From Prevotella sp. (lineage in GTDB: Bacteria; Bacteroidota; Bacteroidia; Bacteroidales; Bacteroidaceae): a stretch of 64,000 bases of DNA. Below, piece by piece: positions 1-64,000 of this stretch. The notes under the pieces were generated by a model, which was given only the letters and a program-made list of their open reading frames with translations, had not been told where the DNA came from and did not search any database. Within the stretch, counting starts at the first letter, position 1; the number at the start of each line of letters is the position of its first letter. The stretch lies in assembly GCA_017557405.1 (NCBI GenBank), contig JAFYYV010000051.1:62001-126000 (forward strand). The letters run 5' to 3'. The translations under genes and the position numbers were made by a program.

Positions 1-1062
1 CAACTGAAAATGTTAAATGACCATTATGATGTGGTTGCTATTTCCTCACCTGATGAAGAACTCAAATGGATTGAGGAACGAGAAGGAGTGCGAACCATTC
101 CTTTAAAGATGGCAAGAAACATCGAATTGTGGACAGACATCAAGGCTTTATGGAAAATGATAGGTGTGATGAGGAAAGAAAAGCCTTATATTGTTCATTC
201 CATGACACCGAAGGCTGGACTTATTTCCATGTTAGCTGCAAAGATTTGCGGAGTTCCTGTTCGAATGCACACTTATACAGGACTTGTGTTCCCTACAGCT
301 ACCGGTATGAAGCAGAAGGTTCTGATATGGATGGACAAATTGCTCTGTGCATGTGCTACATATATTAATCCTGAAGGGAAAGGCGTTGCAGATGACTTAC
401 GAAGTTATATGATTACCAAAAAACCTTTGCATATTATTGGAAATGGTAATGTTCGAGGAATAGATGCTGATTATTGGAATAGAAACAGTTGTCAATTGGA
501 TGAGAGCAAGTCCATAAATAAAGGAAATGGTCAGTTTACTTTTATATTTGTTGGTAGGATGGTAGGTGACAAGGGAATTAATGAACTTGTTGAAGCTTTC
601 AAACGATTATCAAACGTTAGGCTGCTGTTGGTAGGACCGATGGAGGAGAATTTGGATCCATTGAAAGAGGAGACTATTCATGAGATAAATAATAATCCCA
701 ATATAGATTGGCTGGGTTTGCAACAGGATGTTCGCCCTTATTACTTGCAAGCTGATGCCTTTGTGTTTCCAAGTTATCGGGAAGGATTTCCCAATACGGT
801 TCTTGAGGCAGGTGCAATGGGGCTTCCTGCTATTGTAACAAATATCAATGGAGCTAACGAGATAATTGTCCCAAACGAAAATGGAATCATCATTCCATCT
901 AAAGATGCAGTGGCTCTTTATAGTGCTATGAAGTATATGATAGATCATCCTAATGATGTGAAGCATATGGCGGTGAATGCTCGTAGAATGATACTCGAGC
1001 GTTATGAGCAGAAATACATCTGGGCTGAATTATTGAAAGTGTATCAATCTCTTGCTAGTTAG
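1..1062 (+). CDS. Glycosyltransferase family 4 (GT-B fold), 5' end cut by window
   Basis: The reading frame is open from base 1, and the first ATG at position 10 lies inside the protein, so about 25-30 N-terminal residues are missing. The visible part has the GT4 layout. An N-terminal Rossmann half carries HSMTPKAGL and a TYTGLVFPT segment. A C-terminal donor-binding half begins at FVGRMVGDKG and contains the EGFPNTVLEAGAMGLP segment, an E-x7-E-type donor site. The family transfers a nucleotide-activated sugar to a lipid-linked glycan at the cytoplasmic face of the membrane. It leads a run of polysaccharide genes, and the acetyltransferase ATG follows its stop by 3 bp. Sugar donor and acceptor cannot be told from sequence. 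Confidence 0.9.
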   Translation, partial: QLKMLNDHYDVVAISSPDEELKWIEEREGVRTIPLKMARNIELWTDIKALWKMIGVMRKEKPYIVHSMTPKAGLISMLAAKICGVPVRMHTYTGLVFPTATGMKQKVLIWMDKLLCACATYINPEGKGVADDLRSYMITKKPLHIIGNGNVRGIDADYWNRNSCQLDESKSINKGNGQFTFIFVGRMVGDKGINELVEAFKRLSNVRLLLVGPMEENLDPLKEETIHEINNNPNIDWLGLQQDVRPYYLQADAFVFPSYREGFPNTVLEAGAMGLPAIVTNINGANEIIVPNENGIIIPSKDAVALYSAMKYMIDHPNDVKHMAVNARRMILERYEQKYIWAELLKVYQSLAS

Positions 1063-1065
1063 GAT

Positions 1066-1659
1066 ATGTTATATGCTATAGCACATTTTTTGCGTGACAA
1101 ATGTCCTTGGATATGGGATTTGGTAGAAAGATTCAATTCTTTCTTGTTCATTTTACGTTATGGGAGGAAATTGAAGCAATTATCAGAAATACTTGAACGA
1201 TATCAAGATGAATACAAAATTGAATTGATAGAAAAAAGACATCTTGATGATTTAACAAGATTCTTTCAAGAGCAACCAGAGGTGGCTTTCGAGTATTTCA
1301 AACCTCATACATTTGATTTGCAAACACTAAAGAAACTACAGAAGAATAAAGCATTCTTGTCATTTGTTGTCCAAAAAGATGATAGTATAGTTGGATATTT
1401 TTTCCTAAGGTGTTATTTCTTAGGAAAATGCTTTAGAGGGTATATGGTAGATTATCGATGGAGAAATAGAGGCATCTCAAAACTGACAGCAAAAGTGATG
1501 ACAGATGTTGCTACTTTGTTGAGAATTCCATCGTATGGCACGATTGCTCCAGAGAATATGGCATCGATGAAATCTCAAGGTGCCGTTAATGATATCAAAA
1601 TAATTGAGCAATTGGCAAATGGAGATTATTATGTTGAATATTGTCCAAAGGCAGATTAA
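1066..1659 (+). CDS. GNAT-like acetyltransferase of the polysaccharide locus
   Basis: A 197-residue protein starting 3 bp after the upstream glycosyltransferase stop. Its second half resembles a GNAT fold: the strand SFVVQKDDSIVGYFFLRC, then GYMVDYRWRNRGISKLTAK, where the R-x-R-G part fits the acetyl-CoA pyrophosphate loop. The first 50 residues are hydrophobic and basic and may lie on the membrane. With the phosphoglycosyl transferase, aminotransferase and 4,6-dehydratase next to it, a plausible job is N-acetylation of a 4-amino sugar nucleotide. That role is inferred from context, and the substrate is unknown. Confidence 0.65.
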   Translation: MLYAIAHFLRDKCPWIWDLVERFNSFLFILRYGRKLKQLSEILERYQDEYKIELIEKRHLDDLTRFFQEQPEVAFEYFKPHTFDLQTLKKLQKNKAFLSFVVQKDDSIVGYFFLRCYFLGKCFRGYMVDYRWRNRGISKLTAKVMTDVATLLRIPSYGTIAPENMASMKSQGAVNDIKIIEQLANGDYYVEYCPKAD

Positions 1660-1661
1660 TA

Positions 1662-2273
1662 ATGGTTCTAAAATGGATATTTGACAGATTGGTTTCGTTG
1701 ATAGGACTATTATTGTTATGGCCCATCTTAATCGTCGTCGCTATATTGATTAAGTTGAAGATGCCGGGAGGACCTGTGATGTTCGTGCAAAAGCGCGTTG
1801 GACAATATGGAAAGTTATTCACGATGTATAAGTTTCGTTCAATGACGGTTTCACATTCTGGTAGTTCAGTCTCTGTTGCTGGTGAAAGCAGAATAACACC
1901 GTTAGGGGCGAAATTAAGAAAATACAAATTAGATGAACTACCTGAATTGTGGAATGTGCTTATTGGTGATATGAGCTTTGTCGGCCCTAGACCAGATGTC
2001 CCTGGCTACGCGGATAAATTGGAGGGACGCGACAAGGATATCTTGAAATTGAAGCCCGGCATAACAGGCCCTGCCAGCATGAAGTATCGGGAAGAAGAGG
2101 AATTATTGGCGAATGTGGATGATCCTCAAAAATACAATGATGAAGTAATTTATCCTGATAAAATAAAAATCAATCTGTATTATTTGGAACACCATTCTTT
2201 TATAAAAGATATTCAAATGATTCTTTGTACTGTGTTAGGGAAGAGAATGATGTATAATGGTGAAATGATATAA
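1662..2273 (+). CDS. Small phosphoglycosyl transferase (PglC/bacterial sugar transferase family)
   Basis: A TTG at 1641 is possible, but it would overlap the previous gene by 19 bp. The ATG at 1662, 2 bp after that stop, gives 203 residues starting MVLKWIFDRL and is preferred. One N-terminal hydrophobic segment (about residues 8-30) is followed by the family motifs KRVGQYGKLFTMYKFRSM, LDELPELWNVLIGDMSFVGP with RPD, and LKPGITGPAS. These enzymes move a phospho-sugar from a UDP-sugar to undecaprenyl phosphate and start glycan assembly. Its short length matches monotopic PglC-type enzymes, unlike the long relative at 12009-13439. The two may start different glycans. Confidence 0.9.
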   Translation: MVLKWIFDRLVSLIGLLLLWPILIVVAILIKLKMPGGPVMFVQKRVGQYGKLFTMYKFRSMTVSHSGSSVSVAGESRITPLGAKLRKYKLDELPELWNVLIGDMSFVGPRPDVPGYADKLEGRDKDILKLKPGITGPASMKYREEEELLANVDDPQKYNDEVIYPDKIKINLYYLEHHSFIKDIQMILCTVLGKRMMYNGEMI

Positions 2274-2297
2274 TTGTCTCAATGCTCTATTAATAAT

Positions 2298-3305
2298 ATG
2301 TTCCTTACTTTCATCATACCACTTTATAATGCTGGACGATTTGTTTCGGTAGCATTGGATTCAATCTTTGAGAATCCTCTCGATGAAGGAATCTATGAGG
2401 TGGTGGTGATTGATGATGGAAGCATTGATAATGGTGTAGAGATTGTAAAGGTGTATGCCGAAAAGCATAAGAACCTGAGATTGCTACAACAGGCTAATCA
2501 AGGGGCCTCAGCAGCGCGCAATCGTGGTATAGAGGCGGCGAAAGGGGAATATATTTGGTTCGTAGATGCCGATGATCGAATAGAACCGACAATACTCGCA
2601 ACTGTATGGCAAATCTATCAAGAGAGGCCGCATACAGAACTATACGGATTTAATCATACTGATTGTTGTGGTGACGATGAAAGCCCGCGAGTGACATACC
2701 GCAAGCAGTTGAGTACCGATGGTCTCGGACTACTCCGCTCGCATCCTTACATGTATTTATGGAACCGCATCTTCCGCCGCTCTGCTATTGGTGACATCCG
2801 ATTCCCTGAGGGGACACGCAATACAGAAGATTGGTATTTCGACTTGATGGTTTTCGTGCGGTTGAAACATGTGGAGTGCATACCAATGAGTGGCTATTAT
2901 TACAATAGTAGCAACCCGTATTCCACCTTGCGCAACCGTTCACGTGAGAGTCTCAAGAAAAATGCTGAAGACTCACAATTAATGCACCGACTGATATGGG
3001 AGGAGATACAGCGGACGGACAATCCAGGCATCAAATCCGAACTGCAACGTTCGCTCAATTATAGTGTAATGGGTTTCTTTTATGGGATGTTTGTCGATCA
3101 TTTCCCTGTGAAGGACATCTACATGGCGATGAGGAATTACAAACCGATGGGGCTTTATCCAATTCCAAAGTCAGGAAGCAAAAGGGGGAACAAGTTCCTG
3201 AGGCTTGCCAATCGCCCCTATCTGCTCTATCCTGTAGTAATCGTGAGGAATTTGTTTTCTCCAATTTATGCACTTTTTAAGAAAGTGAGAACTAACAACA
3301 AATAG
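2298..3305 (+). CDS. Glycosyltransferase family 2 (GT-A)
   Basis: The frame opens with TTG right after the preceding stop at 2273, but the ATG at 2298 gives the usual GT2 start MFLTFIIPLYNAGRFV and is chosen (335 residues). The GT-A motifs are VVIDDGS for nucleotide binding and WFVDADDRIEP, containing the metal-binding acidic motif. The C-terminal third is basic and weakly hydrophobic. The protein probably adds one sugar to the lipid-linked intermediate made by the neighbouring phosphoglycosyl transferase. It is co-directional with both neighbours, with 24 bp upstream and 17 bp downstream. The sugar is not predictable. Confidence 0.88.
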   Translation: MFLTFIIPLYNAGRFVSVALDSIFENPLDEGIYEVVVIDDGSIDNGVEIVKVYAEKHKNLRLLQQANQGASAARNRGIEAAKGEYIWFVDADDRIEPTILATVWQIYQERPHTELYGFNHTDCCGDDESPRVTYRKQLSTDGLGLLRSHPYMYLWNRIFRRSAIGDIRFPEGTRNTEDWYFDLMVFVRLKHVECIPMSGYYYNSSNPYSTLRNRSRESLKKNAEDSQLMHRLIWEEIQRTDNPGIKSELQRSLNYSVMGFFYGMFVDHFPVKDIYMAMRNYKPMGLYPIPKSGSKRGNKFLRLANRPYLLYPVVIVRNLFSPIYALFKKVRTNNK

Positions 3306-3322
3306 GTAATAAAACAAAAAAC

Positions 3323-4651
3323 ATGAAACGAATTTATCTTTGTCTAGCTCACATGAGCGGCAACGAAATGAAGTATATCCAAGAGGCATTTGATACGAAT
3401 TGGGTGGTGCCTTTGGGGCCAAATGTGAATGGGTTTGAAGAAGATCTCCGGCACTTCGTGACTAGCACAGAGAACGCAGAGGAGACGGAGAACACAGAGA
3501 TGTTGGATAAACGAGTGGTAGCTTTGTCATCAGGTACGGCAGCGGTGCATTTGGCATTGTTGGTATGTGGTGTTGGTCCAGGAGATGAGGTGATTTGTCA
3601 GAGCTTTACATTCTGTGCAAGTTGCAATCCCATTATGTATCTTGGAGCAACTCCTGTACTTGTGGATTCGGAGCCAGACACATGGAATATGGATCCTGAG
3701 TTGTTGGAAGAGACTATCAAGGACAGAATTGCCAAGACGGGAAAGAAGCCAAAGGCGATAGTTCCTGTATATCTTTATGGAATGCCAGCAAAGTTGGATG
3801 AAATCATGGCGATTGCAAGAAAGTATGAGATTCCCGTTGTTGAAGACACCGCCGAAGGATTAGGTTCACGTTATAAAGGGCAAGTATGTGGTACATTTGG
3901 GGATTATGGTGTACTTTCGTTCAATGGTAACAAGATGATCACAACGTCTGGAGGAGGTGCGCTTATTTGTCCGAATGAAAAAATGTGGCGACGTGTAATG
4001 TTTTTTGCCACTCAGGCTCGCGAGGCTTATCCATATTACCAACATGAGGAGATTGGCTATAATTATCGCATGAGTAATATTTGCGCAGGTATCGGACGTG
4101 GACAGATGACGGTGTTGGAAGAGCATATTGCTCATCATCGACATGTTGCCGATATGTATCGTGAGGCATTCAAGGATGTTGATGGCATTACATTCCATGA
4201 TGAATGCCTCACCCCCAACCCCTCTCCAGAGGGCGAGGGGAGTGATAAGTACATCCCGTTGATGAAGAGTAACTTTTGGCTCTCGACCATCTTACTGGAT
4301 GAGAATCTGCATGTGAAAGGTGAAGAGAATGCATACGCGGAAAGTGTGGCAGGGGCTGTTGGTGGAGCGGCTGGAGTCGTACATGGAGGTGGCTCCGTCC
4401 ATACGGATTGCGAACCCAACAGGAATGTTGAGGCTTTGCGAATAGCTCTTAATGCTGTTGGAATAGAATCACGTCCTCTTTGGAAGCCTATGCACAAACA
4501 GCCAGTTTACAAGCATGTACCTGCATACGTGAATGGCGTTTCGGAAGATTTGTTCCATAAAGGATTGTGTCTACCTAGTGGACCTTGCGTCTCTGATGAC
4601 GATGTGGAGCGGATTATTAGTGCTGTAAAATCAAATCTTATTGTTTTTTGA
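3323..4651 (+). CDS. DegT/DnrJ/EryC1-type PLP aminotransferase (PglE-like), carrying repeat-derived inserts
   Basis: A 442-residue sugar aminotransferase. The start MKRIYLCLAHMSGNE matches the family. The cofactor signatures are ALSSGTAAVHLAL (about 67-79), VVEDTAEGLG with Asp175, and the Schiff-base lysine in SFNGNKMITTSGGGAL (Lys204). Family members convert a UDP-4-keto-6-deoxy sugar to a 4-amino sugar with glutamate as donor. The dehydratase at 4952 would supply the substrate. Two stretches look foreign: an acidic ENAEETENTEM segment near residues 50-60, and LTPNPSPEGEG at about 296-306, the translation of a dispersed DNA repeat. Both keep the frame and spare the catalytic residues, so the enzyme may still work. 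The family call is firm; the exact sugar is inference. Confidence 0.9.
   Translation: MKRIYLCLAHMSGNEMKYIQEAFDTNWVVPLGPNVNGFEEDLRHFVTSTENAEETENTEMLDKRVVALSSGTAAVHLALLVCGVGPGDEVICQSFTFCASCNPIMYLGATPVLVDSEPDTWNMDPELLEETIKDRIAKTGKKPKAIVPVYLYGMPAKLDEIMAIARKYEIPVVEDTAEGLGSRYKGQVCGTFGDYGVLSFNGNKMITTSGGGALICPNEKMWRRVMFFATQAREAYPYYQHEEIGYNYRMSNICAGIGRGQMTVLEEHIAHHRHVADMYREAFKDVDGITFHDECLTPNPSPEGEGSDKYIPLMKSNFWLSTILLDENLHVKGEENAYAESVAGAVGGAAGVVHGGGSVHTDCEPNRNVEALRIALNAVGIESRPLWKPMHKQPVYKHVPAYVNGVSEDLFHKGLCLPSGPCVSDDDVERIISAVKSNLIVF
3466..3500 (+). repeat. Low-complexity cacagag/acggag insert inside the aminotransferase gene
   Basis: A purine-rich stretch built from near-repeats of cacagagaac and gcagaggagac encodes an acidic run (TENAEETENTEM) between the N-terminal helix and the KRVVALSSGTAA motif. 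DegT relatives as I know them are shorter here. It looks like a short repeat expansion or insertion kept in frame. I see no second copy in this window. Confidence 0.4.
4207..4242 (+). repeat. Dispersed GC-rich palindromic repeat inserted in frame in the aminotransferase gene
   Basis: The segment from cctcacccccaacccctctc to gaggggag is a partial inverted repeat (cccctct...gcgagggg). In this frame it reads LTPNPSPEGEG. A close relative in reverse orientation, with the ggggtgagg end, lies between genes at 44686-44720. A looser relative follows the HU gene at 42631-42662. The length keeps the frame open. Confidence 0.75.
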
Positions 4652-4750
4652 TGTTGTACAAGTGGTTTGTACTGACAGTACAGATGGCTTGTACTAAGAG
4701 TACAAAGGGCATGTACTAATAGTACACGGGGCTTGTATTGTATCTAAACA
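4644..4750. repeat. Palindromic tandem array A, 22-bp period (TGTAC/GTACA arms)
   Basis: Three perfect palindromes TGTACT-nnn-AGTACA begin at 4668, 4690 and 4712, exactly 22 bp apart, with decayed units in register at 4646 and 4734. Read as 7-5-7-3 the units are TTTGTAC-tgaca-GTACAGA, CTTGTAC-taaga-GTACAAA and CATGTAC-taata-GTACACG, with linkers tgg, tgg, ggg and ggg. The array lies between the aminotransferase stop and the dehydratase promoter, and its first decayed unit overlaps the end of the aminotransferase gene. The rest of the 300-bp gap holds an AT-rich stretch and the promoter core. The architecture equals that of arrays B-E although the arm sequence differs. Confidence 0.9.
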
Positions 4751-4905
4751 GTATATTAGCTGATCTTCATAGGGATTAATTGCCATTGGTAGGATGGAAC
4801 ATAATGTTGCTTCGCCGATGGCAATTTTTATATATTGTGATGAACGATTTTGAGATTATCATGAAAAAAAAGCAAGGAAATAGCATTTATCAATCTTTTT
4901 TTTAT

Positions 4906-4913
4906 TATTTTTG
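4906..4913 (+). promoter_or_regulatory. Promoter -7 element (TATTTTTG) for the dehydratase gene
   Basis: This matches the Bacteroidota TAnnTTTG core, 38 bp before the ATG at 4952. No clear TTTG is seen at the -33 position. An aagaaaagga stretch directly precedes the start codon. Confidence 0.5.
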
Positions 4914-4951
4914 CAACAAATATTGGTTGAAAGCATAAATAAGAAAAGGAT

Positions 4952-6880
4952 ATGGACTTCGTAAGCAAAATCGTCAATTGGTATTTCTCTAAGAACTCAT
5001 TGCCTTATTGGTGTATCCTGCTCTTAGATTGCTTGATATGCTTTTTTTCGGGGATTTTTGTATGTTGGTTGTTTTTCAAAGGTGCCCAAACATTAGGAAA
5101 CATAATCCCGATTTCAAGAACATTGTTGCTGTATATGGTGTTTAACATCTTGGGCTTCAAGATGTTTCACACTTATGCTGGAATCATCAGATATTCCTCT
5201 TTTGTAGATTTACAACGTGTTGCGTACGCAATGGCATTTGCTTGCTTTTGCGTTATAATCATTCATTATCCTATTCTTTTCTGGAAGGAAGAAAATATTT
5301 TCGTCCCTCTTCATTCAAGGCATATTCTGTCGATCTATTTGGTTTCAACAATTCTGTTGTGGGCTGTACGTGTGATTGTCAAGACGGTTTATGACATCTC
5401 TTTTGGAACTGAAGGTGGTTTGCGAACATTGGTATATGGTGTGCGAGATGGAGGTATTGGTATTGCAAAGAATATCAGAAACCAGAAACCTTCAAGATTC
5501 CGTTTGAAGGGATTCATAACGAATGAAAAAGAGTATGAAGGCAAGATGCTGATGGGAGAGCGTGTCTATCTGGTTGGAGATGGGATAGAAGATGTTCTTA
5601 AAAGTAGGAATATTCAGGCTGTACTTGTCTCGCCTTTGCAGAACGAGAACTTTCGCGAAGATCAACGCCTTCAGGATATACTGATTTCTAATGGAATCAA
5701 GATTTATATGTCTCCTAAGACGCATGAGTGGCACTTAGGTGACAATTACAGTTCAATAAAACTGCATGAGGTAAATATTGAAGACCTGCTTCCGAGGACG
5801 CAAATAGAGGTTGATTTGAAATCGATTGCCGATATGCTTGAAGGCAAGAAGATCATGATAACGGGTTCTGCTGGTAGCATAGGTGGTGAGATGGTGAAAC
5901 AGGTTGCTCAATTCAATCCCGCCGAACTGATATTGATTGACCAGGCAGAGACGCCACAGCATGAGATTCGATTGATGATGGCGAATAAGTGGCCTCAGAT
6001 CAAAGCTCACACGATTGTCACATCGATAGTGAATGCAGGTAGGATGGAAGAGTTGTTTTCAGATTTCCGCCCTGACTATGTTTTCCATGCGGCCGCATAT
6101 AAGCATGTCCCGATGATGGAGGACAATCCCAGTGAGAGCATTATCAATAATGTGTATGGCACGAAAGTCATTGCGGATTTGTCTGTCAAGTATGGCGTGA
6201 AGAAGTTTGTGATGATTTCAACAGATAAGGCGGTGAATCCAACTAATGTGATGGGTTGTTCGAAGCGCATTTGTGAGATTTATGTTCAGTCGCTGAATGA
6301 CAGTTTGAACCGTTCTGTAGAAAGTGGCCACACGCAATTCGTGACAACTCGATTTGGTAATGTGTTGGGATCGAATGGTTCGGTGATACCTTTGTTTGAG
6401 AAACAAATCAAAGCTGGAGGTCCCGTGACGGTTACAGACCCTAATATCATTCGCTATTTCATGTTGATTCCTGAGGCTTGTAAGTTGGTGTTGGAAGCTG
6501 GGACACACGGCAGTGGAGGCGAGATCTTCGTGTTTGATATGGGCAAACCTGTGAAGATTTCCGACTTGGCAAAACGTATGATTAAACTGAGTGGTGCGGA
6601 AGATGTGGAAATCAAGTACACAGGCCTTCGTGCTGGAGAGAAACTATACGAGGAAGTATTGTCGAACGAGGAGAATACAATTCCGAGTTTCCATGAAAAA
6701 ATCCGCATCGCGAAGGTTCGTGAATATGACTTTGATGCTGTCTCTGCTGATATCGACCAGTTGATTGCGGTGGCTCATACGTATGATAATATGGCAATCG
6801 TGAAGAAGATGAAAGAGATTGTTCCTGAATTTATTTCTAACAATTCGGAATATACAATATTGGATCAAGTTGCCAACTAA
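4952..6880 (+). CDS. Membrane nucleoside-diphosphate-sugar 4,6-dehydratase (PglF/WbpM/CapD family)
   Basis: A 642-residue protein with four N-terminal membrane segments (about 21-43, 56-72, 91-110, 124-144), a CoA-binding-like Rossmann domain (about 155-270) and a C-terminal short-chain dehydrogenase domain. The NAD loop TGSAGSIGGE lies at 304-313. Family motifs AAAYKHVPMMEDNP and STDKAVNPTNVMGCSKR are present, the latter with Met where classical SDR enzymes have Tyr, as is usual for WbpM/PglF. It dehydrates a UDP-HexNAc to the 4-keto-6-deoxy sugar, the likely substrate of the aminotransferase encoded just upstream. It ends 26 bp before the nucleotidyltransferase-fold gene. Confidence 0.9.
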   Translation: MDFVSKIVNWYFSKNSLPYWCILLLDCLICFFSGIFVCWLFFKGAQTLGNIIPISRTLLLYMVFNILGFKMFHTYAGIIRYSSFVDLQRVAYAMAFACFCVIIIHYPILFWKEENIFVPLHSRHILSIYLVSTILLWAVRVIVKTVYDISFGTEGGLRTLVYGVRDGGIGIAKNIRNQKPSRFRLKGFITNEKEYEGKMLMGERVYLVGDGIEDVLKSRNIQAVLVSPLQNENFREDQRLQDILISNGIKIYMSPKTHEWHLGDNYSSIKLHEVNIEDLLPRTQIEVDLKSIADMLEGKKIMITGSAGSIGGEMVKQVAQFNPAELILIDQAETPQHEIRLMMANKWPQIKAHTIVTSIVNAGRMEELFSDFRPDYVFHAAAYKHVPMMEDNPSESIINNVYGTKVIADLSVKYGVKKFVMISTDKAVNPTNVMGCSKRICEIYVQSLNDSLNRSVESGHTQFVTTRFGNVLGSNGSVIPLFEKQIKAGGPVTVTDPNIIRYFMLIPEACKLVLEAGTHGSGGEIFVFDMGKPVKISDLAKRMIKLSGAEDVEIKYTGLRAGEKLYEEVLSNEENTIPSFHEKIRIAKVREYDFDAVSADIDQLIAVAHTYDNMAIVKKMKEIVPEFISNNSEYTILDQVAN

Positions 6881-6906
6881 CCTCATCCGATAGATTTTAT
6901 GTGGAC

Positions 6907-7989
6907 ATGAACAAATCGGAATTCTTTTTCCAATTATTACAAACAGAACTGTCTAGTAGGCGAATACAAGGATGCCCTCTTTCTACGGAGGTGTATCATT
7001 CGTTGTTGAATTTCTCTGAAATTGAAACTGTAATGGGCATGTATTGCTCAGCCTTGATGAGCAATGATTTCAAGTTGGGGAAATATGATGCTATTGAATT
7101 ATACACTATACTCGATGACATTAAAACGCGCAACAAACATGTCAATGATGGATTGAAATCTCTTGTCCAATTGCTTCGCGAGCATGATATAAAGTTCGTT
7201 GTGGTAAAGGGACAGACATTAGCCGCATTATATCCTCATCCAGAAGTACGTATGCCTGGGGATATCGATTTCTATTGTGATTCAATAAATTTCGATAAAG
7301 CTAAGAAGGTATTGGAGACTCATTGGCAGGTACAAATGTTGGAAGATGAAGATGGTGAGCAACATTTGTCGTTTGAGCATGATGATGTGCATTATGAAAT
7401 GCACTATCGGTTGATGAAGTTTGAATCATCCTCAAATCAAAAGTATTTTGACAAGTTGGTGAACGAACTACCATTTGCGTCCATTGACGTGGAAGGTGTT
7501 GCTGTTCCTGTCTTAGAACCGACCTTTAATCTTCTTTATACATTTTTGCATCTTTATCATCATTTCATAGAATTAGGAGTGGGATTACGTCAATTCTGTG
7601 ATGTGGCAATACTTGTTCGTCAGCAACAATTTGATAAAAAAAGGCTTCAATTGTATTTGAAGAAACTTGGATTTACGAATGCTTTTAAAGCTATTGGTGT
7701 CGTTTTGGTTGACAGACTTGGTGTTGAAGAGGTCTTATTTCCTTATACATTATCAAAGAAGGATAGAAAATATGAGCCTGCCATCGCAGAGATTGTGATG
7801 AAGCGAGGAAACTTTGGAATGTATGGCCGGAAGAATGCTGTGCGTTCTGGAATAGGATATTATTGGGAGACGTTGAAGATAAAGTTCTCCCATTATTTTG
7901 GATTCTTCATGCTTTCACCAAAAGAGAATATGGCGCGTTTGCTGTTTAGTGTTCCAAAGAAGATGTGGCAAGCCATTCGAAGGAGATAG
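6907..7989 (+). CDS. Nucleotidyltransferase-fold protein (NTP_transf_5 type)
   Basis: A GTG at 6901 is possible, but the ATG at 6907 (MNKSEFFFQLL) is the better start, giving 360 residues. The segment VVVKGQTLAALYPHPEVR followed by MPGDIDFYCDS is the signature of uncharacterised NTP_transf_5 proteins, with DID as putative metal ligands. Such genes are common in Bacteroidota polysaccharide loci, but their reaction is not established. It is the last + strand gene of the locus and converges on the HAD-like gene across a strong bidirectional terminator. The real substrate is unknown. Confidence 0.75.
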   Translation: MNKSEFFFQLLQTELSSRRIQGCPLSTEVYHSLLNFSEIETVMGMYCSALMSNDFKLGKYDAIELYTILDDIKTRNKHVNDGLKSLVQLLREHDIKFVVVKGQTLAALYPHPEVRMPGDIDFYCDSINFDKAKKVLETHWQVQMLEDEDGEQHLSFEHDDVHYEMHYRLMKFESSSNQKYFDKLVNELPFASIDVEGVAVPVLEPTFNLLYTFLHLYHHFIELGVGLRQFCDVAILVRQQQFDKKRLQLYLKKLGFTNAFKAIGVVLVDRLGVEEVLFPYTLSKKDRKYEPAIAEIVMKRGNFGMYGRKNAVRSGIGYYWETLKIKFSHYFGFFMLSPKENMARLLFSVPKKMWQAIRRR

Positions 7990-8009
7990 ACGTTTTTATA
8001 TGAAGAAAT

Positions 8010-8060
8010 GAAAAGGGTGGAACAACAAGCCATGATGCTTGGGTTCCACCCTTTTCTGAT
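8010..8060. terminator. Bidirectional terminator hairpin
   Basis: A perfect 14-bp stem (gaaaagggtggaac at 8010-8023 with its complement at 8043-8056) and a 19-nt loop lie between two convergent genes. A-rich and T-rich flanks on each side suit termination in both directions. Confidence 0.85.
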
Positions 8061-8064
8061 TGTT

Positions 8065-8496
8065 TTACCTGCTCCACCAATGCTTTTTCTTAGGTGGTTC
8101 CTCCTGTCCAGCACTTCGGCGTGTGGCTTCGGCAATGAGGTCTTTGAATGTGATGCCGTCGTGAATCATTTGGTAGATGAGTCCCCAATCAGGAAGTCCA
8201 CCAATATTTCGGTCGTCAATCCAAATGTCAGCTTTTATTTTTCTGGAAAAGCTTTCATTCCATTCCCTTTTTTCTTCAGGGTAGTCTTTGTTGACTGCCC
8301 AAAATTCAACACCACGTTCTCGGCACCAGTTGATAGCGTCATCGAGGAGTTTGCCTTCGCGAACTGACCATAGAATCAACCTATGCTGATCTTTGATTAG
8401 CATTTTGAGAGTCTCGGTGGCGAATGGCAATTCTTCTCCGATATCGGGGTATTTATGCTCAACGATGGTTCCGTCGAAGTCTACAGCTATTGTCAT
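8065..8496 (-). CDS. Small HAD-like hydrolase (BT0820 type)
   Basis: A 143-residue protein beginning MTIAVDFDGTIVEHKYPDIG, with DFDGT as HAD motif I (nucleophile Asp). Later come LILWSVREG, near motif II, and ADIWIDDRNIGG, the acidic motif with DD. It resembles the compact cap-less HAD proteins of Bacteroidota annotated as BT0820-like. The reaction is presumably phosphate removal from a small substrate, which is not known. It begins 49 bp after the tyrosine kinase stop and may be the last gene of that operon. The C-terminal tail is basic and Trp-rich. Confidence 0.8.
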   Translation of the reverse strand: MTIAVDFDGTIVEHKYPDIGEELPFATETLKMLIKDQHRLILWSVREGKLLDDAINWCRERGVEFWAVNKDYPEEKREWNESFSRKIKADIWIDDRNIGGLPDWGLIYQMIHDGITFKDLIAEATRRSAGQEEPPKKKHWWSR

Positions 8497-8545
8497 TATC
8501 GTTTAGATGTTGGGTTGTGAATAATCGAAACACGCCCATCAAGCT

Positions 8546-11047
8546 TTATTTCAGCTTGATGGATGTGTCGTTCTTGTCACCATAGTAGCTCTTTCCGTAG
8601 CTTCCATATCCGTAATGACCGTAGCCATAATGTCCATAGTGACCATAACCATATCTGCCATAACCATATCCATAGTTGTTATAGCGTCCGTATCGTCCGT
8701 ATCGTCCGTAAACACCATATCCATAATAGTATCCATACTTCTTCTTGGACATATCTATACCATTCAGGACAATACTCATATTAGGCAGTTTCTTTTCTGC
8801 AGCCAATCCGTTGATAAGACCGAAACTTTCCTTTGGCGTGTAGTCGGCACGGCACATGTATACAGTTGCATCGGCAACACGACCAATCTGCAACGTATCG
8901 GTAACAAGTCCAACAGGTGCAGTGTCAATGAGGATGTAATCGTAATTATCTTTCAAATGATCAATGATTATCTCTAATGATGGACGGGCAATAAGTTCGG
9001 TGGGGTTGGGGGGAATGGGGCCAGCCAACAGCAAGTCAAGGTTGTTGTTAATGCCTGATGGAACGATTTGAGATTGCACATCATCCCATGTCGGGTTCTC
9101 TTTTGCAAGAAGAACCGTAATACCATGCTTGTGGTCGTCAATCTCAAACAATTCGGCCAAACGAGGCTTACGAATGTCAAGACCGACAAGAATCACTTTC
9201 TTGTTAAGCAAGGCAAAGCTAACAGAAAGGTTTGCGGCATTAAATGTCTTTCCTTCACCTGACGTACTTGATGTGAACATGACAACTTTTTGTCCTTCTT
9301 TCATCATGAACTGTAGGTTGGTACGCATCGAACGGAATACCTCTTCCATTTGACTGTTCTTGTTCTCATGGACAACGATGTCAGCCTTAGTTTTGGCTGT
9401 TTCACTTGCAACGGCCACATCGGCTATGATGGGAAGCTTTGTCAGTTTCTCTACATCGCTGTGTCCCTCAATCTTATATCGGAAGAAACGGAGCAAGAAA
9501 AGAGCAAGTGCAGGGATACCCAATCCGAAGAGAAGTCCCAACAGCATGATCATTGAAGATTTTGGGCTTACTTTGCCACCAGCACTGGGCTCATCGATAA
9601 GCTTACCCTTGTCGGCTGTTGCGGCTAGAGAAATTGAGTTCTCCTCACGTTTCTGCAAAAGCATCAGATACAATCCCGACTTGACTTCTTGCTGACGACC
9701 AATTTGGTTCAGCATACGTTCCTGTGCGGGAGTCTCGCTTACTTGTCCAGCATATTTATTGTATTGGCTGGCTATGCTACTACGTTTAATATCCATGTTC
9801 TTTCGCGATTGAGCCATTGCACGACGGATGGAAGCTGAGAGGTCGTCCATCTGCTGGGTAATGGGAAGCACGGTCGGGCTGCTTTCACTGGCACTACGTA
9901 GCAATTTGTTTCTTTGCAGAGCCAATTCATTGTAACGATTAATCAAAGAAGTGGCGGTTCCATCAGATAGTCCTACATTGGAAGGCAGAGTCTGATATTT
10001 GTTCTCGGGTTGATCCATGTAGTCACTGATGCTATTGAGAAGTGCTGACTGTGTGCTTGCTTCTGCCAACTGCTTGCTGTATTCCTCCTGGTTGCTGAAG
10101 GCATTGGATGCATTCATACCCAGTTGCACCATGTTGTGACTTCTCTTGTAAGCTTCGAGGGCACCTTCAGTGCTTCCCAACTCAGCATTGATTTTTTCAA
10201 GACGAGAGTTGATGAACTCTTCGGTGCGTACAGCAACCTCGTTTTTGTCTTCGTTAGCCTGTCTGTTAAAGCAAATGGCCAATTGTTTCAGATAATCAGC
10301 AGCGCGTTGTACGTTCTCGTCTCTGAATACCATATTGACGATACTGGTACTTTTTGCAGATAGACCAACAGAAAGCGCTCCAGCATATCTGTATGCAGCA
10401 TTTTGTGGCGATATCATAGAAACGTTCAGAACTGCACCTTCTGGCATTGGAGTCGTGGAGTTTGCTGTGAATGACAGCACGCCACACTTGGTGGCAAGTG
10501 TAGTGGGAAGTGTTGCAATTATCTTGTCAATAGGCTGACCGGCTGCCGTACCTGTCACATGATAACCTTTTCCTTCACGTTTGATTTGCAAAACAACAGC
10601 CGAAGCGAGTTTGTTGAGGTGAGCAGGATCCATGTCCACATTGATAGGCTGTGACTTGTAAAGAAGCATATCCTTCACTTTTCCTTCAGTCCTGTATGTC
10701 ACATACAGTTTCAAGTCACGTACAGCCTGCTCGGCAAGATTGCGAGACTTCAAGATGACCAATTCGTTCTCAAGTCCTGAGGTGTAGTTAACCATACCAA
10801 GGTTGGAGGCGCTCATAAGGCCACGACGTGTGTTGTCATCACCCTTGATGTAGAATTGAGCACTGGCTTGGTAGATAGGCGTCTTGTAACGCAAATAGAG
10901 GGCTGCAGCCCCAAGGCAGATGATCAACGAGAGCAAGAACCAATGCCAATTGAGCACAAGTGTTGTGAAAATGGCAGAGAAGTCAAACATTGATTTCTCT
11001 TCACGTTCTTGCACGTTCTCCATTTCTAAATTTTTGTTTTCTTCCAT
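8546..11047 (-). CDS. wzc: Polysaccharide co-polymerase/tyrosine autokinase (Wzc-like BY-kinase)
   Basis: An 833-residue protein. It has a membrane segment near residues 33-52, a Wzz-type periplasmic domain with a long coiled-coil region, a second membrane segment near 499-522, and a cytoplasmic BY-kinase. The kinase has Walker A STSGEGKT (about 592-600), Walker A' ILVGLDIRKP (about 617) and Walker B YILIDTAPVG (about 704). The tail from about residue 767 holds some 22 tyrosines alternating with Gly, Arg and His, far richer than the usual tyrosine cluster. These proteins control chain length and export with a Wza-type lipoprotein, here probably 22246-23043. The gene follows rfbA by 48 bp. Confidence 0.93.
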   Translation of the reverse strand: MEENKNLEMENVQEREEKSMFDFSAIFTTLVLNWHWFLLSLIICLGAAALYLRYKTPIYQASAQFYIKGDDNTRRGLMSASNLGMVNYTSGLENELVILKSRNLAEQAVRDLKLYVTYRTEGKVKDMLLYKSQPINVDMDPAHLNKLASAVVLQIKREGKGYHVTGTAAGQPIDKIIATLPTTLATKCGVLSFTANSTTPMPEGAVLNVSMISPQNAAYRYAGALSVGLSAKSTSIVNMVFRDENVQRAADYLKQLAICFNRQANEDKNEVAVRTEEFINSRLEKINAELGSTEGALEAYKRSHNMVQLGMNASNAFSNQEEYSKQLAEASTQSALLNSISDYMDQPENKYQTLPSNVGLSDGTATSLINRYNELALQRNKLLRSASESSPTVLPITQQMDDLSASIRRAMAQSRKNMDIKRSSIASQYNKYAGQVSETPAQERMLNQIGRQQEVKSGLYLMLLQKREENSISLAATADKGKLIDEPSAGGKVSPKSSMIMLLGLLFGLGIPALALFLLRFFRYKIEGHSDVEKLTKLPIIADVAVASETAKTKADIVVHENKNSQMEEVFRSMRTNLQFMMKEGQKVVMFTSSTSGEGKTFNAANLSVSFALLNKKVILVGLDIRKPRLAELFEIDDHKHGITVLLAKENPTWDDVQSQIVPSGINNNLDLLLAGPIPPNPTELIARPSLEIIIDHLKDNYDYILIDTAPVGLVTDTLQIGRVADATVYMCRADYTPKESFGLINGLAAEKKLPNMSIVLNGIDMSKKKYGYYYGYGVYGRYGRYGRYNNYGYGYGRYGYGHYGHYGYGHYGYGSYGKSYYGDKNDTSIKLK

Positions 11048-11095
11048 TTATTTTAATGTTTTAATTGTTATTTCTATTTGTTTTCTGATTTTTCC

Positions 11096-11968
11096 TTATT
11101 TAGCCAATTGCAGGAGGTATTTCCCGTAATCGTTCTTTGCCATCGGTTTTGCGGTTTCACGCAATTGCTCTTTTGTTATCCAACCGTTTTGCAAAGCGAT
11201 TTCCTCCAAACATGCGATTTTCAATCCTTGTCTTTTCTCGATGACCTCGATGAAGGTGCTGGCTTCGCTAAGACTATCGTGTGTACCTGTGTCAAGCCAA
11301 GCAAATCCTCTTTCCAAAGTCTTCACTTTAAGGTTGCCTTGTGCCAAATATTCTTGGTTGACAGTTGTGATTTCCAATTCGCCGCGTGCACTAGGCTTGA
11401 TATTCTTAGCAATCTCAACAACGCTGTTAGGATAGAAATACAAACCAACGACGGCATAATTGCTTTTAGGGTGTTGTGGCTTTTCTTCAATGCTCAAGCA
11501 GTTGCCTTCAGCATCAATCTCAGCAACACCGTATCTTTCCGGGTCGTTCACGTAATAACCGAAAACAGAAGCTTTTCCATATTCGGTGGCGTCTTTAACG
11601 CTTTGTTTCAAAAGTTGTGTAAAACCAGTTCCGTGGAAAATGTTGTCGCCAAGTACAAGGCAAACACAATCGTCTCCAATGAATTCTTCTCCAATGATGA
11701 AAGCTTGTGCCAAACCATCAGGACTCGGCTGTTCAGCATATTCGAATTTCACTCCCAATTCATGTCCATCACCCAAAAGACGGCGGAAACCAGGGAGATC
11801 GTGAGGGGTAGAAATAATCAAAATATCCCTAATCCCCGCATGCATCAATGCAGAGATGGGATAATAAATCATCGGCTTGTCAAAAATAGGGATCAATTGT
11901 TTGCTGATTCCTTTTGTGATGGGGTAGAGGCGTGTGCCCGACCCTCCAGCCAATACAATTCCTTTCAT
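11096..11968 (-). CDS. rfbA: Glucose-1-phosphate thymidylyltransferase
   Basis: A 290-residue protein with the full RmlA signature: [46 protein letters not shown] and [10 protein letters not shown]. It makes dTDP-glucose from dTTP and glucose-1-phosphate, the first step toward dTDP-rhamnose and related sugars. No rfbB, rfbC or rfbD is in the window, so the rest of that pathway must be elsewhere. It lies between the initiating sugar transferase (40 bp) and the Wzc-like kinase (48 bp) on the same strand, which suggests one operon. Confidence 0.96.
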
Positions 11969-12008
11969 TTCTTAATTCTGTTTTTTATTGAATTGTCTCA
12001 ATTAATTG

Positions 12009-13439
12009 TTAATATGCATTCTTATCGGGAACAATAATGCCCAATGCTGTTCTAAGGATAATCCTTATGTCAAGCAGGAACGTCCAGTTCTCAATATACC
12101 AAATATCTCTTTTCACTCGTTCTTCCATCTGCCAGAGTTCCTTGGTCTCTCCACGAAAACCTGTCACTTGAGCGTAGCCAGTAATTCCCGGCCGACAGAA
12201 ATGGCGCACCATATATTTGTCTATCATGTTGCCAAAAACCTCTGTGTGGTAAAGCATGTGCGGACGAGGTCCCACGATGCTCATATCGCCTTTCAACACG
12301 TTGATGAATTGTGGGAATTCATCTATGTTTGTCTTGCGCATGAAGTTGCCGAATGCGAATTTACGAGGATCGTCTTTGGAAGCTTGTGCGCGATCAGCAT
12401 CTTTGTTAACGTGCATCGAACGGAATTTGTAACACTTGAAAGTGTGACCATTCATACCCGTGCGGTCTTGTTTGAAAAATACAGGACCGGGACTCTGAAT
12501 CTTGATGATGAGCGCGATAATGGGGAAGAACGGAAGTAGGAGCAAACAGGCAAAGCTGCTGAAAATGATGTCAAATGTCCGTTTCAAAACCCGATTGCCG
12601 ATGTTAGCAAGAGGTTCGCGCCGGTTGGTGAATATGGAAAGATCGCCAAACAATTCGGGTTGTAAGTTGAGGCGATAGTTTCCAAATTGGCGTGGTACAT
12701 AATAAAAATGTATCACGTTGTTGTCGCAAAAACGCATGATACGGACAATTTCATCAGAGGCATCATGTGAAAGACTACAAAAGAGTTCATCGGCATTATC
12801 GATGGTTTTCTTGAGTTCTTCATCGGCGTCATTACCGTTCATCAAATCCGTCAGCATGTCAAGATCGCCCAATCGTTCAAGACCATCAGGGCAATTGACA
12901 ATCTGGTCTTTGCTGAAATATCCTTGTACTTTGTAACCCGTAGTGGGGTCTTCAATCATGTGTTCGTAGACGGTCAGAATTGAAGGGTCGCTTCCTATAA
13001 ACACCACATTTCGAGTATTTCCACCCGCCTTGCGATATCTTCCCAGAATGAAGCGCTCACATAATCTCAACAGCAACAACGCTAAGAAACTCGTAGCACC
13101 AAAGATGAACATGAAAAGGAAGAAACCACCTCCATCGCTGATGATGCGAAGGAAAAGGAACATGATGAATGCTTGGGTGGCAGCCAATTTCAGCACACGG
13201 CTAATGATGTTCTCAACGCTGATGAGGCGTTTGTAGATGATGCTGTGATAAAAGTATTGCGCAAATATCATGGAGACATTTGCAACAAGGAAGATGATTC
13301 TTGGCGATTGCTTGAAATAGGTGGGTTCGTATGATGGCAAAAGTCTTGATATTCCTATCAAAACAAGATTAAGGACGATGAAATCACAAAGGATCACAAT
13401 CATCTTGATTTTCTCGTTGCCGTTTGAATAATGCCTCAT
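12009..13439 (-). CDS. Polyprenyl glycosylphosphotransferase initiating exopolysaccharide synthesis (WcaJ-like)
   Basis: A 476-residue protein with hydrophobic N-terminal segments, a central CoA-binding-like region (NVVFIGSDPSILTVYEHM) and a C-terminal bacterial sugar transferase domain from about residue 285. That domain carries KQDRTGMNGHTFKCYKFRSM, NIDEFPQFINVLKGDMSIVG followed by PRPHM, and FCRPGITGYAQVTGFRG. It links a phospho-sugar to undecaprenyl phosphate. It is the first gene of the leftward operon (this gene, rfbA, wzc, possibly the HAD gene). A promoter with both elements sits 56 bp upstream of its ATG. It is the second initiating enzyme in the window. Confidence 0.92.
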   Translation of the reverse strand: MRHYSNGNEKIKMIVILCDFIVLNLVLIGISRLLPSYEPTYFKQSPRIIFLVANVSMIFAQYFYHSIIYKRLISVENIISRVLKLAATQAFIMFLFLRIISDGGGFFLFMFIFGATSFLALLLLRLCERFILGRYRKAGGNTRNVVFIGSDPSILTVYEHMIEDPTTGYKVQGYFSKDQIVNCPDGLERLGDLDMLTDLMNGNDADEELKKTIDNADELFCSLSHDASDEIVRIMRFCDNNVIHFYYVPRQFGNYRLNLQPELFGDLSIFTNRREPLANIGNRVLKRTFDIIFSSFACLLLLPFFPIIALIIKIQSPGPVFFKQDRTGMNGHTFKCYKFRSMHVNKDADRAQASKDDPRKFAFGNFMRKTNIDEFPQFINVLKGDMSIVGPRPHMLYHTEVFGNMIDKYMVRHFCRPGITGYAQVTGFRGETKELWQMEERVKRDIWYIENWTFLLDIRIILRTALGIIVPDKNAY

Positions 13440-13494
13440 ACTTTTTCTATGCCATTTGAGATTATGCAGAGCATAACTGCTTAAAAAAGCGGTG

Positions 13495-13525
13495 CAAAGT
13501 TAGTAAAAAAAAGGTAAAAAGCAAA
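13495..13525 (-). promoter_or_regulatory. Promoter of the leftward polysaccharide operon
   Basis: On the minus strand, TAACTTTG (13495-13502) is preceded by TTTG (13522-13525) at a 19-bp spacing, the Bacteroidota consensus. The predicted transcript start is near 13488, about 50 nt before the ATG at 13439. Confidence 0.75.
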
Positions 13526-13743
13526 CTGATGAGACGAAAAAACGTTTTTTTTATATATATTTATCTTTAAAACATTCGTTTTACTCTTTTTTACAAACCA
13601 GTAGGATTGAATTAAAAAACTACCAAAAACTCTGACAAATCATTGTCAATGGAAATCTTTAATCTAGCAATCGAATAATGTAAAAATTGGCTTTTTATCG
13701 TTTCGAAATGCTGTTTTTTGCCCTGTTTTCTAGTTTGGTTTTT

Positions 13744-13879
13744 CTCAAAGGGGCACTTTGAGCTTCTCAAAAGCCATTTTTGACACGCTCAAAGACCATC
13801 AATGAGACGGTCAAAGCTATGCAATGACAAACTCAAAGCTATGCTTTAACAAATGTAGAGAATGTAAAGAAAACGGAAG
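13744..13879. repeat. Palindromic tandem array B, 22-bp period, with conserved 21-nt flank
   Basis: Five units start at 13744, 13766, 13788, 13810 and 13832, each 7-5-7-3. Examples are CTCAAAG-gggca-CTTTGAG, GTCAAAG-ctatg-CAATGAC and CTCAAAG-ctatg-CTTTAAC. After the last unit come 8 nt, then 13859-13879, whose reverse complement (cttccgttttctttacattc + t) is identical to 57505-57525 beside array D, also 8 nt from the first unit. The rest of the 707-bp gap between 13440 and 14146 is AT-rich. I see only the two promoters there. Confidence 0.92.
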
Positions 13880-14058
13880 GTGCTGGTTTCCAATGGTTTG
13901 TGAGGTGGCTCATTTTTGCGTTATTTTCATCCAATTGCTCGTTTGTTTGCAAAATCGCTTGTTTTGAAGCCTCAAAATTCGGAATTATTTTTACAAACCA
14001 GCCATTTGCGTGTTGGGTTTAAATAATAACAAGGTGTATTGTTTTTGTTGTTTTTATT

Positions 14059-14088
14059 TTGGATATTCACAAGATTGTTGTAATTTTG
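14059..14088 (+). promoter_or_regulatory. Promoter for the 14147 gene
   Basis: TTTTG ending at 14061 is followed 19 bp later by TAATTTTG at 14081-14088, the Bacteroidota two-part consensus. The start codon is 58 bp further on. Confidence 0.7.
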
Positions 14089-14146
14089 CAAAAGATTCAA
14101 ATCGTGAATCTGATGTGGTTTTAATAAAATTATTTACAAAATCTAT

Positions 14147-14776
14147 ATGGGAATTTTATCTAAAATATTTGGAAGAAAGAAAGGAGACACCAAAGTCGGA
14201 GGTATGGAAGACTACATGACTTTGGTTAGAGTTTATTTTCAAGCATCATTGGCTTCCAATCTGGGAATCACCAACATATCAATGCTTCCTGACCTGCGTA
14301 CCTTCAAAGCTACCCTGCATGTTCCAACGATGAACAATAAGTTGGGAGTAGGCGAGAAGTCGCAATGCAGAAAGATGATGAAAGAAATTTACGGAACTGA
14401 TGATTCTTTCTTCAAGGAAATAGATCAAAGCATTCGTAAGAATTGCCATAAAATGCAGGATGTGCAGACGTATCTCTATCAGTTCCAAGGCTTCTCACAA
14501 GACTTGATGATGCTGATGGGCAATCTGATGAAATTCAAATTGCGTATGCCCTCTTTCTTCAAGAAAGCCCTTTATCAGATGACGGAGAAAACGGTCAACG
14601 ACATCTTCAACAAGAACGATTACAAGGATGCTGGCGTGATGAAAACAGTGGTGGCTATACGTAAGTATAACAATCGATTGGGATTCAGCCAGAAATGGAT
14701 TACCGACTTTGTGTATCAAGTTGTGATGCTTGCAAAGAAGGAGCCGAAATCTACTGCCGACAAGGCAGAGAAATAA
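14147..14776 (+). CDS. Conserved-looking hypothetical protein, single-gene unit
   Basis: A 209-residue soluble protein starting MGILSKIFGRKKGDTKVGGM. The N-terminal aliphatic/basic stretch could touch a membrane. The rest is helical and Lys/Met-rich (for example QDLMMLMGNLMKFKLRMPSF), with no signal peptide, enzyme motif or metal cluster that I recognise. It has its own consensus promoter and stands alone: array B and the divergent polysaccharide operon are upstream, and the zap-rny operon with a separate promoter is downstream. Codon use resembles its neighbours, so it is a real gene of unknown function. Confidence 0.75.
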   Translation: MGILSKIFGRKKGDTKVGGMEDYMTLVRVYFQASLASNLGITNISMLPDLRTFKATLHVPTMNNKLGVGEKSQCRKMMKEIYGTDDSFFKEIDQSIRKNCHKMQDVQTYLYQFQGFSQDLMMLMGNLMKFKLRMPSFFKKALYQMTEKTVNDIFNKNDYKDAGVMKTVVAIRKYNNRLGFSQKWITDFVYQVVMLAKKEPKSTADKAEK

Positions 14777-14891
14777 ATAGCGGGCTTGAAAAACTTGGCT
14801 GAAAAAGTGGGAACAAGGTTGATAATTCGGTAGAATGAAACTTCATAAATTGATGTTTTTCAATCGATATTAAAAAAAATGTACGATTTTT

Positions 14892-14922
14892 TTTGAATTA
14901 TCGAAGAATTCTTTTAACTTTG
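14892..14922 (+). promoter_or_regulatory. Promoter of the zapB-like/zapA/rny operon
   Basis: TTTG at 14892-14895, 19 bp, then TAACTTTG at 14915-14922. The first start codon is at 14941, so the 5' leader is only about 12 nt. Confidence 0.8.
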
Positions 14923-14940
14923 TAACCAAATTGTAATTCT

Positions 14941-15234
14941 ATGGATGCAAATGAGAAAACTTTAACGCAATTCACCACTCGTGTGAGGCAGATGGTTCTC
15001 CAATATAAAGACCTGAAAAAGGAGAACGGCGATCTGTATGCGATGGTGGATGAGCGTGATGCTCGAATCAAGCAATTGGAGGCTCAGTTGACTCAGGCGC
15101 AGAATGATTACAATAGTCTCAAGATGGCGAAGATGATAGAAATCACGGATTCTGACTTGGAGAGTTCGAAGAAACGTCTATCGAAGCTGATCAGAGACGT
15201 CAACAAGTGTATCACGCTACTGAGCGAAAAGTAA
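14941..15234 (+). CDS. Small coiled-coil protein (ZapB-like), upstream of zapA
   Basis: A 97-residue, highly charged protein with heptad-like spacing over most of its length (VRQMVLQYKDLKKENGDL, then RIKQLEAQLTQAQNDYNSL), so it is predicted to be an elongated coiled coil. It stands directly before zapA and rny. I read it as a cell-division accessory protein of ZapB type. That role rests on size, coiled coil and neighbourhood, not on diagnostic motifs. Confidence 0.75.
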   Translation: MDANEKTLTQFTTRVRQMVLQYKDLKKENGDLYAMVDERDARIKQLEAQLTQAQNDYNSLKMAKMIEITDSDLESSKKRLSKLIRDVNKCITLLSEK

Positions 15235-15248
15235 CAACGACTGGAGCG

Positions 15249-15551
15249 ATGGCTGAAGACAACAACAAACTGAACATAAGGTTGCATCTCTATGACACCG
15301 AGATGGCGGTGAAGGTTTACCGTGAAGAGGAAGAGGTGTATAGAAATGCGGCCACAATGATTAACGATACGGTGAATACTTACGCCAAGATTCTGAAAGG
15401 GAAGCGAGGCGATAAGGAGATACTGTATGCTGCAATGTTGGACATTGCGTTGCGCTACGAGAAAGAAGCGAAACGTAATGATACAACACCTTATAGCGAT
15501 ATTCTCAGTAAGTTGACTTCAGAAATCGAAGAAGCGTTGAAGGACTCGTGA
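15249..15551 (+). CDS. zapA: Cell division protein ZapA
   Basis: The frame is open from 15207, but the ATG at 15249 (MAEDNNKLNIRLHLYDTEMA) gives the standard ZapA length of 100 residues and avoids overlap with the upstream gene. ZapA proteins have a short beta-rich N-terminal domain (IRLHLYDTEMAVKV) and a long C-terminal helix that dimerises and bundles FtsZ filaments. YAAMLDIALRYEKEAKRND matches that helix. It is between the coiled-coil gene (14 bp) and rny (29 bp), an arrangement I associate with Bacteroidales. Confidence 0.85.
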   Translation: MAEDNNKLNIRLHLYDTEMAVKVYREEEEVYRNAATMINDTVNTYAKILKGKRGDKEILYAAMLDIALRYEKEAKRNDTTPYSDILSKLTSEIEEALKDS

Positions 15552-15580
15552 GAATATTATAAACTATTATATATTGAAAA

Positions 15581-17134
15581 ATGATTGAATTTCTAATTGC
15601 GGCCGTCGCTCTGATTGTAGGAGCGGTTATCGGCTATGTGGTTTTCCGTTACGTTGTAAAGGGAAAATATAATGAAGTGATTGCGGCAGCTGAAAAAGAC
15701 GCCGAGAAAGTGATAAAAGACGCCGAAGTAGTTAAAGAGAAGAAACTACTTGAAGTCAAAGAAAAGTTCTTGAATAAGAAAAGTGAACTGGAGAAAGAGG
15801 TTCAGCAAAGGAACCAACGCATTCAACAAAGCGAAAACAAACTGAAGCAGCGCGAAATCTCGTTGAACCAGCGCCAAGAAGAATTGGGACGCCGCAAGCA
15901 AGAGGTGGAACAAGGTCAGCAGCGCATTGAAAACGAAAAGAAACTCTTGGCCATCAAACAGGAGGAACTTGAGAAGATGCAAAGTCAAGAGCGTGCAAAA
16001 CTTGAAGAACTTTCTGGATTAAGTGCTGAGGAAGCAAAGAGCCGTTTGGTGGAAAGCCTGAAAGATGAGGCTCGCACCGATGCTGCCAGTTATATCAATG
16101 AAATCATCGATGAAGCCAAGTTGAATGCTAATGCTCAGGCAAAGAAGATTGTGATTCAAACCATTCAGCGCGTTGCAACTGAAACAGCCATTGAGAACTC
16201 TGTGTCTGTGTTCCATATTGATAACGATGAAGTAAAGGGTCGTATTATCGGACGTGAAGGACGTAATATCCGTGCTTTGGAGGCTGCTGCAGGCGTTGAA
16301 ATCGTTGTTGATGACACTCCTGAAGCTATTGTTATTTCTGCTTTCGATCCTATTCGCCGCGAAGTTTGCCGTTTGGCTCTGCATCAATTGGTCAGCGATG
16401 GCCGTATTCATCCTGCTCGTATTGAAGAGGTCGTTGCCAAAGTGAAGAAGCAATTGGAGAACGAGATTATTGAAACAGGTAAGCGTACGGCTATTGATTT
16501 GGGTATTCATGGATTACATCCTGAACTGATTAGAATCATCGGAAAGATGAAATATCGTAGTTCATACGGACAGAATCTGTTGCAACATGCTCGTGAGACA
16601 GCCAACCTTTGTGCGGTGATGGCTAGCGAATTAGGTCTCAATCCCAAAAAGGCAAAGCGTGCTGGATTGTTACATGATATAGGTAAGGTGCCTGATGAGG
16701 AGAGCGAATTGCCTCATGCTCTTTATGGTGCCAAGATTGCAGAGAAATTCAAGGAGAAACCTGATATCTGCAATGCTATTGGTGCTCACCACGATGAATT
16801 GGAGATGAACACATTGCTCGCTCCAATCGTGCAGGTTTGCGATGCTATTTCAGGTGCTCGTCCTGGTGCTCGCCGTGAAATCGTTGAGGCTTATATCAAG
16901 CGTTTGAACGATCTCGAGGCTATTGCAATGAGTTATCCTGGCGTTACGAAGACTTATGCAATTCAGGCAGGCCGAGAACTTCGTGTTATTGTGGGTGCCG
17001 ATAAGATGGACGATGCTGAAACTGAGAAGCTGAGTGGTGAGATTGCCACGAAGATCCAGAACGAGATGACGTATCCTGGACAAGTCAAGATTACGGTGAT
17101 TCGTGAAACTCGTTCTGTTGCTTACGCGAAATAA
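15581..17134 (+). CDS. rny: Ribonuclease Y
   Basis: A 517-residue endoribonuclease that starts mRNA decay at the membrane. The domains in order are an N-terminal anchor (residues 2-27), a long Glu/Gln/Lys-rich coiled coil (about 30-190), a KH domain with the GXXG-type loop [15 protein letters not shown] (about 215-230), and an HD domain with the metal pair His365-Asp366 in LLHDIGK. The C-terminal [11 protein letters not shown] is typical of the family. It is the last gene of the zap operon and is followed by a clear terminator. Confidence 0.97.
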
Positions 17135-17184
17135 ACGTGCTTCAAACGGTATTGAACAAATTATATCAAACTCCTATAAACAAT

Positions 17185-17225
17185 GAACTCCGTCAATTGC
17201 AAGAATTGGCGGAGTTCTTATTTTG
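17185..17225 (+). terminator. Rho-independent terminator after rny
   Basis: Fourteen-bp stem (17185-17198 with 17204-17217, one G-T wobble), a 5-nt loop and a TTATTTTGT tail. It may also serve the convergent Rid-family gene. Confidence 0.85.
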
Positions 17226-17240
17226 TCTGTTTGATATTTC

Positions 17241-18380
17241 TTAGAAAGCAGGGAATGGCTTTTCTTGTTTCTTAATGGCCATTGTTTCCATCTCAATGAG
17301 CCATCCTGGACGGCAAACTTTTGCGTTAACAATAACCCAAGGCTTGTCAGGAAAGCGTTCCTCAAAGAGTTGTTTGACGATTTGATAGTCAGCAGGGTCA
17401 CGAAGATAGACAATCATTTGTGCAGCATCATCAAACGTGCATCCTGCTTCTGCCAGCAAAGTCTCAACATTCTCCCACATACGGTGGCATTGAGCTCTTA
17501 CATCTCCACGATGGACAATCTCACCCTTGTTGTTGATGCTGGCTGTTCCTGAAATGAACACATGGCGGCGATCACCATAATCAATATACGTTCCACGCTC
17601 GAAACTCACCCCATAGTCGCTTGTCCGATTGAGATGGCTCGATGCATAAAGATATGTGATTTGCTCTTTTTGGATTCCATCGATGGCGTAAGCATCCACT
17701 TGTGAGAGCACGTTGGGATCTGCTTGTCTTCCTCCGATTCCAGTACTTGCAATGAAATGCGTCTGGTCGGTTAGGTTTTGTGTAATGAAAACCTCGTTGC
17801 GAGCTTTCACAACACCCGCATAGTTCAAATCAACATCGTTGACAAAAATCCATGTACGAATGCAATTGTTTGCCAAACTACAACCTTCGTTGGCCAATTG
17901 CATGATATAATCGTTCAGGATGATTCTTGTTTGACGTTCGGAATCTTTTGCTTTGCAACATCCACCAGTGAGCCATAGATGGCGATAGTTTCCGTGACTG
18001 ACTTCGTACAATCCACTTTGCAAGGCTCGTGTTTGCACACCAGTGAGCAGATAGGCCCACAATGCGATTTTTGTTCCATTAAGAGGACCTTGTTGTATAA
18101 TGGAGAGTGCGCAACCAGGACCTTCCAACTCCCAATTCATCAACTCATCGCTTTGATTGGCAGCATCACTCAAGAAGTATCTCTTCATCACCGTCTCAGC
18201 TCCTTTTAGTTCGGTTTTCCTGATAGTGGAGAATGCCTCCATGACCGATGCAAGTTGTTCCGAGTATGTCAAGAGTTGGTTCTTGACACTGATGATTACA
18301 TGGAACTCAGATACTTCAGTTCCATTGTCAAAGCCGTAAATTCGAACGTTGGTGTCTTCAAATTCAATCGTCTTGTTCAT
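17241..18380 (-). CDS. Rid (YjgF/YER057c/UK114) family protein, long form
   Basis: The frame runs from 18419, but the ATG at 18380 (MNKTIEFEDTNVRIYGFDNG) is the likely start, giving 379 residues. The C-terminal third is Rid-like: HVFISGTASINNKGEIVHRG, CHRMWENVETLLAEAGCTFD, MIVYLRDPADY, and WVIVNAKVCRPGWLIEMETM. Rid proteins usually have about 130 residues and deaminate reactive enamines. This long form has a diverged N-terminal half, as in chorismatase-like relatives, so the reaction is uncertain. A -7-like element (minus TAATTTTG, 18401-18408) precedes it. It may be read through from rubrerythrin. Confidence 0.8.
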   Translation of the reverse strand: MNKTIEFEDTNVRIYGFDNGTEVSEFHVIISVKNQLLTYSEQLASVMEAFSTIRKTELKGAETVMKRYFLSDAANQSDELMNWELEGPGCALSIIQQGPLNGTKIALWAYLLTGVQTRALQSGLYEVSHGNYRHLWLTGGCCKAKDSERQTRIILNDYIMQLANEGCSLANNCIRTWIFVNDVDLNYAGVVKARNEVFITQNLTDQTHFIASTGIGGRQADPNVLSQVDAYAIDGIQKEQITYLYASSHLNRTSDYGVSFERGTYIDYGDRRHVFISGTASINNKGEIVHRGDVRAQCHRMWENVETLLAEAGCTFDDAAQMIVYLRDPADYQIVKQLFEERFPDKPWVIVNAKVCRPGWLIEMETMAIKKQEKPFPAF

Positions 18381-18510
18381 TGTTATTATTTTTGTGAGTG
18401 CAAAATTACATAAAAACAATGAAATAACTGCAAGTTTTGGAAAGATTAATGCATTTGGGTGTGTTTTATCCTATTATTTAGGTATCAAGAGGTTACATTC
18501 TAGCAATATT

Positions 18511-18570
18511 AATGGCTGTGTCATCATTTATGAGGAAACATTATTCCAATCACATCGTGACACAGCCATT
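18511..18570. other. Long-looped inverted repeat between rubrerythrin and the Rid-family gene
   Basis: A perfect 13-bp stem (aatggctgtgtca at 18511-18523, complement at 18558-18570) encloses 34 nt. It lies just downstream of the rubrerythrin stop on the minus strand, without a T-run. It could be a weak terminator, a processing site or the remains of a small transposable element. It has no match to the 22-bp arrays. Confidence 0.6.
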
Positions 18571-18621
18571 ATCAGTTCGGGCAAATTTGTCTATTGACTC
18601 AATCAACCCAGAAAGAGCGAA

Positions 18622-19164
18622 TCAATAATTGTCAGCGTTTAACTCGAAGAAAGCTTGTGGGTGGTCGCAAACAGGACAAACTTCAGGAGCTTTGGGGCCA
18701 ATGACGATATGTCCACAATTGCGGCATTTCCAAATGCGATCACCATCACGCGAGAACACGATTCCTTCTTCGATGTTGCCCAGCAATTTACGATATCGCT
18801 CTTCGTGGGCTTTCTCGATAGCAGCCACACCACGGAATTTCTCAGCAATCTCGGGGAATCCCTCTTCATCGGCTTCGATTGCCATCTTTGCATACATGTC
18901 TGTCCACTCGAAGTTCTCACCATCAGCTGCAGCTTTCAAGTTCTCAGGAGTTGACTTAATGGAGCCACCTTCCAACAACTTGAACCACATTTTGGCGTGC
19001 TCTTTTTCGTTGGCGGCTGTTTCTTCAAAGATAGCAGCTATTTGCTGATAGCCGTCTTTCTTTGCTTTGCTTGCCCAGTAGCTGTATTTGTTACGTGCTT
19101 GACTCTCACCAGCAAATGCCTCTTGCAAGTTTTTCTCGGTTTTAGTACCTTTCAGATCTTTCAT
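18622..19164 (-). CDS. rbr: Rubrerythrin
   Basis: The ATG at 19164 ([20 protein letters not shown]) is chosen over an in-frame upstream ATG at 19224, which would add 20 non-homologous residues; this gives 180 residues. The diiron four-helix bundle carries [23 protein letters not shown] and [15 protein letters not shown] with the expected Glu/His ligands. The C-terminal rubredoxin knuckles are CRNCGH and CPVCDHPQ. Rubrerythrin reduces hydrogen peroxide with electrons from reduced rubredoxin-like donors, a common oxygen defence in anaerobes. It is between asparaginase (63 bp) and the Rid gene on the same strand. Confidence 0.97.
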
Positions 19165-19227
19165 AATGTGTTTTGTTTTGGTGTTAATAATATGTTTTAT
19201 GTTTTTTCGGTTTCTCCAATTCATTCT

Positions 19228-20280
19228 TTAGATTGTTATTTCACCCGCAATCGAGCGGTTCATCATGTCGTGAACGGTTTGAGGGTCAGAATAATTGGCA
19301 TGAAGGAACATCAACTTGGTTGCTGCTGCTTCCACCGTACTGTCGTATCCGCTCACAACTCCTGCGTTTTTCAGTTGAATTCCAGTGTCATAACGTGCCA
19401 TTTCCACACATCCAGCCACACATTGACTGATGTTCACCACAACCACTCCTCGTTGAGCGGCTTTGTGTAGAGTGCGGATGAGCCAAGGTTCTTGTGGCGC
19501 ATTTCCACTTCCAAAGCTACGCATAACGATTCCTCGAAGTTCAGGAGCGTCAAGCACATGTCCCACAAGATTCTCTTGAATGCCAGGAAAGAGTGAGAAT
19601 ATCACAACATTCGGGTTCATGTCGTAGTGTGGAATCATGGGACGTGTGTAATCTGGGCGCAAAATGTGGTGGTCGTGGAATGTGAAGTTCACGCCAGCAT
19701 CGCACAAATGGGGGTAGTTGAAAGAGGCAAATGCGTTGAATCCATCAGCGTTTTGCTTCGTTGATCGATTGCCCCTCAGCAGTTTTCCGCTGAAATAAAT
19801 ACAAACCTCAGGCACACGTGGCGTTCCATCAGGATGATGCAAGGAGGCAAGTTCGATGCTAGTGACAAGGTTTTCTTTTCCATCGGTTCTCAATTGTCCG
19901 ATAGGCAATTGAGAGCCAGTCAGAATCACCGGCTTCGTCAGGTTTTCCAACATGAACGACAACGCAGAGGCGGTGTAGGCCATCGTGTCAGTTCCATGCA
20001 ACACCACAAAACCATCGTAATCATCGTAGTTGGTGGCGATGATTTTCACGATTTGCGCCCACGTGCGGGGAGCCATATCGCTAGAGTCGATAGGAGTGGA
20101 GAATTGATAGACATCGATGCCTGTCTCAATGTATTGCATTTCTGGCAGATTGCTCACCAGATAATTGAAATCCAACGGTTCCAAAGCTCCAGTTTTGGGA
20201 TTTCGTCCCATTCCAATCGTACCGCCTGTGTAAATGAGCAGTACCTTTTCGGTGCGTTTGAAAGGTTTGATTTTCTCCAT
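19228..20280 (-). CDS. ansA: Type I L-asparaginase
   Basis: The ATG at 20280 (MEKIKPFKRTEKVLLIYTGG) gives 350 residues; the open frame extends upstream through the promoter and is not used. Catalytic motifs are YTGGTIGMG (first Thr) and VVLHGTDTMAYTASALSFM (second Thr, Asp), with the Lys-bearing segment at ILTGSQLPIGQLRTDGKENL. No signal peptide is visible, so this is the cytoplasmic type I enzyme that hydrolyses asparagine to aspartate and ammonia. It is divergent from uxaC, with overlapping promoter elements between them. Confidence 0.95.
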   Translation of the reverse strand: MEKIKPFKRTEKVLLIYTGGTIGMGRNPKTGALEPLDFNYLVSNLPEMQYIETGIDVYQFSTPIDSSDMAPRTWAQIVKIIATNYDDYDGFVVLHGTDTMAYTASALSFMLENLTKPVILTGSQLPIGQLRTDGKENLVTSIELASLHHPDGTPRVPEVCIYFSGKLLRGNRSTKQNADGFNAFASFNYPHLCDAGVNFTFHDHHILRPDYTRPMIPHYDMNPNVVIFSLFPGIQENLVGHVLDAPELRGIVMRSFGSGNAPQEPWLIRTLHKAAQRGVVVVNISQCVAGCVEMARYDTGIQLKNAGVVSGYDSTVEAAATKLMFLHANYSDPQTVHDMMNRSIAGEITI

Positions 20281-20307
20281 ACGACATCGTTTACGTGATA
20301 TTTTCTG

Positions 20308-20356
20308 CAAATATAGTTTAAATTTCTGTTTTATCAAAAAAAAATAAGTATATTTG
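20308..20356. promoter_or_regulatory. Divergent promoter region of ansA (-) and uxaC (+)
   Basis: For ansA, minus-strand TATATTTG (20308-20315) is preceded by TTTG (20335-20338) with 19 bp between. For uxaC, plus-strand TATATTTG lies at 20349-20356, 63 bp before its ATG, without a clear -33 element. A run of A residues separates them. Confidence 0.65.
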
Positions 20357-20418
20357 CATTGAAAACAACACATATGAATTTGTAAACTTAAAAACTCATA
20401 TAATTAAAGAACTTCGAT

Positions 20419-21822
20419 ATGAAAAAATTCATGGACGAGAACTTCCTGCTTGAAACACAGACCGCGCAGGAACTTTTCCACAATCATGCGGCTAAAATGC
20501 CCATCATCGACTATCATTGTCATTTGAATCCCGAGATGGTTGCCAACGACCACAAGTTCAAGAGCATCACCGAAGTGTGGTTGGGCGGTGATCATTACAA
20601 ATGGCGCGCTATGCGCACAAATGGTGTGGCTGAACGCTTCTGCACAGGTAAGGACACCACCGATTGGGAGAAGTTCGAGAAATGGGCGGAAACGGTTCCT
20701 TACACGTTTAGAAACCCGCTATACCATTGGACTCATCTGGAGTTGAAGACGGCTTTTGGAATCGAAAAGTTGTTGAGCCCCAAGACTGCCCGTGAGATTT
20801 TCGATGAATGTAATGAGAAACTCAAACAGCCGGAGTATTCTGCTCGAGGTTTGATGCGCCGTTATCATGTGGAGTGTGTCTGCACGACTGACGACCCAGT
20901 TGATGATTTACGTTATCACAAGCAGACACGCGAGAGTGGATTCGAAGTCAAGATGATTCCCGCGTGGCGTCCTGACAAGGCGATGAATATTGAGAAGCAG
21001 GATTTTGCCGCGTACGTGAACCAGCTTGGCGAGGTAAGTGGTGTGACTATCACAAAGTTCGCCGATATGCTCGATGCATTGAAGAAACGCCATGATTTCT
21101 TTGCTGAGAATGGTTGCAAGCTGTCTGATCACGGACTTGAGGAGTTCTATGATGAAGAATATACTGATTCGCAGATAGAGACCATCTTTGAAAAGGCTAT
21201 GCGTGGCCAGCAGCTTTCTGAATTTGAGATTCGTCAATATAAGAATTGCTTCCTTACGAAGATGGCCGAGATGGATAGTGAAGCCGATTGGACACAACAG
21301 TTCCATTATGGAGCCATTCGCGACAACAACACGTTGATGTTCAATCAGTTAGGTCCTGATACGGGATTCGATTCCATTGGCGAGTTCAATACAGCTCGTG
21401 CAATGAGTCGCTTCCTGAACAATCTCAACACTGAAGGAAAACTCGCGCGTACCATTATATATACGTTGAATCCGTGCGCTAATGAAATGATTGCAACTAT
21501 GCTTGGCAACTTCCAGGATGGTTCGTGTCCGGGCAAGATACAGTTTGGTTCTGGATGGTGGTTCAATGACCAATTGGATGGTATGACCCGTCAAATGAAT
21601 GCTTTGTCGGTGCTGGGTTTGTTGAGCCGTTTCGTGGGAATGCTCACCGATTCTCGTTCGTTCTTGAGTTATCCCCGCCACGAATATTTCCGCCGTCTGC
21701 TTTGCAATCTTTTGGGCAACGATGTGGAGAAAGGTCTGCTTCCCAACGATATGGAGACGCTTTCGCGGATGGTTGAGGATATTTCGTATAACAATGCTCG
21801 CAACTACTTCCGTTTCTATTAA
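20419..21822 (+). CDS. uxaC: Uronate (glucuronate/galacturonate) isomerase
   Basis: A 467-residue member of the amidohydrolase superfamily. The metal-binding start is PIIDYHCHLNPEMVAND, followed by EVWLGGDHYKWRAMRTNGV, CTTDDPVDDLRYH and QFHYGAIRDNN, and it ends LSYPRHEYFRRLLCNLLG with WFNDQ upstream. It converts D-glucuronate to D-fructuronate and D-galacturonate to D-tagaturonate, the entry to pectin and glucuronoxylan sugar use. No other uronate genes are adjacent. A terminator follows. Confidence 0.97.
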   Translation: MKKFMDENFLLETQTAQELFHNHAAKMPIIDYHCHLNPEMVANDHKFKSITEVWLGGDHYKWRAMRTNGVAERFCTGKDTTDWEKFEKWAETVPYTFRNPLYHWTHLELKTAFGIEKLLSPKTAREIFDECNEKLKQPEYSARGLMRRYHVECVCTTDDPVDDLRYHKQTRESGFEVKMIPAWRPDKAMNIEKQDFAAYVNQLGEVSGVTITKFADMLDALKKRHDFFAENGCKLSDHGLEEFYDEEYTDSQIETIFEKAMRGQQLSEFEIRQYKNCFLTKMAEMDSEADWTQQFHYGAIRDNNTLMFNQLGPDTGFDSIGEFNTARAMSRFLNNLNTEGKLARTIIYTLNPCANEMIATMLGNFQDGSCPGKIQFGSGWWFNDQLDGMTRQMNALSVLGLLSRFVGMLTDSRSFLSYPRHEYFRRLLCNLLGNDVEKGLLPNDMETLSRMVEDISYNNARNYFRFY

Positions 21823-21846
21823 AAACGAAGTTGAATTTTAGTGATG

Positions 21847-21891
21847 TTGCCAGGCGACTTTCGTTTTGGGAAGTTTCCTGGCATCGTCTTT
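21847..21891 (+). terminator. Terminator after uxaC
   Basis: TGCCAGG (21848-21854) pairs with CCTGGCA (21877-21883), extended inward by ACTT/AAGT, and is followed by a short T-rich tail. Confidence 0.7.
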
Positions 21892-22020
21892 TCTGGGGTT
21901 TGGTGAACAAATGCCAAATTCAATTTGTCAGCAATAAGTCATTTTTCGTGACATTATGTAAAGCAAAACGCGCATTTAAATAACCGTTTTGTTGAGTATT
22001 TTTACTTATCGTCTGGTTTC

Positions 22021-22127
22021 GTCAAAGCTATCCTTTGAGCCTGTCAAAGCATATCTTTGACCGTCTCATTGCTATGCTTTGACAACCTCAAAGCATAGCT
22101 TACATTTTGTCAAAGCGCCACTTTTGG
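22021..22127. repeat. Palindromic tandem array C, 22-bp period
   Basis: Five units start at 22021, 22043, 22065, 22087 and 22109: GTCAAAG-ctatc-CTTTGAG, GTCAAAG-catat-CTTTGAC, CTCATTG-ctatg-CTTTGAC, CTCAAAG-catag-CTTACAT and GTCAAAG-cgcca-CTTTTGG, with linkers cct, cgt, aac and ttt. The outer units decay. The array is bracketed by inverted near-copies of CGTCTRGT (22010-22017 and 22139-22146). It fills much of the 423-bp gap between uxaC and the export lipoprotein. The AT-rich remainder holds only a terminator and a promoter. Confidence 0.92.
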
Positions 22128-22181
22128 TGAACGCTTTCACTAGACGACAAATAAAATTTGAATGATTTTTCAGCCGATTTC

Positions 22182-22212
22182 TTGGTTGTATCAAAAAATA
22201 GTAGTATTTTTG
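22182..22212 (+). promoter_or_regulatory. Promoter of the polysaccharide export lipoprotein gene
   Basis: TTG at 22182-22184, 20 bp, then TATTTTTG at 22205-22212, with the start codon at 22246. Confidence 0.6.
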
Positions 22213-22245
22213 CAGAAATTTTAATAAAAATTGATGCATTTGAAT

Positions 22246-23043
22246 ATGAAGAAATTTGTTATTCCTTTTGTAACATTGGCTTTCGTGTTGCTGATGAATA
22301 GTTGTATGGGAAGCAAGGAAGTTCCTTATTTCCAGAATATTGATCATATTAGTTTGGCTGACTCGCGTGGTTTGTATGATGCGAAAATTATGCCAAAAGA
22401 CATGTTGACCATCACGGTGAATACTGTAAACCAAGAGGCTGCCCGTCCGTTTAACCTTACGGTGTCGCGTTCTTTGAATAATACTGGTGAGATTGCATCA
22501 GGTGGTGGTATGTTGCAGGGCTATCTGGTTGATAACGATGGCTATATCAACTTCCCCGTTGTTGGTAAGATTCATGTGCTGGGATTGACAAAGCGTGAGT
22601 GTGAGGATAGGATTCTTTCGAAAATCATGCCTTACATGAACGAAGCCGAGAAGCCTATTGTTACGGTTCGCATGTCTAGTTATCGCGTGACGGTGATTGG
22701 TGAAATCGGTTCAAGAGTGATTCCCGTTTCAACAGAAAAGATGAGCATCATCGAGGCAATTGCTTCTGCTGGTGACCTGGGACTTCAGGGAAGGCGTGAT
22801 AATGTGCTGCTGATTCGTGAGGATGAGTCAGGACAGAAGAGCATTCATCGCTTCAATTTGAACGATGGAAACATTTTGAATGATCCTTATTACTATCTCC
22901 AGCAGAACGACATTATTTACGTGCAACCCAACAGAGTTAAGGCTAAGAGTGCCGGTATCGGTGCATCAACCAACATGTGGTTTACGTTTGTTGGAATTGT
23001 GACTTCAGTGGCGTCATTGCTAGTCAACGTGCTGAAAGACTAA
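22246..23043 (+). CDS. Polysaccharide export outer-membrane lipoprotein (Wza-like)
   Basis: TTG 22231 and ATG 22234 are in frame, but the ATG at 22246 gives a clean lipoprotein signal MKKFVIPFVTLAFVLLMNSC with Cys20 as lipid site (266 residues). A Poly_export domain (IMPKDMLTITVNTVN...YINFPVVGKIHVLG) and a SLBB-like domain (YRVTVIGEIGSRVIPVSTEK) follow. The C-terminal hydrophobic helix (TFVGIVTSVASLLVNVL) would span the outer membrane. It is the expected partner of the Wzc-like kinase but is encoded 9 kb away on the opposite strand, with its own promoter and terminator. Confidence 0.92.
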   Translation: MKKFVIPFVTLAFVLLMNSCMGSKEVPYFQNIDHISLADSRGLYDAKIMPKDMLTITVNTVNQEAARPFNLTVSRSLNNTGEIASGGGMLQGYLVDNDGYINFPVVGKIHVLGLTKRECEDRILSKIMPYMNEAEKPIVTVRMSSYRVTVIGEIGSRVIPVSTEKMSIIEAIASAGDLGLQGRRDNVLLIREDESGQKSIHRFNLNDGNILNDPYYYLQQNDIIYVQPNRVKAKSAGIGASTNMWFTFVGIVTSVASLLVNVLKD

Positions 23044-23052
23044 GATACAAAG

Positions 23053-23090
23053 AATTGAAAGATTGACTCGCTCATCTTTCAATTTTTTTT
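23053..23090 (+). terminator. Rho-independent terminator after the export lipoprotein gene
   Basis: Stem attgaaagat (23054-23063) with its complement (23074-23083), then an uninterrupted run of T residues to 23090. Confidence 0.88.
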
Positions 23091-23130
23091 GAATTGAAAA
23101 ATAGTGTGACTTGACTATCGGTAGAAGAAT

Positions 23131-24975
23131 ATGTGTGGAATCGTAGGATATTTGGGTAAAAGAGACGCCTATCCCATTTTGATTAAGGGATTAAAGCGTT
23201 TGGAGTATCGTGGATACGATAGCGCTGGTGTGGCTTTGCATAGTGCTGCGGGAAACCTGAATGTGTTCAAGACCAAAGGCAAGGTGGCCGATTTGGAGGC
23301 TTTCTGTGCAGATAAAGACACTTCGGGCACTGTGGGTATTGCCCATACACGTTGGGCCACTCATGGCGAACCATCCTCATTGAATGCCCATCCGCATTAT
23401 TCTGAATCCAAAAATCTTGCCATCATCCATAATGGCATCATCGAGAACTATGCTGAAATCAAGAACAAACTGATAGAGAAGGGTATTGAGTTCCGTTCCG
23501 ACACCGATACGGAGGTGATGGTTCAGTTGGTGGAATACATCATGCTGAAGAAGAATCTTGATTTGTTGACGTCTGTCCAGTTGGCTTTGCATCAAGTGAT
23601 TGGCGCTTATGCCATTGCGATTCTCGACAAGCGAGACCCTGACCAGATTATCGCTGCCAGGAAGCAAAGTCCGTTGGTGGTGGGTATCGGTGAAGACGAG
23701 TTCTTCCTTGGTTCCGATGCCAGTCCTATCGTTGAATATACCGACCAGGTGGTGTACCTTGATGATGGGAATATTGCCGTGATGCGCCGAGGAGAAGAGT
23801 TGAAGGTCGTGAACATGTACAACGACAAGTTGAATCTTGAAATCAAGACGGTCGACATTAACCTTGGACAGATTGAGAAGGGCGGATTTCCCCATTTCAT
23901 GCTGAAGGAAATCTTCGAACAGCCCGAATGCTTGACAACCTGCATGCGCGGCCGCATCAACACTGAAGCCAATCATGTGACGTTGAGTGCTGTCATCGAT
24001 TACAAGAAACAACTGCTTGGCGCCAAGCGCATCATCATCGTTGCTTGTGGTACTTCATGGCATGCGGGTTTGATTGGCAAGCAGATGATAGAAAACCTAT
24101 GCCGCATCCCTGTGGAGGTGGAGTATGCTTCCGAGTTCCGTTATCGCAATCCCGTTGTGGGTGAGGATGATGTTGTGATAGCCATTTCGCAAAGTGGTGA
24201 GACGGCTGACACGTTGGCGGCTGTTGAGTTGGCCAAGAAGCAAGGTGCGTTTATCTATGGCATTTGCAATGCTATCGGTTCAAGCATCCCACGTGCCACG
24301 AACACGGGTAGTTATATCCACGTGGGTCCCGAGATTGGAGTGGCTTCCACGAAGGCTTTCACAGGTCAAGTGACGGTTCTCACGATGCTTGCTTTGGCGT
24401 TGGCTGAAGCAAAAGGCACCATCGCACAACAAGATTATTTGGAGATTGTGAAAGGGTTGAACGAGATTCCCGCAAAGATGCAGGAAGTGTTGAAACTCAA
24501 TGACCGTATCGCTGATTTGAGTCGCACGTTCACCTATGCTCGCAATTTCCTCTATCTGGGTCGTGGATTCAGTTATCCAGTCGCTTTGGAGGGTGCTTTG
24601 AAGTTGAAGGAAATCAGTTACATCCATGCTGAAGGTTATCCTGCCGCTGAGATGAAACATGGTCCCATTGCCTTGATTGACTCCGACATGCCCGTTGTTG
24701 CCATCGCCACCCATAATGCCATGTATGAGAAGGTGGTGAGCAACATTCAGGAAATCAAGGCTCGCAAGGGTAGGGTGATTGCTCTTGTGACTCGAGGTGA
24801 TGATACCATCAGCAAGATTGCCGATGAGGTGATAGAGCTTCCTGAGGTTCTCGAGTGTTTGGAGCCGTTGATTGCCACCATCCCCTTGCAGATGTTGGCT
24901 TACCATATAGCGGTTTGCAAAGGCAAGAATGTGGACCAACCAAGAAATCTGGCCAAATCGGTAACGGTTGAATAA
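23131..24975 (+). CDS. glmS: Glutamine-fructose-6-phosphate aminotransferase (isomerizing)
   Basis: A 614-residue protein starting MCGIVGYLGKRDAYPILIKG, with catalytic Cys2 exposed after Met removal. The N-terminal glutaminase domain carries HTRWATHGEPSSLNAHPHY. Two SIS domains follow, with CGTSWHAGLIGKQMIE and ISQSGETADTLAAVELAKK, and the C-terminus ends DQPRNLAKSVTVE as in other GlmS proteins. It makes glucosamine-6-phosphate for peptidoglycan, lipid A and UDP-GlcNAc, the likely precursor of the amino sugars made at 3.3-6.9 kb. No ribozyme-like structure is apparent in its 87-bp upstream region. Confidence 0.98.
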   Translation: MCGIVGYLGKRDAYPILIKGLKRLEYRGYDSAGVALHSAAGNLNVFKTKGKVADLEAFCADKDTSGTVGIAHTRWATHGEPSSLNAHPHYSESKNLAIIHNGIIENYAEIKNKLIEKGIEFRSDTDTEVMVQLVEYIMLKKNLDLLTSVQLALHQVIGAYAIAILDKRDPDQIIAARKQSPLVVGIGEDEFFLGSDASPIVEYTDQVVYLDDGNIAVMRRGEELKVVNMYNDKLNLEIKTVDINLGQIEKGGFPHFMLKEIFEQPECLTTCMRGRINTEANHVTLSAVIDYKKQLLGAKRIIIVACGTSWHAGLIGKQMIENLCRIPVEVEYASEFRYRNPVVGEDDVVIAISQSGETADTLAAVELAKKQGAFIYGICNAIGSSIPRATNTGSYIHVGPEIGVASTKAFTGQVTVLTMLALALAEAKGTIAQQDYLEIVKGLNEIPAKMQEVLKLNDRIADLSRTFTYARNFLYLGRGFSYPVALEGALKLKEISYIHAEGYPAAEMKHGPIALIDSDMPVVAIATHNAMYEKVVSNIQEIKARKGRVIALVTRGDDTISKIADEVIELPEVLECLEPLIATIPLQMLAYHIAVCKGKNVDQPRNLAKSVTVE

Positions 24976-25003
24976 AAGAACAAAAGAATTAAGAATAAAA
25001 AAG

Positions 25004-25040
25004 AGCGAATCGTCAAGAAAGAACGATTCGCTTTTTTGTT
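25004..25040. terminator. Bidirectional terminator between glmS and uvrA
   Basis: Stem agcgaatcgt (25004-25013) with 25023-25032, a 9-nt loop, A-rich on the left and a T-run on the right. It lies between convergent genes. Confidence 0.88.
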
Positions 25041-25058
25041 TCTACGTTTTCTTTGTTT

Positions 25059-27962
25059 CTATGATTTCATTTTAGCACTTTGTTCCAACTCCTTTTTCAG
25101 GAAGTAGGGCGTGTATCCTTTTGTGCTTTGCGCCACTTCCTCAGGTGTGCCCACAGAAAGAATCGTTCCACCATTCCGCCCACCTTCAGGTCCCATATCG
25201 ATGATGTGGTCGGCCAGTTTGATGACATCGAGGTTGTGCTCGATGATGACCACCGTGTTTCCTTTGTTAACAAGTCTATCAATAACACCCATGAGGATGC
25301 GGATATCTTCGAAATGAAGACCTGTCGTCGGTTCGTCAAGGATATAAAGCGTCTTACCCGTATCGCGTTTGGCGAGTTCGGTAGCCAGTTTCACACGTTG
25401 GCTCTCACCTCCCGAGAGGGTAGTGGAGGGTTGCCCCACCTTGATATAACCGAGTCCCACATCCTGGATGGTCTTGATTTTCTGCAGAATGTTCGGCACG
25501 TTCTCAAAGAATTCAACGGCTTGGTTGATGGTCATGTCGAGGATGTCAGCAATCGATTTGCCTTTGTAGCGCACCTCCAAAGTCTCGCGATTATAGCGTT
25601 TCCCATGACATACCTCGCACGGCACATACACATCGGGCAGGAAGTTCATCTCAATGGTCTTGTATCCGTTGCCACCACAAGCCTCGCATCGTCCGCCTTT
25701 CACATTGAACGAGAAGCGCCCAGGCTTGTAGCCTCGAATCTTTGCTTCAGGAAGATTGACAAACAAAGAACGTATATCAGCAAACACACCCGTGTAAGTG
25801 GCTGGATTGGAGCGTGGTGTGCGGCCAATAGGACTTTGGTCCACATTCACCACTTTATCAATGTACACGATGCCTTCAATGCTGTCATAAGGCATGGGGC
25901 GTTTCAATGAACGATAGAAATGTTTCGACAAGATTGGTTGGAGCGTCTCATTGATGAGCGTTGACTTGCCCGAGCCGCTCACACCAGTCACAACGATGAG
26001 TTTTCCAAGCGGGAATTCCACATCGATGTTTTTGAGGTTGTTGCCTCGAGCACCACGAATCCAAATGCTTTTCCCGTTTCCTGGGCGTCGTGTGGCGGGC
26101 ACCTCAATCTGCTTCATCCCCATGAGATATTGCGTTGTGATATGGCGGTCATCGGTTATCTCCATGTTTTTCGCCAATTCATACATCTCCTTTGGTGTAC
26201 CTTGGAACACCACCTCACCACCTTTTCTTCCCGCCTTGGGGCCAATATCAACGATATAATCGGCCGAGAGCATCATGTCCTTGTCATGTTCCACCACGAT
26301 GACCGTATTGCCGATGTCGCGCAGTTGTTTGAGCGAGTCGATGAGACGTTTGTTGTCACGCTGGTGGAGTCCGATGCTTGGCTCATCGAGAATGTAGAGC
26401 ACATTCACGAGTTGGGAGCCGATTTGGGTGGCCAATCGTATGCGTTGGCTCTCACCACCCGAAAGACTGGCCGATTGGCGGTTCAGAGAAAGGTAGTCAA
26501 GACCCACCTCCAACAGGAAATTGACACGCGAACGCAGTTCCTTAACAATCTCGGTGGCTATCTTCTGCTGCATGGGTTCCATGTGCTCCTCAACGTGTTC
26601 GAGCCACTCACGCAGGTCATTGATGTCGAGATTAGCCACCTCACTGATGTTCTTGTCCCAGATGCGATACGAGAGTGATTCACGTTTCAGCCTTCCATCT
26701 TGGCATTCAGGGCATTCGCAAAGTGCCAAGAACTGGTCAGCCCACCTTTGTCCGGCAGCCGAATCATCGTTGTCCATCACGTTGCGCAAGTATTTGATGA
26801 TGCCATCGAAAGCGATGAAATAATCGGAAGAAGTATGAACGAGTTCCTTGTCAATGCGCACGTTCTCTAGCGAACCATAGAGTATCTCGTCCATCGCCTC
26901 CTGTGGGATGTCGCATACAGGCGTATGAAGGTCACAAGGCTTTTCTTTCAGACCACTGTCAGTAGGCTCATAGCGTTGCAGAATGGCGTTGATTTGCCAG
27001 AAAATCATCTGGTTCTTGTATTTTCCCAATGGCGCAATGGCACCATCGTGAATACTCAATCGAGGATTAGGGATGACCTTCTTAAGGTCAATCTCATTCA
27101 CATAGCCAAGTCCCTTGCACTTCGGGCAGGCACCCTCAGGCGAGTTGAACGAAAAGATATTTGGAGCCGGTTCACCATACGACATGCCCGTTACAGGGTC
27201 CATCAACCGCTTCGAGAAATTGCGCACAGCCCCCGTGTCCTTGTCCATGATCATCAGGGCTCCATCACCTTGCTTCATGGCAATCTGAACGCTCTTCTTC
27301 AAGCGCTCATCGTCTTTCTCCTGTACTTTGAGCTTGTCAATCACCACCTCGATGTTGTGGTTCTTGTAGCGGTCCACCTTCATGCCACGCGTGATCTCCA
27401 GTACCTCACCATCCACACGAATGTACAGATATCCTTTGCGCCGCATCGATTCAAACAGTTCGCGATAATGACCTTTGCGTTGGCGAACCAAGGGAGCCAG
27501 GATGAAGATGGGTTTGTCGGCATATTCGTCAAGAATCATCTGCAAGACCTGTTCCTCGGTGTATTTCACCATCCGCTCGCCCGACATGTAGCTGTAGGCC
27601 GTGCCGGCACGTGCATAGAGCAGACGCAGATAGTCGTATATCTCCGTGGTTGTGCCCACGGTGGAGCGTGGATTCTTGTTCGTGGTCTTCTGTTCGATGC
27701 TGATGACAGGGCTGAGCCCCGTAATCTTGTCTACGTCAGGGCGTTCCATGTTACCCAGGAAGTTGCGGGCATAAGCCGAGAAAGTCTCAATATATCGCCG
27801 TTGGCCCTCAGCGAAAATGGTGTCGAAGGCCAACGATGATTTACCAGAGCCTGAAAGCCCCGTGATGACAGTCAGTGAGTTGCGGGGTATCTCAACATCC
27901 ACATTCTTCAGGTTGTGGACACGAGCGCCCCATATATTGATTTTTTCGTCTTCTCGTTGCAT
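25059..27962 (-). CDS. uvrA: Excinuclease ABC subunit A
   Basis: A 967-residue UvrA with two ABC ATPase modules. Walker A motifs are [14 protein letters not shown] and [14 protein letters not shown]; signature motifs are [13 protein letters not shown] and [13 protein letters not shown]. Zinc-binding pairs are [18 protein letters not shown] and CEACGGNGY with [10 protein letters not shown]. It detects bulky DNA lesions and loads UvrB for nucleotide excision repair. Some Bacteroidota carry two uvrA paralogues, and whether this is the only copy cannot be seen here. Codon use is rich in GC-ending codons, like the adjacent region. Confidence 0.98.
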
Positions 27963-27998
27963 GATGAGTGTGTGTCGGGCGGGGGGTGGTTCTTGTGG

Positions 27999-28748
27999 TT
28001 ATGGGTTGGCAGTTGAGCTTCTGTTCTCGTTGTATCCGCGAAGCAGGTTTACATCAGTTCGGATGTTGAACTTGCGGCCATCGGCGCCTTTTGCCTTGAC
28101 GAGGCAGAAATAAACGCCGTCTTTGACAGGACTACCATTGTAGGTTCCATCCCATCCAGCCTCATATTTGTAGCAGTCGGTCCATGAATAGAGTTTCTGC
28201 CCCCAGCGGTTGAAGATATATGCTTCGAACGAGATGATGCTCTGCGGTCCATTGCCTTGGAAGGTTCCTTTAGCCTGATAATAGTCGTTGATGCCATCAC
28301 CATTGGGAGAGAACGCATTGGGCATCTCAAGCTTGCTTTCCGAGATGGAAACGATGAAAGGCCCCGTCTCATCCCAATAAGTCTTGGTAAACGCAATGGT
28401 GTCCGTGCCTTGTGTGAAGATGGCATAGCAGACAATCATGTGCGTACCAGCCGTGGTGAACGTGTATTCGGTATCCTGCTCGTATCGAATCAAGTAAGGC
28501 TCGTCAGGGTCCTCCTCCGTGTAGAACCTCCATTCGTAGTAGGGCGTGTAGGCGCCAATGTTCGAGGGATTGGCTGAGAATCGGCCCGTCAAAGGAGCAG
28601 AGCCGGAATAGACAGTACTTTCCTCCTCCTCACCACTATTGTTGACGTAAACAGCCTTCGGGCTGATGGATGGCACCTCGTCTTGTGCATACAGATGCAT
28701 GGCCGAGAACAAGATTGCCACAAGGGTAAATATTTGTTTAAAATCCAT
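27999..28748 (-). CDS. Secreted protein with CHU_C / type B T9SS C-terminal sorting domain
   Basis: A 249-residue protein with a signal peptide (about residues 1-21, ending LYA before QDEVPS), a short PKD/Ig-like region with [11 protein letters not shown], and a C-terminal domain with the hallmark [29 protein letters not shown] and [13 protein letters not shown]. This gliding-motility-associated C-terminal domain directs export by the type IX secretion system. The protein is very short for the class, so most of it is the sorting domain. A minus-strand -7 element lies at 28769-28776. It is divergent from the LysM gene. Function unknown. Confidence 0.85.
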
Positions 28749-28768
28749 TTTGATGTCAAATAATTATG

Positions 28769-28828
28769 CAAAGATAGCAAAAAGTTTGATGTTTGGTGTT
28801 GGGTGTTGGGAGTTTTTTTGTATTTTTG
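28769..28828. promoter_or_regulatory. Divergent -7 elements of the T9SS-cargo gene (-) and LysM gene (+)
   Basis: Minus-strand TATCTTTG (28769-28776) faces the cargo gene. Plus-strand TATTTTTG (28821-28828) lies 27 bp before the LysM ATG. Neither has a well-placed TTTG. A short gtttggtgttgggtgttggg repeat lies between them. Confidence 0.55.
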
Positions 28829-28854
28829 TACTCGTAAATTGAAAAAATAAGATT

Positions 28855-30258
28855 ATGAGACATTTTTTAAGATATGCAACCACCTTTGTGGCATTGGCAT
28901 TTGCGGTTTCTGCCTTCGGACAGACAACCAAGTGGCGCGACATCTACAAAGCCAAGAAGAAGGACACCATCTTCGGCATAGCTCGGAAATACGAGATCTC
29001 GTTGGATGAGTTGAAGGAGGCCAATCCCGAGATGAAGCAGCCTGACTACCAGCTGAAGAAGGGTGATTTCGTGTTCATTCCCTTCGATGCCAACCATCCG
29101 CAGGATGCTTCTAAGTCCACCAAGAAGAAGACCGCTGTTGCTACCACCACTCCAGAGTCCACTCCTGCAAAGCCTGTTGCAGCCAAGACCGATGTGCGTA
29201 ATCGAGCCATCAATGTGGGTGTGATGCTGCCGTTGCACGATGTGGATGGCGATGGACGTCGTATGGTGGAGTATTATCGTGGCATTTTGTTGGCGTGCGA
29301 TAGCCTGAAAAAGGCAGGCATCTCCACGAATGTGCGTGCTTGGAATGTGAATATCGATGCCGACATTCGCCAGACACTCCTCCAGGAGGGTGCCAGCGAT
29401 TGCGATATTATTTTCGGTCCGCTATACACCAAGCAGGTGAAGCCACTCGGCGACTTCTGCCGCACCTACGACATCAAGATGGTCATCCCGTTCTCCATCA
29501 TGGGCTACGAGGTGACTACCAATCCTCAGATATTCCAGGTCTATCAATCGGTTGAGAATTTGAACGAAGATGCCATCAAGGCTTTCCTCGAGCGCTTTGG
29601 CAAATACCATCCCATTTTCGTGGATTGCAACGATACCACCAGTCGCAAGGGCATTTTCACTTACGGACTCCGCAAGCAGTTGGATGCAAAAGGTGTGCAA
29701 TATAGCATCACCAACCTCAAGTCGCCCGATGATGCCTTCTCGAAGGCTTTCAGCCGCACGCAACCCAATGTGGTGATTCTGAACACCGCCCGCTCACCCG
29801 AGCTCAACTCGGCTTTGGCACGCTTGAACAAGGTGGTGGCTGCCAATTCAGGCCTCTCCATCTCGATGTTCGGCTACACGGAGTGGTTGATGTACACCAA
29901 GGTGTATCAGGATTATTTCCACAAATACGACGCCTATATCCCCACCACCTACTATTACAATCCGTTGTCAGTATCCACCCAGCGGTTGGAGCAGAACTAC
30001 CGCAAGTGGTTCAAGCGCGACATGCAGTATGCTTTGCCACGCTTCGCCATCACCGGCTACGACCACGCACAGTTCTTCTTGCGCGGATTGCACCAGTATG
30101 GCCGCGACTTCAAGGGTACCAAGGCCCAGCGTGTGTCGCGTCCCATGCAGACCCCATTGCATTTCGTTCAGACAAGCGATCAGGGAGGCATGCAGAACGC
30201 TTGCTTCATGTTGGTGCATTACACCCCGAAGAAGACCATCGAATCGTTGAATTATTAG
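28855..30258 (+). CDS. Periplasmic LysM plus amino-acid-ABC-type substrate-binding-like protein
   Basis: A 467-residue protein with a signal peptide (cleavage near SAFG/QTT), a LysM domain at about 33-80 (KKKDTIFGIARKYEISLDEL, then YQLKKGDFVFIP), a Lys/Thr/Pro-rich linker (about 85-115) and a type I periplasmic-binding-protein fold from about 120 (NVGVMLPLHDVDGDGRRMVE, DCDIIFGPLYTKQV). LysM binds peptidoglycan. The second domain resembles LppC/YraM or amino-acid-binding proteins, but no transport genes are adjacent, so a cell-wall or envelope role is more likely. The next gene follows after 9 bp. Confidence 0.85.
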   Translation: MRHFLRYATTFVALAFAVSAFGQTTKWRDIYKAKKKDTIFGIARKYEISLDELKEANPEMKQPDYQLKKGDFVFIPFDANHPQDASKSTKKKTAVATTTPESTPAKPVAAKTDVRNRAINVGVMLPLHDVDGDGRRMVEYYRGILLACDSLKKAGISTNVRAWNVNIDADIRQTLLQEGASDCDIIFGPLYTKQVKPLGDFCRTYDIKMVIPFSIMGYEVTTNPQIFQVYQSVENLNEDAIKAFLERFGKYHPIFVDCNDTTSRKGIFTYGLRKQLDAKGVQYSITNLKSPDDAFSKAFSRTQPNVVILNTARSPELNSALARLNKVVAANSGLSISMFGYTEWLMYTKVYQDYFHKYDAYIPTTYYYNPLSVSTQRLEQNYRKWFKRDMQYALPRFAITGYDHAQFFLRGLHQYGRDFKGTKAQRVSRPMQTPLHFVQTSDQGGMQNACFMLVHYTPKKTIESLNY

Positions 30259-30267
30259 GAGATGTGT

Positions 30268-31008
30268 ATGAAGCGGATTCTGCCCCTTTGCATGTTCTTT
30301 ATCCTCTCTGTTGCCGCCTCCGCCCAGGTGGGTGAGCACCGCAACGACTTTGCCGTGGGTGTGAACGGAGGCTATGCGTTGACAAATATTGGTTTTGTGC
30401 CGAAGGTGCCACAAGGCTTTCATGGTGGTCTGACGGGTGGTTTGTCGTTCCGATACGTGTGCGAGAAGTATTTCAACACCATCTGCTCTGTCTATGGCGA
30501 GGTGAACTACACGCAGATGGGATGGAAGGAGAGTATACTCGATTCCAACGACCAACCGGTCATCAACGATATTACGGGCGTGGCAGAAGAATACAGCCGC
30601 ACCATCAACTACATACAAGTGCCCGTGTTCGCCCATCTTGCTTGGGGAAAGGAGCGCAAGGGCTTCCAGTTCTTCTTCCAGGCAGGACCTCAGTTCGGCT
30701 ATTACCTCAGCGAATCCACCGACACCAACTTCAAACTCGAGGAGCGCAGTTACAATCGTGTGAGCTCTGTCATCGCTCAGGACACCATGGCCGTTGAGCA
30801 CAAGTTCGATTATGGCATCGCTGTGGGAGCAGGCATAGAGTGCAGCGTGCCCCATCTGGGCCACTTCCTTTTGGAGGGCCGCTACTACTATGGGCTGGGC
30901 AACATCTATGGCGACACGAAGCGCGATTACTTTGCCCGCTCCAACATGGGGTCGATAGTCATTAAAATGACATACCTCTTTGATGTTGTGAGGACCAAAA
31001 AAAGATGA
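30268..31008 (+). CDS. PorT-like outer-membrane beta-barrel protein
   Basis: An ATG exists at 30262, but AGGAG at 30257-30261 is best spaced for the ATG at 30268 (MKRILPLCMFFILSVAAS), giving 246 residues with a signal peptide ending near SASA/QVG. Alternating hydrophobic strands (FAVGVNGGYALTNIGF, FFFQAGPQFGYYLSES, HFLLEGRYYYGLGNI) and the C-terminal IVIKMTYLF are typical of small outer-membrane barrels of the PorT family. PorT is a T9SS component in Porphyromonas. With type IX cargo genes at 28.0 and 34.4 kb it could be that component, but many PorT-family barrels are unrelated to secretion. Confidence 0.75.
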   Translation: MKRILPLCMFFILSVAASAQVGEHRNDFAVGVNGGYALTNIGFVPKVPQGFHGGLTGGLSFRYVCEKYFNTICSVYGEVNYTQMGWKESILDSNDQPVINDITGVAEEYSRTINYIQVPVFAHLAWGKERKGFQFFFQAGPQFGYYLSESTDTNFKLEERSYNRVSSVIAQDTMAVEHKFDYGIAVGAGIECSVPHLGHFLLEGRYYYGLGNIYGDTKRDYFARSNMGSIVIKMTYLFDVVRTKKR

Positions 31009-31009
31009 A

Positions 31010-31076
31010 GGGTGAAAGATGAAGGATGAAGGATTGAATCCTTTTTCTTTAGAGACAAATAAACTTTCATCCTTAT
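31010..31076. repeat. Dispersed gatgaagg/ccttcatc repeat (intergenic copy)
   Basis: Tandem gatgaagg/gatgaaag words at the left pair with ctttcatcc and ccttcatccc at the right, so the element can form a long imperfect hairpin with T-rich centre. It follows the barrel gene and may act as its terminator. Related words occur in frame inside dpp5 at 46301-46337. The stretch to 31140 adds imperfect aactcataaac words, also seen near 20382-20405. Confidence 0.7.
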
Positions 31077-31143
31077 TCCTTCATCCCTCATCAAAAATGA
31101 AACTCATAAACTCATGAACTTATAAACTTAAAACTATAATATC

Positions 31144-32718
31144 ATGTTTGAAAATCAACCGAAAGGACTTTATGCGTTGGCATTGGCCAACACGGGTGAG
31201 CGCTTTGGCTACTACACCATGCTCGCCATCTTTGCGTTGTTCATGCAGGCCAAGTTTGGATGGGATGAGGCTGCTGCAGGTCAGGTATATGCCATCTTCC
31301 TGGCTGCCGTTTATTTCATGCCGCTGGTGGGTGGTATCATCGCCGACAAGATTGGCTATGGCAAGTGCGTCACCATTGGTATCATCGTGATGTTCCTGGG
31401 CTATCTCAGCCTGGCAATGCCTACAGGCGCCAACACCACCGGTAAGCTTGTGATGTTTGGTGGACTGGCTTTGGTGTCTATAGGAACGGGCCTCTTCAAA
31501 GGCAATCTGCAGGTACTCGTTGGCAACCTCTACGACGATCCGAAGTACTCTTCACGCCGTGATGCCGCTTTCAGCCTGTTCTACATGGCCATCAACATTG
31601 GCGCCATGTTCGCCCCCTCGATGGCAAAATACATCACCAACCTCTACCTCGGCAAATATGGCTTCACCTATACCACCGATGCCGTTGCCACCTATGGCGA
31701 CCGTGCTCCCGAATATCTCTCAACGCTCTCCAGCGCTTATGGCTTGTGCTTCGGTGTGGCATGCGTTTCCCTCATCTTGTCCATCCTCATCTACTACTGC
31801 TGCCGCTCGTGGTTCAAGCACGCCGATGTGACTGCCAAGCAGGCGAAGGCTGCCGATGTGGCTGTTGAGGAGCTCACACCCAAGCAGACCAAGGACCGCA
31901 TTGTCGCCCTGCTGCTCGTGTTTGCCGTGGTCATCTTCTTCTGGATGGCATTCCACCAGAATGGTTCGGCATTGACGTTCTTCGCAAAGAAATACACCAA
32001 CCTCGAGGTCTTCGGTCCCATGCGTATCGGTTTCAACATCTGGAGCCTGTTCTTGATTGCCGTGTCTGTTTACACCGCCTTCAGCATCTTCCAGACCACC
32101 AATAAGAAAGTGCGCAACGGCTGCATCGTGGCCACCCTGTTGTTGTGGGCTGGAGCACTGGCACTCTACTTCAACATGTCGAACCCCGTCAATGCGCAGC
32201 CATCCGATTTCCAGCAGTTCAACCCCTTCTTCGTGGTTGCCCTGACACCGTTTAGCCTGGCCATCTTTGGCGCATTGGCCAAGAAGGGCAAGGAGCCCAC
32301 AGCACCCACGAAGATTGCGTTGGGTATGTTGGTGGCAGCCCTCGGCTTCGTGGTCATCACCATGGGCTCGTTCGGCTTGATTTCACCGATGGACTTGGGT
32401 GAGCGCACGCAGAACATCCTCTCGCCAGGTTGGCTCATCTCCACCTATCTCACACTGACCTTCGCCGAGCTTCTGCTCTCACCGATGGGCATCTCGTTCG
32501 TTTCGAAGGTGGCTCCTCCGAAGTACAAGGGTTTGATGATGGGAGGTTGGTTTGTTGCCACTGCCATCGGTAACTATCTGAGCTCTATTCCTTCGATGCT
32601 GTGGAACAAGATTCCGCTCATGGCCAACTGGGGCATCCTCATCGCCCTCTGCGTCATCAGTGCCATCGTCATGTTCGCACTGCTCAAGAAGCTCAACGCC
32701 GTCACAGCCGAGGCATAA
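31144..32718 (+). CDS. POT/PTR-family proton-dependent oligopeptide transporter
   Basis: A 524-residue membrane protein with twelve or more hydrophobic segments. The family hallmark ExxERFGYY appears as NTGERFGYYTMLAIFALFM near residues 18-36, and GGIIADKIGYGKCVTIG and FLAAVYFMPLVGG fit the PTR signature. POT proteins import di- and tripeptides with protons. This fits the peptide-fermenting biology suggested by the dipeptidyl peptidase at 44.7 kb. The gene region is GC-rich relative to the rest of the window. Confidence 0.92.
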   Translation: MFENQPKGLYALALANTGERFGYYTMLAIFALFMQAKFGWDEAAAGQVYAIFLAAVYFMPLVGGIIADKIGYGKCVTIGIIVMFLGYLSLAMPTGANTTGKLVMFGGLALVSIGTGLFKGNLQVLVGNLYDDPKYSSRRDAAFSLFYMAINIGAMFAPSMAKYITNLYLGKYGFTYTTDAVATYGDRAPEYLSTLSSAYGLCFGVACVSLILSILIYYCCRSWFKHADVTAKQAKAADVAVEELTPKQTKDRIVALLLVFAVVIFFWMAFHQNGSALTFFAKKYTNLEVFGPMRIGFNIWSLFLIAVSVYTAFSIFQTTNKKVRNGCIVATLLLWAGALALYFNMSNPVNAQPSDFQQFNPFFVVALTPFSLAIFGALAKKGKEPTAPTKIALGMLVAALGFVVITMGSFGLISPMDLGERTQNILSPGWLISTYLTLTFAELLLSPMGISFVSKVAPPKYKGLMMGGWFVATAIGNYLSSIPSMLWNKIPLMANWGILIALCVISAIVMFALLKKLNAVTAEA

Positions 32719-32729
32719 GGGAGATAATT

Positions 32730-32762
32730 GTAAGATTGTAAATCGTCAAATCGTCCAATCGT
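32730..32762. repeat. Degenerate tandem repeat attgtaa/aatcgtcaaatcgtcc
   Basis: Short direct repeats (attgtaagattgtaa, then aatcgtcaaatcgtccaatc) lie in the 45 bp between the peptide transporter and the antiporter, and directly abut the only available antiporter start codon. Confidence 0.6.
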
Positions 32763-32763
32763 T

Positions 32764-34176
32764 TTGTCATTTCTCCCTTTCCTTGTCCTCATAGCCCTCA
32801 TTACGTGTTGCGTTGCCGTATTTGGTAACGCAACGCTTGATGGTGCCAGTCAGGTGTCGCTGCTCGTGGCATCTGCCGTCTCCGTGTTGGTGGGAAAACT
32901 CACCAAACGGCTGGAGTGGGGGAGACTGGAACAGGAAATTACTAACAAGGTCGCCAGCTGCACACCCGCCATCATCATCCTCTTGCTCATCGGCGCCATT
33001 AGTGGCACGTGGATGGTATCGGGCATCGTGCCCACCATGATCTACTACGGCGTTCAGATTCTGCGCCCCGAGTGGTTTCTCGTCAGCAGCAGCCTGCTCT
33101 GTGCCATCGTGAGCCTCCTCATCGGTTCGTCGTGGACCACCGTGGCAACTATTGGCGTGGCACTCATGGGCATCGGAAAGGCACACGGCTTCGACGATGG
33201 ATGGATAGCCGGCTCCATCATCACGGGCGCCTACTTCGGCGACAAACTCTCACCGCTCTCCGACACCACCGTGCTGGCTTCGAGCGTCTCCGGCACACCC
33301 CTTTTCACACACATCCGCTACATGATGAACACCACCGTTCCGGCGTTCCTCATCTCCCTGCTTGTCTTCTTCGTGGCGGGTCTCACGGTGGAGGTCTCCC
33401 ATGGGGCCAACGTGCTCGAGTTCATGGAGGCGCTTCGCCATTCGTTTGTCATATCGCCCTGGCTCTTGCTTGTGCCGGTGGCCACGGGTGTGATGATTGC
33501 ACGTCGTTGGCCGTCGCTCGTTGTGCTCTTCCTGGCTGTCCTTATGGCGGCCATCGTGGCATTGGTGGTTCAACCCCATCTCATCAGGGAGATTGCCGTG
33601 GCCGATGGCATCTCCATCAACGACTCCCTGCTGTCCTACAAGGGCATCATTCAGGTGTGCTATGGCAGCACGAACATCGAGACGGGAACGGCAGTTCTCA
33701 ACAAACTGGTCTCCACCAGCGGCATGGCGGGCATGATGCCCACCATCTGGCTCATCATCTGTGCACAGACCTTCGGAGGAGCCCTCACCGCCACAGGTCA
33801 GGTTCGCGACATCATCTCCATCATCCTCCGCTTCGTGCGTGGCACCGCCTCCCTCGTGGCGTCCACCGTGGGAGCCAGCGTGTTCTTCAACATTGCCATG
33901 GCCGACCAATATCTCTCCATCATGCTCTCCAGCAGCATGTTCCGCGAGACCTACGAGCGCGAAGGCTACGAAGCCCGCCTGCTCAGCCGCTCCTGCGAGG
34001 ATGGTGCCACTGTCACCTCAGTTCTCGTGCCTTGGAACACGTGCGGACTTACGCAGAGCACAGTCCTCGGCGTCTCCACCCTCACCTACCTGCCCTATTG
34101 CTTCTTCAACTACCTCTCACCCCTCGTCAGCATCGTTGTTGCCGCCCTCGGCTGGAGGATTTACAGGAGGAAGTGA
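32764..34176 (+). CDS. Na+/H+ antiporter, NhaC family
   Basis: A 470-residue protein with about 11-12 membrane segments. Family motifs include LIGAISGTWMVSGIVPTMIY, ISGSWT-like LLIGSSWTTVATIGVALMG, GAYFGDKLSPLSDTTVLASS (the ion-site region) and AMADQYLSIML. No ATG precedes the conserved part. A TTG at 32764, right behind a repeat, is the best visible start, and relatives I know begin somewhat earlier, so the N-terminus may have been altered by that repeat. It exchanges sodium for protons across the inner membrane. GC-ending codons dominate. Confidence 0.88.
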   Translation: MSFLPFLVLIALITCCVAVFGNATLDGASQVSLLVASAVSVLVGKLTKRLEWGRLEQEITNKVASCTPAIIILLLIGAISGTWMVSGIVPTMIYYGVQILRPEWFLVSSSLLCAIVSLLIGSSWTTVATIGVALMGIGKAHGFDDGWIAGSIITGAYFGDKLSPLSDTTVLASSVSGTPLFTHIRYMMNTTVPAFLISLLVFFVAGLTVEVSHGANVLEFMEALRHSFVISPWLLLVPVATGVMIARRWPSLVVLFLAVLMAAIVALVVQPHLIREIAVADGISINDSLLSYKGIIQVCYGSTNIETGTAVLNKLVSTSGMAGMMPTIWLIICAQTFGGALTATGQVRDIISIILRFVRGTASLVASTVGASVFFNIAMADQYLSIMLSSSMFRETYEREGYEARLLSRSCEDGATVTSVLVPWNTCGLTQSTVLGVSTLTYLPYCFFNYLSPLVSIVVAALGWRIYRRK

Positions 34177-34290
34177 AAAAGACCATCGATTTCGATTAAG
34201 CGAGAGCGGAGTTTGCCGAGCATGAGACCCCGAGTGTTGTGCTTTAACATAATTTTAGGCAATATCGTTCTGTATTTCATAAATAACCAC

Positions 34291-34298
34291 TATCTTTG
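34291..34298 (+). promoter_or_regulatory. Promoter -7 element (TATCTTTG) of the BspA-like gene
   Basis: A consensus TAnnTTTG, 54 bp before the ATG at 34353. Flanking dyads (caatatcg...cgatattg, atttcat...atgaaat) surround it and could bind a regulator. Confidence 0.6.
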
Positions 34299-34352
34299 TT
34301 CATGAAATTAGTTTTGCCGATATTGGATATGAAATCTTAAAACAATACAATT

Positions 34353-35735
34353 ATGAAGAAGCATTTCCTTTTACTCGTGATGCTGCTGCCAGTAGTAGCA
34401 AGTGCAGATATCGTGAAGTATCAAGACCTTTATTACAATTTAGTGTTAGAAACAAAACAGGCTGAAGTAATAAGCACTGTGGAAGCTATGGAAAATAAAC
34501 ATCTTGAAGGCATTCCGAATATCCCTAAGACGATTGAATATAAAGAAGAGGAATATAGCGTAACGAGCATAGGAGACCACGCTTTTGCTAATTGCAATGG
34601 TATAACCTCTATCACGATTCCCTCTAGCGTGACAACAATAGCAGACTATGCCTTCTATAATTGCAATGGCCTGACCTCCATCAAGATTGGCAATGGCGTG
34701 ACGAGCATAGGTGCCCATGCTTTCGATGGTTGCAGCAAACTAACCTCCGTCACGATTCCCAATAGCGTGACAACCATAGGCGAATGGGCATTTTTTAGAG
34801 GCTTCCGCCTATCCTCTGTCACGATTGGCAATGGCGTGATAGTCATAGGAGACTATGCTTTCTGCACTTGTAGCGCCCTGACCACTGTCACAATTCCCAA
34901 CAACGTGACAATAATTGGAAAAGAGGCCTTCCGAGATTGCAGTGGCCTGACCTCCGTCACGATTGGCAATGGCGTGACGCGCATGGGAAATCGTGTTTTT
35001 AATAGATGCAGCGGTCTGACGGCCATTACGGTTGATGGCGGCAACTCTTCGTACGCCAGCGAGGACGGCGTGCTGTTCAACAAAGACAAAACGACGCTCA
35101 TCCAATATCCCCAAGCCAAGAGCGAGACGTCTTACGTCATCCCCACCAATGTGACGAGTATTGAAAAAAATGCTTTCGAAGGTTGCCACAATCTTACTTC
35201 TGTCACGATGCCCAACGGCTTGTCGCGCTTAGATCACAATGTTTTCTTCGATTGCAGTAGCCTGACCTCTGTAACCATTGGGGAAAGTATTAGTTGGATT
35301 GGAACTTCTTTCGTTAATTGCCCACAACTGACAGACGTCTTTTGCTTAGCGGAAAACGTACCTTCTGCAGCCACTAATGCCTTTGAAGGCTCTAACATCG
35401 AACATGCGACTCTGCACGTGCCTGCTGCATCGGTTGATGCTTATAAAGCAGTAGCGCCTTGGAGTAATTTCAAAGAGGTTGTGGCTATAGACGGTAGTCT
35501 AAATGGAGTTGCTTCCGTATCAGCTCGTTCCGTGATGATTCAGAATAATGGCAGTACCTTGAACATACAGGGAACAGATGATGGTTCGACTATCAACGTG
35601 TATAGTGTAAATGGTACGCAAATCAACTCCGTAGTAAGCAGCAAGGGCCAGGCAGTAGTCAACACCACCCTGCAAAAAGGCAGTATGGCCATTGTGAAGA
35701 TTGGGCGGAAGTCGGTTAAAGTCGTTATGAAATAA
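34353..35735 (+). CDS. BspA-like leucine-rich-repeat surface protein with C-terminal sorting domain
   Basis: A 460-residue protein with a signal peptide (MKKHFLLLVMLLPVVASA). About ten BspA/LRR_5 repeats of roughly 23 residues follow the pattern VTSIGDHAFANCNGITSITI, from about 70 to 340. The C-terminal 70-80 residues (VMIQNNGSTLNIQGTDDGS, INVYSVNGTQINS, MAIVKIGRKSVKVVMK) look like a type A T9SS sorting domain. Such proteins are exported to the cell surface and can bind host or partner proteins. The repeats are also visible in DNA as diverged 69-bp units. It has its own promoter and terminator. Confidence 0.9.
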   Translation: MKKHFLLLVMLLPVVASADIVKYQDLYYNLVLETKQAEVISTVEAMENKHLEGIPNIPKTIEYKEEEYSVTSIGDHAFANCNGITSITIPSSVTTIADYAFYNCNGLTSIKIGNGVTSIGAHAFDGCSKLTSVTIPNSVTTIGEWAFFRGFRLSSVTIGNGVIVIGDYAFCTCSALTTVTIPNNVTIIGKEAFRDCSGLTSVTIGNGVTRMGNRVFNRCSGLTAITVDGGNSSYASEDGVLFNKDKTTLIQYPQAKSETSYVIPTNVTSIEKNAFEGCHNLTSVTMPNGLSRLDHNVFFDCSSLTSVTIGESISWIGTSFVNCPQLTDVFCLAENVPSAATNAFEGSNIEHATLHVPAASVDAYKAVAPWSNFKEVVAIDGSLNGVASVSARSVMIQNNGSTLNIQGTDDGSTINVYSVNGTQINSVVSSKGQAVVNTTLQKGSMAIVKIGRKSVKVVMK

Positions 35736-35763
35736 AGCAAGAAAAGCGAGTAACTCGAGTGGG

Positions 35764-35808
35764 AAAAGACCATCAAATACTTCACCAAGTTTGATGGTCT
35801 TTTTCTTT
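35764..35808 (+). terminator. Terminator after the BspA-like gene
   Basis: A 14-bp perfect stem (aaaagaccatcaaa at 35764-35777 with 35790-35803), a 12-nt loop and a TTTCTTT tail. It can also terminate the convergent nuclease operon. Confidence 0.88.
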
Positions 35809-35880
35809 AGGAGTTAGAAGGAGTAAAGGAGTTAAGCCATTAGCCAATGATTCATGTGGTCTTATGACAATCTGAGTGTT

Positions 35881-36726
35881 TTACTCACTACGATATAAAT
35901 CGTCCAGCGACTGACCTTCGTCATTTATCCAATGCAACCAACCATTACAACTGCGGCCCGAACAATAACTTGCAGCCGTGCTTGGGCTTGCTACCACATA
36001 GTCGCGTTGCAATTCCCAAAAGCCGTCCTTGGTGGGCTTCGACATGGCGGCGATGATGGCATTGCGTTTCTCTCCGTCTCTATACGAAGGCACCGTGCTT
36101 TGTGGTAACAAGCTGCCCTTCAAGATGCGAATGGAATGGTCGGTCTCGTTGAAGATACCATGAGCATCACAATCGCGCACTGTGATGTGGAACAGATTCT
36201 CACCTATCTTCGTTTTCCCCTTTTCCTGCTTCTCGAAGATGGGACAGCCTATGAACGATGCCAGCAGACAGACGTCATCGAAGAACTCCTCCATGATGTC
36301 TATCTGATAGTTCGACAGCGATATTTCCTTGCCCGACTGTTCGTTCATCACGCCATACTGTGAACAGTCCGTAGCCAGATCGATGGCCCGACGCTCCAAG
36401 TATTGCACGTCGGCCTTGTTAATGCTCCCGTCCTTGGCCACAAACATCAGGCATTTGTTCCAGAACAACTTATGGCTTTTATGGTTATAGATGCGCTTCA
36501 CGCCATTAGTAGATTCTCCGATATATGCCTGTGCGCTTCCGTTCTCGTCCTCGCCTAGTAGAATGTAGAGTGCAGGGCGTGAACTCTCTTCCATTTTGCT
36601 AACTATCTCAAACTCCGATTTGGGGAACACTATCATCTCGCAAATCTTGTTGCTGATGAACACGGTGCGAATCCCATTGGGGTCGCCAGTACGCAAATGC
36701 GTCGTTATAACCTTACCTCTTGACAT
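35881..36726 (-). CDS. GIY-YIG nuclease-family protein with DUF4357-like C-terminus
   Basis: A 281-residue protein, third gene of a leftward operon, starting 12 bp after the HNH gene. The GIY-YIG core is seen as RPALYILLGEDENG...QAYIGESTNGVKRIYNH (about 49-80), with VQYLERRAIDLA supplying the conserved Arg/Glu. Near the C-terminus, WELQRDYVVASPSTAASYCSG and GWLHWIND resemble DUF4357. GIY-YIG domains cut DNA in restriction, repair and homing systems. Next to a methyltransferase and a DUF262-HNH gene, a restriction or defence role is the leading inference. Confidence 0.85.
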   Translation of the reverse strand: MSRGKVITTHLRTGDPNGIRTVFISNKICEMIVFPKSEFEIVSKMEESSRPALYILLGEDENGSAQAYIGESTNGVKRIYNHKSHKLFWNKCLMFVAKDGSINKADVQYLERRAIDLATDCSQYGVMNEQSGKEISLSNYQIDIMEEFFDDVCLLASFIGCPIFEKQEKGKTKIGENLFHITVRDCDAHGIFNETDHSIRILKGSLLPQSTVPSYRDGEKRNAIIAAMSKPTKDGFWELQRDYVVASPSTAASYCSGRSCNGWLHWINDEGQSLDDLYRSE

Positions 36727-36738
36727 ATATTATTGTTA

Positions 36739-37836
36739 TTATTTTGCTCCTTTACGACGATTACAATCAGCACATAGCATCTGGCAATTATCTGCTGTCG
36801 TGTGGCCACCCTTGCTCCAAGGGGTTATATGGTCGGCATGCATCTCTCCTATTTCAAAATGATTGCCACAATCTGGGCAAATACCCTTTTGTCGCTCGTA
36901 TGCTTCTATTCGGTCGGCTTCATCGAAATCACGGATGTTAAGCTTTCTTTCGTCACCAGAGAGGACATACGCATATACACCTTTTTTATTTGTGACGTCT
37001 TTGTCTATAAGCAATGTCGAAATGCGTTTCTCAATCTCTGTTGCTGAATATGTGTTACTGCCATAAGTGTTATACAATTCTCCCCATTCTATACCTTTCA
37101 TAATAGAGCGATACTTGGTAAAAATGCGTTGTACCCAGGCGATAACAGCCTGAAAATATTGCCACTCTATATCAGCATTCTCATCATGTTGATGTGTGGC
37201 CATATATTCATTGATGTTGTCTTTGCTAATCCATTTCAAGACTGTTTGCAGATAATCTTGTCGTATAGGGTTTCCACTCATGTAATCTTTGGCAAGACGA
37301 TATGCCACACATGTTGATTTGCTAAACTTCTTTTTCAAGGCCGTTACCCATTCGCCAGAATAGACAGCGTTGCGCAACTCCTGTGGTGTAAGCTTCTCTC
37401 CTGCAATATTGATTATCTCAAACCAATCAAGTTTCTCGCTGTCTGTGCCATTCTCACATATATATATCTGAAGTTCGTAGTCGAGAAACTGTTTTATCTG
37501 GTCTGGGGTTAAGTTGGCAAATGACTTTACCTTGCCATCGAGATTTACATAGAAGTTGTCCTCGTAGAATGAGCAAATACTCAATGTCCGTTGTTGGCCG
37601 TCAAGAAGTTCAAATGTCCCATCATCATTTTTTACCCAATACATGACATTCAATGGGAATTTTTTGAATATGGAATTGATAACCTCTTTCTTCTGCTTGT
37701 CATTGTAGACAAATTCCCGCTGATATTTGGGCCTAATATTCAATAGACCTCCATACCCAACAACACCTTCTTCCTCATTGTCCTCATATCCATCGACGAT
37801 GTCGCGAATCTTAATTGTGTGCAATGTAATTTCCAT
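36739..37836 (-). CDS. DUF262 (GmrSD-like) plus HNH nuclease
   Basis: The ATG at 37836 (MEITLHTIKIRDIVDGYEDN) lies 2 bp from the methyltransferase stop, so translation is probably coupled; 365 residues. The N-terminal DUF262 domain has KYQREFVYNDKQKKEVI and the motif LLDGQQRTLSI (DGQQR at 79-83), which in GmrSD-type enzymes belongs to the nucleotide-dependent half. The C-terminal HNH zinc-ribbon is CPDCGNHFEIG, then MHADHITPWSKGG and CADCNRRKG (about 318-363). The family includes nucleases acting on modified or phage DNA. With an adjacent methyltransferase it is probably the restriction part. Confidence 0.88.
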   Translation of the reverse strand: MEITLHTIKIRDIVDGYEDNEEEGVVGYGGLLNIRPKYQREFVYNDKQKKEVINSIFKKFPLNVMYWVKNDDGTFELLDGQQRTLSICSFYEDNFYVNLDGKVKSFANLTPDQIKQFLDYELQIYICENGTDSEKLDWFEIINIAGEKLTPQELRNAVYSGEWVTALKKKFSKSTCVAYRLAKDYMSGNPIRQDYLQTVLKWISKDNINEYMATHQHDENADIEWQYFQAVIAWVQRIFTKYRSIMKGIEWGELYNTYGSNTYSATEIEKRISTLLIDKDVTNKKGVYAYVLSGDERKLNIRDFDEADRIEAYERQKGICPDCGNHFEIGEMHADHITPWSKGGHTTADNCQMLCADCNRRKGAK

Positions 37837-37838
37837 AG

Positions 37839-38915
37839 TTATTTCCTTTTTTTGATTAATATGGCAGGCCAACAAAGCTTATATGTTGTCCCGATTTTTA
37901 TAACTCCCCGTCTGTTAAGATCACTAGCATTCTTTGCGTCTTCCTTCGTATAGACTTTTGTTTTCAAGCCAGAATTGTTGTCGCGGTCTGTAATTCCCAA
38001 GACAATAAATTGGTCAGGGTCATAATTGGCAAAGAAAGTGGGAGGAACCCCCATAGGCTCATCATAATCCGCGGGAATGTCAGCAACGTTTTTCACAAAA
38101 ATAGCGTCATAGTTGTCATACTTGGGATACTCCTCTGGAGTGTAATGCTTGTAAAGGTCTAATTCCTCGTGACGCTTGCTATGGTCAAGGTTTGTGAACC
38201 AACAAATATTTCCCATTGTCGATATGATGGTTCCGTCCTCAAGTGTTTTTATGTTAGTCTTGCTCTCGTCGTATATCTCTGGAATAACGAACTTCATGGA
38301 GCCAGCATAGTAGCCCAGCCATAGTTGGTTGTCCCTAATGCGCGAGAAAATGTCTTTGTACGTCACATTATTTTGATTTCCGATTATTAGGAATTTCTTC
38401 CCATGTTTATAAAGAAGGTTTACAAATTCCCTGAAGAGAGAGAACGGAGGATTGGTTACCACAATGTCAGCTTCTTGTAAGAGCTGTATACACTCGGGAC
38501 TTCGGAAATCACCATTGCCTTCCAAAAGCGTTGGAGGATTTTTTCGCAGTATGATTTCAACATCTTCCAAGTCCGTTGCCCCATCCCCATTAACATCCGT
38601 CACTTCTGTAAGCTCTATTTTGAAAGCTTTCCTACTACTATCCTGTCTTTTCTCAAACAGGTCGAATTCTGTTCCAGCCACGGGAGAACCATCATAGCAT
38701 GTACATATAAGCTTCTTCAGCCCCCATGCATTAAACTTTGTAGCAAAGAACTTGAAGAAATTGCTTTCGTAAGGGTCATCACAGTTGCAAAACACAATTT
38801 TGTCTCTGAAGTGTTTTCTGTAGTGCGAAAGTTCATTGGCTATATCTGAAAGTTGGGTGTAAAACTCATCTTCCTTAGCTTTTTGAGCAGCATTCTGGTT
38901 TTTGTTTTTTGCCAT
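37839..38915 (-). CDS. Adenine-specific DNA methyltransferase, EcoRI-methylase family
   Basis: A 358-residue protein, first gene of the three-gene operon. It starts MAKNKNQNAAQKAKEDEFYT; the EDEFYTQ start, VFCNCDDPYESNFFKFFA, the NGDGATDLEDVE insertion and the catalytic NPPF (155-158, in IVVTNPPFSLFREFV) are characteristic of M.EcoRI-type enzymes, which methylate adenine at N6. It probably protects a recognition site from the encoded nucleases. EcoRI enzymes see GAATTC, but target recognition here cannot be read from sequence. An 11-bp hairpin lies 4 bp upstream of its ATG, within a long structured region. Confidence 0.92.
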   Translation of the reverse strand: MAKNKNQNAAQKAKEDEFYTQLSDIANELSHYRKHFRDKIVFCNCDDPYESNFFKFFATKFNAWGLKKLICTCYDGSPVAGTEFDLFEKRQDSSRKAFKIELTEVTDVNGDGATDLEDVEIILRKNPPTLLEGNGDFRSPECIQLLQEADIVVTNPPFSLFREFVNLLYKHGKKFLIIGNQNNVTYKDIFSRIRDNQLWLGYYAGSMKFVIPEIYDESKTNIKTLEDGTIISTMGNICWFTNLDHSKRHEELDLYKHYTPEEYPKYDNYDAIFVKNVADIPADYDEPMGVPPTFFANYDPDQFIVLGITDRDNNSGLKTKVYTKEDAKNASDLNRRGVIKIGTTYKLCWPAILIKKRK

Positions 38916-38919
38916 AATC

Positions 38920-39309
38920 GATTGATAGTTTTCAGTTAACTACATCCAACTATCAATCACGCTAAGACGCAAAAAAGACGTGATGCACCTTTTGCGTCCA
39001 GCAAGAGGCGAAGCCTAGGATAACTTGGAACCCCTGTATATGAACAAGAATGCACCACGCTTTGCGTGTGCATCGCTATATTCATATAACAAGGGCCAAG
39101 ATATGGCTCACCTGTCACGTATTATTCCGTGCTTGTTATTCCAATTGAAGTTTCCTAGGCTTTCTTGGCTGAACGCGAAATAATAGCGAATGCTTTTTCT
39201 AATATGTCAGTCCGGATTTTGACAATCCGCTTTCGTTCGGTCATTTGCAAGCCAGCTTGCATGACACTCACTTAATCGCGGATTTCTCCCCGAACCGATG
39301 GCAAAGATA
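38920..39309 (-). other. Highly structured region upstream of the methylase operon (candidate ncRNA, leader or origin)
   Basis: No ORF of note, but nested pairings. These are: 38920-38930/38948-38958 (11 bp), 38966-38974/38990-38998 (9 bp), 39011-39019/39154-39162 (aagcctagg), 39025-39030/39139-39144, 39037-39044/39081-39088 (tatatgaa), 39050-39060/39064-39073 (10 bp, one bulge), and a 39239-39265 hairpin. Also 39224-39230/39278-39284 and 39235-39240/39290-39295, which cross as an H-type pseudoknot. A minus-strand TATCTTTG (39302-39309) with TTG 20 bp upstream (39330-39332) could start a transcript near 39295 that traverses it all. Confidence 0.65.
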
Positions 39310-39396
39310 AAGAATCTTTTTAAAACAAGCAAGAAAAAGGGCAAGTTTCCTATCGAAACTTGCCTTAAATCTTGAAATAGTATTGTCAAAGTCGGC

Positions 39397-40104
39397 TTAT
39401 ACAACAGCTGCCGTCAGTTCATTGCCAATTTTGTGAATCGCATCCATAATGCGTTTCAACTGATACGGCCGTGTGGTTTTTAGTCCATTCGCATATTGTG
39501 AAAGCAGGCTCTGCTTAATACCCGAAGCGCGGCTAATTGCTACGAAGGATATGTAAGGTCTATAGGCATTCAACAGCGCTCTCGCATCGAGGAATTTGTA
39601 CTCAAACTCATACTCCTTGTTTTTAAGCCACTGTGGCACTTCATTTCCATTGGCCACCAATCTTTCAATGTGGAAAGCAAGGCTCGCTTCTACATCTATT
39701 TGTAAATCAACAAAAGTTTCGGCAGTAAACACTCCAATTCCTGGCACGTTCACACCAAGCGATGCTGAGAATTTGTTTTCACACCAAGATATATCCACCC
39801 GAATCTTCTTGGTTTCACCCGATTCATTTATTTGTCTTCTACGACGTGGTAGTAATCTTTCTGCAAACAACCGACTTTCTATTTTCGCCGCAAACTCTGT
39901 CAAGGTGAGATTCAACGCCTCACAGTAGTCTATCAATTCAATGACATCAAGTCTTCGGGTGCCTACCTCAATTTTAGATATCCATTCTTGTCTGACACCT
40001 AACATCTGAGCTATATCTTTCTGATCAAGCTTCAGGCATTCACGTTCTATCTGTAGAAGAATACCAACGAATTTTCTTCTCCTTTTATGCAATTCTTTTT
40101 TCAT
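39397..40104 (-). CDS. XRE-family regulator fused to a HicB-like antitoxin domain
   Basis: A GTG at 40113 is in frame, but the ATG at 40104 (MKKELHKRRRKFVGILLQIE) is preferred, giving 235 residues. Residues about 20-70 form an XRE helix-turn-helix (LDQKDIAQMLGVRQEWISKI). The region from about 92 (KKIRVDISWCENKFSASLG, EASLAFHIERLV) is HicB-like, and about 175-225 (ISRASGIKQSLLSQYANGLK) a second helix-turn-helix as in Bacteroidota HicB proteins. No HicA toxin is next to it. The palindrome covering its own promoter suggests autoregulation. It may control the island genes on both sides. Confidence 0.78.
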   Translation of the reverse strand: MKKELHKRRRKFVGILLQIERECLKLDQKDIAQMLGVRQEWISKIEVGTRRLDVIELIDYCEALNLTLTEFAAKIESRLFAERLLPRRRRQINESGETKKIRVDISWCENKFSASLGVNVPGIGVFTAETFVDLQIDVEASLAFHIERLVANGNEVPQWLKNKEYEFEYKFLDARALLNAYRPYISFVAISRASGIKQSLLSQYANGLKTTRPYQLKRIMDAIHKIGNELTAAVV

Positions 40105-40112
40105 ATCTGCCA

Positions 40113-40134
40113 CAAAGGTAATAAAAATATTACC
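40113..40134 (-). promoter_or_regulatory. Promoter core overlapped by a palindrome, XRE/HicB gene
   Basis: Minus-strand TACCTTTG (40113-40120) is a -7 element 8 bp from the ATG. It overlaps the palindrome ggtaata-aaaa-tattacc at 40117-40134, a natural site for the regulator's own helix-turn-helix. Confidence 0.55.
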
Positions 40135-40187
40135 AAATATGCGAAAACTGGCATAATGAAATCTTTAGTAAACTTCTGCACGTAAAA

Positions 40188-40230
40188 TGTACGTATTGCA
40201 ACCGAACGTGTTCGGGATGCAAGGTGTACA
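40188..40230. other. Long imperfect palindrome upstream of the 40270 gene
   Basis: TGTAC...TTGCA-a-CCGAAC-gt-GTTCGG-ga-TGCAA...GTACA, centred near 40208. The CCGAAC/GTTCGG half-sites recur at 39235-39240 and 39290-39295 in the structured region. It could be an operator, a replication-initiator site or a hairpin leader. Confidence 0.6.
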
Positions 40231-40269
40231 CGAAGTCCCTTGTTTGTCAAACTAACAACTTTCAAGAAA

Positions 40270-40605
40270 ATGAAAAAGAAAGTTTTCAGTGCTGCCCGTC
40301 ACGGCAGTAAGCGAGTGAGAGGGATTTCAAGAGAAGTCCGAGTGTTGGATCTGCAAGCACCTTACGGCATTAGTAATAATGCTCTAAGCACACTGATGGT
40401 GTTGGCGAACCCGCACAAGTATGCACACCTATTCTACAAGGTATGCAACTGCCTGCGTGGTTTCGACCCTCGCATGCAGGGAGAGATTGTGGAGGCTTTA
40501 GCCCTGTACTACACGGGCAAAGCGTTCACCATCACCTGCATCGAGCACATCGACGAACTGCTGGTAAACCTGTACAAGGAATGTGACCGATTATTAGCAG
40601 AGTAG
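40270..40605 (+). CDS. Small hypothetical protein of the accessory island
   Basis: The frame opens with a TTG at 40240, but the ATG at 40270 (MKKKVFSAARHGSKRVRGIS) is chosen, giving 111 residues. The N-terminal third is very basic and the remainder helical with cysteines (YKVCNCLRGFDPRMQGEIVE, TITCIEHIDELLVNLYKECD). I recognise no domain. It is followed 81 bp later by the ATPase gene on the same strand, and the pair resembles short accessory genes of Bacteroidota mobile elements. The basic start suggests nucleic-acid contact, which is inference only. Confidence 0.6.
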   Translation: MKKKVFSAARHGSKRVRGISREVRVLDLQAPYGISNNALSTLMVLANPHKYAHLFYKVCNCLRGFDPRMQGEIVEALALYYTGKAFTITCIEHIDELLVNLYKECDRLLAE

Positions 40606-40686
40606 GTGGCTCGGCATTAAATCATTTCTGGAGAGGATGTGTCTCCAAACGCATTCTCTCCTAATTACAAACAAATAATAACAATT

Positions 40687-41913
40687 ATGGATAAGTTTAT
40701 TTTTAACGAAAATGAAATGTCATCAGAGAATGAGACATTGAATGGCGCACTTCCAAGGCTACGTACCTTTGCGGAGATTGAAGCAGAGGAAGGGTGTACT
40801 ACCCAACCGGCTATTCCCCAACCAATGGACGACGAGAAGATGACGGACGAAGACATCCTGAATCTATGGGAAACATTGCGCATCACAACCAAGACCGAAG
40901 TGCCGGAGTTGGAACCCATCATCAAGGTCAGCTACAAGGAAGAGGAGCAGGAAGACCACAAAGAAAGCGAAGTGGGAATCTTTACCCGGCGTGACATTCA
41001 CGGCATCAAGGCCAAGCAAAAAGCAGGCAAAACCACAGTGCTGAAGGTGATTCTGGCGGTTTTGCTCTTGGGGAAAATGTTTCGCCTGACATCGTGTTTG
41101 AAGAATCCGAAAATTTTCTGGCTCGACACTGAGCAGCAAGCTAGCGACGTCAAGCAGATATTGACGGATGTTGGTAAGTTGACTGGCTTGACAGACAGCG
41201 AGATTGACGAACATGTCAATTTGTATCAATTGAGAAGCAGGACTTGCAAGACACTGCTTCGTGAACTGATAGTCAACGTCAAGGCGCATCGTCCCGACGT
41301 AGTCTTCATTGACGGTGTGGTGGAATTTGTGGAGAGTTTCAACGACGAAATCATGTCTCATGACCTGATCAAGGGGCAAAAAATCCTAGCCAACGATTGC
41401 AACTGCGCCATCATCAACGTGCTTCATGAGAATAAGTCAGCTGAAGACGAAAACATGAGAGGACACTTGGGCACTATGCTCTCACAAGCGGCAAGTACCG
41501 TCATACAATGCGTGAAGAGCGATAGTGGTACCATCACGGCCAAGAACTCTGAGGCACGACATGCCCCGATGCCAGAATGGAGTGTGATGTACGACCAAAA
41601 CGGATGTATCGTAGATGCTGACGAACAGGTTCGGAAAGAGAATTACCAGAAACAGATGGAAAAGAAAGAACGTCAACAAGCCGAGAAGGAGGAGCGCAAT
41701 CGTGAACGTAAGGATGCTGCCGTACAAATAGTTCGTAACAACGGTGGTAGTATGTTGCGCAAAGATCTAAAACAGGAGTTAAAGGCAAAACTGAAACTGG
41801 GCGATAGTTCAGTGCAGGAGATCATTCGAGTGTGCCTTGAATCTGAACTTAAAATGGTTGACGGCCGGATTTGTCTCTTGCCTTCAGCGAGCCAAAACGA
41901 GCCTACGACCTGA
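40687..41913 (+). CDS. RecA/RepA-like P-loop ATPase of mobile-element type
   Basis: The ATG at 40687 (MDKFIFNENEMSSENETLNG) is used rather than an in-frame upstream start, giving 408 residues. An acidic N-terminal region (1-95) precedes an AAA_25/RepA-like core with Walker A KAKQKAGKTTVL (Gly114-Lys115-Thr116), atypical in its first half, and Walker B VVFIDG near residue 200. A Lys/Glu/Arg coiled coil (about 318-345) leads to a C-terminal winged-helix-like segment. Such proteins occur in mobilizable elements and plasmids as replication helicases. No integrase or relaxase is present in the window, so a degraded or immobile island is possible. Confidence 0.75.
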   Translation: MDKFIFNENEMSSENETLNGALPRLRTFAEIEAEEGCTTQPAIPQPMDDEKMTDEDILNLWETLRITTKTEVPELEPIIKVSYKEEEQEDHKESEVGIFTRRDIHGIKAKQKAGKTTVLKVILAVLLLGKMFRLTSCLKNPKIFWLDTEQQASDVKQILTDVGKLTGLTDSEIDEHVNLYQLRSRTCKTLLRELIVNVKAHRPDVVFIDGVVEFVESFNDEIMSHDLIKGQKILANDCNCAIINVLHENKSAEDENMRGHLGTMLSQAASTVIQCVKSDSGTITAKNSEARHAPMPEWSVMYDQNGCIVDADEQVRKENYQKQMEKKERQQAEKEERNRERKDAAVQIVRNNGGSMLRKDLKQELKAKLKLGDSSVQEIIRVCLESELKMVDGRICLLPSASQNEPTT

Positions 41914-41920
41914 CTTGATA

Positions 41921-41969
41921 GTCCAACCATCCAAAACTCATTTATATGTAGAGTTTTGGATGGTTGGAC
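41921..41969. terminator. Perfect 19-bp inverted repeat after the ATPase gene
   Basis: Bases 41921-41939 (gtccaaccatccaaaactc) pair perfectly with 41951-41969 around an 11-nt AT-rich loop, 7 bp after the ATPase stop. The stem is strong, but no T-run follows on either side. It may act as a terminator or mark an element end. Confidence 0.6.
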
Positions 41970-42024
41970 ATAAAGTATTGTTTGAATTATTTAACGTAAA
42001 ACGTTGAAAATAAATGACTTGCCG

Positions 42025-42056
42025 TTTGCTAATATGAAACATTTTTTGTAACTTTG
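42025..42056 (+). promoter_or_regulatory. Promoter of the HU-family gene
   Basis: TTTG (42025-42028), 20 bp, then TAACTTTG (42049-42056). The expected start near 42063 leaves a leader of about 110 nt. Confidence 0.75.
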
Positions 42057-42062
42057 AGGTAT

Positions 42063-42174
42063 CAAAGATAGAGCGCGATATCAATTAAAAGGCTCCCTGA
42101 CACTGCTGCATCGGGGGGCACTCCCAAGGGAGAACAGACAGCAGCGTTAGCTCAACTTTTTATACATAATCACT
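42063..42174 (+). other. Structured 5' leader of the HU-family gene
   Basis: Ctccct (42093-42098) can pair with agggag (42127-42132), and ctgctg (42103-42108) with cagcag (42139-42144). The pairs cross, giving a possible pseudoknot around a G-run. The leader is long for this genome, where other leaders here are often 10-60 nt. It could autoregulate HU or be a small stable RNA. Confidence 0.45.
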
Positions 42175-42627
42175 ATGGCAATTTTGTATAAAATCCTTCA
42201 AGACACTCGCGAAAATTCGCTCACTTCTGGCCAGTGGTTTGCTCGTGCCGTGCACACCCAAGCCATTGAATTGGAGGCAATGGCACACGAGATTGAGGAG
42301 AACGTCTCCGTGAAGTACTCTGACGTCTCGGCTGTGTTGATTGAGCTCATCAACGTGATGAACCGTCACCTCAACGCTTCCGAGCGCGTGGTGCTCAATG
42401 GATTCGGTTCGTTCAAAATCGGACTCAAAACCAAGGGCTCGCTCCGCAAGGAGGACTTCTCCGCCTCGAAGAACATCGTGGGTAGCAGACTGAACTTCTG
42501 CCCTGAGTGGAAGGTCACCAAGGAGGGCCATCGCATCCGCAAGTTCCTCAATGATGTTTCCGTGCGTAACATCGAGGAGATTGTGAACGGCAAGAAGGCC
42601 GACGACGACAACAACGCCAACCCGTAA
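42175..42627 (+). CDS. HU-family DNA-binding protein (Bacteroidota long form)
   Basis: A 150-residue nucleoid protein starting MAILYKILQDTRENSLTSGQ. The HU/IHF-like fold is visible in a helical first half, ELEAMAHEIEENVSVKYSDV with LIELINVMNRHL, the turn GFGSFKIGLKTKG, and a basic arm region. The acidic C-terminal tail (KADDDNNANP) replaces the short end of classical HU. It has an N-terminal extension compared with 90-residue HU, a common Bacteroidota subtype. It has its own consensus promoter and a structured leader. Confidence 0.88.
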   Translation: MAILYKILQDTRENSLTSGQWFARAVHTQAIELEAMAHEIEENVSVKYSDVSAVLIELINVMNRHLNASERVVLNGFGSFKIGLKTKGSLRKEDFSASKNIVGSRLNFCPEWKVTKEGHRIRKFLNDVSVRNIEEIVNGKKADDDNNANP

Positions 42628-42630
42628 AAA

Positions 42631-42662
42631 GTCTCCCCTTCGGGGGGAGGTTGGAGGGGGCT
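42631..42662. repeat. GC-rich dispersed repeat after the HU gene
   Basis: Gtctccccttcggggggagg followed by ttggagggggct can form a tight ctcccc/ggggag hairpin 3 bp after the HU stop. It belongs to the same loose family as 4207-4242 and 44686-44720 and may double as the HU terminator. Confidence 0.6.
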
Positions 42663-42675
42663 TCTCTCTGATGTT

Positions 42676-42760
42676 GCTACATGCCACATCTAAGCGTCTC
42701 AGGTGATACATCTGAGGCGCTTACTTGTATCACCTAAGGGCCTTACATGCCACATGTACC
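42676..42760. repeat. Palindromic tandem array E, 22-bp period (CTTACAT/ATGTACC arms)
   Basis: Four units start at 42676, 42698, 42720 and 42742: GCTACAT-gccac-ATCTAAG, CTCAGGT-gatac-ATCTGAG, CTTACTT-gtatc-ACCTAAG and CTTACAT-gccac-ATGTACC, with linkers cgt, gcg and ggc. The gccac centres and CACAT-type arms match the last two units of array D, while the register equals all other arrays. It lies between two convergent genes. Confidence 0.9.
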
Positions 42761-42776
42761 AAAAAGGTCAAAAGAA

Positions 42777-42810
42777 AATAAGGTCATCGAATGATTTCGG
42801 TGACCTTATT
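42777..42810. terminator. Bidirectional terminator, HU region and MFS gene
   Basis: An aataaggtcatcga arm (42777-42790) pairs with 42797-42810 (one A-C mismatch), with a TGAT-like loop. AT-rich flanks on both sides lie between convergent genes. Confidence 0.75.
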
Positions 42811-42828
42811 CAATGTTTAATTTTCAAT

Positions 42829-44484
42829 TTACTTGATATTGGGTTCTTCGAGTCCGAGGCCCTTCTTGCGATCGACAGCTTTCAGGATGAAGCCGAGGAG
42901 GAGGGCGGCGACACCGAGGCATGCGAGCATGACGAGAGGCCACGTGTAGTCGTAGCTGACGGCTGCCTGCTCAGCGGTGATGGAGCCATTGGCGAGGCCA
43001 TTGACGACGTCGGGGTTGGTCTTGTCGAGCACCTTGCCGATGAGGAGCGGGAAGAGCCAGAGCCCGATGTTCTGAATCCAGAAGATGAGTGCGTAGGCGG
43101 AGCCTATGACCTTGGCATCGACGAGCTTGGGTACGCTGGGCCATAGGGATGCCGGTACCAACGAGAAGGAGGAGCCGAGCACGAGGATGGTGATGTAGGC
43201 CACGATGACGCCTCCAATGGCGTTGCCCTTGAAGAGGGGCAGGATGAAGGCGAACGTGAGGTGGCAGGCTATGAGCAGCAGGGAGCCGAGCACGAGCATG
43301 GAGGCTGCCTTGCCCTTATGGTCGACATAGGAGCCGAGGATGGGGGTGATGAGCACAGCGAGCAACGGGAACACGGCGAAGATGCTCTCTGCCGACTGGC
43401 GCATGTATCCCATGAAGCAGTAGGTGATGAGGGCGATGATGGAGATGGCGAGCATTCCATACTGGCGGCTCTTCTGTTTCTGGAAGTTGCTGGCGAAGCC
43501 GAAGGCTGCCACGACGAGCATGATGGCGTACTGGATGATGGTGACCGAGGAGCCTGCCCAGAACGAGTTGCTGGCGGGCTCGGAGAGCGTGAGGTTGCAC
43601 TGCAGCATGTTCACGGCGTACTTCTGGAAGGGGAAGATGGCCGAGTAGTAGAGCACGCAGAGCAGCGCCACGAGCCAGAAGCCGCTGGAGGTGAGTATCT
43701 GTCCGAGGTCCTTGATGCGGAAGGGGTCGTCTTTCTCCTCTGCCTCTCCTGTCTGGGCATCGAGCTTCTTGTCCATGAAGAAATAGACGATGGTCATGAT
43801 GAGGGCGATGCACATGAGGACCACTCCAAAGGCTACGCTACGGCTCACGCTGATGTGGCCACCGAGGCGTGCGAAGTAGGGCGAGAAGATCATGCAGGTG
43901 GCAACGCCAAGGCGTGCCAATGCCATCTCGGAACCCATGGCCAATGCCATCTCGCGACCTTTGAACCACTTGACGATTCCACGTGAGACGGTGATGCCTG
44001 CCATCTCGCATCCGCAACCGAAGATCATGAAGCCGCAGGCGGCGAACTTGGCTGAGGCGGGCATTCCCTCGTAGAAGGGACTGACGCCCAACTCGTCGAA
44101 GACGGGGATGTAGTTGAGGTTGTTGGTGAACCATGTCTCGAGTCCGCTACCGGCAAAGCTGTCGCTCACGGCGTACCACTTGATGATGGCTCCCACGAGC
44201 ATCACGGCTGCCGAGAGGATGGCTGTGAAGCGAACGCCCATCTTGTCGAGGATGATGCCGGCGAAGATGAGGAAGAACACGAAGACGTTGAGGAACACCT
44301 CGGAGCCCTGCATGGTGCCGAAGGCTGTGGAGTCCCATCCGCGCTCTGAGAGCATGAGGTCCTTGATGGGCGAGAGGATGTCCATGAAAATGTAACTGCA
44401 GAACATGGCGAGCGCCAGCAGCAGTAGGGCGGTCCACCGCATGGCAGCGGAGTCGCGCAGTGTCTTTTGAATTGAATCAGTCAT
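42829..44484 (-). CDS. Major facilitator superfamily transporter
   Basis: A 551-residue protein with about 12 membrane segments, for example WTALLLLALAMFCSYIFMDI and VFVFFLIFAGIILDKMGVRF, the latter with the MFS loop 2-3 DKMG motif. A charged central loop (KLDAQTGEAEEKDDPFRIKD) separates the halves. The pattern LSPIKDLMLSERGWDSTAFG resembles Bacteroidota nitrate/nitrite or organic-acid type MFS proteins, but the substrate is unknown. It is monocistronic, and the 239-bp region before it contains only repeats. Confidence 0.85.
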   Translation of the reverse strand: MTDSIQKTLRDSAAMRWTALLLLALAMFCSYIFMDILSPIKDLMLSERGWDSTAFGTMQGSEVFLNVFVFFLIFAGIILDKMGVRFTAILSAAVMLVGAIIKWYAVSDSFAGSGLETWFTNNLNYIPVFDELGVSPFYEGMPASAKFAACGFMIFGCGCEMAGITVSRGIVKWFKGREMALAMGSEMALARLGVATCMIFSPYFARLGGHISVSRSVAFGVVLMCIALIMTIVYFFMDKKLDAQTGEAEEKDDPFRIKDLGQILTSSGFWLVALLCVLYYSAIFPFQKYAVNMLQCNLTLSEPASNSFWAGSSVTIIQYAIMLVVAAFGFASNFQKQKSRQYGMLAISIIALITYCFMGYMRQSAESIFAVFPLLAVLITPILGSYVDHKGKAASMLVLGSLLLIACHLTFAFILPLFKGNAIGGVIVAYITILVLGSSFSLVPASLWPSVPKLVDAKVIGSAYALIFWIQNIGLWLFPLLIGKVLDKTNPDVVNGLANGSITAEQAAVSYDYTWPLVMLACLGVAALLLGFILKAVDRKKGLGLEEPNIK

Positions 44485-44723
44485 AATATAATTTTTTAAT
44501 TTTATAATTCTCTAATTTTTCATTAGGAGTTATCCGAAGTTATCAGAAAGGCTACGGGTAGGCGAGCCTTGCTCGGGAATGGTTAAGAGGTCTCGACCTC
44601 TGGAGTTAACTGACATTACTTTTGCTACTCCTTATCTATTATCTCATTATCTGGGAGTATCGTCCGCTAACTCCCGTTAACTACTCCCCTCCCTACTTGG
44701 GGAGGGGTCGGGGGTGAGGCTTC
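44485..44723. repeat. Gene-free gap with a GC-rich palindromic repeat (44686-44720)
   Basis: The right end holds cccctccctacttggggagg + ggtcgggggtgagg, a hairpin related in reverse orientation to the insert at 4207-4242, and it abuts the dpp5 stop codon. The left part holds small dyads (gaggtctcgacctc near 44590-44603) and ttatctatta/ttatctc words. No gene or clear promoter is seen. Confidence 0.6.
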
Positions 44724-46937
44724 CTAATCTTCCATCCTCACTCTCCTCACCACTTCCGGTTTCTTCAGCCAGCGGTTGAGCCAATTGAAGAACGTGCGTT
44801 GCCAAAGGATACCATTCTGGGGTTTCAGCACCCAGTGGTTCTCATCGGGGAAGATGAGCAGTTCGGCTGGGATGCCACGAAGACGGGCGGCGTTGAAGGC
44901 TCCCATACCTTGGTTGGCATTGATGCGATAGTCCATCTCACCGTGGATGCAGAGGATGGGGGTGTCCCATTTGTCAACGAAACGATGGGGAGAGTTCTCG
45001 TAGGTCTTGCGGGCGTTCTCCGAGAGGTCCTTGTTCCAATAGGCATCCTCGTACTCCCAGTTGGAGAACCACACCTCTTCGGTATCGGTGTACATGCTTT
45101 CGAGGTTGAAGGCGCCATCGTGGGCGATGAAGCACTTGAATCGCTTGTTGTGGTGTCCGGCCAGGTAGTAGACGGAGAAACCGCCAAACGAGGCTCCTAC
45201 AGCTCCCAGATGGTCGCGGTCGACGTATGGCAGGTTGTTGGCAGCATCATCGATGGCAGTGAGATAGTCGTCCATGCACTGTCCTGTCCAGTCGCCCGAT
45301 ATCTCCTCACACCACTCGGAGCCGAAGCCAGGAAGGCCATGGCGGTTGGGGGCTACGATGACGTAGCCTTGCGAGGCCATGATCATGAAGTTCCAACGGT
45401 AGCTCCAGAACTGAGAGACGGGGCTTTGTGGGCCTCCCTCGCAGAAGAGCAGGGTGGGGTATTTCTTTGTCTCATCGAAGTTGGGAGGCAGTATGACCCA
45501 ATAGAGCATCTGCTTGCCATCGGTGGTCTCTACCCAACGTTGTTGCACTTTTCCTTTTGCCAGTTGGTCGAAGATGTGTTTGTTCTCTTGGGTGATTTGC
45601 TCCACCTTCGTCTTTTCGGGCTTCTTGAAATTGGGGGTGACCACGTAGAGGTCGGCGGCATTCATGAAATCGTGCCGCTCGGCGAGGATTTGCTTCCCGT
45701 TGTTGAGCATCTGGAGGGAACCGAAATCCGCCCAGTCGTTGGTGAGTTGTTTCACTTCGCCTTTCCAATTGATTGCATAGAGATTCTCGGTAGCGTGCCA
45801 CACACCGATGAAATAGATGAGAGCATCCTTGTTATCACTCCAGCAGAAGTCGTCCACGTTGGAATCGAACGACTCCGTGAGGTAGCTCTTTTCACCCGTC
45901 TCGAGGTTGAAGCAGCACAGGCGCTGGCGGTCGCTCTCGTAGCCATCGCGGGCCATGGAGAGCCAAGCCACATATTTGCCATCGGGCGAGAACTGCGGGT
46001 TCTGGTCGTAGCCAGGATTGTTCTTGAGGTTCTCCTCGCTATTGACAGCCTGGCCTTTCATCGTCTTCGTGGGATCGGTACGGAAATTCGTGGGTCCCGC
46101 TGTCTTGCAGATATTCACAGTGGCGTTATCATCCACGCTGTAAAGGAAAATGTCGCTATCGGTGCTGATGGCATAGTCAACGCCCTCTTTCTTGCGGCAG
46201 GTGTAAGCAATCGTCTTCGAATCGGGGCTCCATGCAAGTTGCTCAACGCCTCCGAAGGGAGCCATCGGACACTCGTAGGGCTCGCCTTCGAGAATATCCC
46301 TCATGGATGAAGGATGAATGATGAAAGATGAAGGCTCGACATCGGCCACGAAAGGATGGGTGATGGTCTCCACGTAGTGGTCCCAGTGGCGGTAGTTCAT
46401 GTCGGTGACAAGTCGGCCTGTAGCCTTTGGCAGGTCATCGGGATTCTTCTGGATGGAGCCGTGGTAGGGCAACGATTTGAGGATGATGACCCGCTTGCCA
46501 TCGGGTGAGAAAAGGAAACCTTCCACCTCGCCATTCGTGTCGGATAGCTGTTGGCGGTTGGAGCCATCGATGTCCATAGCCCATATCTCACCACCCGTGA
46601 GGAAGGCGATGCGGTTGTTGGAGAGCCAAGCGGCATCGGTCTCGTTCTTCGAGGAGGTGGTCAGCTTACGTTGGTTCTGTCCGTCAGCATCCATCACATA
46701 TAATATATGGTGGCTCTTGTTGGCTTTCACGCTGTAGTAGGCCACCTGATAGGCGATGTGCTTGCCATCGGGCGAAGCGGCATAACCACCTATGCGTCCC
46801 ATAGCCCAAAGCGCCTCGGGCGTCATGCGGCCATCTTTGACGGTGATGTTGTTCTTTCCGATATTCACGTCTTCTTGTGCGTTTGTCGTGGTGCATAGCA
46901 TCAGTGCGGCTGCCACGAGGGTAAGTGTTTTTTTCAT
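44724..46937 (-). CDS. S9 family dipeptidyl peptidase (DPP5-like) with a repeat-derived insert
   Basis: The ATG at 46937 (MKKTLTLVAAALMLCTTTNA) gives a signal peptide and 737 residues; the upstream frame is not used. WD40-like beta-propeller repeats (PDGKHIAYQ, SPDGKRVIIL, SPDGKYVAWLS) precede an alpha/beta hydrolase domain with Ser583 in GASFGGFS, Asp669 in GEMDYRI and His701 in DENHWVL. It closely resembles periplasmic Porphyromonas DPP5, which removes dipeptides with hydrophobic residues from oligopeptides. Between HPFVADVE and RDILEGEPYE sits SSFIIHPSS, the translation of a dispersed repeat. Catalytic residues are intact. Confidence 0.93.
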   Translation of the reverse strand: MKKTLTLVAAALMLCTTTNAQEDVNIGKNNITVKDGRMTPEALWAMGRIGGYAASPDGKHIAYQVAYYSVKANKSHHILYVMDADGQNQRKLTTSSKNETDAAWLSNNRIAFLTGGEIWAMDIDGSNRQQLSDTNGEVEGFLFSPDGKRVIILKSLPYHGSIQKNPDDLPKATGRLVTDMNYRHWDHYVETITHPFVADVEPSSFIIHPSSMRDILEGEPYECPMAPFGGVEQLAWSPDSKTIAYTCRKKEGVDYAISTDSDIFLYSVDDNATVNICKTAGPTNFRTDPTKTMKGQAVNSEENLKNNPGYDQNPQFSPDGKYVAWLSMARDGYESDRQRLCCFNLETGEKSYLTESFDSNVDDFCWSDNKDALIYFIGVWHATENLYAINWKGEVKQLTNDWADFGSLQMLNNGKQILAERHDFMNAADLYVVTPNFKKPEKTKVEQITQENKHIFDQLAKGKVQQRWVETTDGKQMLYWVILPPNFDETKKYPTLLFCEGGPQSPVSQFWSYRWNFMIMASQGYVIVAPNRHGLPGFGSEWCEEISGDWTGQCMDDYLTAIDDAANNLPYVDRDHLGAVGASFGGFSVYYLAGHHNKRFKCFIAHDGAFNLESMYTDTEEVWFSNWEYEDAYWNKDLSENARKTYENSPHRFVDKWDTPILCIHGEMDYRINANQGMGAFNAARLRGIPAELLIFPDENHWVLKPQNGILWQRTFFNWLNRWLKKPEVVRRVRMED
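46301..46337. repeat. Gatgaagg-type repeat inserted in frame inside the dpp5-like gene
   Basis: The plus strand shows catggatgaaggatgaatga then tgaaagatgaaggc. On the coding strand it reads PSSFIIHPSSM. The same words make up the intergenic repeat at 31010-31076. It lies in a propeller loop. Confidence 0.75.
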
Positions 46938-46958
46938 TGTGTAGATATGTTTTGTGCG

Positions 46959-47017
46959 CAAAGATACAAAATAATTCACAATTTGTCATGCTAATTCAAC
47001 TATATTTTGTAACTTTG
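46959..47017. promoter_or_regulatory. Divergent -7 elements of dpp5-like gene (-) and lipoprotein gene (+)
   Basis: Minus TATCTTTG (46959-46966) is 21 bp before the dpp5-like ATG. Plus TAACTTTG (47010-47017) is 57 bp before the lipoprotein ATG. -33 elements are weak. Confidence 0.6.
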
Positions 47018-47074
47018 CCAACCGAAACTGAAAAAACTTCAATTAACGTTTAACCAAAAAAACAATTATCCAAG

Positions 47075-47638
47075 ATGAAAAAAACTATTTTGAGTGTTGC
47101 CATCGCAGTTGTAGCAACTGCCCTCGTGGCATCGTGTGGAAACAAGAGTGCAGAAAACGCTGAGGCAAAAGACTCTGCCAACGTAGAGCAGCAGGCCGCC
47201 CCTCAGGAAGAGGTGGAAGTGAAGATTGAGGACCAGAAGGAACTCACTTGCGACGACTACACCATCAAGGTGCCCGAGGGCTGGAAGGCTCGCAGCCGCA
47301 TGGTCAACAGCTCGTGCACGATGGGCTTCAAAGAGCCTCCGTTCACCACAGCAAGCCCCAACTACTCAAGCTACACAACTGTTGAGAAGTTCAAGGAGAT
47401 GCGCGAGAAGGAAGGCGCAAAACAGATTGACAACCTTGAAGTTAATGGCAATACATTCGAGGTTTTCTACAGGGAGATGCCCAATGGTCAGCAGTTAGTG
47501 AGCGCCGTTACTCCTAAGGGTGATGGTTCGATGTACGTGAACTTCCAGACTGGTGCCCACAAGCTGGATCAGGCTGAAGCAAAGGATATTCTGATGGCTC
47601 ACACAAAGACCATTCTTGAAAACCTGACCATCAAATAA
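47075..47638 (+). CDS. Lipoprotein of unknown function (paralogue of 47715-48251)
   Basis: A 187-residue protein with a lipoprotein signal peptide, MKKTILSVAIAVVATALVAS followed by the lipid-site Cys in CGNKS. An Ala/Glu-rich spacer (ENAEAKDSANVEQQAAPQEE) precedes a small globular domain with DDYTIKVPEGWKARSRMVN and a C-terminal TILENLTIK. I recognise no enzyme motif. The facing gene encodes the same layout (CGNKS, acidic-Ala linker, VPNGW), so the two are probably old duplicates. It has its own promoter and shares a terminator with its neighbour. Confidence 0.8.
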   Translation: MKKTILSVAIAVVATALVASCGNKSAENAEAKDSANVEQQAAPQEEVEVKIEDQKELTCDDYTIKVPEGWKARSRMVNSSCTMGFKEPPFTTASPNYSSYTTVEKFKEMREKEGAKQIDNLEVNGNTFEVFYREMPNGQQLVSAVTPKGDGSMYVNFQTGAHKLDQAEAKDILMAHTKTILENLTIK

Positions 47639-47660
47639 TCTGGAAAACAATCCAAACAAA

Positions 47661-47692
47661 AACGGGCTATAGGAGATATTCTATAGCCCGTT
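47661..47692. terminator. Bidirectional terminator between the two lipoprotein genes
   Basis: A perfect 12-bp stem (aacgggctatag, 47661-47672, with 47681-47692) and an 8-nt loop, followed by TGTTTTATTG on the right and preceded by an A-rich run on the left. Confidence 0.9.
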
Positions 47693-47714
47693 GTTTTATT
47701 GTTGTCACTCGAGA

Positions 47715-48251
47715 TTATTTCAGCATCTTCACACCTTTCAGTGCTTCTTTTACGTCGTCGATTGTTCCACCATTATCGGCTGAAATAGTACCTTCAGCAC
47801 TGAGATAATTGAATGTTCCGCCAGCAGGCAACTCTGCTACAGCATAGATGAACTCTTCGCGGTTGTATATTTTCCATGTGTAGTTGCCAATCTTTTCTTC
47901 TGCCACTTTGTGCTCGGCTTTGATTTGATACATGCCAATGTTGTTCTCATCAAACTCCTTGCCTTCAACAGCGTTGACATTGATAATTGCATTGATCTTG
48001 TCAGCGTCGTTTTTCTTGACCAACTTGACTTTGCATGCTCCAAACGTTGTAGCTTCACCTGTCCATCCATTAGGGACGACGGTGCAGAAAATGTGATGGA
48101 TGTCTTCAATTACATTCTGCTCTGACTCGGCTGCTGTTGCCTCAACGGCTGTTGAGTCGGCGCCATTGGCGTTTGCTTCAGACTTGTTTCCACACGCGGT
48201 CATGGCTACACACGCTGCAATAGCGGTAGCCCAAAGAAAATTTTTCTTCAT
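47715..48251 (-). CDS. Lipoprotein of unknown function (paralogue of 47075-47638)
   Basis: A 178-residue protein with signal MKKNFLWATAIAACVAMTAC and lipid Cys in CGNKSEANANG. After an Ala/Glu spacer comes a domain with FCTVVPNGWTGEATTFGACK and a helical, charged middle. The C-terminus is IDDVKEALKGVKMLK. It converges on the related lipoprotein gene. Its stop is 23 bp from the shared terminator. It could be an envelope stress or binding protein, but nothing in the sequence decides this. Confidence 0.8.
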   Translation of the reverse strand: MKKNFLWATAIAACVAMTACGNKSEANANGADSTAVEATAAESEQNVIEDIHHIFCTVVPNGWTGEATTFGACKVKLVKKNDADKINAIINVNAVEGKEFDENNIGMYQIKAEHKVAEEKIGNYTWKIYNREEFIYAVAELPAGGTFNYLSAEGTISADNGGTIDDVKEALKGVKMLK

Positions 48252-48306
48252 GTTTTTTTAAATGTTTTGTGGTTAAAAAATAGTGTTACTTTATGAATAA
48301 ATACTG

Positions 48307-49770
48307 TTATTTTTTCTTCACGGGGTCACATGTGAGTCCGCAACCCAGACGACGCCAAATCTTGCGATCAACCTCACTGAGCATGACGGTGGTGTGCACC
48401 TGGCAGCCACGCAACTGGGGAAGCTGTTCAAGGGCCTTGCGGCAGTTCTCATCGTGTTGTGAGAGCACGCTGAGCGCCACGAGCACCTCATCGGTGTGCA
48501 GACGTGGATTCTTGCCACCCAGATACTCTATCTTCGTCTTCTGGATAGGCTCGATGAGACTTTGCGGAATGAGCTTTGTCTCGTGGTCGATGCCAGCCAG
48601 ATGCTTCATGGCATTCAGAAGCAGGGCGGCACAACAACCCAGTAGTGGAGTGGTCTTTGAGGTGACAATAGTACCGTCTTCCATTTCGATGGCTGCGGCG
48701 TGGTTTCCACTCTGTATCTTGCGCTCGTAGGCGGCCACAGTGACCTTGCGGGTGGCGGTGGAGATTTTTGCCTGGTTGAACAGCAGACGAATTTTGTTGA
48801 CTTCGTTCTCGTTGTCGGCGCCATTGGCCATCTTGTTGGTGGCTTCGTAGAAACGGCGGATAATCTCATCGCGCGATGCTTGGCAGCATACCTCATCATC
48901 GCTGATGCAGAATCCCACCATGTTGACTCCCATATCGGTGGGCGACTTGTAGGGATTCTCGCCGTAGATGCCTTCGAACAAGGCGGTCAGTACGGGGAAT
49001 ATCTCGATGTCGCGGTTGTAGTTGACAGCCGTCTTGCCGTATGCCTCAAGGTGGAAGGGGTCGATCATGTTGACATCGTTGAGGTCGGCTGTGGCGGCTT
49101 CGTAGGCGATGTTCACGGGATGCTTCAAAGGAAGATTCCACACGGGGAATGTCTCGAACTTGGCATATCCTGCACGTATGCCTCGTTTGTTCTCGTTGTA
49201 GAGCTGTGAGAGGCAGGTGGCCATCTTGCCGCTTCCAGGGCCAGGAGCGGTGACAATGACGAGTGGACGTGTGGTCTCCACGTAGTCGTTCTTGCCGAAT
49301 CCCTCGTCGCTGGCAATGAGCTCTACGTTGTGGGGGTAGCCATCGATGGGGTAGTGGATGTACGACTTGATGCCCATTCTCTCGAGACGATGGCGGAACT
49401 GGTCTGCGGCGCTTTGTCCGTTATAATGCGTGATGACAACGGAGCCCACCATAAAATCACGGCGCATGAACTCATCGCGCAATCGGAGCACATCTTCATC
49501 GTAGGTGATGCCTAGGTCGGTGCGTATCTTGTTCTTTTCGATGTCCTTGGCACTGATGACGATCAGTATTTCAATGCTTTCGCGCAGCTGTGCAAGCATG
49601 CGCAGTTTGCTGTCGGGCTTGAAGCCTGGCAACACGCGCGAGGCATGGTGGTCATCGAAGAGCTTGCCGCCAAGCTCCAAATAAAGTTTGCCGTCGAACT
49701 GGGCTATACGTTCACGAATGTTCTCTGATTGTATCTTGAGATACTTGTCGTTGTCAAATCCAATTTTCAT
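48307..49770 (-). CDS. DUF1846 family protein
   Basis: A 487-residue cytoplasmic protein starting MKIGFDNDKYLKIQSENIRE. The conserved segments DGKLYLELGGKLFDDHHASR and VTAPGPGSGKMATCLSQLYN, plus FEGIYGENPYKSPTDMGVNM, are those of DUF1846. The second contains a P-loop-like GPGSGK. I know of no settled enzymatic role for this family, so none is assigned. It begins 43 bp after yidC on the same strand, so the two may be co-transcribed. Confidence 0.88.
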   Translation of the reverse strand: MKIGFDNDKYLKIQSENIRERIAQFDGKLYLELGGKLFDDHHASRVLPGFKPDSKLRMLAQLRESIEILIVISAKDIEKNKIRTDLGITYDEDVLRLRDEFMRRDFMVGSVVITHYNGQSAADQFRHRLERMGIKSYIHYPIDGYPHNVELIASDEGFGKNDYVETTRPLVIVTAPGPGSGKMATCLSQLYNENKRGIRAGYAKFETFPVWNLPLKHPVNIAYEAATADLNDVNMIDPFHLEAYGKTAVNYNRDIEIFPVLTALFEGIYGENPYKSPTDMGVNMVGFCISDDEVCCQASRDEIIRRFYEATNKMANGADNENEVNKIRLLFNQAKISTATRKVTVAAYERKIQSGNHAAAIEMEDGTIVTSKTTPLLGCCAALLLNAMKHLAGIDHETKLIPQSLIEPIQKTKIEYLGGKNPRLHTDEVLVALSVLSQHDENCRKALEQLPQLRGCQVHTTVMLSEVDRKIWRRLGCGLTCDPVKKK

Positions 49771-49813
49771 TGTCTTGTGTGTATGAAAATGCCAAAGTGC
49801 ACTTGTATGGTTA

Positions 49814-51712
49814 TTATTGTTTCAATCTCTTGTTGCGAAGCTCATCGCGTTCCTTCTGCAAACGCTGCTGCTCTTCCTGCATGGCTTGCAGGCGTCCTGC
49901 CAAACCACCCATCTTCTTCTGTGGGTTGTTCTTGTTCTCTTGGTAGCGAGCCTCGAGGAGAGCCAACAACTTCTTGTCGTTGGTCGTCTTGCGGAGTACC
50001 CACATGATGGCTGCCGAGAAGAATAGGGAGATGAAATAGTAGAAGTTCAAACCGCTGGAATAGTCGTTGAACATGAAGAAGAACATCACCGGCATGAGGT
50101 ACATCATCCATTGCATCATCTTCATCTGCTCAGCCTGCTGACCTACCATCTGATCCTTCTGCTGACGCATGTTCATGACCGAATAGAGGAGGTTGGCCAC
50201 ACAGAAAAGGACACAGGTCAACGAGAGATGGTCGCCGATACCCCAGATGTTCTTGCCCCACTCGATGATGGGGTCGTAGGTCGAAAGGTCCTTGATCCAC
50301 AAGAAACTCTCACCACGCAACTGGATGGCATTTGGCACGAAGTTGAACATGGCAATCCAGATAGGCATCTGGATGAACATGGGCAGACAGCCACTCAAGG
50401 GTGATACGCCATATTTGGCATACTCTTGCATCATGGCCTGCTGCTTCTGCATCTGGTCCTCAGGCTTGTCGAACTGCTTGGTGGCCTCTTCAAGTTTCGG
50501 CTTCAGCACGCGCATCTTGGCGGAGTTCATATAGGTCTTTTCCACCAACGGATAGGTGATGGCTTTCAACAAGAGGGTGATAAGGATGAGTACGATACCC
50601 ATGTTCAGGCCAAGGCCTGTGAGGAAGTCGAACACATAGATGGTAAAGAAACGGTTGATCCAGCGCACGATAGGCCAACCCAGATACACAAGTTTCTTCA
50701 TCTGAAGGTTCTTGCCGAAAGTACTCTCTGATTCAACGGCCTGCAACTTGCGGAAGTCGTTGGGACCATAGTAGAACTCGAACTCACTCGGTGTCTTACC
50801 CGATGGGTCGAAGAAAGTCTTCATCTTGGCCTCGAACTGCTTCAAATAGCCAGATCCCTTCTGCTGGGGGATGCTGGTCATCTTTGACTCTGCGGCAAAA
50901 TCATGTTTGGCAATCATGATGGAAGAGAAGAACTGGTCTTTGAAAGCCACCCAATCGAGTGCCTCCTTGATGTTCTCGTCTTTCTTCTCGGATGTCTCAC
51001 TTAGATGATCTGTCGAACCATCCTTCTCCTTATATGTCAATGTGGCATATCTGTTCTCGAAAGTAAAACCTTTCTCTTGCTGTGGACATAGCTCCTTCCA
51101 GTTCACATCCATCGTCTGCATGCTGGGCGAGAAGAGGCCTGCAAGTCCGTTGGCGGTCATCTTCAAGTGGAGCATGTAGTCTTTGCCAAGCCAATACTCC
51201 ATGACGATGCTCTTGTCGCCACCTGTTTCTGCCGTGAATGTCACAGTGGTGTCGCTGACATTGGTGGCTTGGAAGAAGAGGTCTTGTGTGGAGATGTTCG
51301 ACTCTTTGGCAGTGAGCGTGTAGTTCAAGCTTTGGTCTTTCCCCTCAAAGAGTGTCACATCGGGTTTGCCATTGCGGTCTTTGAATCCTTTGACAACAGC
51401 CTTCTCAACGATTGCACCTTTTGAGTTGAGGGTCAACTCTACCTTGCCGTTCTTCAAAACGATTTTCTGCTCATCGCCTTTAAAAGCAGAGTGGAACAAC
51501 GCTGTGCTGTCTTCCTCTGCCTCATGTTTGGCAGCCAAAAGTTTGGCTTCCTCGGCTTTCTGACGTTTCTCGGCGTTTACTTTTGCCACTTGTGCGATGG
51601 AGTCTTGTATTTGCTGTTGACGCATTTGCTCTTCAGAAGGACGTGTCCACCAACTGAAGACGATTAAAACCAATGCAATGAGGATGAATCCTGTGATTGT
51701 ATTTTTATCCAT
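49814..51712 (-). CDS. yidC: Membrane protein insertase YidC
   Basis: A 632-residue insertase. An N-terminal membrane segment (about 6-22) is followed by a large periplasmic beta domain (about 60-345) and the five-helix 60-kDa insertase core (about 360-590). The core includes GLNMGIVLILITLLLKAITY, MQEYAKYGVSPLSGCLPMFI and VMFFFMFNDYSSGLNFYYFI. The tail is a basic coiled coil (LQAMQEEQQRLQKERDELRN), which may bind ribosomes. YidC folds and inserts inner-membrane proteins alone or with SecYEG. It has a good promoter at 51839-51870 and a leader of about 120 nt. Confidence 0.97.
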   Translation of the reverse strand: MDKNTITGFILIALVLIVFSWWTRPSEEQMRQQQIQDSIAQVAKVNAEKRQKAEEAKLLAAKHEAEEDSTALFHSAFKGDEQKIVLKNGKVELTLNSKGAIVEKAVVKGFKDRNGKPDVTLFEGKDQSLNYTLTAKESNISTQDLFFQATNVSDTTVTFTAETGGDKSIVMEYWLGKDYMLHLKMTANGLAGLFSPSMQTMDVNWKELCPQQEKGFTFENRYATLTYKEKDGSTDHLSETSEKKDENIKEALDWVAFKDQFFSSIMIAKHDFAAESKMTSIPQQKGSGYLKQFEAKMKTFFDPSGKTPSEFEFYYGPNDFRKLQAVESESTFGKNLQMKKLVYLGWPIVRWINRFFTIYVFDFLTGLGLNMGIVLILITLLLKAITYPLVEKTYMNSAKMRVLKPKLEEATKQFDKPEDQMQKQQAMMQEYAKYGVSPLSGCLPMFIQMPIWIAMFNFVPNAIQLRGESFLWIKDLSTYDPIIEWGKNIWGIGDHLSLTCVLFCVANLLYSVMNMRQQKDQMVGQQAEQMKMMQWMMYLMPVMFFFMFNDYSSGLNFYYFISLFFSAAIMWVLRKTTNDKKLLALLEARYQENKNNPQKKMGGLAGRLQAMQEEQQRLQKERDELRNKRLKQ

Positions 51713-51838
51713 TATTTCTGTTTTTTATTATCATTTTCTTCCGCTTAACGTCCAACGAAAAGCGCGCCAAACATGTCTGACTGACAGAATGGCATGATTT
51801 TGATGAATGGGTTGCCAGTTCTTTGTAAATTTAAGGTG

Positions 51839-51870
51839 CAAATTTACATTATTTTCTTGAAACCTACAAA
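51839..51870 (-). promoter_or_regulatory. Promoter of yidC
   Basis: Minus-strand TAAATTTG (51839-51846) with TTTG (51867-51870) 20 bp upstream. In the other direction a lone plus-strand TATTTTTG at 51921-51928 serves the DUF3078 gene, 27 bp before its ATG. Confidence 0.72.
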
Positions 51871-51954
51871 TAAATGATTTATTAAGGTTGGAAAATACTT
51901 CAATTTTCAAAAAGATTTCGTATTTTTGCAAAAATATTTAACCAAATCAGACTT

Positions 51955-53250
51955 ATGAAAAGATTTTATGCTTCTGCGCTAATCATTTTAGCCGCTCTTC
52001 CTATGTGGGGACAAAACAAGAAGGCTGTTGCCAGTGTTGACACGATGCCCAAGGTTGTACGCCAGTATCAGGATTCGCTGATGGCTTATAAGGCAAAACT
52101 TGACAGTTTGCAAACCATTGACAATCAGAACAATGCCTTGTTCTCAAAGCTTTTCCTACCAGTGACCTATTACAACGATGTGTCTCACAATGCTTTGAGT
52201 CTTGAGGGGAAGGGGACTGCCAATTATAACCTTAATACGGCTTTGATGAACCTCTACCTCACACGTCCTGACCTCGTGGCAGGTACGGAGGATGAGTTGA
52301 AGAAGATTGGTGCCACAGCGGCTCAAATCGAGGCTGCCAAGAACACTAAAGTGGAATTAGTGGAGAAGAAAGCCGAGAAACCTGTGGAGCCAGAGCCCGC
52401 CCCTGTGACTGTTGTTGTGAAAAAGCCCAATTTCTGGACCTACAAGGGTGATGGATACTTGCAATTCCTTCAGAATTATGTGTCGGGCAACTGGTATAAA
52501 GGTGGTGAGAGCAACTATTCAATGCTTTCCAGTTTGACGCTCGAGGCCAACTATGACAACAAGAGCAAATGGAAGTGGGACAACAAACTGGAGATGAAGT
52601 TGGGATTCCAGACTTCGCGTTCTGACTCTATCAATAGGTTCAAGGCCAATGAAGACCTGATTCGTTTGACAAGCAAACTGGGACTCCAGGCAACGAAGCA
52701 TTGGTACTATACCTTACAGCTGTTGGCTTACACCCAGTTCACCCGTGGTTTGAAATCAAATGACCGCCGCACCTATTCTGACTTTATGTCTCCCTTCAAC
52801 CTGAACCTTGGTCTTGGTATGGATTACAAGGTGGAGTGGTTGAACAAGAAACTGACCGGAACGGTCAACATCTCTCCTCTCGCTGTCAACTACAGGTATG
52901 TTGACCGCCGCATCTTCCGCAAGAACGATACGGAGACACAATGGTTCCCAAGCCGTCATGGATTGGAAGACCAGAGACACTCGTTGACTGATTTCGGTTC
53001 GCAGTTCACCATCGACCTCCTTTGGAAAATTGCCGAGAACATCAAGTGGAAGACGCGCATGTATGGATTCACCAGTTACAAGCGTGTGCAATATGAATGG
53101 GAAAACACGTTCACGTTCCAATTCAACAAGTACATCTCGTCCAACATCTTCGTTTATCCGAGATTCGATGACAATACTGCCCGCGACGGCCATCACGGCT
53201 ATTGGCAGTTCAAGGAGTATGTCTCCATTGGATTCAACTATTCGTTCTAA
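51955..53250 (+). CDS. DUF3078 outer-membrane-associated protein
   Basis: A 431-residue protein with a signal peptide (MKRFYASALIILAALPMWGQ), a helical/linker region with PVEPEPAPVTVVVKK, and a C-terminal half of alternating aromatic strands (FWTYKGDGYLQFLQNYVSGN, WYKGGESNYSMLSSLTLEAN) ending in YVSIGFNYSF, as expected of an outer-membrane barrel. DUF3078 proteins are widespread in Bacteroidota and have no assigned reaction. The comEC gene starts 9 bp after its stop, so the two are probably co-transcribed. Confidence 0.85.
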   Translation: MKRFYASALIILAALPMWGQNKKAVASVDTMPKVVRQYQDSLMAYKAKLDSLQTIDNQNNALFSKLFLPVTYYNDVSHNALSLEGKGTANYNLNTALMNLYLTRPDLVAGTEDELKKIGATAAQIEAAKNTKVELVEKKAEKPVEPEPAPVTVVVKKPNFWTYKGDGYLQFLQNYVSGNWYKGGESNYSMLSSLTLEANYDNKSKWKWDNKLEMKLGFQTSRSDSINRFKANEDLIRLTSKLGLQATKHWYYTLQLLAYTQFTRGLKSNDRRTYSDFMSPFNLNLGLGMDYKVEWLNKKLTGTVNISPLAVNYRYVDRRIFRKNDTETQWFPSRHGLEDQRHSLTDFGSQFTIDLLWKIAENIKWKTRMYGFTSYKRVQYEWENTFTFQFNKYISSNIFVYPRFDDNTARDGHHGYWQFKEYVSIGFNYSF

Positions 53251-53259
53251 CCCATTATT

Positions 53260-54798
53260 GTGAACACGAACGGCAAGATACAGCTTTATATCGTACCCAG
53301 AATAGCAGCTTGGCTCATTCTGGGTATTTTTATCGGCTACTTGTCTTTTAGCATCTTGCCCGCTTGGACGTGGTGGGTTGCAATGGGTGTCCTGACTCTT
53401 GTGGCTTGTTTCGTGAAACGTCCAATTGCCAATAGCGTGTTGCTGATGGTGGCTGTCATGTGCTTGGGTGGAGGAGTGGTCAGTATGCGTCTATCCAAAT
53501 TGAATCGTTCTTTCCTACCACATGATAATGTCTACCATGCTGTCATAGCCACTCAACCTGTTGAGCGTGGGAAAGTGGTCAGATGTGAATTGTTGGTGCT
53601 GGACGAGAAGGAGAATTATAGAATCCAAGCAGCCATTCTTCGCGATACGATTACAGGTCGATATCGGCATATCTCGGTGGGCGATGGCATTGAGTTCTAT
53701 TCCCATGTTGAACCCTTTCCTGTTTCCCAAAACGCTGATTCCCACTTCAACTATTACTCGTGGCTACAAAGGCAAGGCGTTGTGGGACAGGTGTTTATCA
53801 ATCATTTGTCTTGGCGCAAACTATCGCTTGACATTTCTTCGCTATCCCTTCTTCAGCGTGTTCGTCTTTCCATGCTTCGTTTTCGTGAACGATTGGTTGG
53901 ACAATTGGCCGATTCAGGTTTGGAAGGTCAGCAGCAAGCGATTGTGGCGGCTATGGCATTGGGCGACAAATCGGCATTGTCAAAGTCCACACGAGAGGCA
54001 TTTTCCATTACAGGCGCCTCTCATGTATTAGCTCTTTCAGGACTTCATTTGGGCATCATCTACTTCCTGGGAACATTCCTCATTCGCCGCCGAAAATGGA
54101 ACACACCTTTTCAGATTGTATCGTTGGCGGCCATATGGGCTTATGCCATTCTGGTGGGACTCTCGCCATCTGTGGTTCGTTCGGCTACAATGCTTACGGT
54201 TTATGGCTTGTTGTCCATCGTACATCGCACACAACGACCTTTGAATGCCCTCGCCATTGCGGCAGTCATCATGTTGCTTTACAATCCGTTGATGTTGTGG
54301 GATGTGGGATTTCAGATGTCTTTCATGGCGATTCTCGGCATCTTTGTCTTCTATCAACCTTTGTTCCATCTCTTCGGGCAACTGCATAATCCTCTCGTGA
54401 GGTTGCTTTGGGGAATGGTTTGCATGTCAATATCCGCACAAATGGGTGTGTTCCCATTGATCATATATTATTTTGGCCGATTCTCGTGTTATTTCTTCCT
54501 GACCAATTTCATAGCTATACCTGCCGTTTACGTGGTGCTTTGTTGCGCTTTGGCGTTCTTCCTATTCTCGTTCATCCCTGTCGTTCGAGCCTTCTTTGCA
54601 CTTGTCTTGCAAACGGTGGTTGGGTGGTTGCTGGCTGTGTTGGAGTGGTTTTCTTCGATTCCATCGGCCAGCATTGACCACATTAACATCACACCCCTTC
54701 AGGTCTTGATGATTTATGGCCTGATAGGTTGCTTGTATGGCATAATCTATTACTTGCACAAAGGGTATGTGCAAGCAGGGTTGAGGCGCAATCGTTGA
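53260..54798 (+). CDS. comEC: ComEC/Rec2-type DNA-uptake channel protein without metallo-hydrolase domain
   Basis: A 512-residue membrane protein with GTG start (MNTNGKIQLYIVPRIAAWLI), 9 bp after the previous stop. It has an N-terminal DUF4131-like region with an OB-like stretch (PVERGKVVRCELLVLDEKEN) and the Competence domain with the hallmark ASHVLALSGLHLGIIYFLGT and PSVVRSATMLTVYGLLSIVH. The C-terminal metallo-beta-lactamase domain of Bacillus ComEC is absent, as is usual in short Bacteroidota forms. In transformable species it passes single-stranded DNA through the inner membrane. Competence of this organism is not shown. Confidence 0.9.
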   Translation: MNTNGKIQLYIVPRIAAWLILGIFIGYLSFSILPAWTWWVAMGVLTLVACFVKRPIANSVLLMVAVMCLGGGVVSMRLSKLNRSFLPHDNVYHAVIATQPVERGKVVRCELLVLDEKENYRIQAAILRDTITGRYRHISVGDGIEFYSHVEPFPVSQNADSHFNYYSWLQRQGVVGQVFINHLSWRKLSLDISSLSLLQRVRLSMLRFRERLVGQLADSGLEGQQQAIVAAMALGDKSALSKSTREAFSITGASHVLALSGLHLGIIYFLGTFLIRRRKWNTPFQIVSLAAIWAYAILVGLSPSVVRSATMLTVYGLLSIVHRTQRPLNALAIAAVIMLLYNPLMLWDVGFQMSFMAILGIFVFYQPLFHLFGQLHNPLVRLLWGMVCMSISAQMGVFPLIIYYFGRFSCYFFLTNFIAIPAVYVVLCCALAFFLFSFIPVVRAFFALVLQTVVGWLLAVLEWFSSIPSASIDHINITPLQVLMIYGLIGCLYGIIYYLHKGYVQAGLRRNR

Positions 54799-54804
54799 AA
54801 TGCC

Positions 54805-57183
54805 TTATGCCTCGTTGAATTGTTGAATGATTTTGGCCTTTTCTTGTTCCGATGGATGGATGATGTGAAGGTCGCGTTGTGGGAATGGAATCTGGATGTT
54901 GTTCTGGTTCAACGTTTCATAGACACATTCCAACACTCGTCCGTCATCGTAATATTGTGTCAAAACGGGTACCCACACCAATATCTTCAACACGATGGAA
55001 CTATCTCCGAATTCTTTCAAAACAATGCGTGGCTCTTTTTCAGGATTGATGCAATCGAGCTGCCTGATGGCATCGGTCAACAGCCGTTTGGTCTTGATAA
55101 TGTCTGTTCCATAAGCCACGCCCACTTCCAAAATATCGAGCTCGTAGCCGTGATTCTTGGTCATGTTCTTGTAGTTCTTCGTGAACAACTGGCTGTTGGT
55201 GAAAGCGATGACAGAGCCATCGATGGATTCGAGCATAGTAGAGGTATAGCTTATTGAACTCACTCGACCACGAGTGCCATCGCAGATGATGTAATCGCCA
55301 ATCTTGATGCGGCCAGCCATGAGCGAGATGCCATAGTAGATGTTCTCCAGAATGTCCTTCATGGCGAATCCAACACCTGTTGAAAGACCTCCTGAAATCA
55401 CAACCAACCACGTATTGCTCACATGCAGGATTCGCAAGCTGATGAGCAGCCAAGCACCCCATACCACCAGTTGCACAACGTTCTTCGTCATCAGACTTCG
55501 AGTGCCAGCGGTCGATATGTCGCTGCGTTCGAAATAGAGTTTCAGCAGACTCTGTATGGTGTGGTTGATGTATTTGAAGAGGAAGAACAGATTGATGACC
55601 TGTGCTATCGAGAACACGCTGGCTCTGAATCCTTTGGTGTTGATGAACGGCTTTTTGAACATCATCCAGGTGGTGTCGCTCAGGTTGAACACATCGGCTG
55701 CCCAGAAGATGGAAATCAGCACTGAGAAAACGCCAAGAACGGGTAGGGCGACATTCTCAATGAGGTTGAAGAACCATGTTTGCGTGATAGGTCTCGAATC
55801 AAAGTTTTTACGAATGGCATAATTTTTCAACCATCCCGAAATACACGTGATGGTGAGAATGCACGTCAGCTGCATGATCCACCAAATGAGCAGTTGCACG
55901 GCAAGTAGCGTATAGCCTACCCACGAGCAAACCACCGAGATGATGAACACGATGAGCGAGACATAGGTGTAGAACACGTCGCTACGTGGGATGTTATGGT
56001 TGTGTCTTCTAATGACACTCCATTGCCACAGCATGCAAATCAACAAGACGGGCGGCAGGATGAGGTTCACTAAGTCATTAGGCATCAACACGATACGGAT
56101 GCTGATGACCAACAATCCCATGAAGATGAGTGGGGCGTAGATGCGGAAAGCACTCTTGATTTGGCTTCCATCGAGGCGCAACAGCAATGAAATCAAAATC
56201 ACACCCAACAGCCACGTATATTGCACTAGCAACTTCGAGGCCATGATGAGGAAGTTCTGTTCAGACAAGGCGCGAATGACGCCCAAAATGATGGCGAGCA
56301 GGATCACAGAGGTGGTCAGCGTGATGCACGTGCGTTTCACCATGAACCCTTCTGTGCGGAATCGTTTGGGGAGCAACACGCGGATGATGAACAAGTTGAT
56401 GGCCACGGAGATCAAAGCATATAGCAGCAGCCAACCGAAGAAGCTGAGAATGATGTTCACATCCCAGTCGCTCCTCACTTTTTTATAACTTTGGTATTTG
56501 TCGCTGACCGCTTCGCGTGTTTCCCGTAGGTTCATCCCCAGGTTCGAGAGAATCGAGAAATAGTTGCTGCCGCCATTGTTGAAGATGTTGTCCTGAATGT
56601 CTCCATAGCGCTTGTTGGCATAGTCGTTCAGGTATTGCAGCTTCTTTTCCGTGTTCTCATAGATGCGGATGTAGTCGCCCAACTGATCGCGGTTATCGCG
56701 CAAGGTGTGGCGTATGTTCACGGCCAATGTCAGACATACGTTGCGGTCAATCTTTGCTTTCTCCGACAACGACTCCGTCCTCATCGTGCTCAGGTTGTTG
56801 ATGAGACTGTCATATCGGGCGATGTCCGAGTTCGTTTTTTCCATGAACATGCGGAAAGGCATCACGTTCTTCTGGAACTCGCGGAACTGCTCGGTGGCTT
56901 CGTGGCAAGCGTAGGTGAGGTCGAAGATGTACTCCGACTTCTGCGAATAGAGCATCAGCGAGTTCTGGTTGCTTCGGTTAAGCACGCTGAAGAGGTTCTT
57001 GCGTATCCGCTCTTGCTGATGCTTCAAGAATCCCGACTGCCGTTCCAGTTCGTCGTGATATTTGGTCAGCTCTGTCCGCAGGATGGACAGCGTGTTATCT
57101 AAGTTCTTCTCCTTGAGCACTGCGCTGGCAGGCAACAGCCACGCCATCAGCATCAGGAGTGCGATTGATAGCCTCTTCTTCAT
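54805..57183 (-). CDS. Mechanosensitive ion channel, large MscS-family member
   Basis: The ATG at 57183 (MKKRLSIALLMLMAWLLPAS) gives 792 residues with a signal peptide. A long periplasmic helical domain (about 25-255) precedes eight to eleven membrane segments. The MscS core lies at about 575-780: pore helix GGLSTGVGFAMKDILENIYY and beta domain IKIGDYIICDGTRGRVSSIS. It opens under membrane tension to release solutes at osmotic downshift. It resembles KefA/MscK-type channels in size. Its stop is 6 bp from the convergent comEC stop. A minus TAAATTTG (57208-57215) is a candidate -7 element. Confidence 0.92.
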   Translation of the reverse strand: MKKRLSIALLMLMAWLLPASAVLKEKNLDNTLSILRTELTKYHDELERQSGFLKHQQERIRKNLFSVLNRSNQNSLMLYSQKSEYIFDLTYACHEATEQFREFQKNVMPFRMFMEKTNSDIARYDSLINNLSTMRTESLSEKAKIDRNVCLTLAVNIRHTLRDNRDQLGDYIRIYENTEKKLQYLNDYANKRYGDIQDNIFNNGGSNYFSILSNLGMNLRETREAVSDKYQSYKKVRSDWDVNIILSFFGWLLLYALISVAINLFIIRVLLPKRFRTEGFMVKRTCITLTTSVILLAIILGVIRALSEQNFLIMASKLLVQYTWLLGVILISLLLRLDGSQIKSAFRIYAPLIFMGLLVISIRIVLMPNDLVNLILPPVLLICMLWQWSVIRRHNHNIPRSDVFYTYVSLIVFIISVVCSWVGYTLLAVQLLIWWIMQLTCILTITCISGWLKNYAIRKNFDSRPITQTWFFNLIENVALPVLGVFSVLISIFWAADVFNLSDTTWMMFKKPFINTKGFRASVFSIAQVINLFFLFKYINHTIQSLLKLYFERSDISTAGTRSLMTKNVVQLVVWGAWLLISLRILHVSNTWLVVISGGLSTGVGFAMKDILENIYYGISLMAGRIKIGDYIICDGTRGRVSSISYTSTMLESIDGSVIAFTNSQLFTKNYKNMTKNHGYELDILEVGVAYGTDIIKTKRLLTDAIRQLDCINPEKEPRIVLKEFGDSSIVLKILVWVPVLTQYYDDGRVLECVYETLNQNNIQIPFPQRDLHIIHPSEQEKAKIIQQFNEA

Positions 57184-57504
57184 TATTCGTTGTTGTTGAT
57201 TTGGCTGCAAATTTAGTAAAATTCTGCCATTCCGCCCCCATGTTCCCCATCTTTTAGTGATTTTTCAATGTTTTTCCGCTTTTCTCCTTTTAATACTTGC
57301 AATACAAATGAACCTTTAAAGTTGCCTGAAATATTCCTCTCAACACATCGATTCTTCGCTTCATAGCATCGGAAAGTAAAACCGATATTGTCAAATAAAT
57401 TCTGAATTTTGGTGCCACGAGAAGGCCCACATTTCAAAATAAAAACCATTTGCTCGCAAATACGCGAATTCTGGGCGTTTTTAGAAAACGCTGACTATCA
57501 ACCA

Positions 57505-57662
57505 CTTCCGTTTTCTTTACATTCTTTAGGCCTGTCAAAGCTATGCAATGACCTTGTCAAAGCTATGGAATGAGCTCGTCACAGCTATGCTTTGAGGCCC
57601 TCAAAGCTATCATCTAACCGTGTCATATGCCACATCTGACAGCCTCACATGCCACATGTGAC
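57505..57662. repeat. Palindromic tandem array D, 22-bp period, with conserved 21-nt flank
   Basis: The flank 57505-57525 (cttccgttttctttacattc + t) is followed by 8 nt and six units starting at 57534, 57556, 57578, 57600, 57622 and 57644. The first four have GTCAAAG-ctatg-CAATGAC-type arms. The last two are GTCATAT-gccac-ATCTGAC and CTCACAT-gccac-ATGTGAC, so the array changes arm family without losing register. The rest of the 718-bp gap (57184-57901) is AT-rich, with a -7 element at 57871-57878 and no convincing ORF. Confidence 0.93.
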
Positions 57663-57901
57663 AATTCAACTGCATAAAAAACAAAGAAAAGGAGTTGAAA
57701 AATCATTTTCCCACCCCTTTTCCTTCTCTAGATTGAACGAAAATGATGACAAAATTTTGTCATCTTTTTTCGCATTTCTTATTTTTCTATTGTCCTGTCA
57801 ATTATGATTCTCACAAGGCTTGTGGATGATTTTTCTTTCCCAAAACTCCTTCTATTATGGAATCATTTTGTATCTTTGTAACATCTAATATCAATATAAT
57901 C

Positions 57902-58696
57902 ATGAAGAATTACTTGATTAGCGAGGCTATTGGTGATATTGCAGGAAGTGCGTATGAAGGTAGAACGCGCCGCATCAAACAATATGATAAGGTGAAGTTG
58001 TTTGCTGACAAAGCACATTTTACCGATGATACCGTGCTGACTTTCGCGTGTGCAGAAGCTTTTATAGACCATCTCGACATGACGATGAACCTTTGGAAGT
58101 GTGCAAATGAACATCGCCATGCAGGTTTTAGTTCCTCGTTCAAAAGATGGTTTACCAGTCATAAGCCCCAACCATATCGTAGTCTAGGTAATGGCTCCGC
58201 TATGCGTTGCTCGTCTGCCGGATGGCTGGCACAAACGGAAGAAGAATGTATTCGAATGGCTACTGAGACGGCTGCTCCTACCCACAATCATCCTGAAGGC
58301 ATCAAGGGCGCAGTTGCCACAGCCCTCACCATCTTCCATTTGAAGAACGGCAAGGATAAGGATTTCGTGCGCGAACATTTGTTGAACGAATATTATCCTG
58401 ATTGGTCGAACAAGAGTTACGCAGACATCCACGATGACTATACTTTCAATTCAACCTGTGCTGGCACCGTTGGTCCAGCCATGATTTGTTTCCTCGATTC
58501 CAAGGACTACGTTGATTGCATCAAACTTGCTATTGTATTAGGTGGCGATGCTGACACACTCGCCGCCATAGCAGGCCCAATGGCATACGCTTACTACAAG
58601 AAGATGCCCGATGCCCTTGTCTATCAAGCTCTGAAGAAACTCCCCGACTGGATGGTAGATGTCAGCGAACGATTTGATGAGGTGGTGAATTCATAA
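57902..58696 (+). CDS. ADP-ribosylglycohydrolase family protein
   Basis: An in-frame ATG at 57857 lies upstream of the likely promoter core TATCTTTG (57871-57878), so the ATG at 57902 (MKNYLISEAIGDIAGSAYEG) is the start, giving 264 residues. The all-helical DraG/ARH fold is marked by its metal-binding segments HFTDDTVLT near the start and LGGDADTLAAIAG near the end, with SLGNGSAMRCSSAGWLA between them. These enzymes remove ADP-ribose from proteins or nucleic acids. The next gene follows after 17 bp. It could oppose a toxin-like ADP-ribosyltransferase, but none is in view. Confidence 0.9.
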   Translation: MKNYLISEAIGDIAGSAYEGRTRRIKQYDKVKLFADKAHFTDDTVLTFACAEAFIDHLDMTMNLWKCANEHRHAGFSSSFKRWFTSHKPQPYRSLGNGSAMRCSSAGWLAQTEEECIRMATETAAPTHNHPEGIKGAVATALTIFHLKNGKDKDFVREHLLNEYYPDWSNKSYADIHDDYTFNSTCAGTVGPAMICFLDSKDYVDCIKLAIVLGGDADTLAAIAGPMAYAYYKKMPDALVYQALKKLPDWMVDVSERFDEVVNS

Positions 58697-58713
58697 TAAC
58701 AAAATCATAGTGA

Positions 58714-59193
58714 ATGATGAATGAAGCAGATATTAAAAGGTTAAGGTATTACGCCATTAGCCATGTCAAACATAGCGAGAACTCATTTCATGGCATAGAT
58801 CATTGGGATAGAGTTGCAAGAAATGGTAAAGCTTTATATGTATCAGGGGTTGATATAGAGGTGGTATTTTGTTTTGCATATTTACATGATGTGGAAAGAG
58901 AATATGATGGCTATGATGAAGAACATGGTCCAAAAGCGGCAAAGCTGATAGATTTGATACGGGATTCTATGCTTGGCTTCCTTAATGACGGGCAAATTGG
59001 TTTGCTGAAAGATGCCTGTGCGTTTCATACAACAGTCTTAAGGACAGGGGAGCCTACCATTGATACTTGCTTTGATGCGGATCGTTTGGATTTACCAAGA
59101 GTTGGCATCATACCTGATCACGAAAGAATGGCAACAAAGAATGGGAAAGAGAAGGCAAGACAAATACGAGCCAGAAAACAAAAGTTACATTAA
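58714..59193 (+). CDS. HD-domain phosphohydrolase
   Basis: A 159-residue protein (ATGs at 58714 and 58717). HD-superfamily metal ligands are seen in NSFHGIDHWDRVARNG, FAYLHDVEREYDGYDEEHGP (the H-D pair) and TCFDADRLDLPRVGI. Such proteins hydrolyse nucleotides or phosphodiesters. The substrate cannot be inferred. The ADP-ribosylglycohydrolase gene ends 17 bp upstream and a short hydrophobic ORF starts 7 bp downstream. AT content rises from here to 63.3 kb, an early sign of the accessory stretch. Confidence 0.85.
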   Translation: MMNEADIKRLRYYAISHVKHSENSFHGIDHWDRVARNGKALYVSGVDIEVVFCFAYLHDVEREYDGYDEEHGPKAAKLIDLIRDSMLGFLNDGQIGLLKDACAFHTTVLRTGEPTIDTCFDADRLDLPRVGIIPDHERMATKNGKEKARQIRARKQKLH

Positions 59194-59200
59194 TGTAATA

Positions 59201-59275
59201 ATGAAAAAAATCTCCACGGAAACGATTATTATATTAGATATTATTTGTATATTTGTGGCATTGATTTACTACTAA
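59201..59275 (+). CDS. Putative 24-residue membrane peptide
   Basis: ATG at 59201 directly after the HD gene encodes MKKISTETI then an unbroken hydrophobic stretch (IIILDIICIFVALIYY), long enough to span a membrane, with a stop 13 bp before the HNH gene. A basic start, one helix and this position could mean a small membrane protein, a leader peptide for the next gene or a chance ORF. There is no direct evidence of expression. Confidence 0.35.
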   Translation: MKKISTETIIILDIICIFVALIYY

Positions 59276-59288
59276 CAAAAGAAACAAT

Positions 59289-60170
59289 ATGGTAGACGAA
59301 AACAAAGTAATAGGACATTTCTATACATACGATAAACCTCGTTTTGATAATATAAAGGAGAGCCTCGAAGAGATTGAAATGTCAAATGGTGCTAAAGGGG
59401 CATTGCCCAATGTCGTAGATATACAAACGGGGTATGAAGATCCAAGATGGATAGAAAAGAGTAATTCTATTAAGGCTCGTGATAATTATACCTGCCAACT
59501 TTGCCATGTTTTTAATCCGATGCAGGGAGACTATGTTTTCGTTAAACAAGGAGAATATGAAACGATACACCATTATTATTGGGCAGGAAATGACAAATAC
59601 ATGATATTTGTCAAGGGTTATACTCTAAGTATCACTTTTGATTTCATGCCAGGCTTTCATTTAGCAATGCCGCGGTTAAATGTTCACCACAAGATATATT
59701 ATAGAAATCGAGATTTATGGGATTACCAAGATGATTGTTTAGTAACTTTATGTGAGGATTGTCACCATTACGTACATTCATTAAAAGAGTTGTGCATTCC
59801 TATTGCAGAGGTGAATGCCGATGGACAAACTATAATAATTGGAAGAATTCACTCTAAGACTTATAAACCACAATTAGATCATACTGATTTGGGTTCATTT
59901 CGACCTTTTTCCTTGGTTGAAGAAATAATATGGGAAGTTGGATTGAATGAGCAAGATTCTGCAGACTTTAAACGGGCAATGAATGAAAACAAGCAATGGT
60001 TTAATCACCACGCAATATTAGATGATAAAGTTGTAAATATAAGCTATTTTACACAAAAGAACCAGCCAAATAGTAAGTATACGGACAAAGAGACAAGAAT
60101 TGCTGCAGAATTCATCATTCATGATTTTATTGAGAATATTATGGGTTATAGCAGATATTCATCATCCTAA
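59289..60170 (+). CDS. HNH-type zinc nuclease-like protein
   Basis: A 293-residue protein, ATG at 59289. An HNH zinc-ribbon is split by an insertion: NYTCQLCH (Cys69, Cys72), about 60 extra residues, then LNVHHKIYYRNR (His133-His134) and LVTLCEDCHHYVH (Cys155, Cys158, His159, His163). Canonical HNH proteins have these elements much closer. The C-terminal half is charged and unassigned. It is 12 bp ahead of the DUF5677-like gene, implying a two-gene unit. A role in DNA cutting, possibly defence, is inferred from the fold only. Confidence 0.75.
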   Translation: MVDENKVIGHFYTYDKPRFDNIKESLEEIEMSNGAKGALPNVVDIQTGYEDPRWIEKSNSIKARDNYTCQLCHVFNPMQGDYVFVKQGEYETIHHYYWAGNDKYMIFVKGYTLSITFDFMPGFHLAMPRLNVHHKIYYRNRDLWDYQDDCLVTLCEDCHHYVHSLKELCIPIAEVNADGQTIIIGRIHSKTYKPQLDHTDLGSFRPFSLVEEIIWEVGLNEQDSADFKRAMNENKQWFNHHAILDDKVVNISYFTQKNQPNSKYTDKETRIAAEFIIHDFIENIMGYSRYSSS

Positions 60171-60182
60171 TTCTCAACTATT

Positions 60183-61034
60183 ATGGTAAAAGCAAATAAT
60201 ACGATATTACAGTTTTATCTGGAGATGATGGATTCTTTTGGAAAGTATCTTTCTGAAAAACATCCAAATAGTGCCTCAATAGAAGACACAAAGCACTATC
60301 AGACAGTCATAATAATGAAGATTGTGCAAATGTTCCATTCTCTAGAATTATTAACGAAGAATACGTTAGATGAAGTGTCTGCAAGATGTGTACTCCGTGG
60401 CATTTTGGATAGTGTTACTTCATACAGTTTCATTTATCAGAGAACAGATGAAAATGACATGCTGTTTCGGCACTATTTATATGCCTTAGATGGCTGGAGA
60501 GAATGCAAGAAGAGTGTTATTATAATTTCAGAAGAAAATGAGTATAAAGATAAAGAGGATTTTGCTTATGATTTTGTAATAAAGCAGATTGAAGAGAAAC
60601 TAAAGAATCATACTTATTATACTCAAGATAGGGCTACAGCTAACTTGTTAATTCAGAATTCTAATTGGAAATATGAATCATTGCAGAACCCTAGAAGTCT
60701 GAAATATGGAGAAATGTACTCTGCTATAGGTTTCAACAATAAGTCTATAGAATATTTTCAAGGCTATTTGTCACAATTTGTTCATGGCTTGTGCTTAAGC
60801 AATAAACCTATCGCAGACTCAGAACAAATGAATAGTGTTTTGTATGAATGTATTCCTATTGCAGACAAATTCATACAAACTATAAATCAGACGCTTCATG
60901 ACAAAGAGATGATGAAAAATTTTATCAGCTCTGATAGAATTAATAAATTACTCAATTCTAAAGATTTTAATCTTGATGAGTTGTCGGAATTCGCAATTGC
61001 ATTAGTGCAGAAAGATAAAACTCTATTAATATGA
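60183..61034 (+). CDS. DUF5677-like helical protein
   Basis: A 283-residue, largely helical protein starting MVKANNTILQFYLEMMDSFG. The segment HSLELLTKNTLDEVSARCVL + RGILDSVTSY resembles the conserved helix pair of DUF5677 proteins, and YFQGYLSQFVHGLCLSNK contains the later conserved His. DUF5677 genes are frequent in accessory and defence regions, function unknown. It starts 12 bp after the HNH gene. The AT-rich codon use matches that gene and the next one but not the core genes. Confidence 0.55.
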   Translation: MVKANNTILQFYLEMMDSFGKYLSEKHPNSASIEDTKHYQTVIIMKIVQMFHSLELLTKNTLDEVSARCVLRGILDSVTSYSFIYQRTDENDMLFRHYLYALDGWRECKKSVIIISEENEYKDKEDFAYDFVIKQIEEKLKNHTYYTQDRATANLLIQNSNWKYESLQNPRSLKYGEMYSAIGFNNKSIEYFQGYLSQFVHGLCLSNKPIADSEQMNSVLYECIPIADKFIQTINQTLHDKEMMKNFISSDRINKLLNSKDFNLDELSEFAIALVQKDKTLLI

Positions 61035-61144
61035 TGATACTTTCACACGCTAGTTATATGGCATTGTGGTATAATATCAATGATTCTTAAATATTGAGTG
61101 AACGAGAAGGACTATAATTTAAATATAAAAAAAGCAGAAGACAT

Positions 61145-63208
61145 ATGACAGAAGATTTTTTTGATACAATAAGATATGACTATTCAATAGACCAGAAGCT
61201 TGAAAAGTGGATGGCATCAAAAGTTAAGTTGGCTTTTGGCTTAGCAAAAGTTCAACAAGACATCCTTGAAAAACTTGGGTATAAGAACCTTGCTCCATTA
61301 TCCATTGATTATGACAGAATCTGGTTTTATATAAAAGACGATAAGTTTCACACTGTTGATGATGGCAATGGGAAAAGTACTTATAGACGTTGGGAACATT
61401 TATATGGCGATATACTCTTATGCTTGAACGATACAGGATACCATCTTTGTGAAGCTTCAACTGATGAAGAATCTAAAACCTATAAAGTTGAAGATGGAGA
61501 ATACTATTTCTTGTGGGACAATGATGAATATACAGTTCTGACATACATGCCCCCCCTGAGAACTCAGTATTGCAAAGATAAGTTTGAATATATCAAGGGA
61601 GAAAACTATGTGGCCATTAAATACTATGAAAAGAAAAAGTTTGGGGAGGAGTTTATGAGTGAGGAAGAGAGATTGAGTGAACGTCCTCGCAAAGATGTAA
61701 TCATATCTAGAAGTAAAGATATTTGTCACATTGAGGTCTTCGCATACTTTCATAAAAATAAAATTGTCGTAGAATTTGACGATACTGTAATTGTGTATGA
61801 TACCGAATTCAATATTTTGTATGAAAACAACAATAACTATAAAATCTGGGAAATAGAAGGAATGGCATACCTTATTTTTCCTTATGATGAGATTGTTTTC
61901 TGCCTTTCTGATTGTAGAAAAATTGAATTGAAAAACAATGATAAGTATTTATGGAATTTCGTAAAAACATACAAAAAAATTCTTATATGCTATAGTGAGA
62001 AACATTTTCCGCTACCACATAACTGTTATTCCGATAAAGATGATTGGGACTATGAACCAGAAACTCCTGTGAGGAATACCTTTGGCAAGGTTTTTGATTC
62101 TAATTTCAATTTTCTAAGAGATTTTAATGTTAAAGGCAAAATTGTTGATATAAAAGAAATGGGCAATACTATAGCGATGGAAGTCTATTCTACAACCTAT
62201 AATGAAGATGATACTGAAAACTTATTCGACCTGATGGAGCCTAATATATCTAAATATGATGAAGAAATTAATGAAAACATTTCCATACCAATTACTTCTT
62301 ATACTTATTTGGGGGGTGGTGACTTATATATTCTTTCAACAGGATGTTCAAGTGATGTTATTAGCTCCATGAATAGAAAAATTAGATATGGTGTTTGTCA
62401 GAAAGGTATATTTGACGATAATTATATAAAAGTAATCGATTGTAATTACGATAAAATTATACCGATGCCCGTTAAAGAGGATAATAATGTATATTTTGTC
62501 GGAATCATAGGTACTGAAACAATCGGTAAATGTGATTTTTATATCAATAACGAATTGGTGTTTCAAGGAATACCATTCAACAAAGGGAAAGCCATTAGAG
62601 TCTTAAATAGTGGTTATTTCATTTTTCTTAGAGATCTCCAGGGGAGAAATAGAATTATTAGAGATGGGAAAATAATTTTTTCCACACGTTATAATGTTGC
62701 AAACGCTTATGTACAAACGGATTATGATGTAGATGGTAATAAATTCATTGCAGATGTTTATCTTATTGTAATCTCAAAAAACGGTTTGTATGGCATTTAC
62801 TCTTCTAAAAAGCATTTGATACTTCCAATTAAGTATTCGACAATCGATATTGATGAACAATTTAATATTGTCTTAGGTGAGAAAGTGAATTTAGACATGT
62901 ATGACGAGGAACTAAAAAAGGGAAAGCTTAAATGTATGCGCAAAGGTGAATATATGCAAATAGGTAACTATATTGAGAAATATGATTATGTAGAATGCAA
63001 GAGTGCAAAGGTATATGGCGATGAAGTGTATATTGTAGACACATATAACGAACATTACTATTGGAATGATGGCTTCAGTGATTATGAAATAGATGATGAA
63101 GATACTTCTGGTGTTAATGTTCCCTCAAATTGGGATGATTATTCATACGAAGATTCTTTATACGATGCTTTAGGTGGAGAAATGGATGCAGTTTGGAATA
63201 TTGACTAA
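61145..63208 (+). CDS. Large WG-repeat-like protein of unknown function
   Basis: A 687-residue, acidic, Asp/Tyr/Asn-rich protein starting MTEDFFDTIRYDYSIDQKLE. There is no signal peptide. Much of it alternates short strands with turns, and segments such as KNGLYGIYSSKKHLILPIKY, KGIFDDNYIKVIDCNYDK and GKIIFSTRYNVANAYV look like diverged WG/KWG or propeller repeats. The C-terminal 60 residues are very acidic. It follows the DUF5677-like gene by 110 bp and has the lowest GC of any gene here. It may be the sensor or scaffold of the HNH/DUF5677 unit, but this is speculation from adjacency. Confidence 0.7.
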   Translation: MTEDFFDTIRYDYSIDQKLEKWMASKVKLAFGLAKVQQDILEKLGYKNLAPLSIDYDRIWFYIKDDKFHTVDDGNGKSTYRRWEHLYGDILLCLNDTGYHLCEASTDEESKTYKVEDGEYYFLWDNDEYTVLTYMPPLRTQYCKDKFEYIKGENYVAIKYYEKKKFGEEFMSEEERLSERPRKDVIISRSKDICHIEVFAYFHKNKIVVEFDDTVIVYDTEFNILYENNNNYKIWEIEGMAYLIFPYDEIVFCLSDCRKIELKNNDKYLWNFVKTYKKILICYSEKHFPLPHNCYSDKDDWDYEPETPVRNTFGKVFDSNFNFLRDFNVKGKIVDIKEMGNTIAMEVYSTTYNEDDTENLFDLMEPNISKYDEEINENISIPITSYTYLGGGDLYILSTGCSSDVISSMNRKIRYGVCQKGIFDDNYIKVIDCNYDKIIPMPVKEDNNVYFVGIIGTETIGKCDFYINNELVFQGIPFNKGKAIRVLNSGYFIFLRDLQGRNRIIRDGKIIFSTRYNVANAYVQTDYDVDGNKFIADVYLIVISKNGLYGIYSSKKHLILPIKYSTIDIDEQFNIVLGEKVNLDMYDEELKKGKLKCMRKGEYMQIGNYIEKYDYVECKSAKVYGDEVYIVDTYNEHYYWNDGFSDYEIDDEDTSGVNVPSNWDDYSYEDSLYDALGGEMDAVWNID

Positions 63209-63347
63209 ATTATATATCTAGATAACTTTAATATAATACGCGTGTACTCAACACCGAACAGGATGAGGTATGAAGTAAAAGCCTATATTAAAGAATATAA
63301 ACGTTGTTACGATATGGACAAAGATAATAAATTGAACATAATAAATT

Positions 63348-63758
63348 TTATGGGAAAATAGAATAGACGGGAGATCGCAACTTACGCATGATGTCTAACA
63401 TGCGCTCAGCACTGCCGCTGCGGAACATTAAAGGAAGCTTATGTAACTGCTCTTCCGTGATGAAAAATGAAAATCCTTGCAGTCGAGTATATAGCTGTTC
63501 ATAGTTGACTTTCACCAGTTGCTCCATCTTTTTGAACAATTCTTCATTGTCTTCTACTAAGTGCATATACAGAGCATCACCTCGCATCGGACCATGTGGG
63601 GCAAAAACAGTACCTTTGGGGATCAAACATTTGTCTGCCCCAGTGAATGGAGCAGCAAAATGAATTAGGTATTCTAATTCTGTATCCTCTGTTAATTCAA
63701 AGACGTTCTCGTCAATTTTCAATGCTTTAATCTGTGCATCTGTTGCCATATGTCTCAT
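63348..63758 (-). CDS. Hypothetical protein
   Basis: In-frame ATGs at 63779, 63758 and 63749. A promoter predicts a transcript start near 63770, so 63758 (MRHMATDAQIKALKIDENVF) or 63749 is used, giving 136 or 133 residues. It is soluble, with a beta-rich first half (LEYLIHFAAPFTGADKCLIP, KGTVFAPHGPMRGDALYMHL) and a helical C-terminus (LFKKMEQLVKVNYEQLYTRL). I recognise no family. It faces away from the gene running off the window end and shares a divergent promoter region with it. Confidence 0.7.
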   Translation of the reverse strand: MRHMATDAQIKALKIDENVFELTEDTELEYLIHFAAPFTGADKCLIPKGTVFAPHGPMRGDALYMHLVEDNEELFKKMEQLVKVNYEQLYTRLQGFSFFITEEQLHKLPLMFRSGSAERMLDIMRKLRSPVYSIFP

Positions 63759-63776
63759 GTTATTAAGTTTCGAAGG

Positions 63777-63888
63777 CAAAGATATGCAATAAATCTCAAT
63801 AGTGCAAATAAAAATAAAAACACAAGCCTTGCGAATAATTATTTTCTGCTGTAACGCTATTGTAGTTGAAGAAAAAAATGTATCTTTG
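63777..63888. promoter_or_regulatory. Divergent promoters near the window end
   Basis: Minus: TATCTTTG (63777-63784) with TTTG (63805-63808) 20 bp upstream. Plus: TTG (63860-63862), 18 bp, then TATCTTTG (63881-63888), 15 bp before the ATG at 63904. Both follow the Bacteroidota consensus. Confidence 0.75.
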
Positions 63889-63903
63889 CGGTACTAAAAA
63901 CCA

Positions 63904-64000
63904 ATGGGTAAATTATTAATGGCAGACCACAATATGGATATATTTGATTACATCTTTGATAAAGATTTATCTGAAAGACAGAATCCAGGAAAGTTGTCAT
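63904..64000 (+). CDS. Start of an unidentified gene, cut by the window end
   Basis: An open frame from the ATG at 63904 (MGKLLMADHNMDIFDYIFDK, alternative ATGs at 63919 and 63934) runs through the last base. It is preceded by a full consensus promoter, which is the main reason to accept it. Thirty-two residues are too few to assign a family. Confidence 0.5.
   Translation, partial: MGKLLMADHNMDIFDYIFDKDLSERQNPGKLS

Follow-up and report, generated by a model that had tools for sequence, protein, structure and literature searches.

What are the evenly phased palindromic arrays that lie between the genes of this Prevotella genome, and what might recognize them? The window, the whole 64,000-nucleotide stretch that was analyzed, comes from a genome of 3.56 Mb in 54 contigs. 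A sequence-only reading of the window had named five arrays, each with four to six 22-bp units built as a 7-bp arm, a 5-bp centre, a second 7-bp arm and a 3-bp linker. Phased arrays are present at all five places. The range of unit numbers holds for the arrays at 57534 (six), 13744 (five), 42676 (four) and 4656 (four) and fails for that at 22021, in which three units are clear and two more appear only at a laxer cut. The segment delimited from 57505 starts within an unrepeated leader, and its array begins at 57534.

4656..4738, no strand assigned: array of four units, second class (GTAC-N9-GTAC-N5)
13744..13850, reverse strand: five-unit array within a reverse-oriented copy of element A that is old and diverged; counterpart at the matching place in RUG11493 (L217)
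21904..22114, no strand assigned: composite element B, whose array at 22021-22083 has three clear units; copies in RUG11493
25043..25079, no strand assigned: no array here, in contrast to RUG11493 (array at L215:2973-3079)
42676..42760, no strand assigned: four-unit array of the STYA class, resembling the arrays at L181:9349 and L185:6659
57388..57760, forward strand: composite dispersed element A (leader, array, tail), from own-genome matches
57388..57533, forward strand: unrepeated leader of element A (25-copy alignment, mean column identity 82%)
57534..57662, forward strand: array of six 22-bp units, STCA-N11-TGAS-N3, in the middle of element A
57663..57760, forward strand: tail of element A, ending near GACAAAATTTTGT (25-copy alignment, mean column identity 75%)

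The query for element A was one copy plus upstream sequence; 26 of its 47 own-genome matches span 57388-57760, and four more cover most of this core. Arrays are found in several composite repeats with differing flanks, some of which share parts, and many stand alone; arrays were assigned to these repeats by eye. As in MITEs, the copies are many, dispersed and without a gene, given that no ORF of at least 100 aa lies mainly over an array. By majority or plurality, the ends of 62 arrays outside elements A and B have symmetric letters, reading G-TTTT-GTCA ... TGAC-AAAA-C. No offset shows a clear excess of target-site duplications in these 62 arrays, an absence that may reflect age. No transposase was recognized by eye among the ORFs upstream of element-A copies at two loci. 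At L010, L014 and L083, about 0.5-0.65 kb more conserved sequence lies upstream of the element-A copy; this segment may extend the leader or be a separate, second dispersed repeat.

Frequency, period and genomic setting of the arrays

The arrays far exceed chance. In an unselected 365-kb sample of the own genome, a motif scan finds 15 runs of at least three 22-bp units, one of which (L191) looks chance-like by eye, versus 0.2 expected (one run in five mononucleotide shuffles). Extrapolation from this sample gives about 140 arrays per genome. The sequence-only reading had proposed shuffled sequence as a control for the dyads themselves, and its claim survives that comparison: the window contains five runs of at least three dyads with at least 5/7 pairs, two of which (4655 and 4666) are one array in two phases, versus a mean of 0.18 and a maximum of 2 in 100 dinucleotide shuffles. 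When sequence-blind dyad runs are scanned over periods 14-40, the window has five at period 22 and at most two at any other period, and the unselected sample has seven at 22, six at 29 and at most three elsewhere. A larger set contains 35 runs at period 22, an excess that comes mostly from stretches picked for holding arrays, and AT-rich periods 14-15 and 27-29 are also frequent there. The motif-based count is stronger evidence for period 22 than the sequence-blind scan.

The predicted intergenic bias is borne out for the main class of arrays, none of whose 95 examined members lies more than half inside an ORF of at least 100 aa; six overlap an ORF end by 13-35 bases. In the GTAC-class set, 6 of 34 arrays lie mainly in an ORF of at least 80 aa. 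Neighbouring genes show no orientation bias: of the 89 arrays with a neighbour on either side, 38 lie between co-directional, 26 between divergent and 25 between convergent genes. Five units are most common in the 69 arrays outside element A (33 arrays), followed by four (17), six (10), three (7) and seven (2); the 26 element-A copies among the 95 arrays were entered as six-unit. No neighbour gene recurs convincingly, given that the nearest ORFs on each side of the 95 arrays form clusters of at most 3, or at most 4 when 34 further arrays are added. Exact unit patterns of either class have 0 matches in viral contigs, and the element region has no match in plasmids. Separately, 69-bp tandem repeats at 34555-34978 of the window lie within an ORF, which perhaps encodes a repeat protein.

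Unit layout and arm classes

Does every unit follow the 7-5-7-3 layout? It does not. The main class is STCA-N11-TGAS-N3, in which several of the supposed arm positions are unpaired. Across 479 main-class units, positions 2-4 and 16-18 (TCA/TGA) are near-invariant, and pairs 7/13 and 8/12 form above shuffles (z 12.7 and 17.5). Pair 6/14 stays at shuffle level, pairs 1/19 and 5/15 fall below shuffles (z -5.1 and -3.3), and pair 9/11 falls far below them (z -16.2). Because of this pairing pattern, the main-class unit is not a 7-bp hairpin but a dyad whose short half-sites flank a partly oriented centre. The junction of two STCA units, TGAC-NNN-GTCA, resembles the inner part of the MatP site matS.

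The array placed at 4644 departs from the 7-5-7-3 layout altogether. Its units, together with those of four more loci, form a second class, GTAC-N9-GTAC-N5, with the same period of 22 as the main class, and the phase originally assigned to the 4644 array falls on its linker dyad. The two classes have similar centres. The central 9-mers of 19 GTAC units lie at a mean distance of 1.0 from the centred main-class 9-mers, versus 3.47 +- 0.22 for shuffled words and 1.7-3.8 at ten other offsets. Most of this match is position-wise composition, given that a column shuffle that keeps the composition of each position still yields a distance of 1.29 (p = 0.013).

The proposal that selection acts on dyad spacing rather than on sequence is not supported as regards freedom of sequence: TCA/TGA is near-fixed in the main class, the arm classes have central words in common, and a large number of the arrays within one genome are copies related to each other.

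Arm letters in related genomes

An exact-pattern scan of one genome per species, which may leave out records very near the own genome, finds 24 stretches, all in three MAGs from ruminants: RUG11493, an uncultured Prevotellaceae, has 16 of them, Prevotella sp. RGIG7148 has 7 and Prevotella sp. RGIG2694 has the remaining one. An STCA model matches in 4 of 60 genomes of the genus, own genome included, with 109, 22 and 2 matches in RUG11493, RGIG7148 and RGIG2694, respectively (150 candidates scored each). A GTAC model matches in 30 of 299 genomes of the genus, again including the own genome, and in 14 of 131 good ones; because this model carried the base pairs and the register, its array set leans towards both.

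The outer arm letters are mostly private to a genome and symmetric. GTAC/GTAC prevails in most fetched loci, TTAC/GTAA occurs in four genomes (G028, G155, G180 and G213), GTGC/GCAC in two (G011 and G241) and CTAC/GTAG in one (G316) and, mixed with other letters, in G078 and G201. Arm changes between genomes are mostly compensatory, the pattern that the sequence-only reading had suggested looking for; exceptions are G071 and G306, in which most units are ATAC/GTAC with an unpaired outer letter. An array at L331 (G124:C249) has a 22-bp period and GTTTC/GAAAC arms, perhaps another arm class.

Where does this symmetry arise? Among 238 units from 27 genomes, pair 1/17 is standard in 83%, versus 46% if the two positions were independent. 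After within-genome shuffling, 82% are still standard, indicating that the symmetry is set per genome. In the same units, pairing at the inner positions 6/12, 7/11 and 8/10 is lower than after within-genome shuffling. In 11 genomes, the majority base reaches 0.91 at arm positions 1, 5, 13 and 17, which are those not used for selection, versus 0.67 at inner positions and 0.56 in linkers.

These patterns bear on whether the arrays function as chains of short hairpins in transcripts. The partial self-complementarity of GTAC-class units would suit such a role. However, independent RNA hairpins predict compensation within a genome, and neither the inner pairs of the GTAC class nor main-class pairs 1/19, 5/15, 6/14 and 9/11 exceed their shuffles. 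Moreover, the window has no Rfam match at gathering scores, and the consensus fold of element A is weak in 25 leaders (-7.07 kcal/mol, covariation term -0.63) and empty in 25 tails. We thus regard an RNA role as very improbable. A dimer with species-specific half-sites predicts symmetry per genome, and the half-sites of a homodimeric DNA-binding protein would fit the arrays better than RNA hairpins because the arms are nearly fixed within a genome while the inner bases vary.

Register and turnover

Is the 22-bp register as constant in relatives as had been supposed? For eleven distinct arrays of RUG11493, the two flanks occur in the same order in the own-genome sequence compared, where nine of the gaps contain an array and two do not; the stretches compared were mostly chosen for arrays, so these counts are no rate. 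Three further pairs bring the comparison to 12 array pairs, which were split by eye afterwards into eight that align and four that do not. The aligned arrays are 0.60, 0.82, 0.96, 0.79, 0.89, 0.97, 0.97 and 0.91 identical, and their +-120-bp flanks are, in the same order, 0.58, 0.74, 0.83, 0.74, 0.74, 0.85, 0.86 and 0.67 identical, so that array identity equals or exceeds flank identity in 8/8 pairs. For the 13744 pair with +-250-bp flanks, the order is reversed (array 0.60, flanks 0.69). Across the eight pairs, the 812 array columns contain a single gap, exactly 22 long, and the 1898 flank columns contain 12. In the four non-aligning pairs, array identities are 0.34, 0.55, 0.56 and 0.48, gaps measure 30 and 2, and the best alignment obtained by shifting or inverting an array resembles that of random array pairs. 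Two other pairs are untidy: L153/L099 (RGIG7148) has a 17-column gap in the first unit, and L141/L087, of doubtful orthology, has two gaps. A constant register thus stands for the eight RUG11493 pairs, where the only gap is a whole unit, and not for these two. Given the aligned, non-aligning and untidy pairs, the arrays are either kept, with the register mostly intact, or replaced.

Mere descent could produce part of this picture. A MITE-like repeat with a minisatellite may have spread recently, such that register and arms are alike only through the youth of the copies, slippage alters the number of units and no protein reads the dyads. Many arrays are visibly related copies, which explains part of their uniformity and counts against recognition by a protein. 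One pair differs by exactly one unit, and whole-unit changes are described for the BrickBuilt element (PMC4596501). Nevertheless, the arms remain near-fixed in units that have diverged at their inner bases and linkers, arm changes between genomes are symmetric, and none of the eight aligned arrays is less conserved than its +-120-bp flanks. We consider descent alone unlikely.

Alternatively, the arrays could be a chromosome-organizing or regulatory platform of the host, bound by a nucleoid or regulatory protein, with transposition being incidental. The spread of the arrays over the sampled contigs, the unbiased orientation of neighbouring genes and the matching places of several arrays in RUG11493 are consistent with this idea. 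It is difficult to reconcile with the presence/absence differences, with non-orthologous arrays in the same gaps and with patchiness within the genus for the two models used, and we judge it improbable.

A proposed stacked docking platform and its putative partner

We propose that the arrays are probably intergenic, repeat-borne docking platforms for a putative homodimeric DNA-binding protein. Each 22-bp unit would be one dyad site, with a short half-site on either side of a semi-conserved centre. Such sites, mostly three to seven per array, would be stacked approximately two helical turns apart and would place dimers side by side on one face of the DNA. Non-autonomous MITE-like repeats would carry the platform as one of their modules, and it would also occur on its own. 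Its half-site letters, variable between species and nearly fixed within a genome, would mirror the specificity of a single protein for each array class. The arrays with their register and dispersal, the intergenic bias of the main class, the similar centres and the mostly symmetric arms that differ by species are observed; the protein, its cooperative binding and any role in moving the element or in serving the host are inferred from them. More tentatively, the arrays may represent a class of platforms in many Prevotella species, with stacked palindromes, a fixed two-turn register, species-private arms and similar centres, which could co-evolve with a putative DNA-binding protein that mobilizes them or coats them as short filaments.

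Which protein tracks the arrays? The cooperative dimer of the sequence-only reading is retained insofar as a dimeric DNA-binding protein fits best; the partner was not found as a RAYT, which does not track the arrays. The Y1_Tnp domain (PF01797) has a match in 13 of 20 genomes, including relatives with few or no detected arrays, is absent from the array-rich genomes G085 (RUG11493) and G084, and has a weak partial match in G000. RAYT is disfavoured as the partner, given that this distribution opposes array richness. The Mu/TnsB-type transposase domain (PF09299) has no match in the 20 genomes, and control genomes are equally silent, which makes this result uninformative.

If the docking-platform proposal is correct, the arrays would be the visible trace of a DNA-binding specificity that shifted several times in one genus under an unchanged register, and would offer a natural series in which to follow joint change in a protein and scores of its sites. 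They would also constitute a Prevotella repeat family comparable to REP/BIME.

Comparison with known systems

The RAYT distribution also bears on whether the arrays are themselves a REP/BIME system moved by this Y1 transposase. Similar to REPs as described in the literature, the arrays are intergenic, palindromic, high-copy, lineage-restricted and mosaic in arrangement. In contrast to REP/BIME, they lack an association with RAYT, stack head to tail at a regular 22 bp and have symmetric arms instead of a tagged hairpin, with inspection by eye revealing neither a GTAG nor a CGTC tag at the palindromes. Together with the absence of Y1_Tnp from array-rich genomes and its presence in array-poor relatives, these differences make a RAYT-driven system extremely unlikely.

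The open-licence literature, which gave BrickBuilt and REP, yielded no description of 22-bp dyad arrays in Prevotella. In build, the closest element described is BrickBuilt, a MITE of Porphyromonas gingivalis. BrickBuilt (PMC4596501) consists of a leader, a tandem minisatellite and a tail, with some copies lacking leader or tail; it is reported as intergenic, gains and loses whole units, has a 23-nt unit, IS5-like TIRs (GAGACCTTTGCA) and short TSDs at some copies, and is reported only from P. gingivalis and P. gulae. The likeness comprises a Bacteroidales host, an intergenic setting, change by whole units and, in element A only, a leader and tail around tandem repeats; many of our arrays have neither. 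The arrays differ from BrickBuilt in their period of 22, dyad units and several arm classes, and in ends that by reading are of the TTTTGTC...GACAAAA type, with no TSD detected.

Phased sites of similar length are also familiar from plasmid replication and transposition. Iterons and protein sites at transposon ends (R6K, Mu, Tn7) comprise several roughly 22-bp sites in helical phase, as the arrays do. They belong to one origin or transposon end, however, and lack the palindromic units and the hundred or so chromosomal copies of the arrays.

As docking platforms, the arrays would further mark spots between genes where species differ through turnover. At 21822-22157 and 57273-57534 of the window, synteny with RUG11493 is interrupted next to arrays.

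The block between these two breaks (22157-57273) is collinear with a single RUG11493 contig, apart from gaps.
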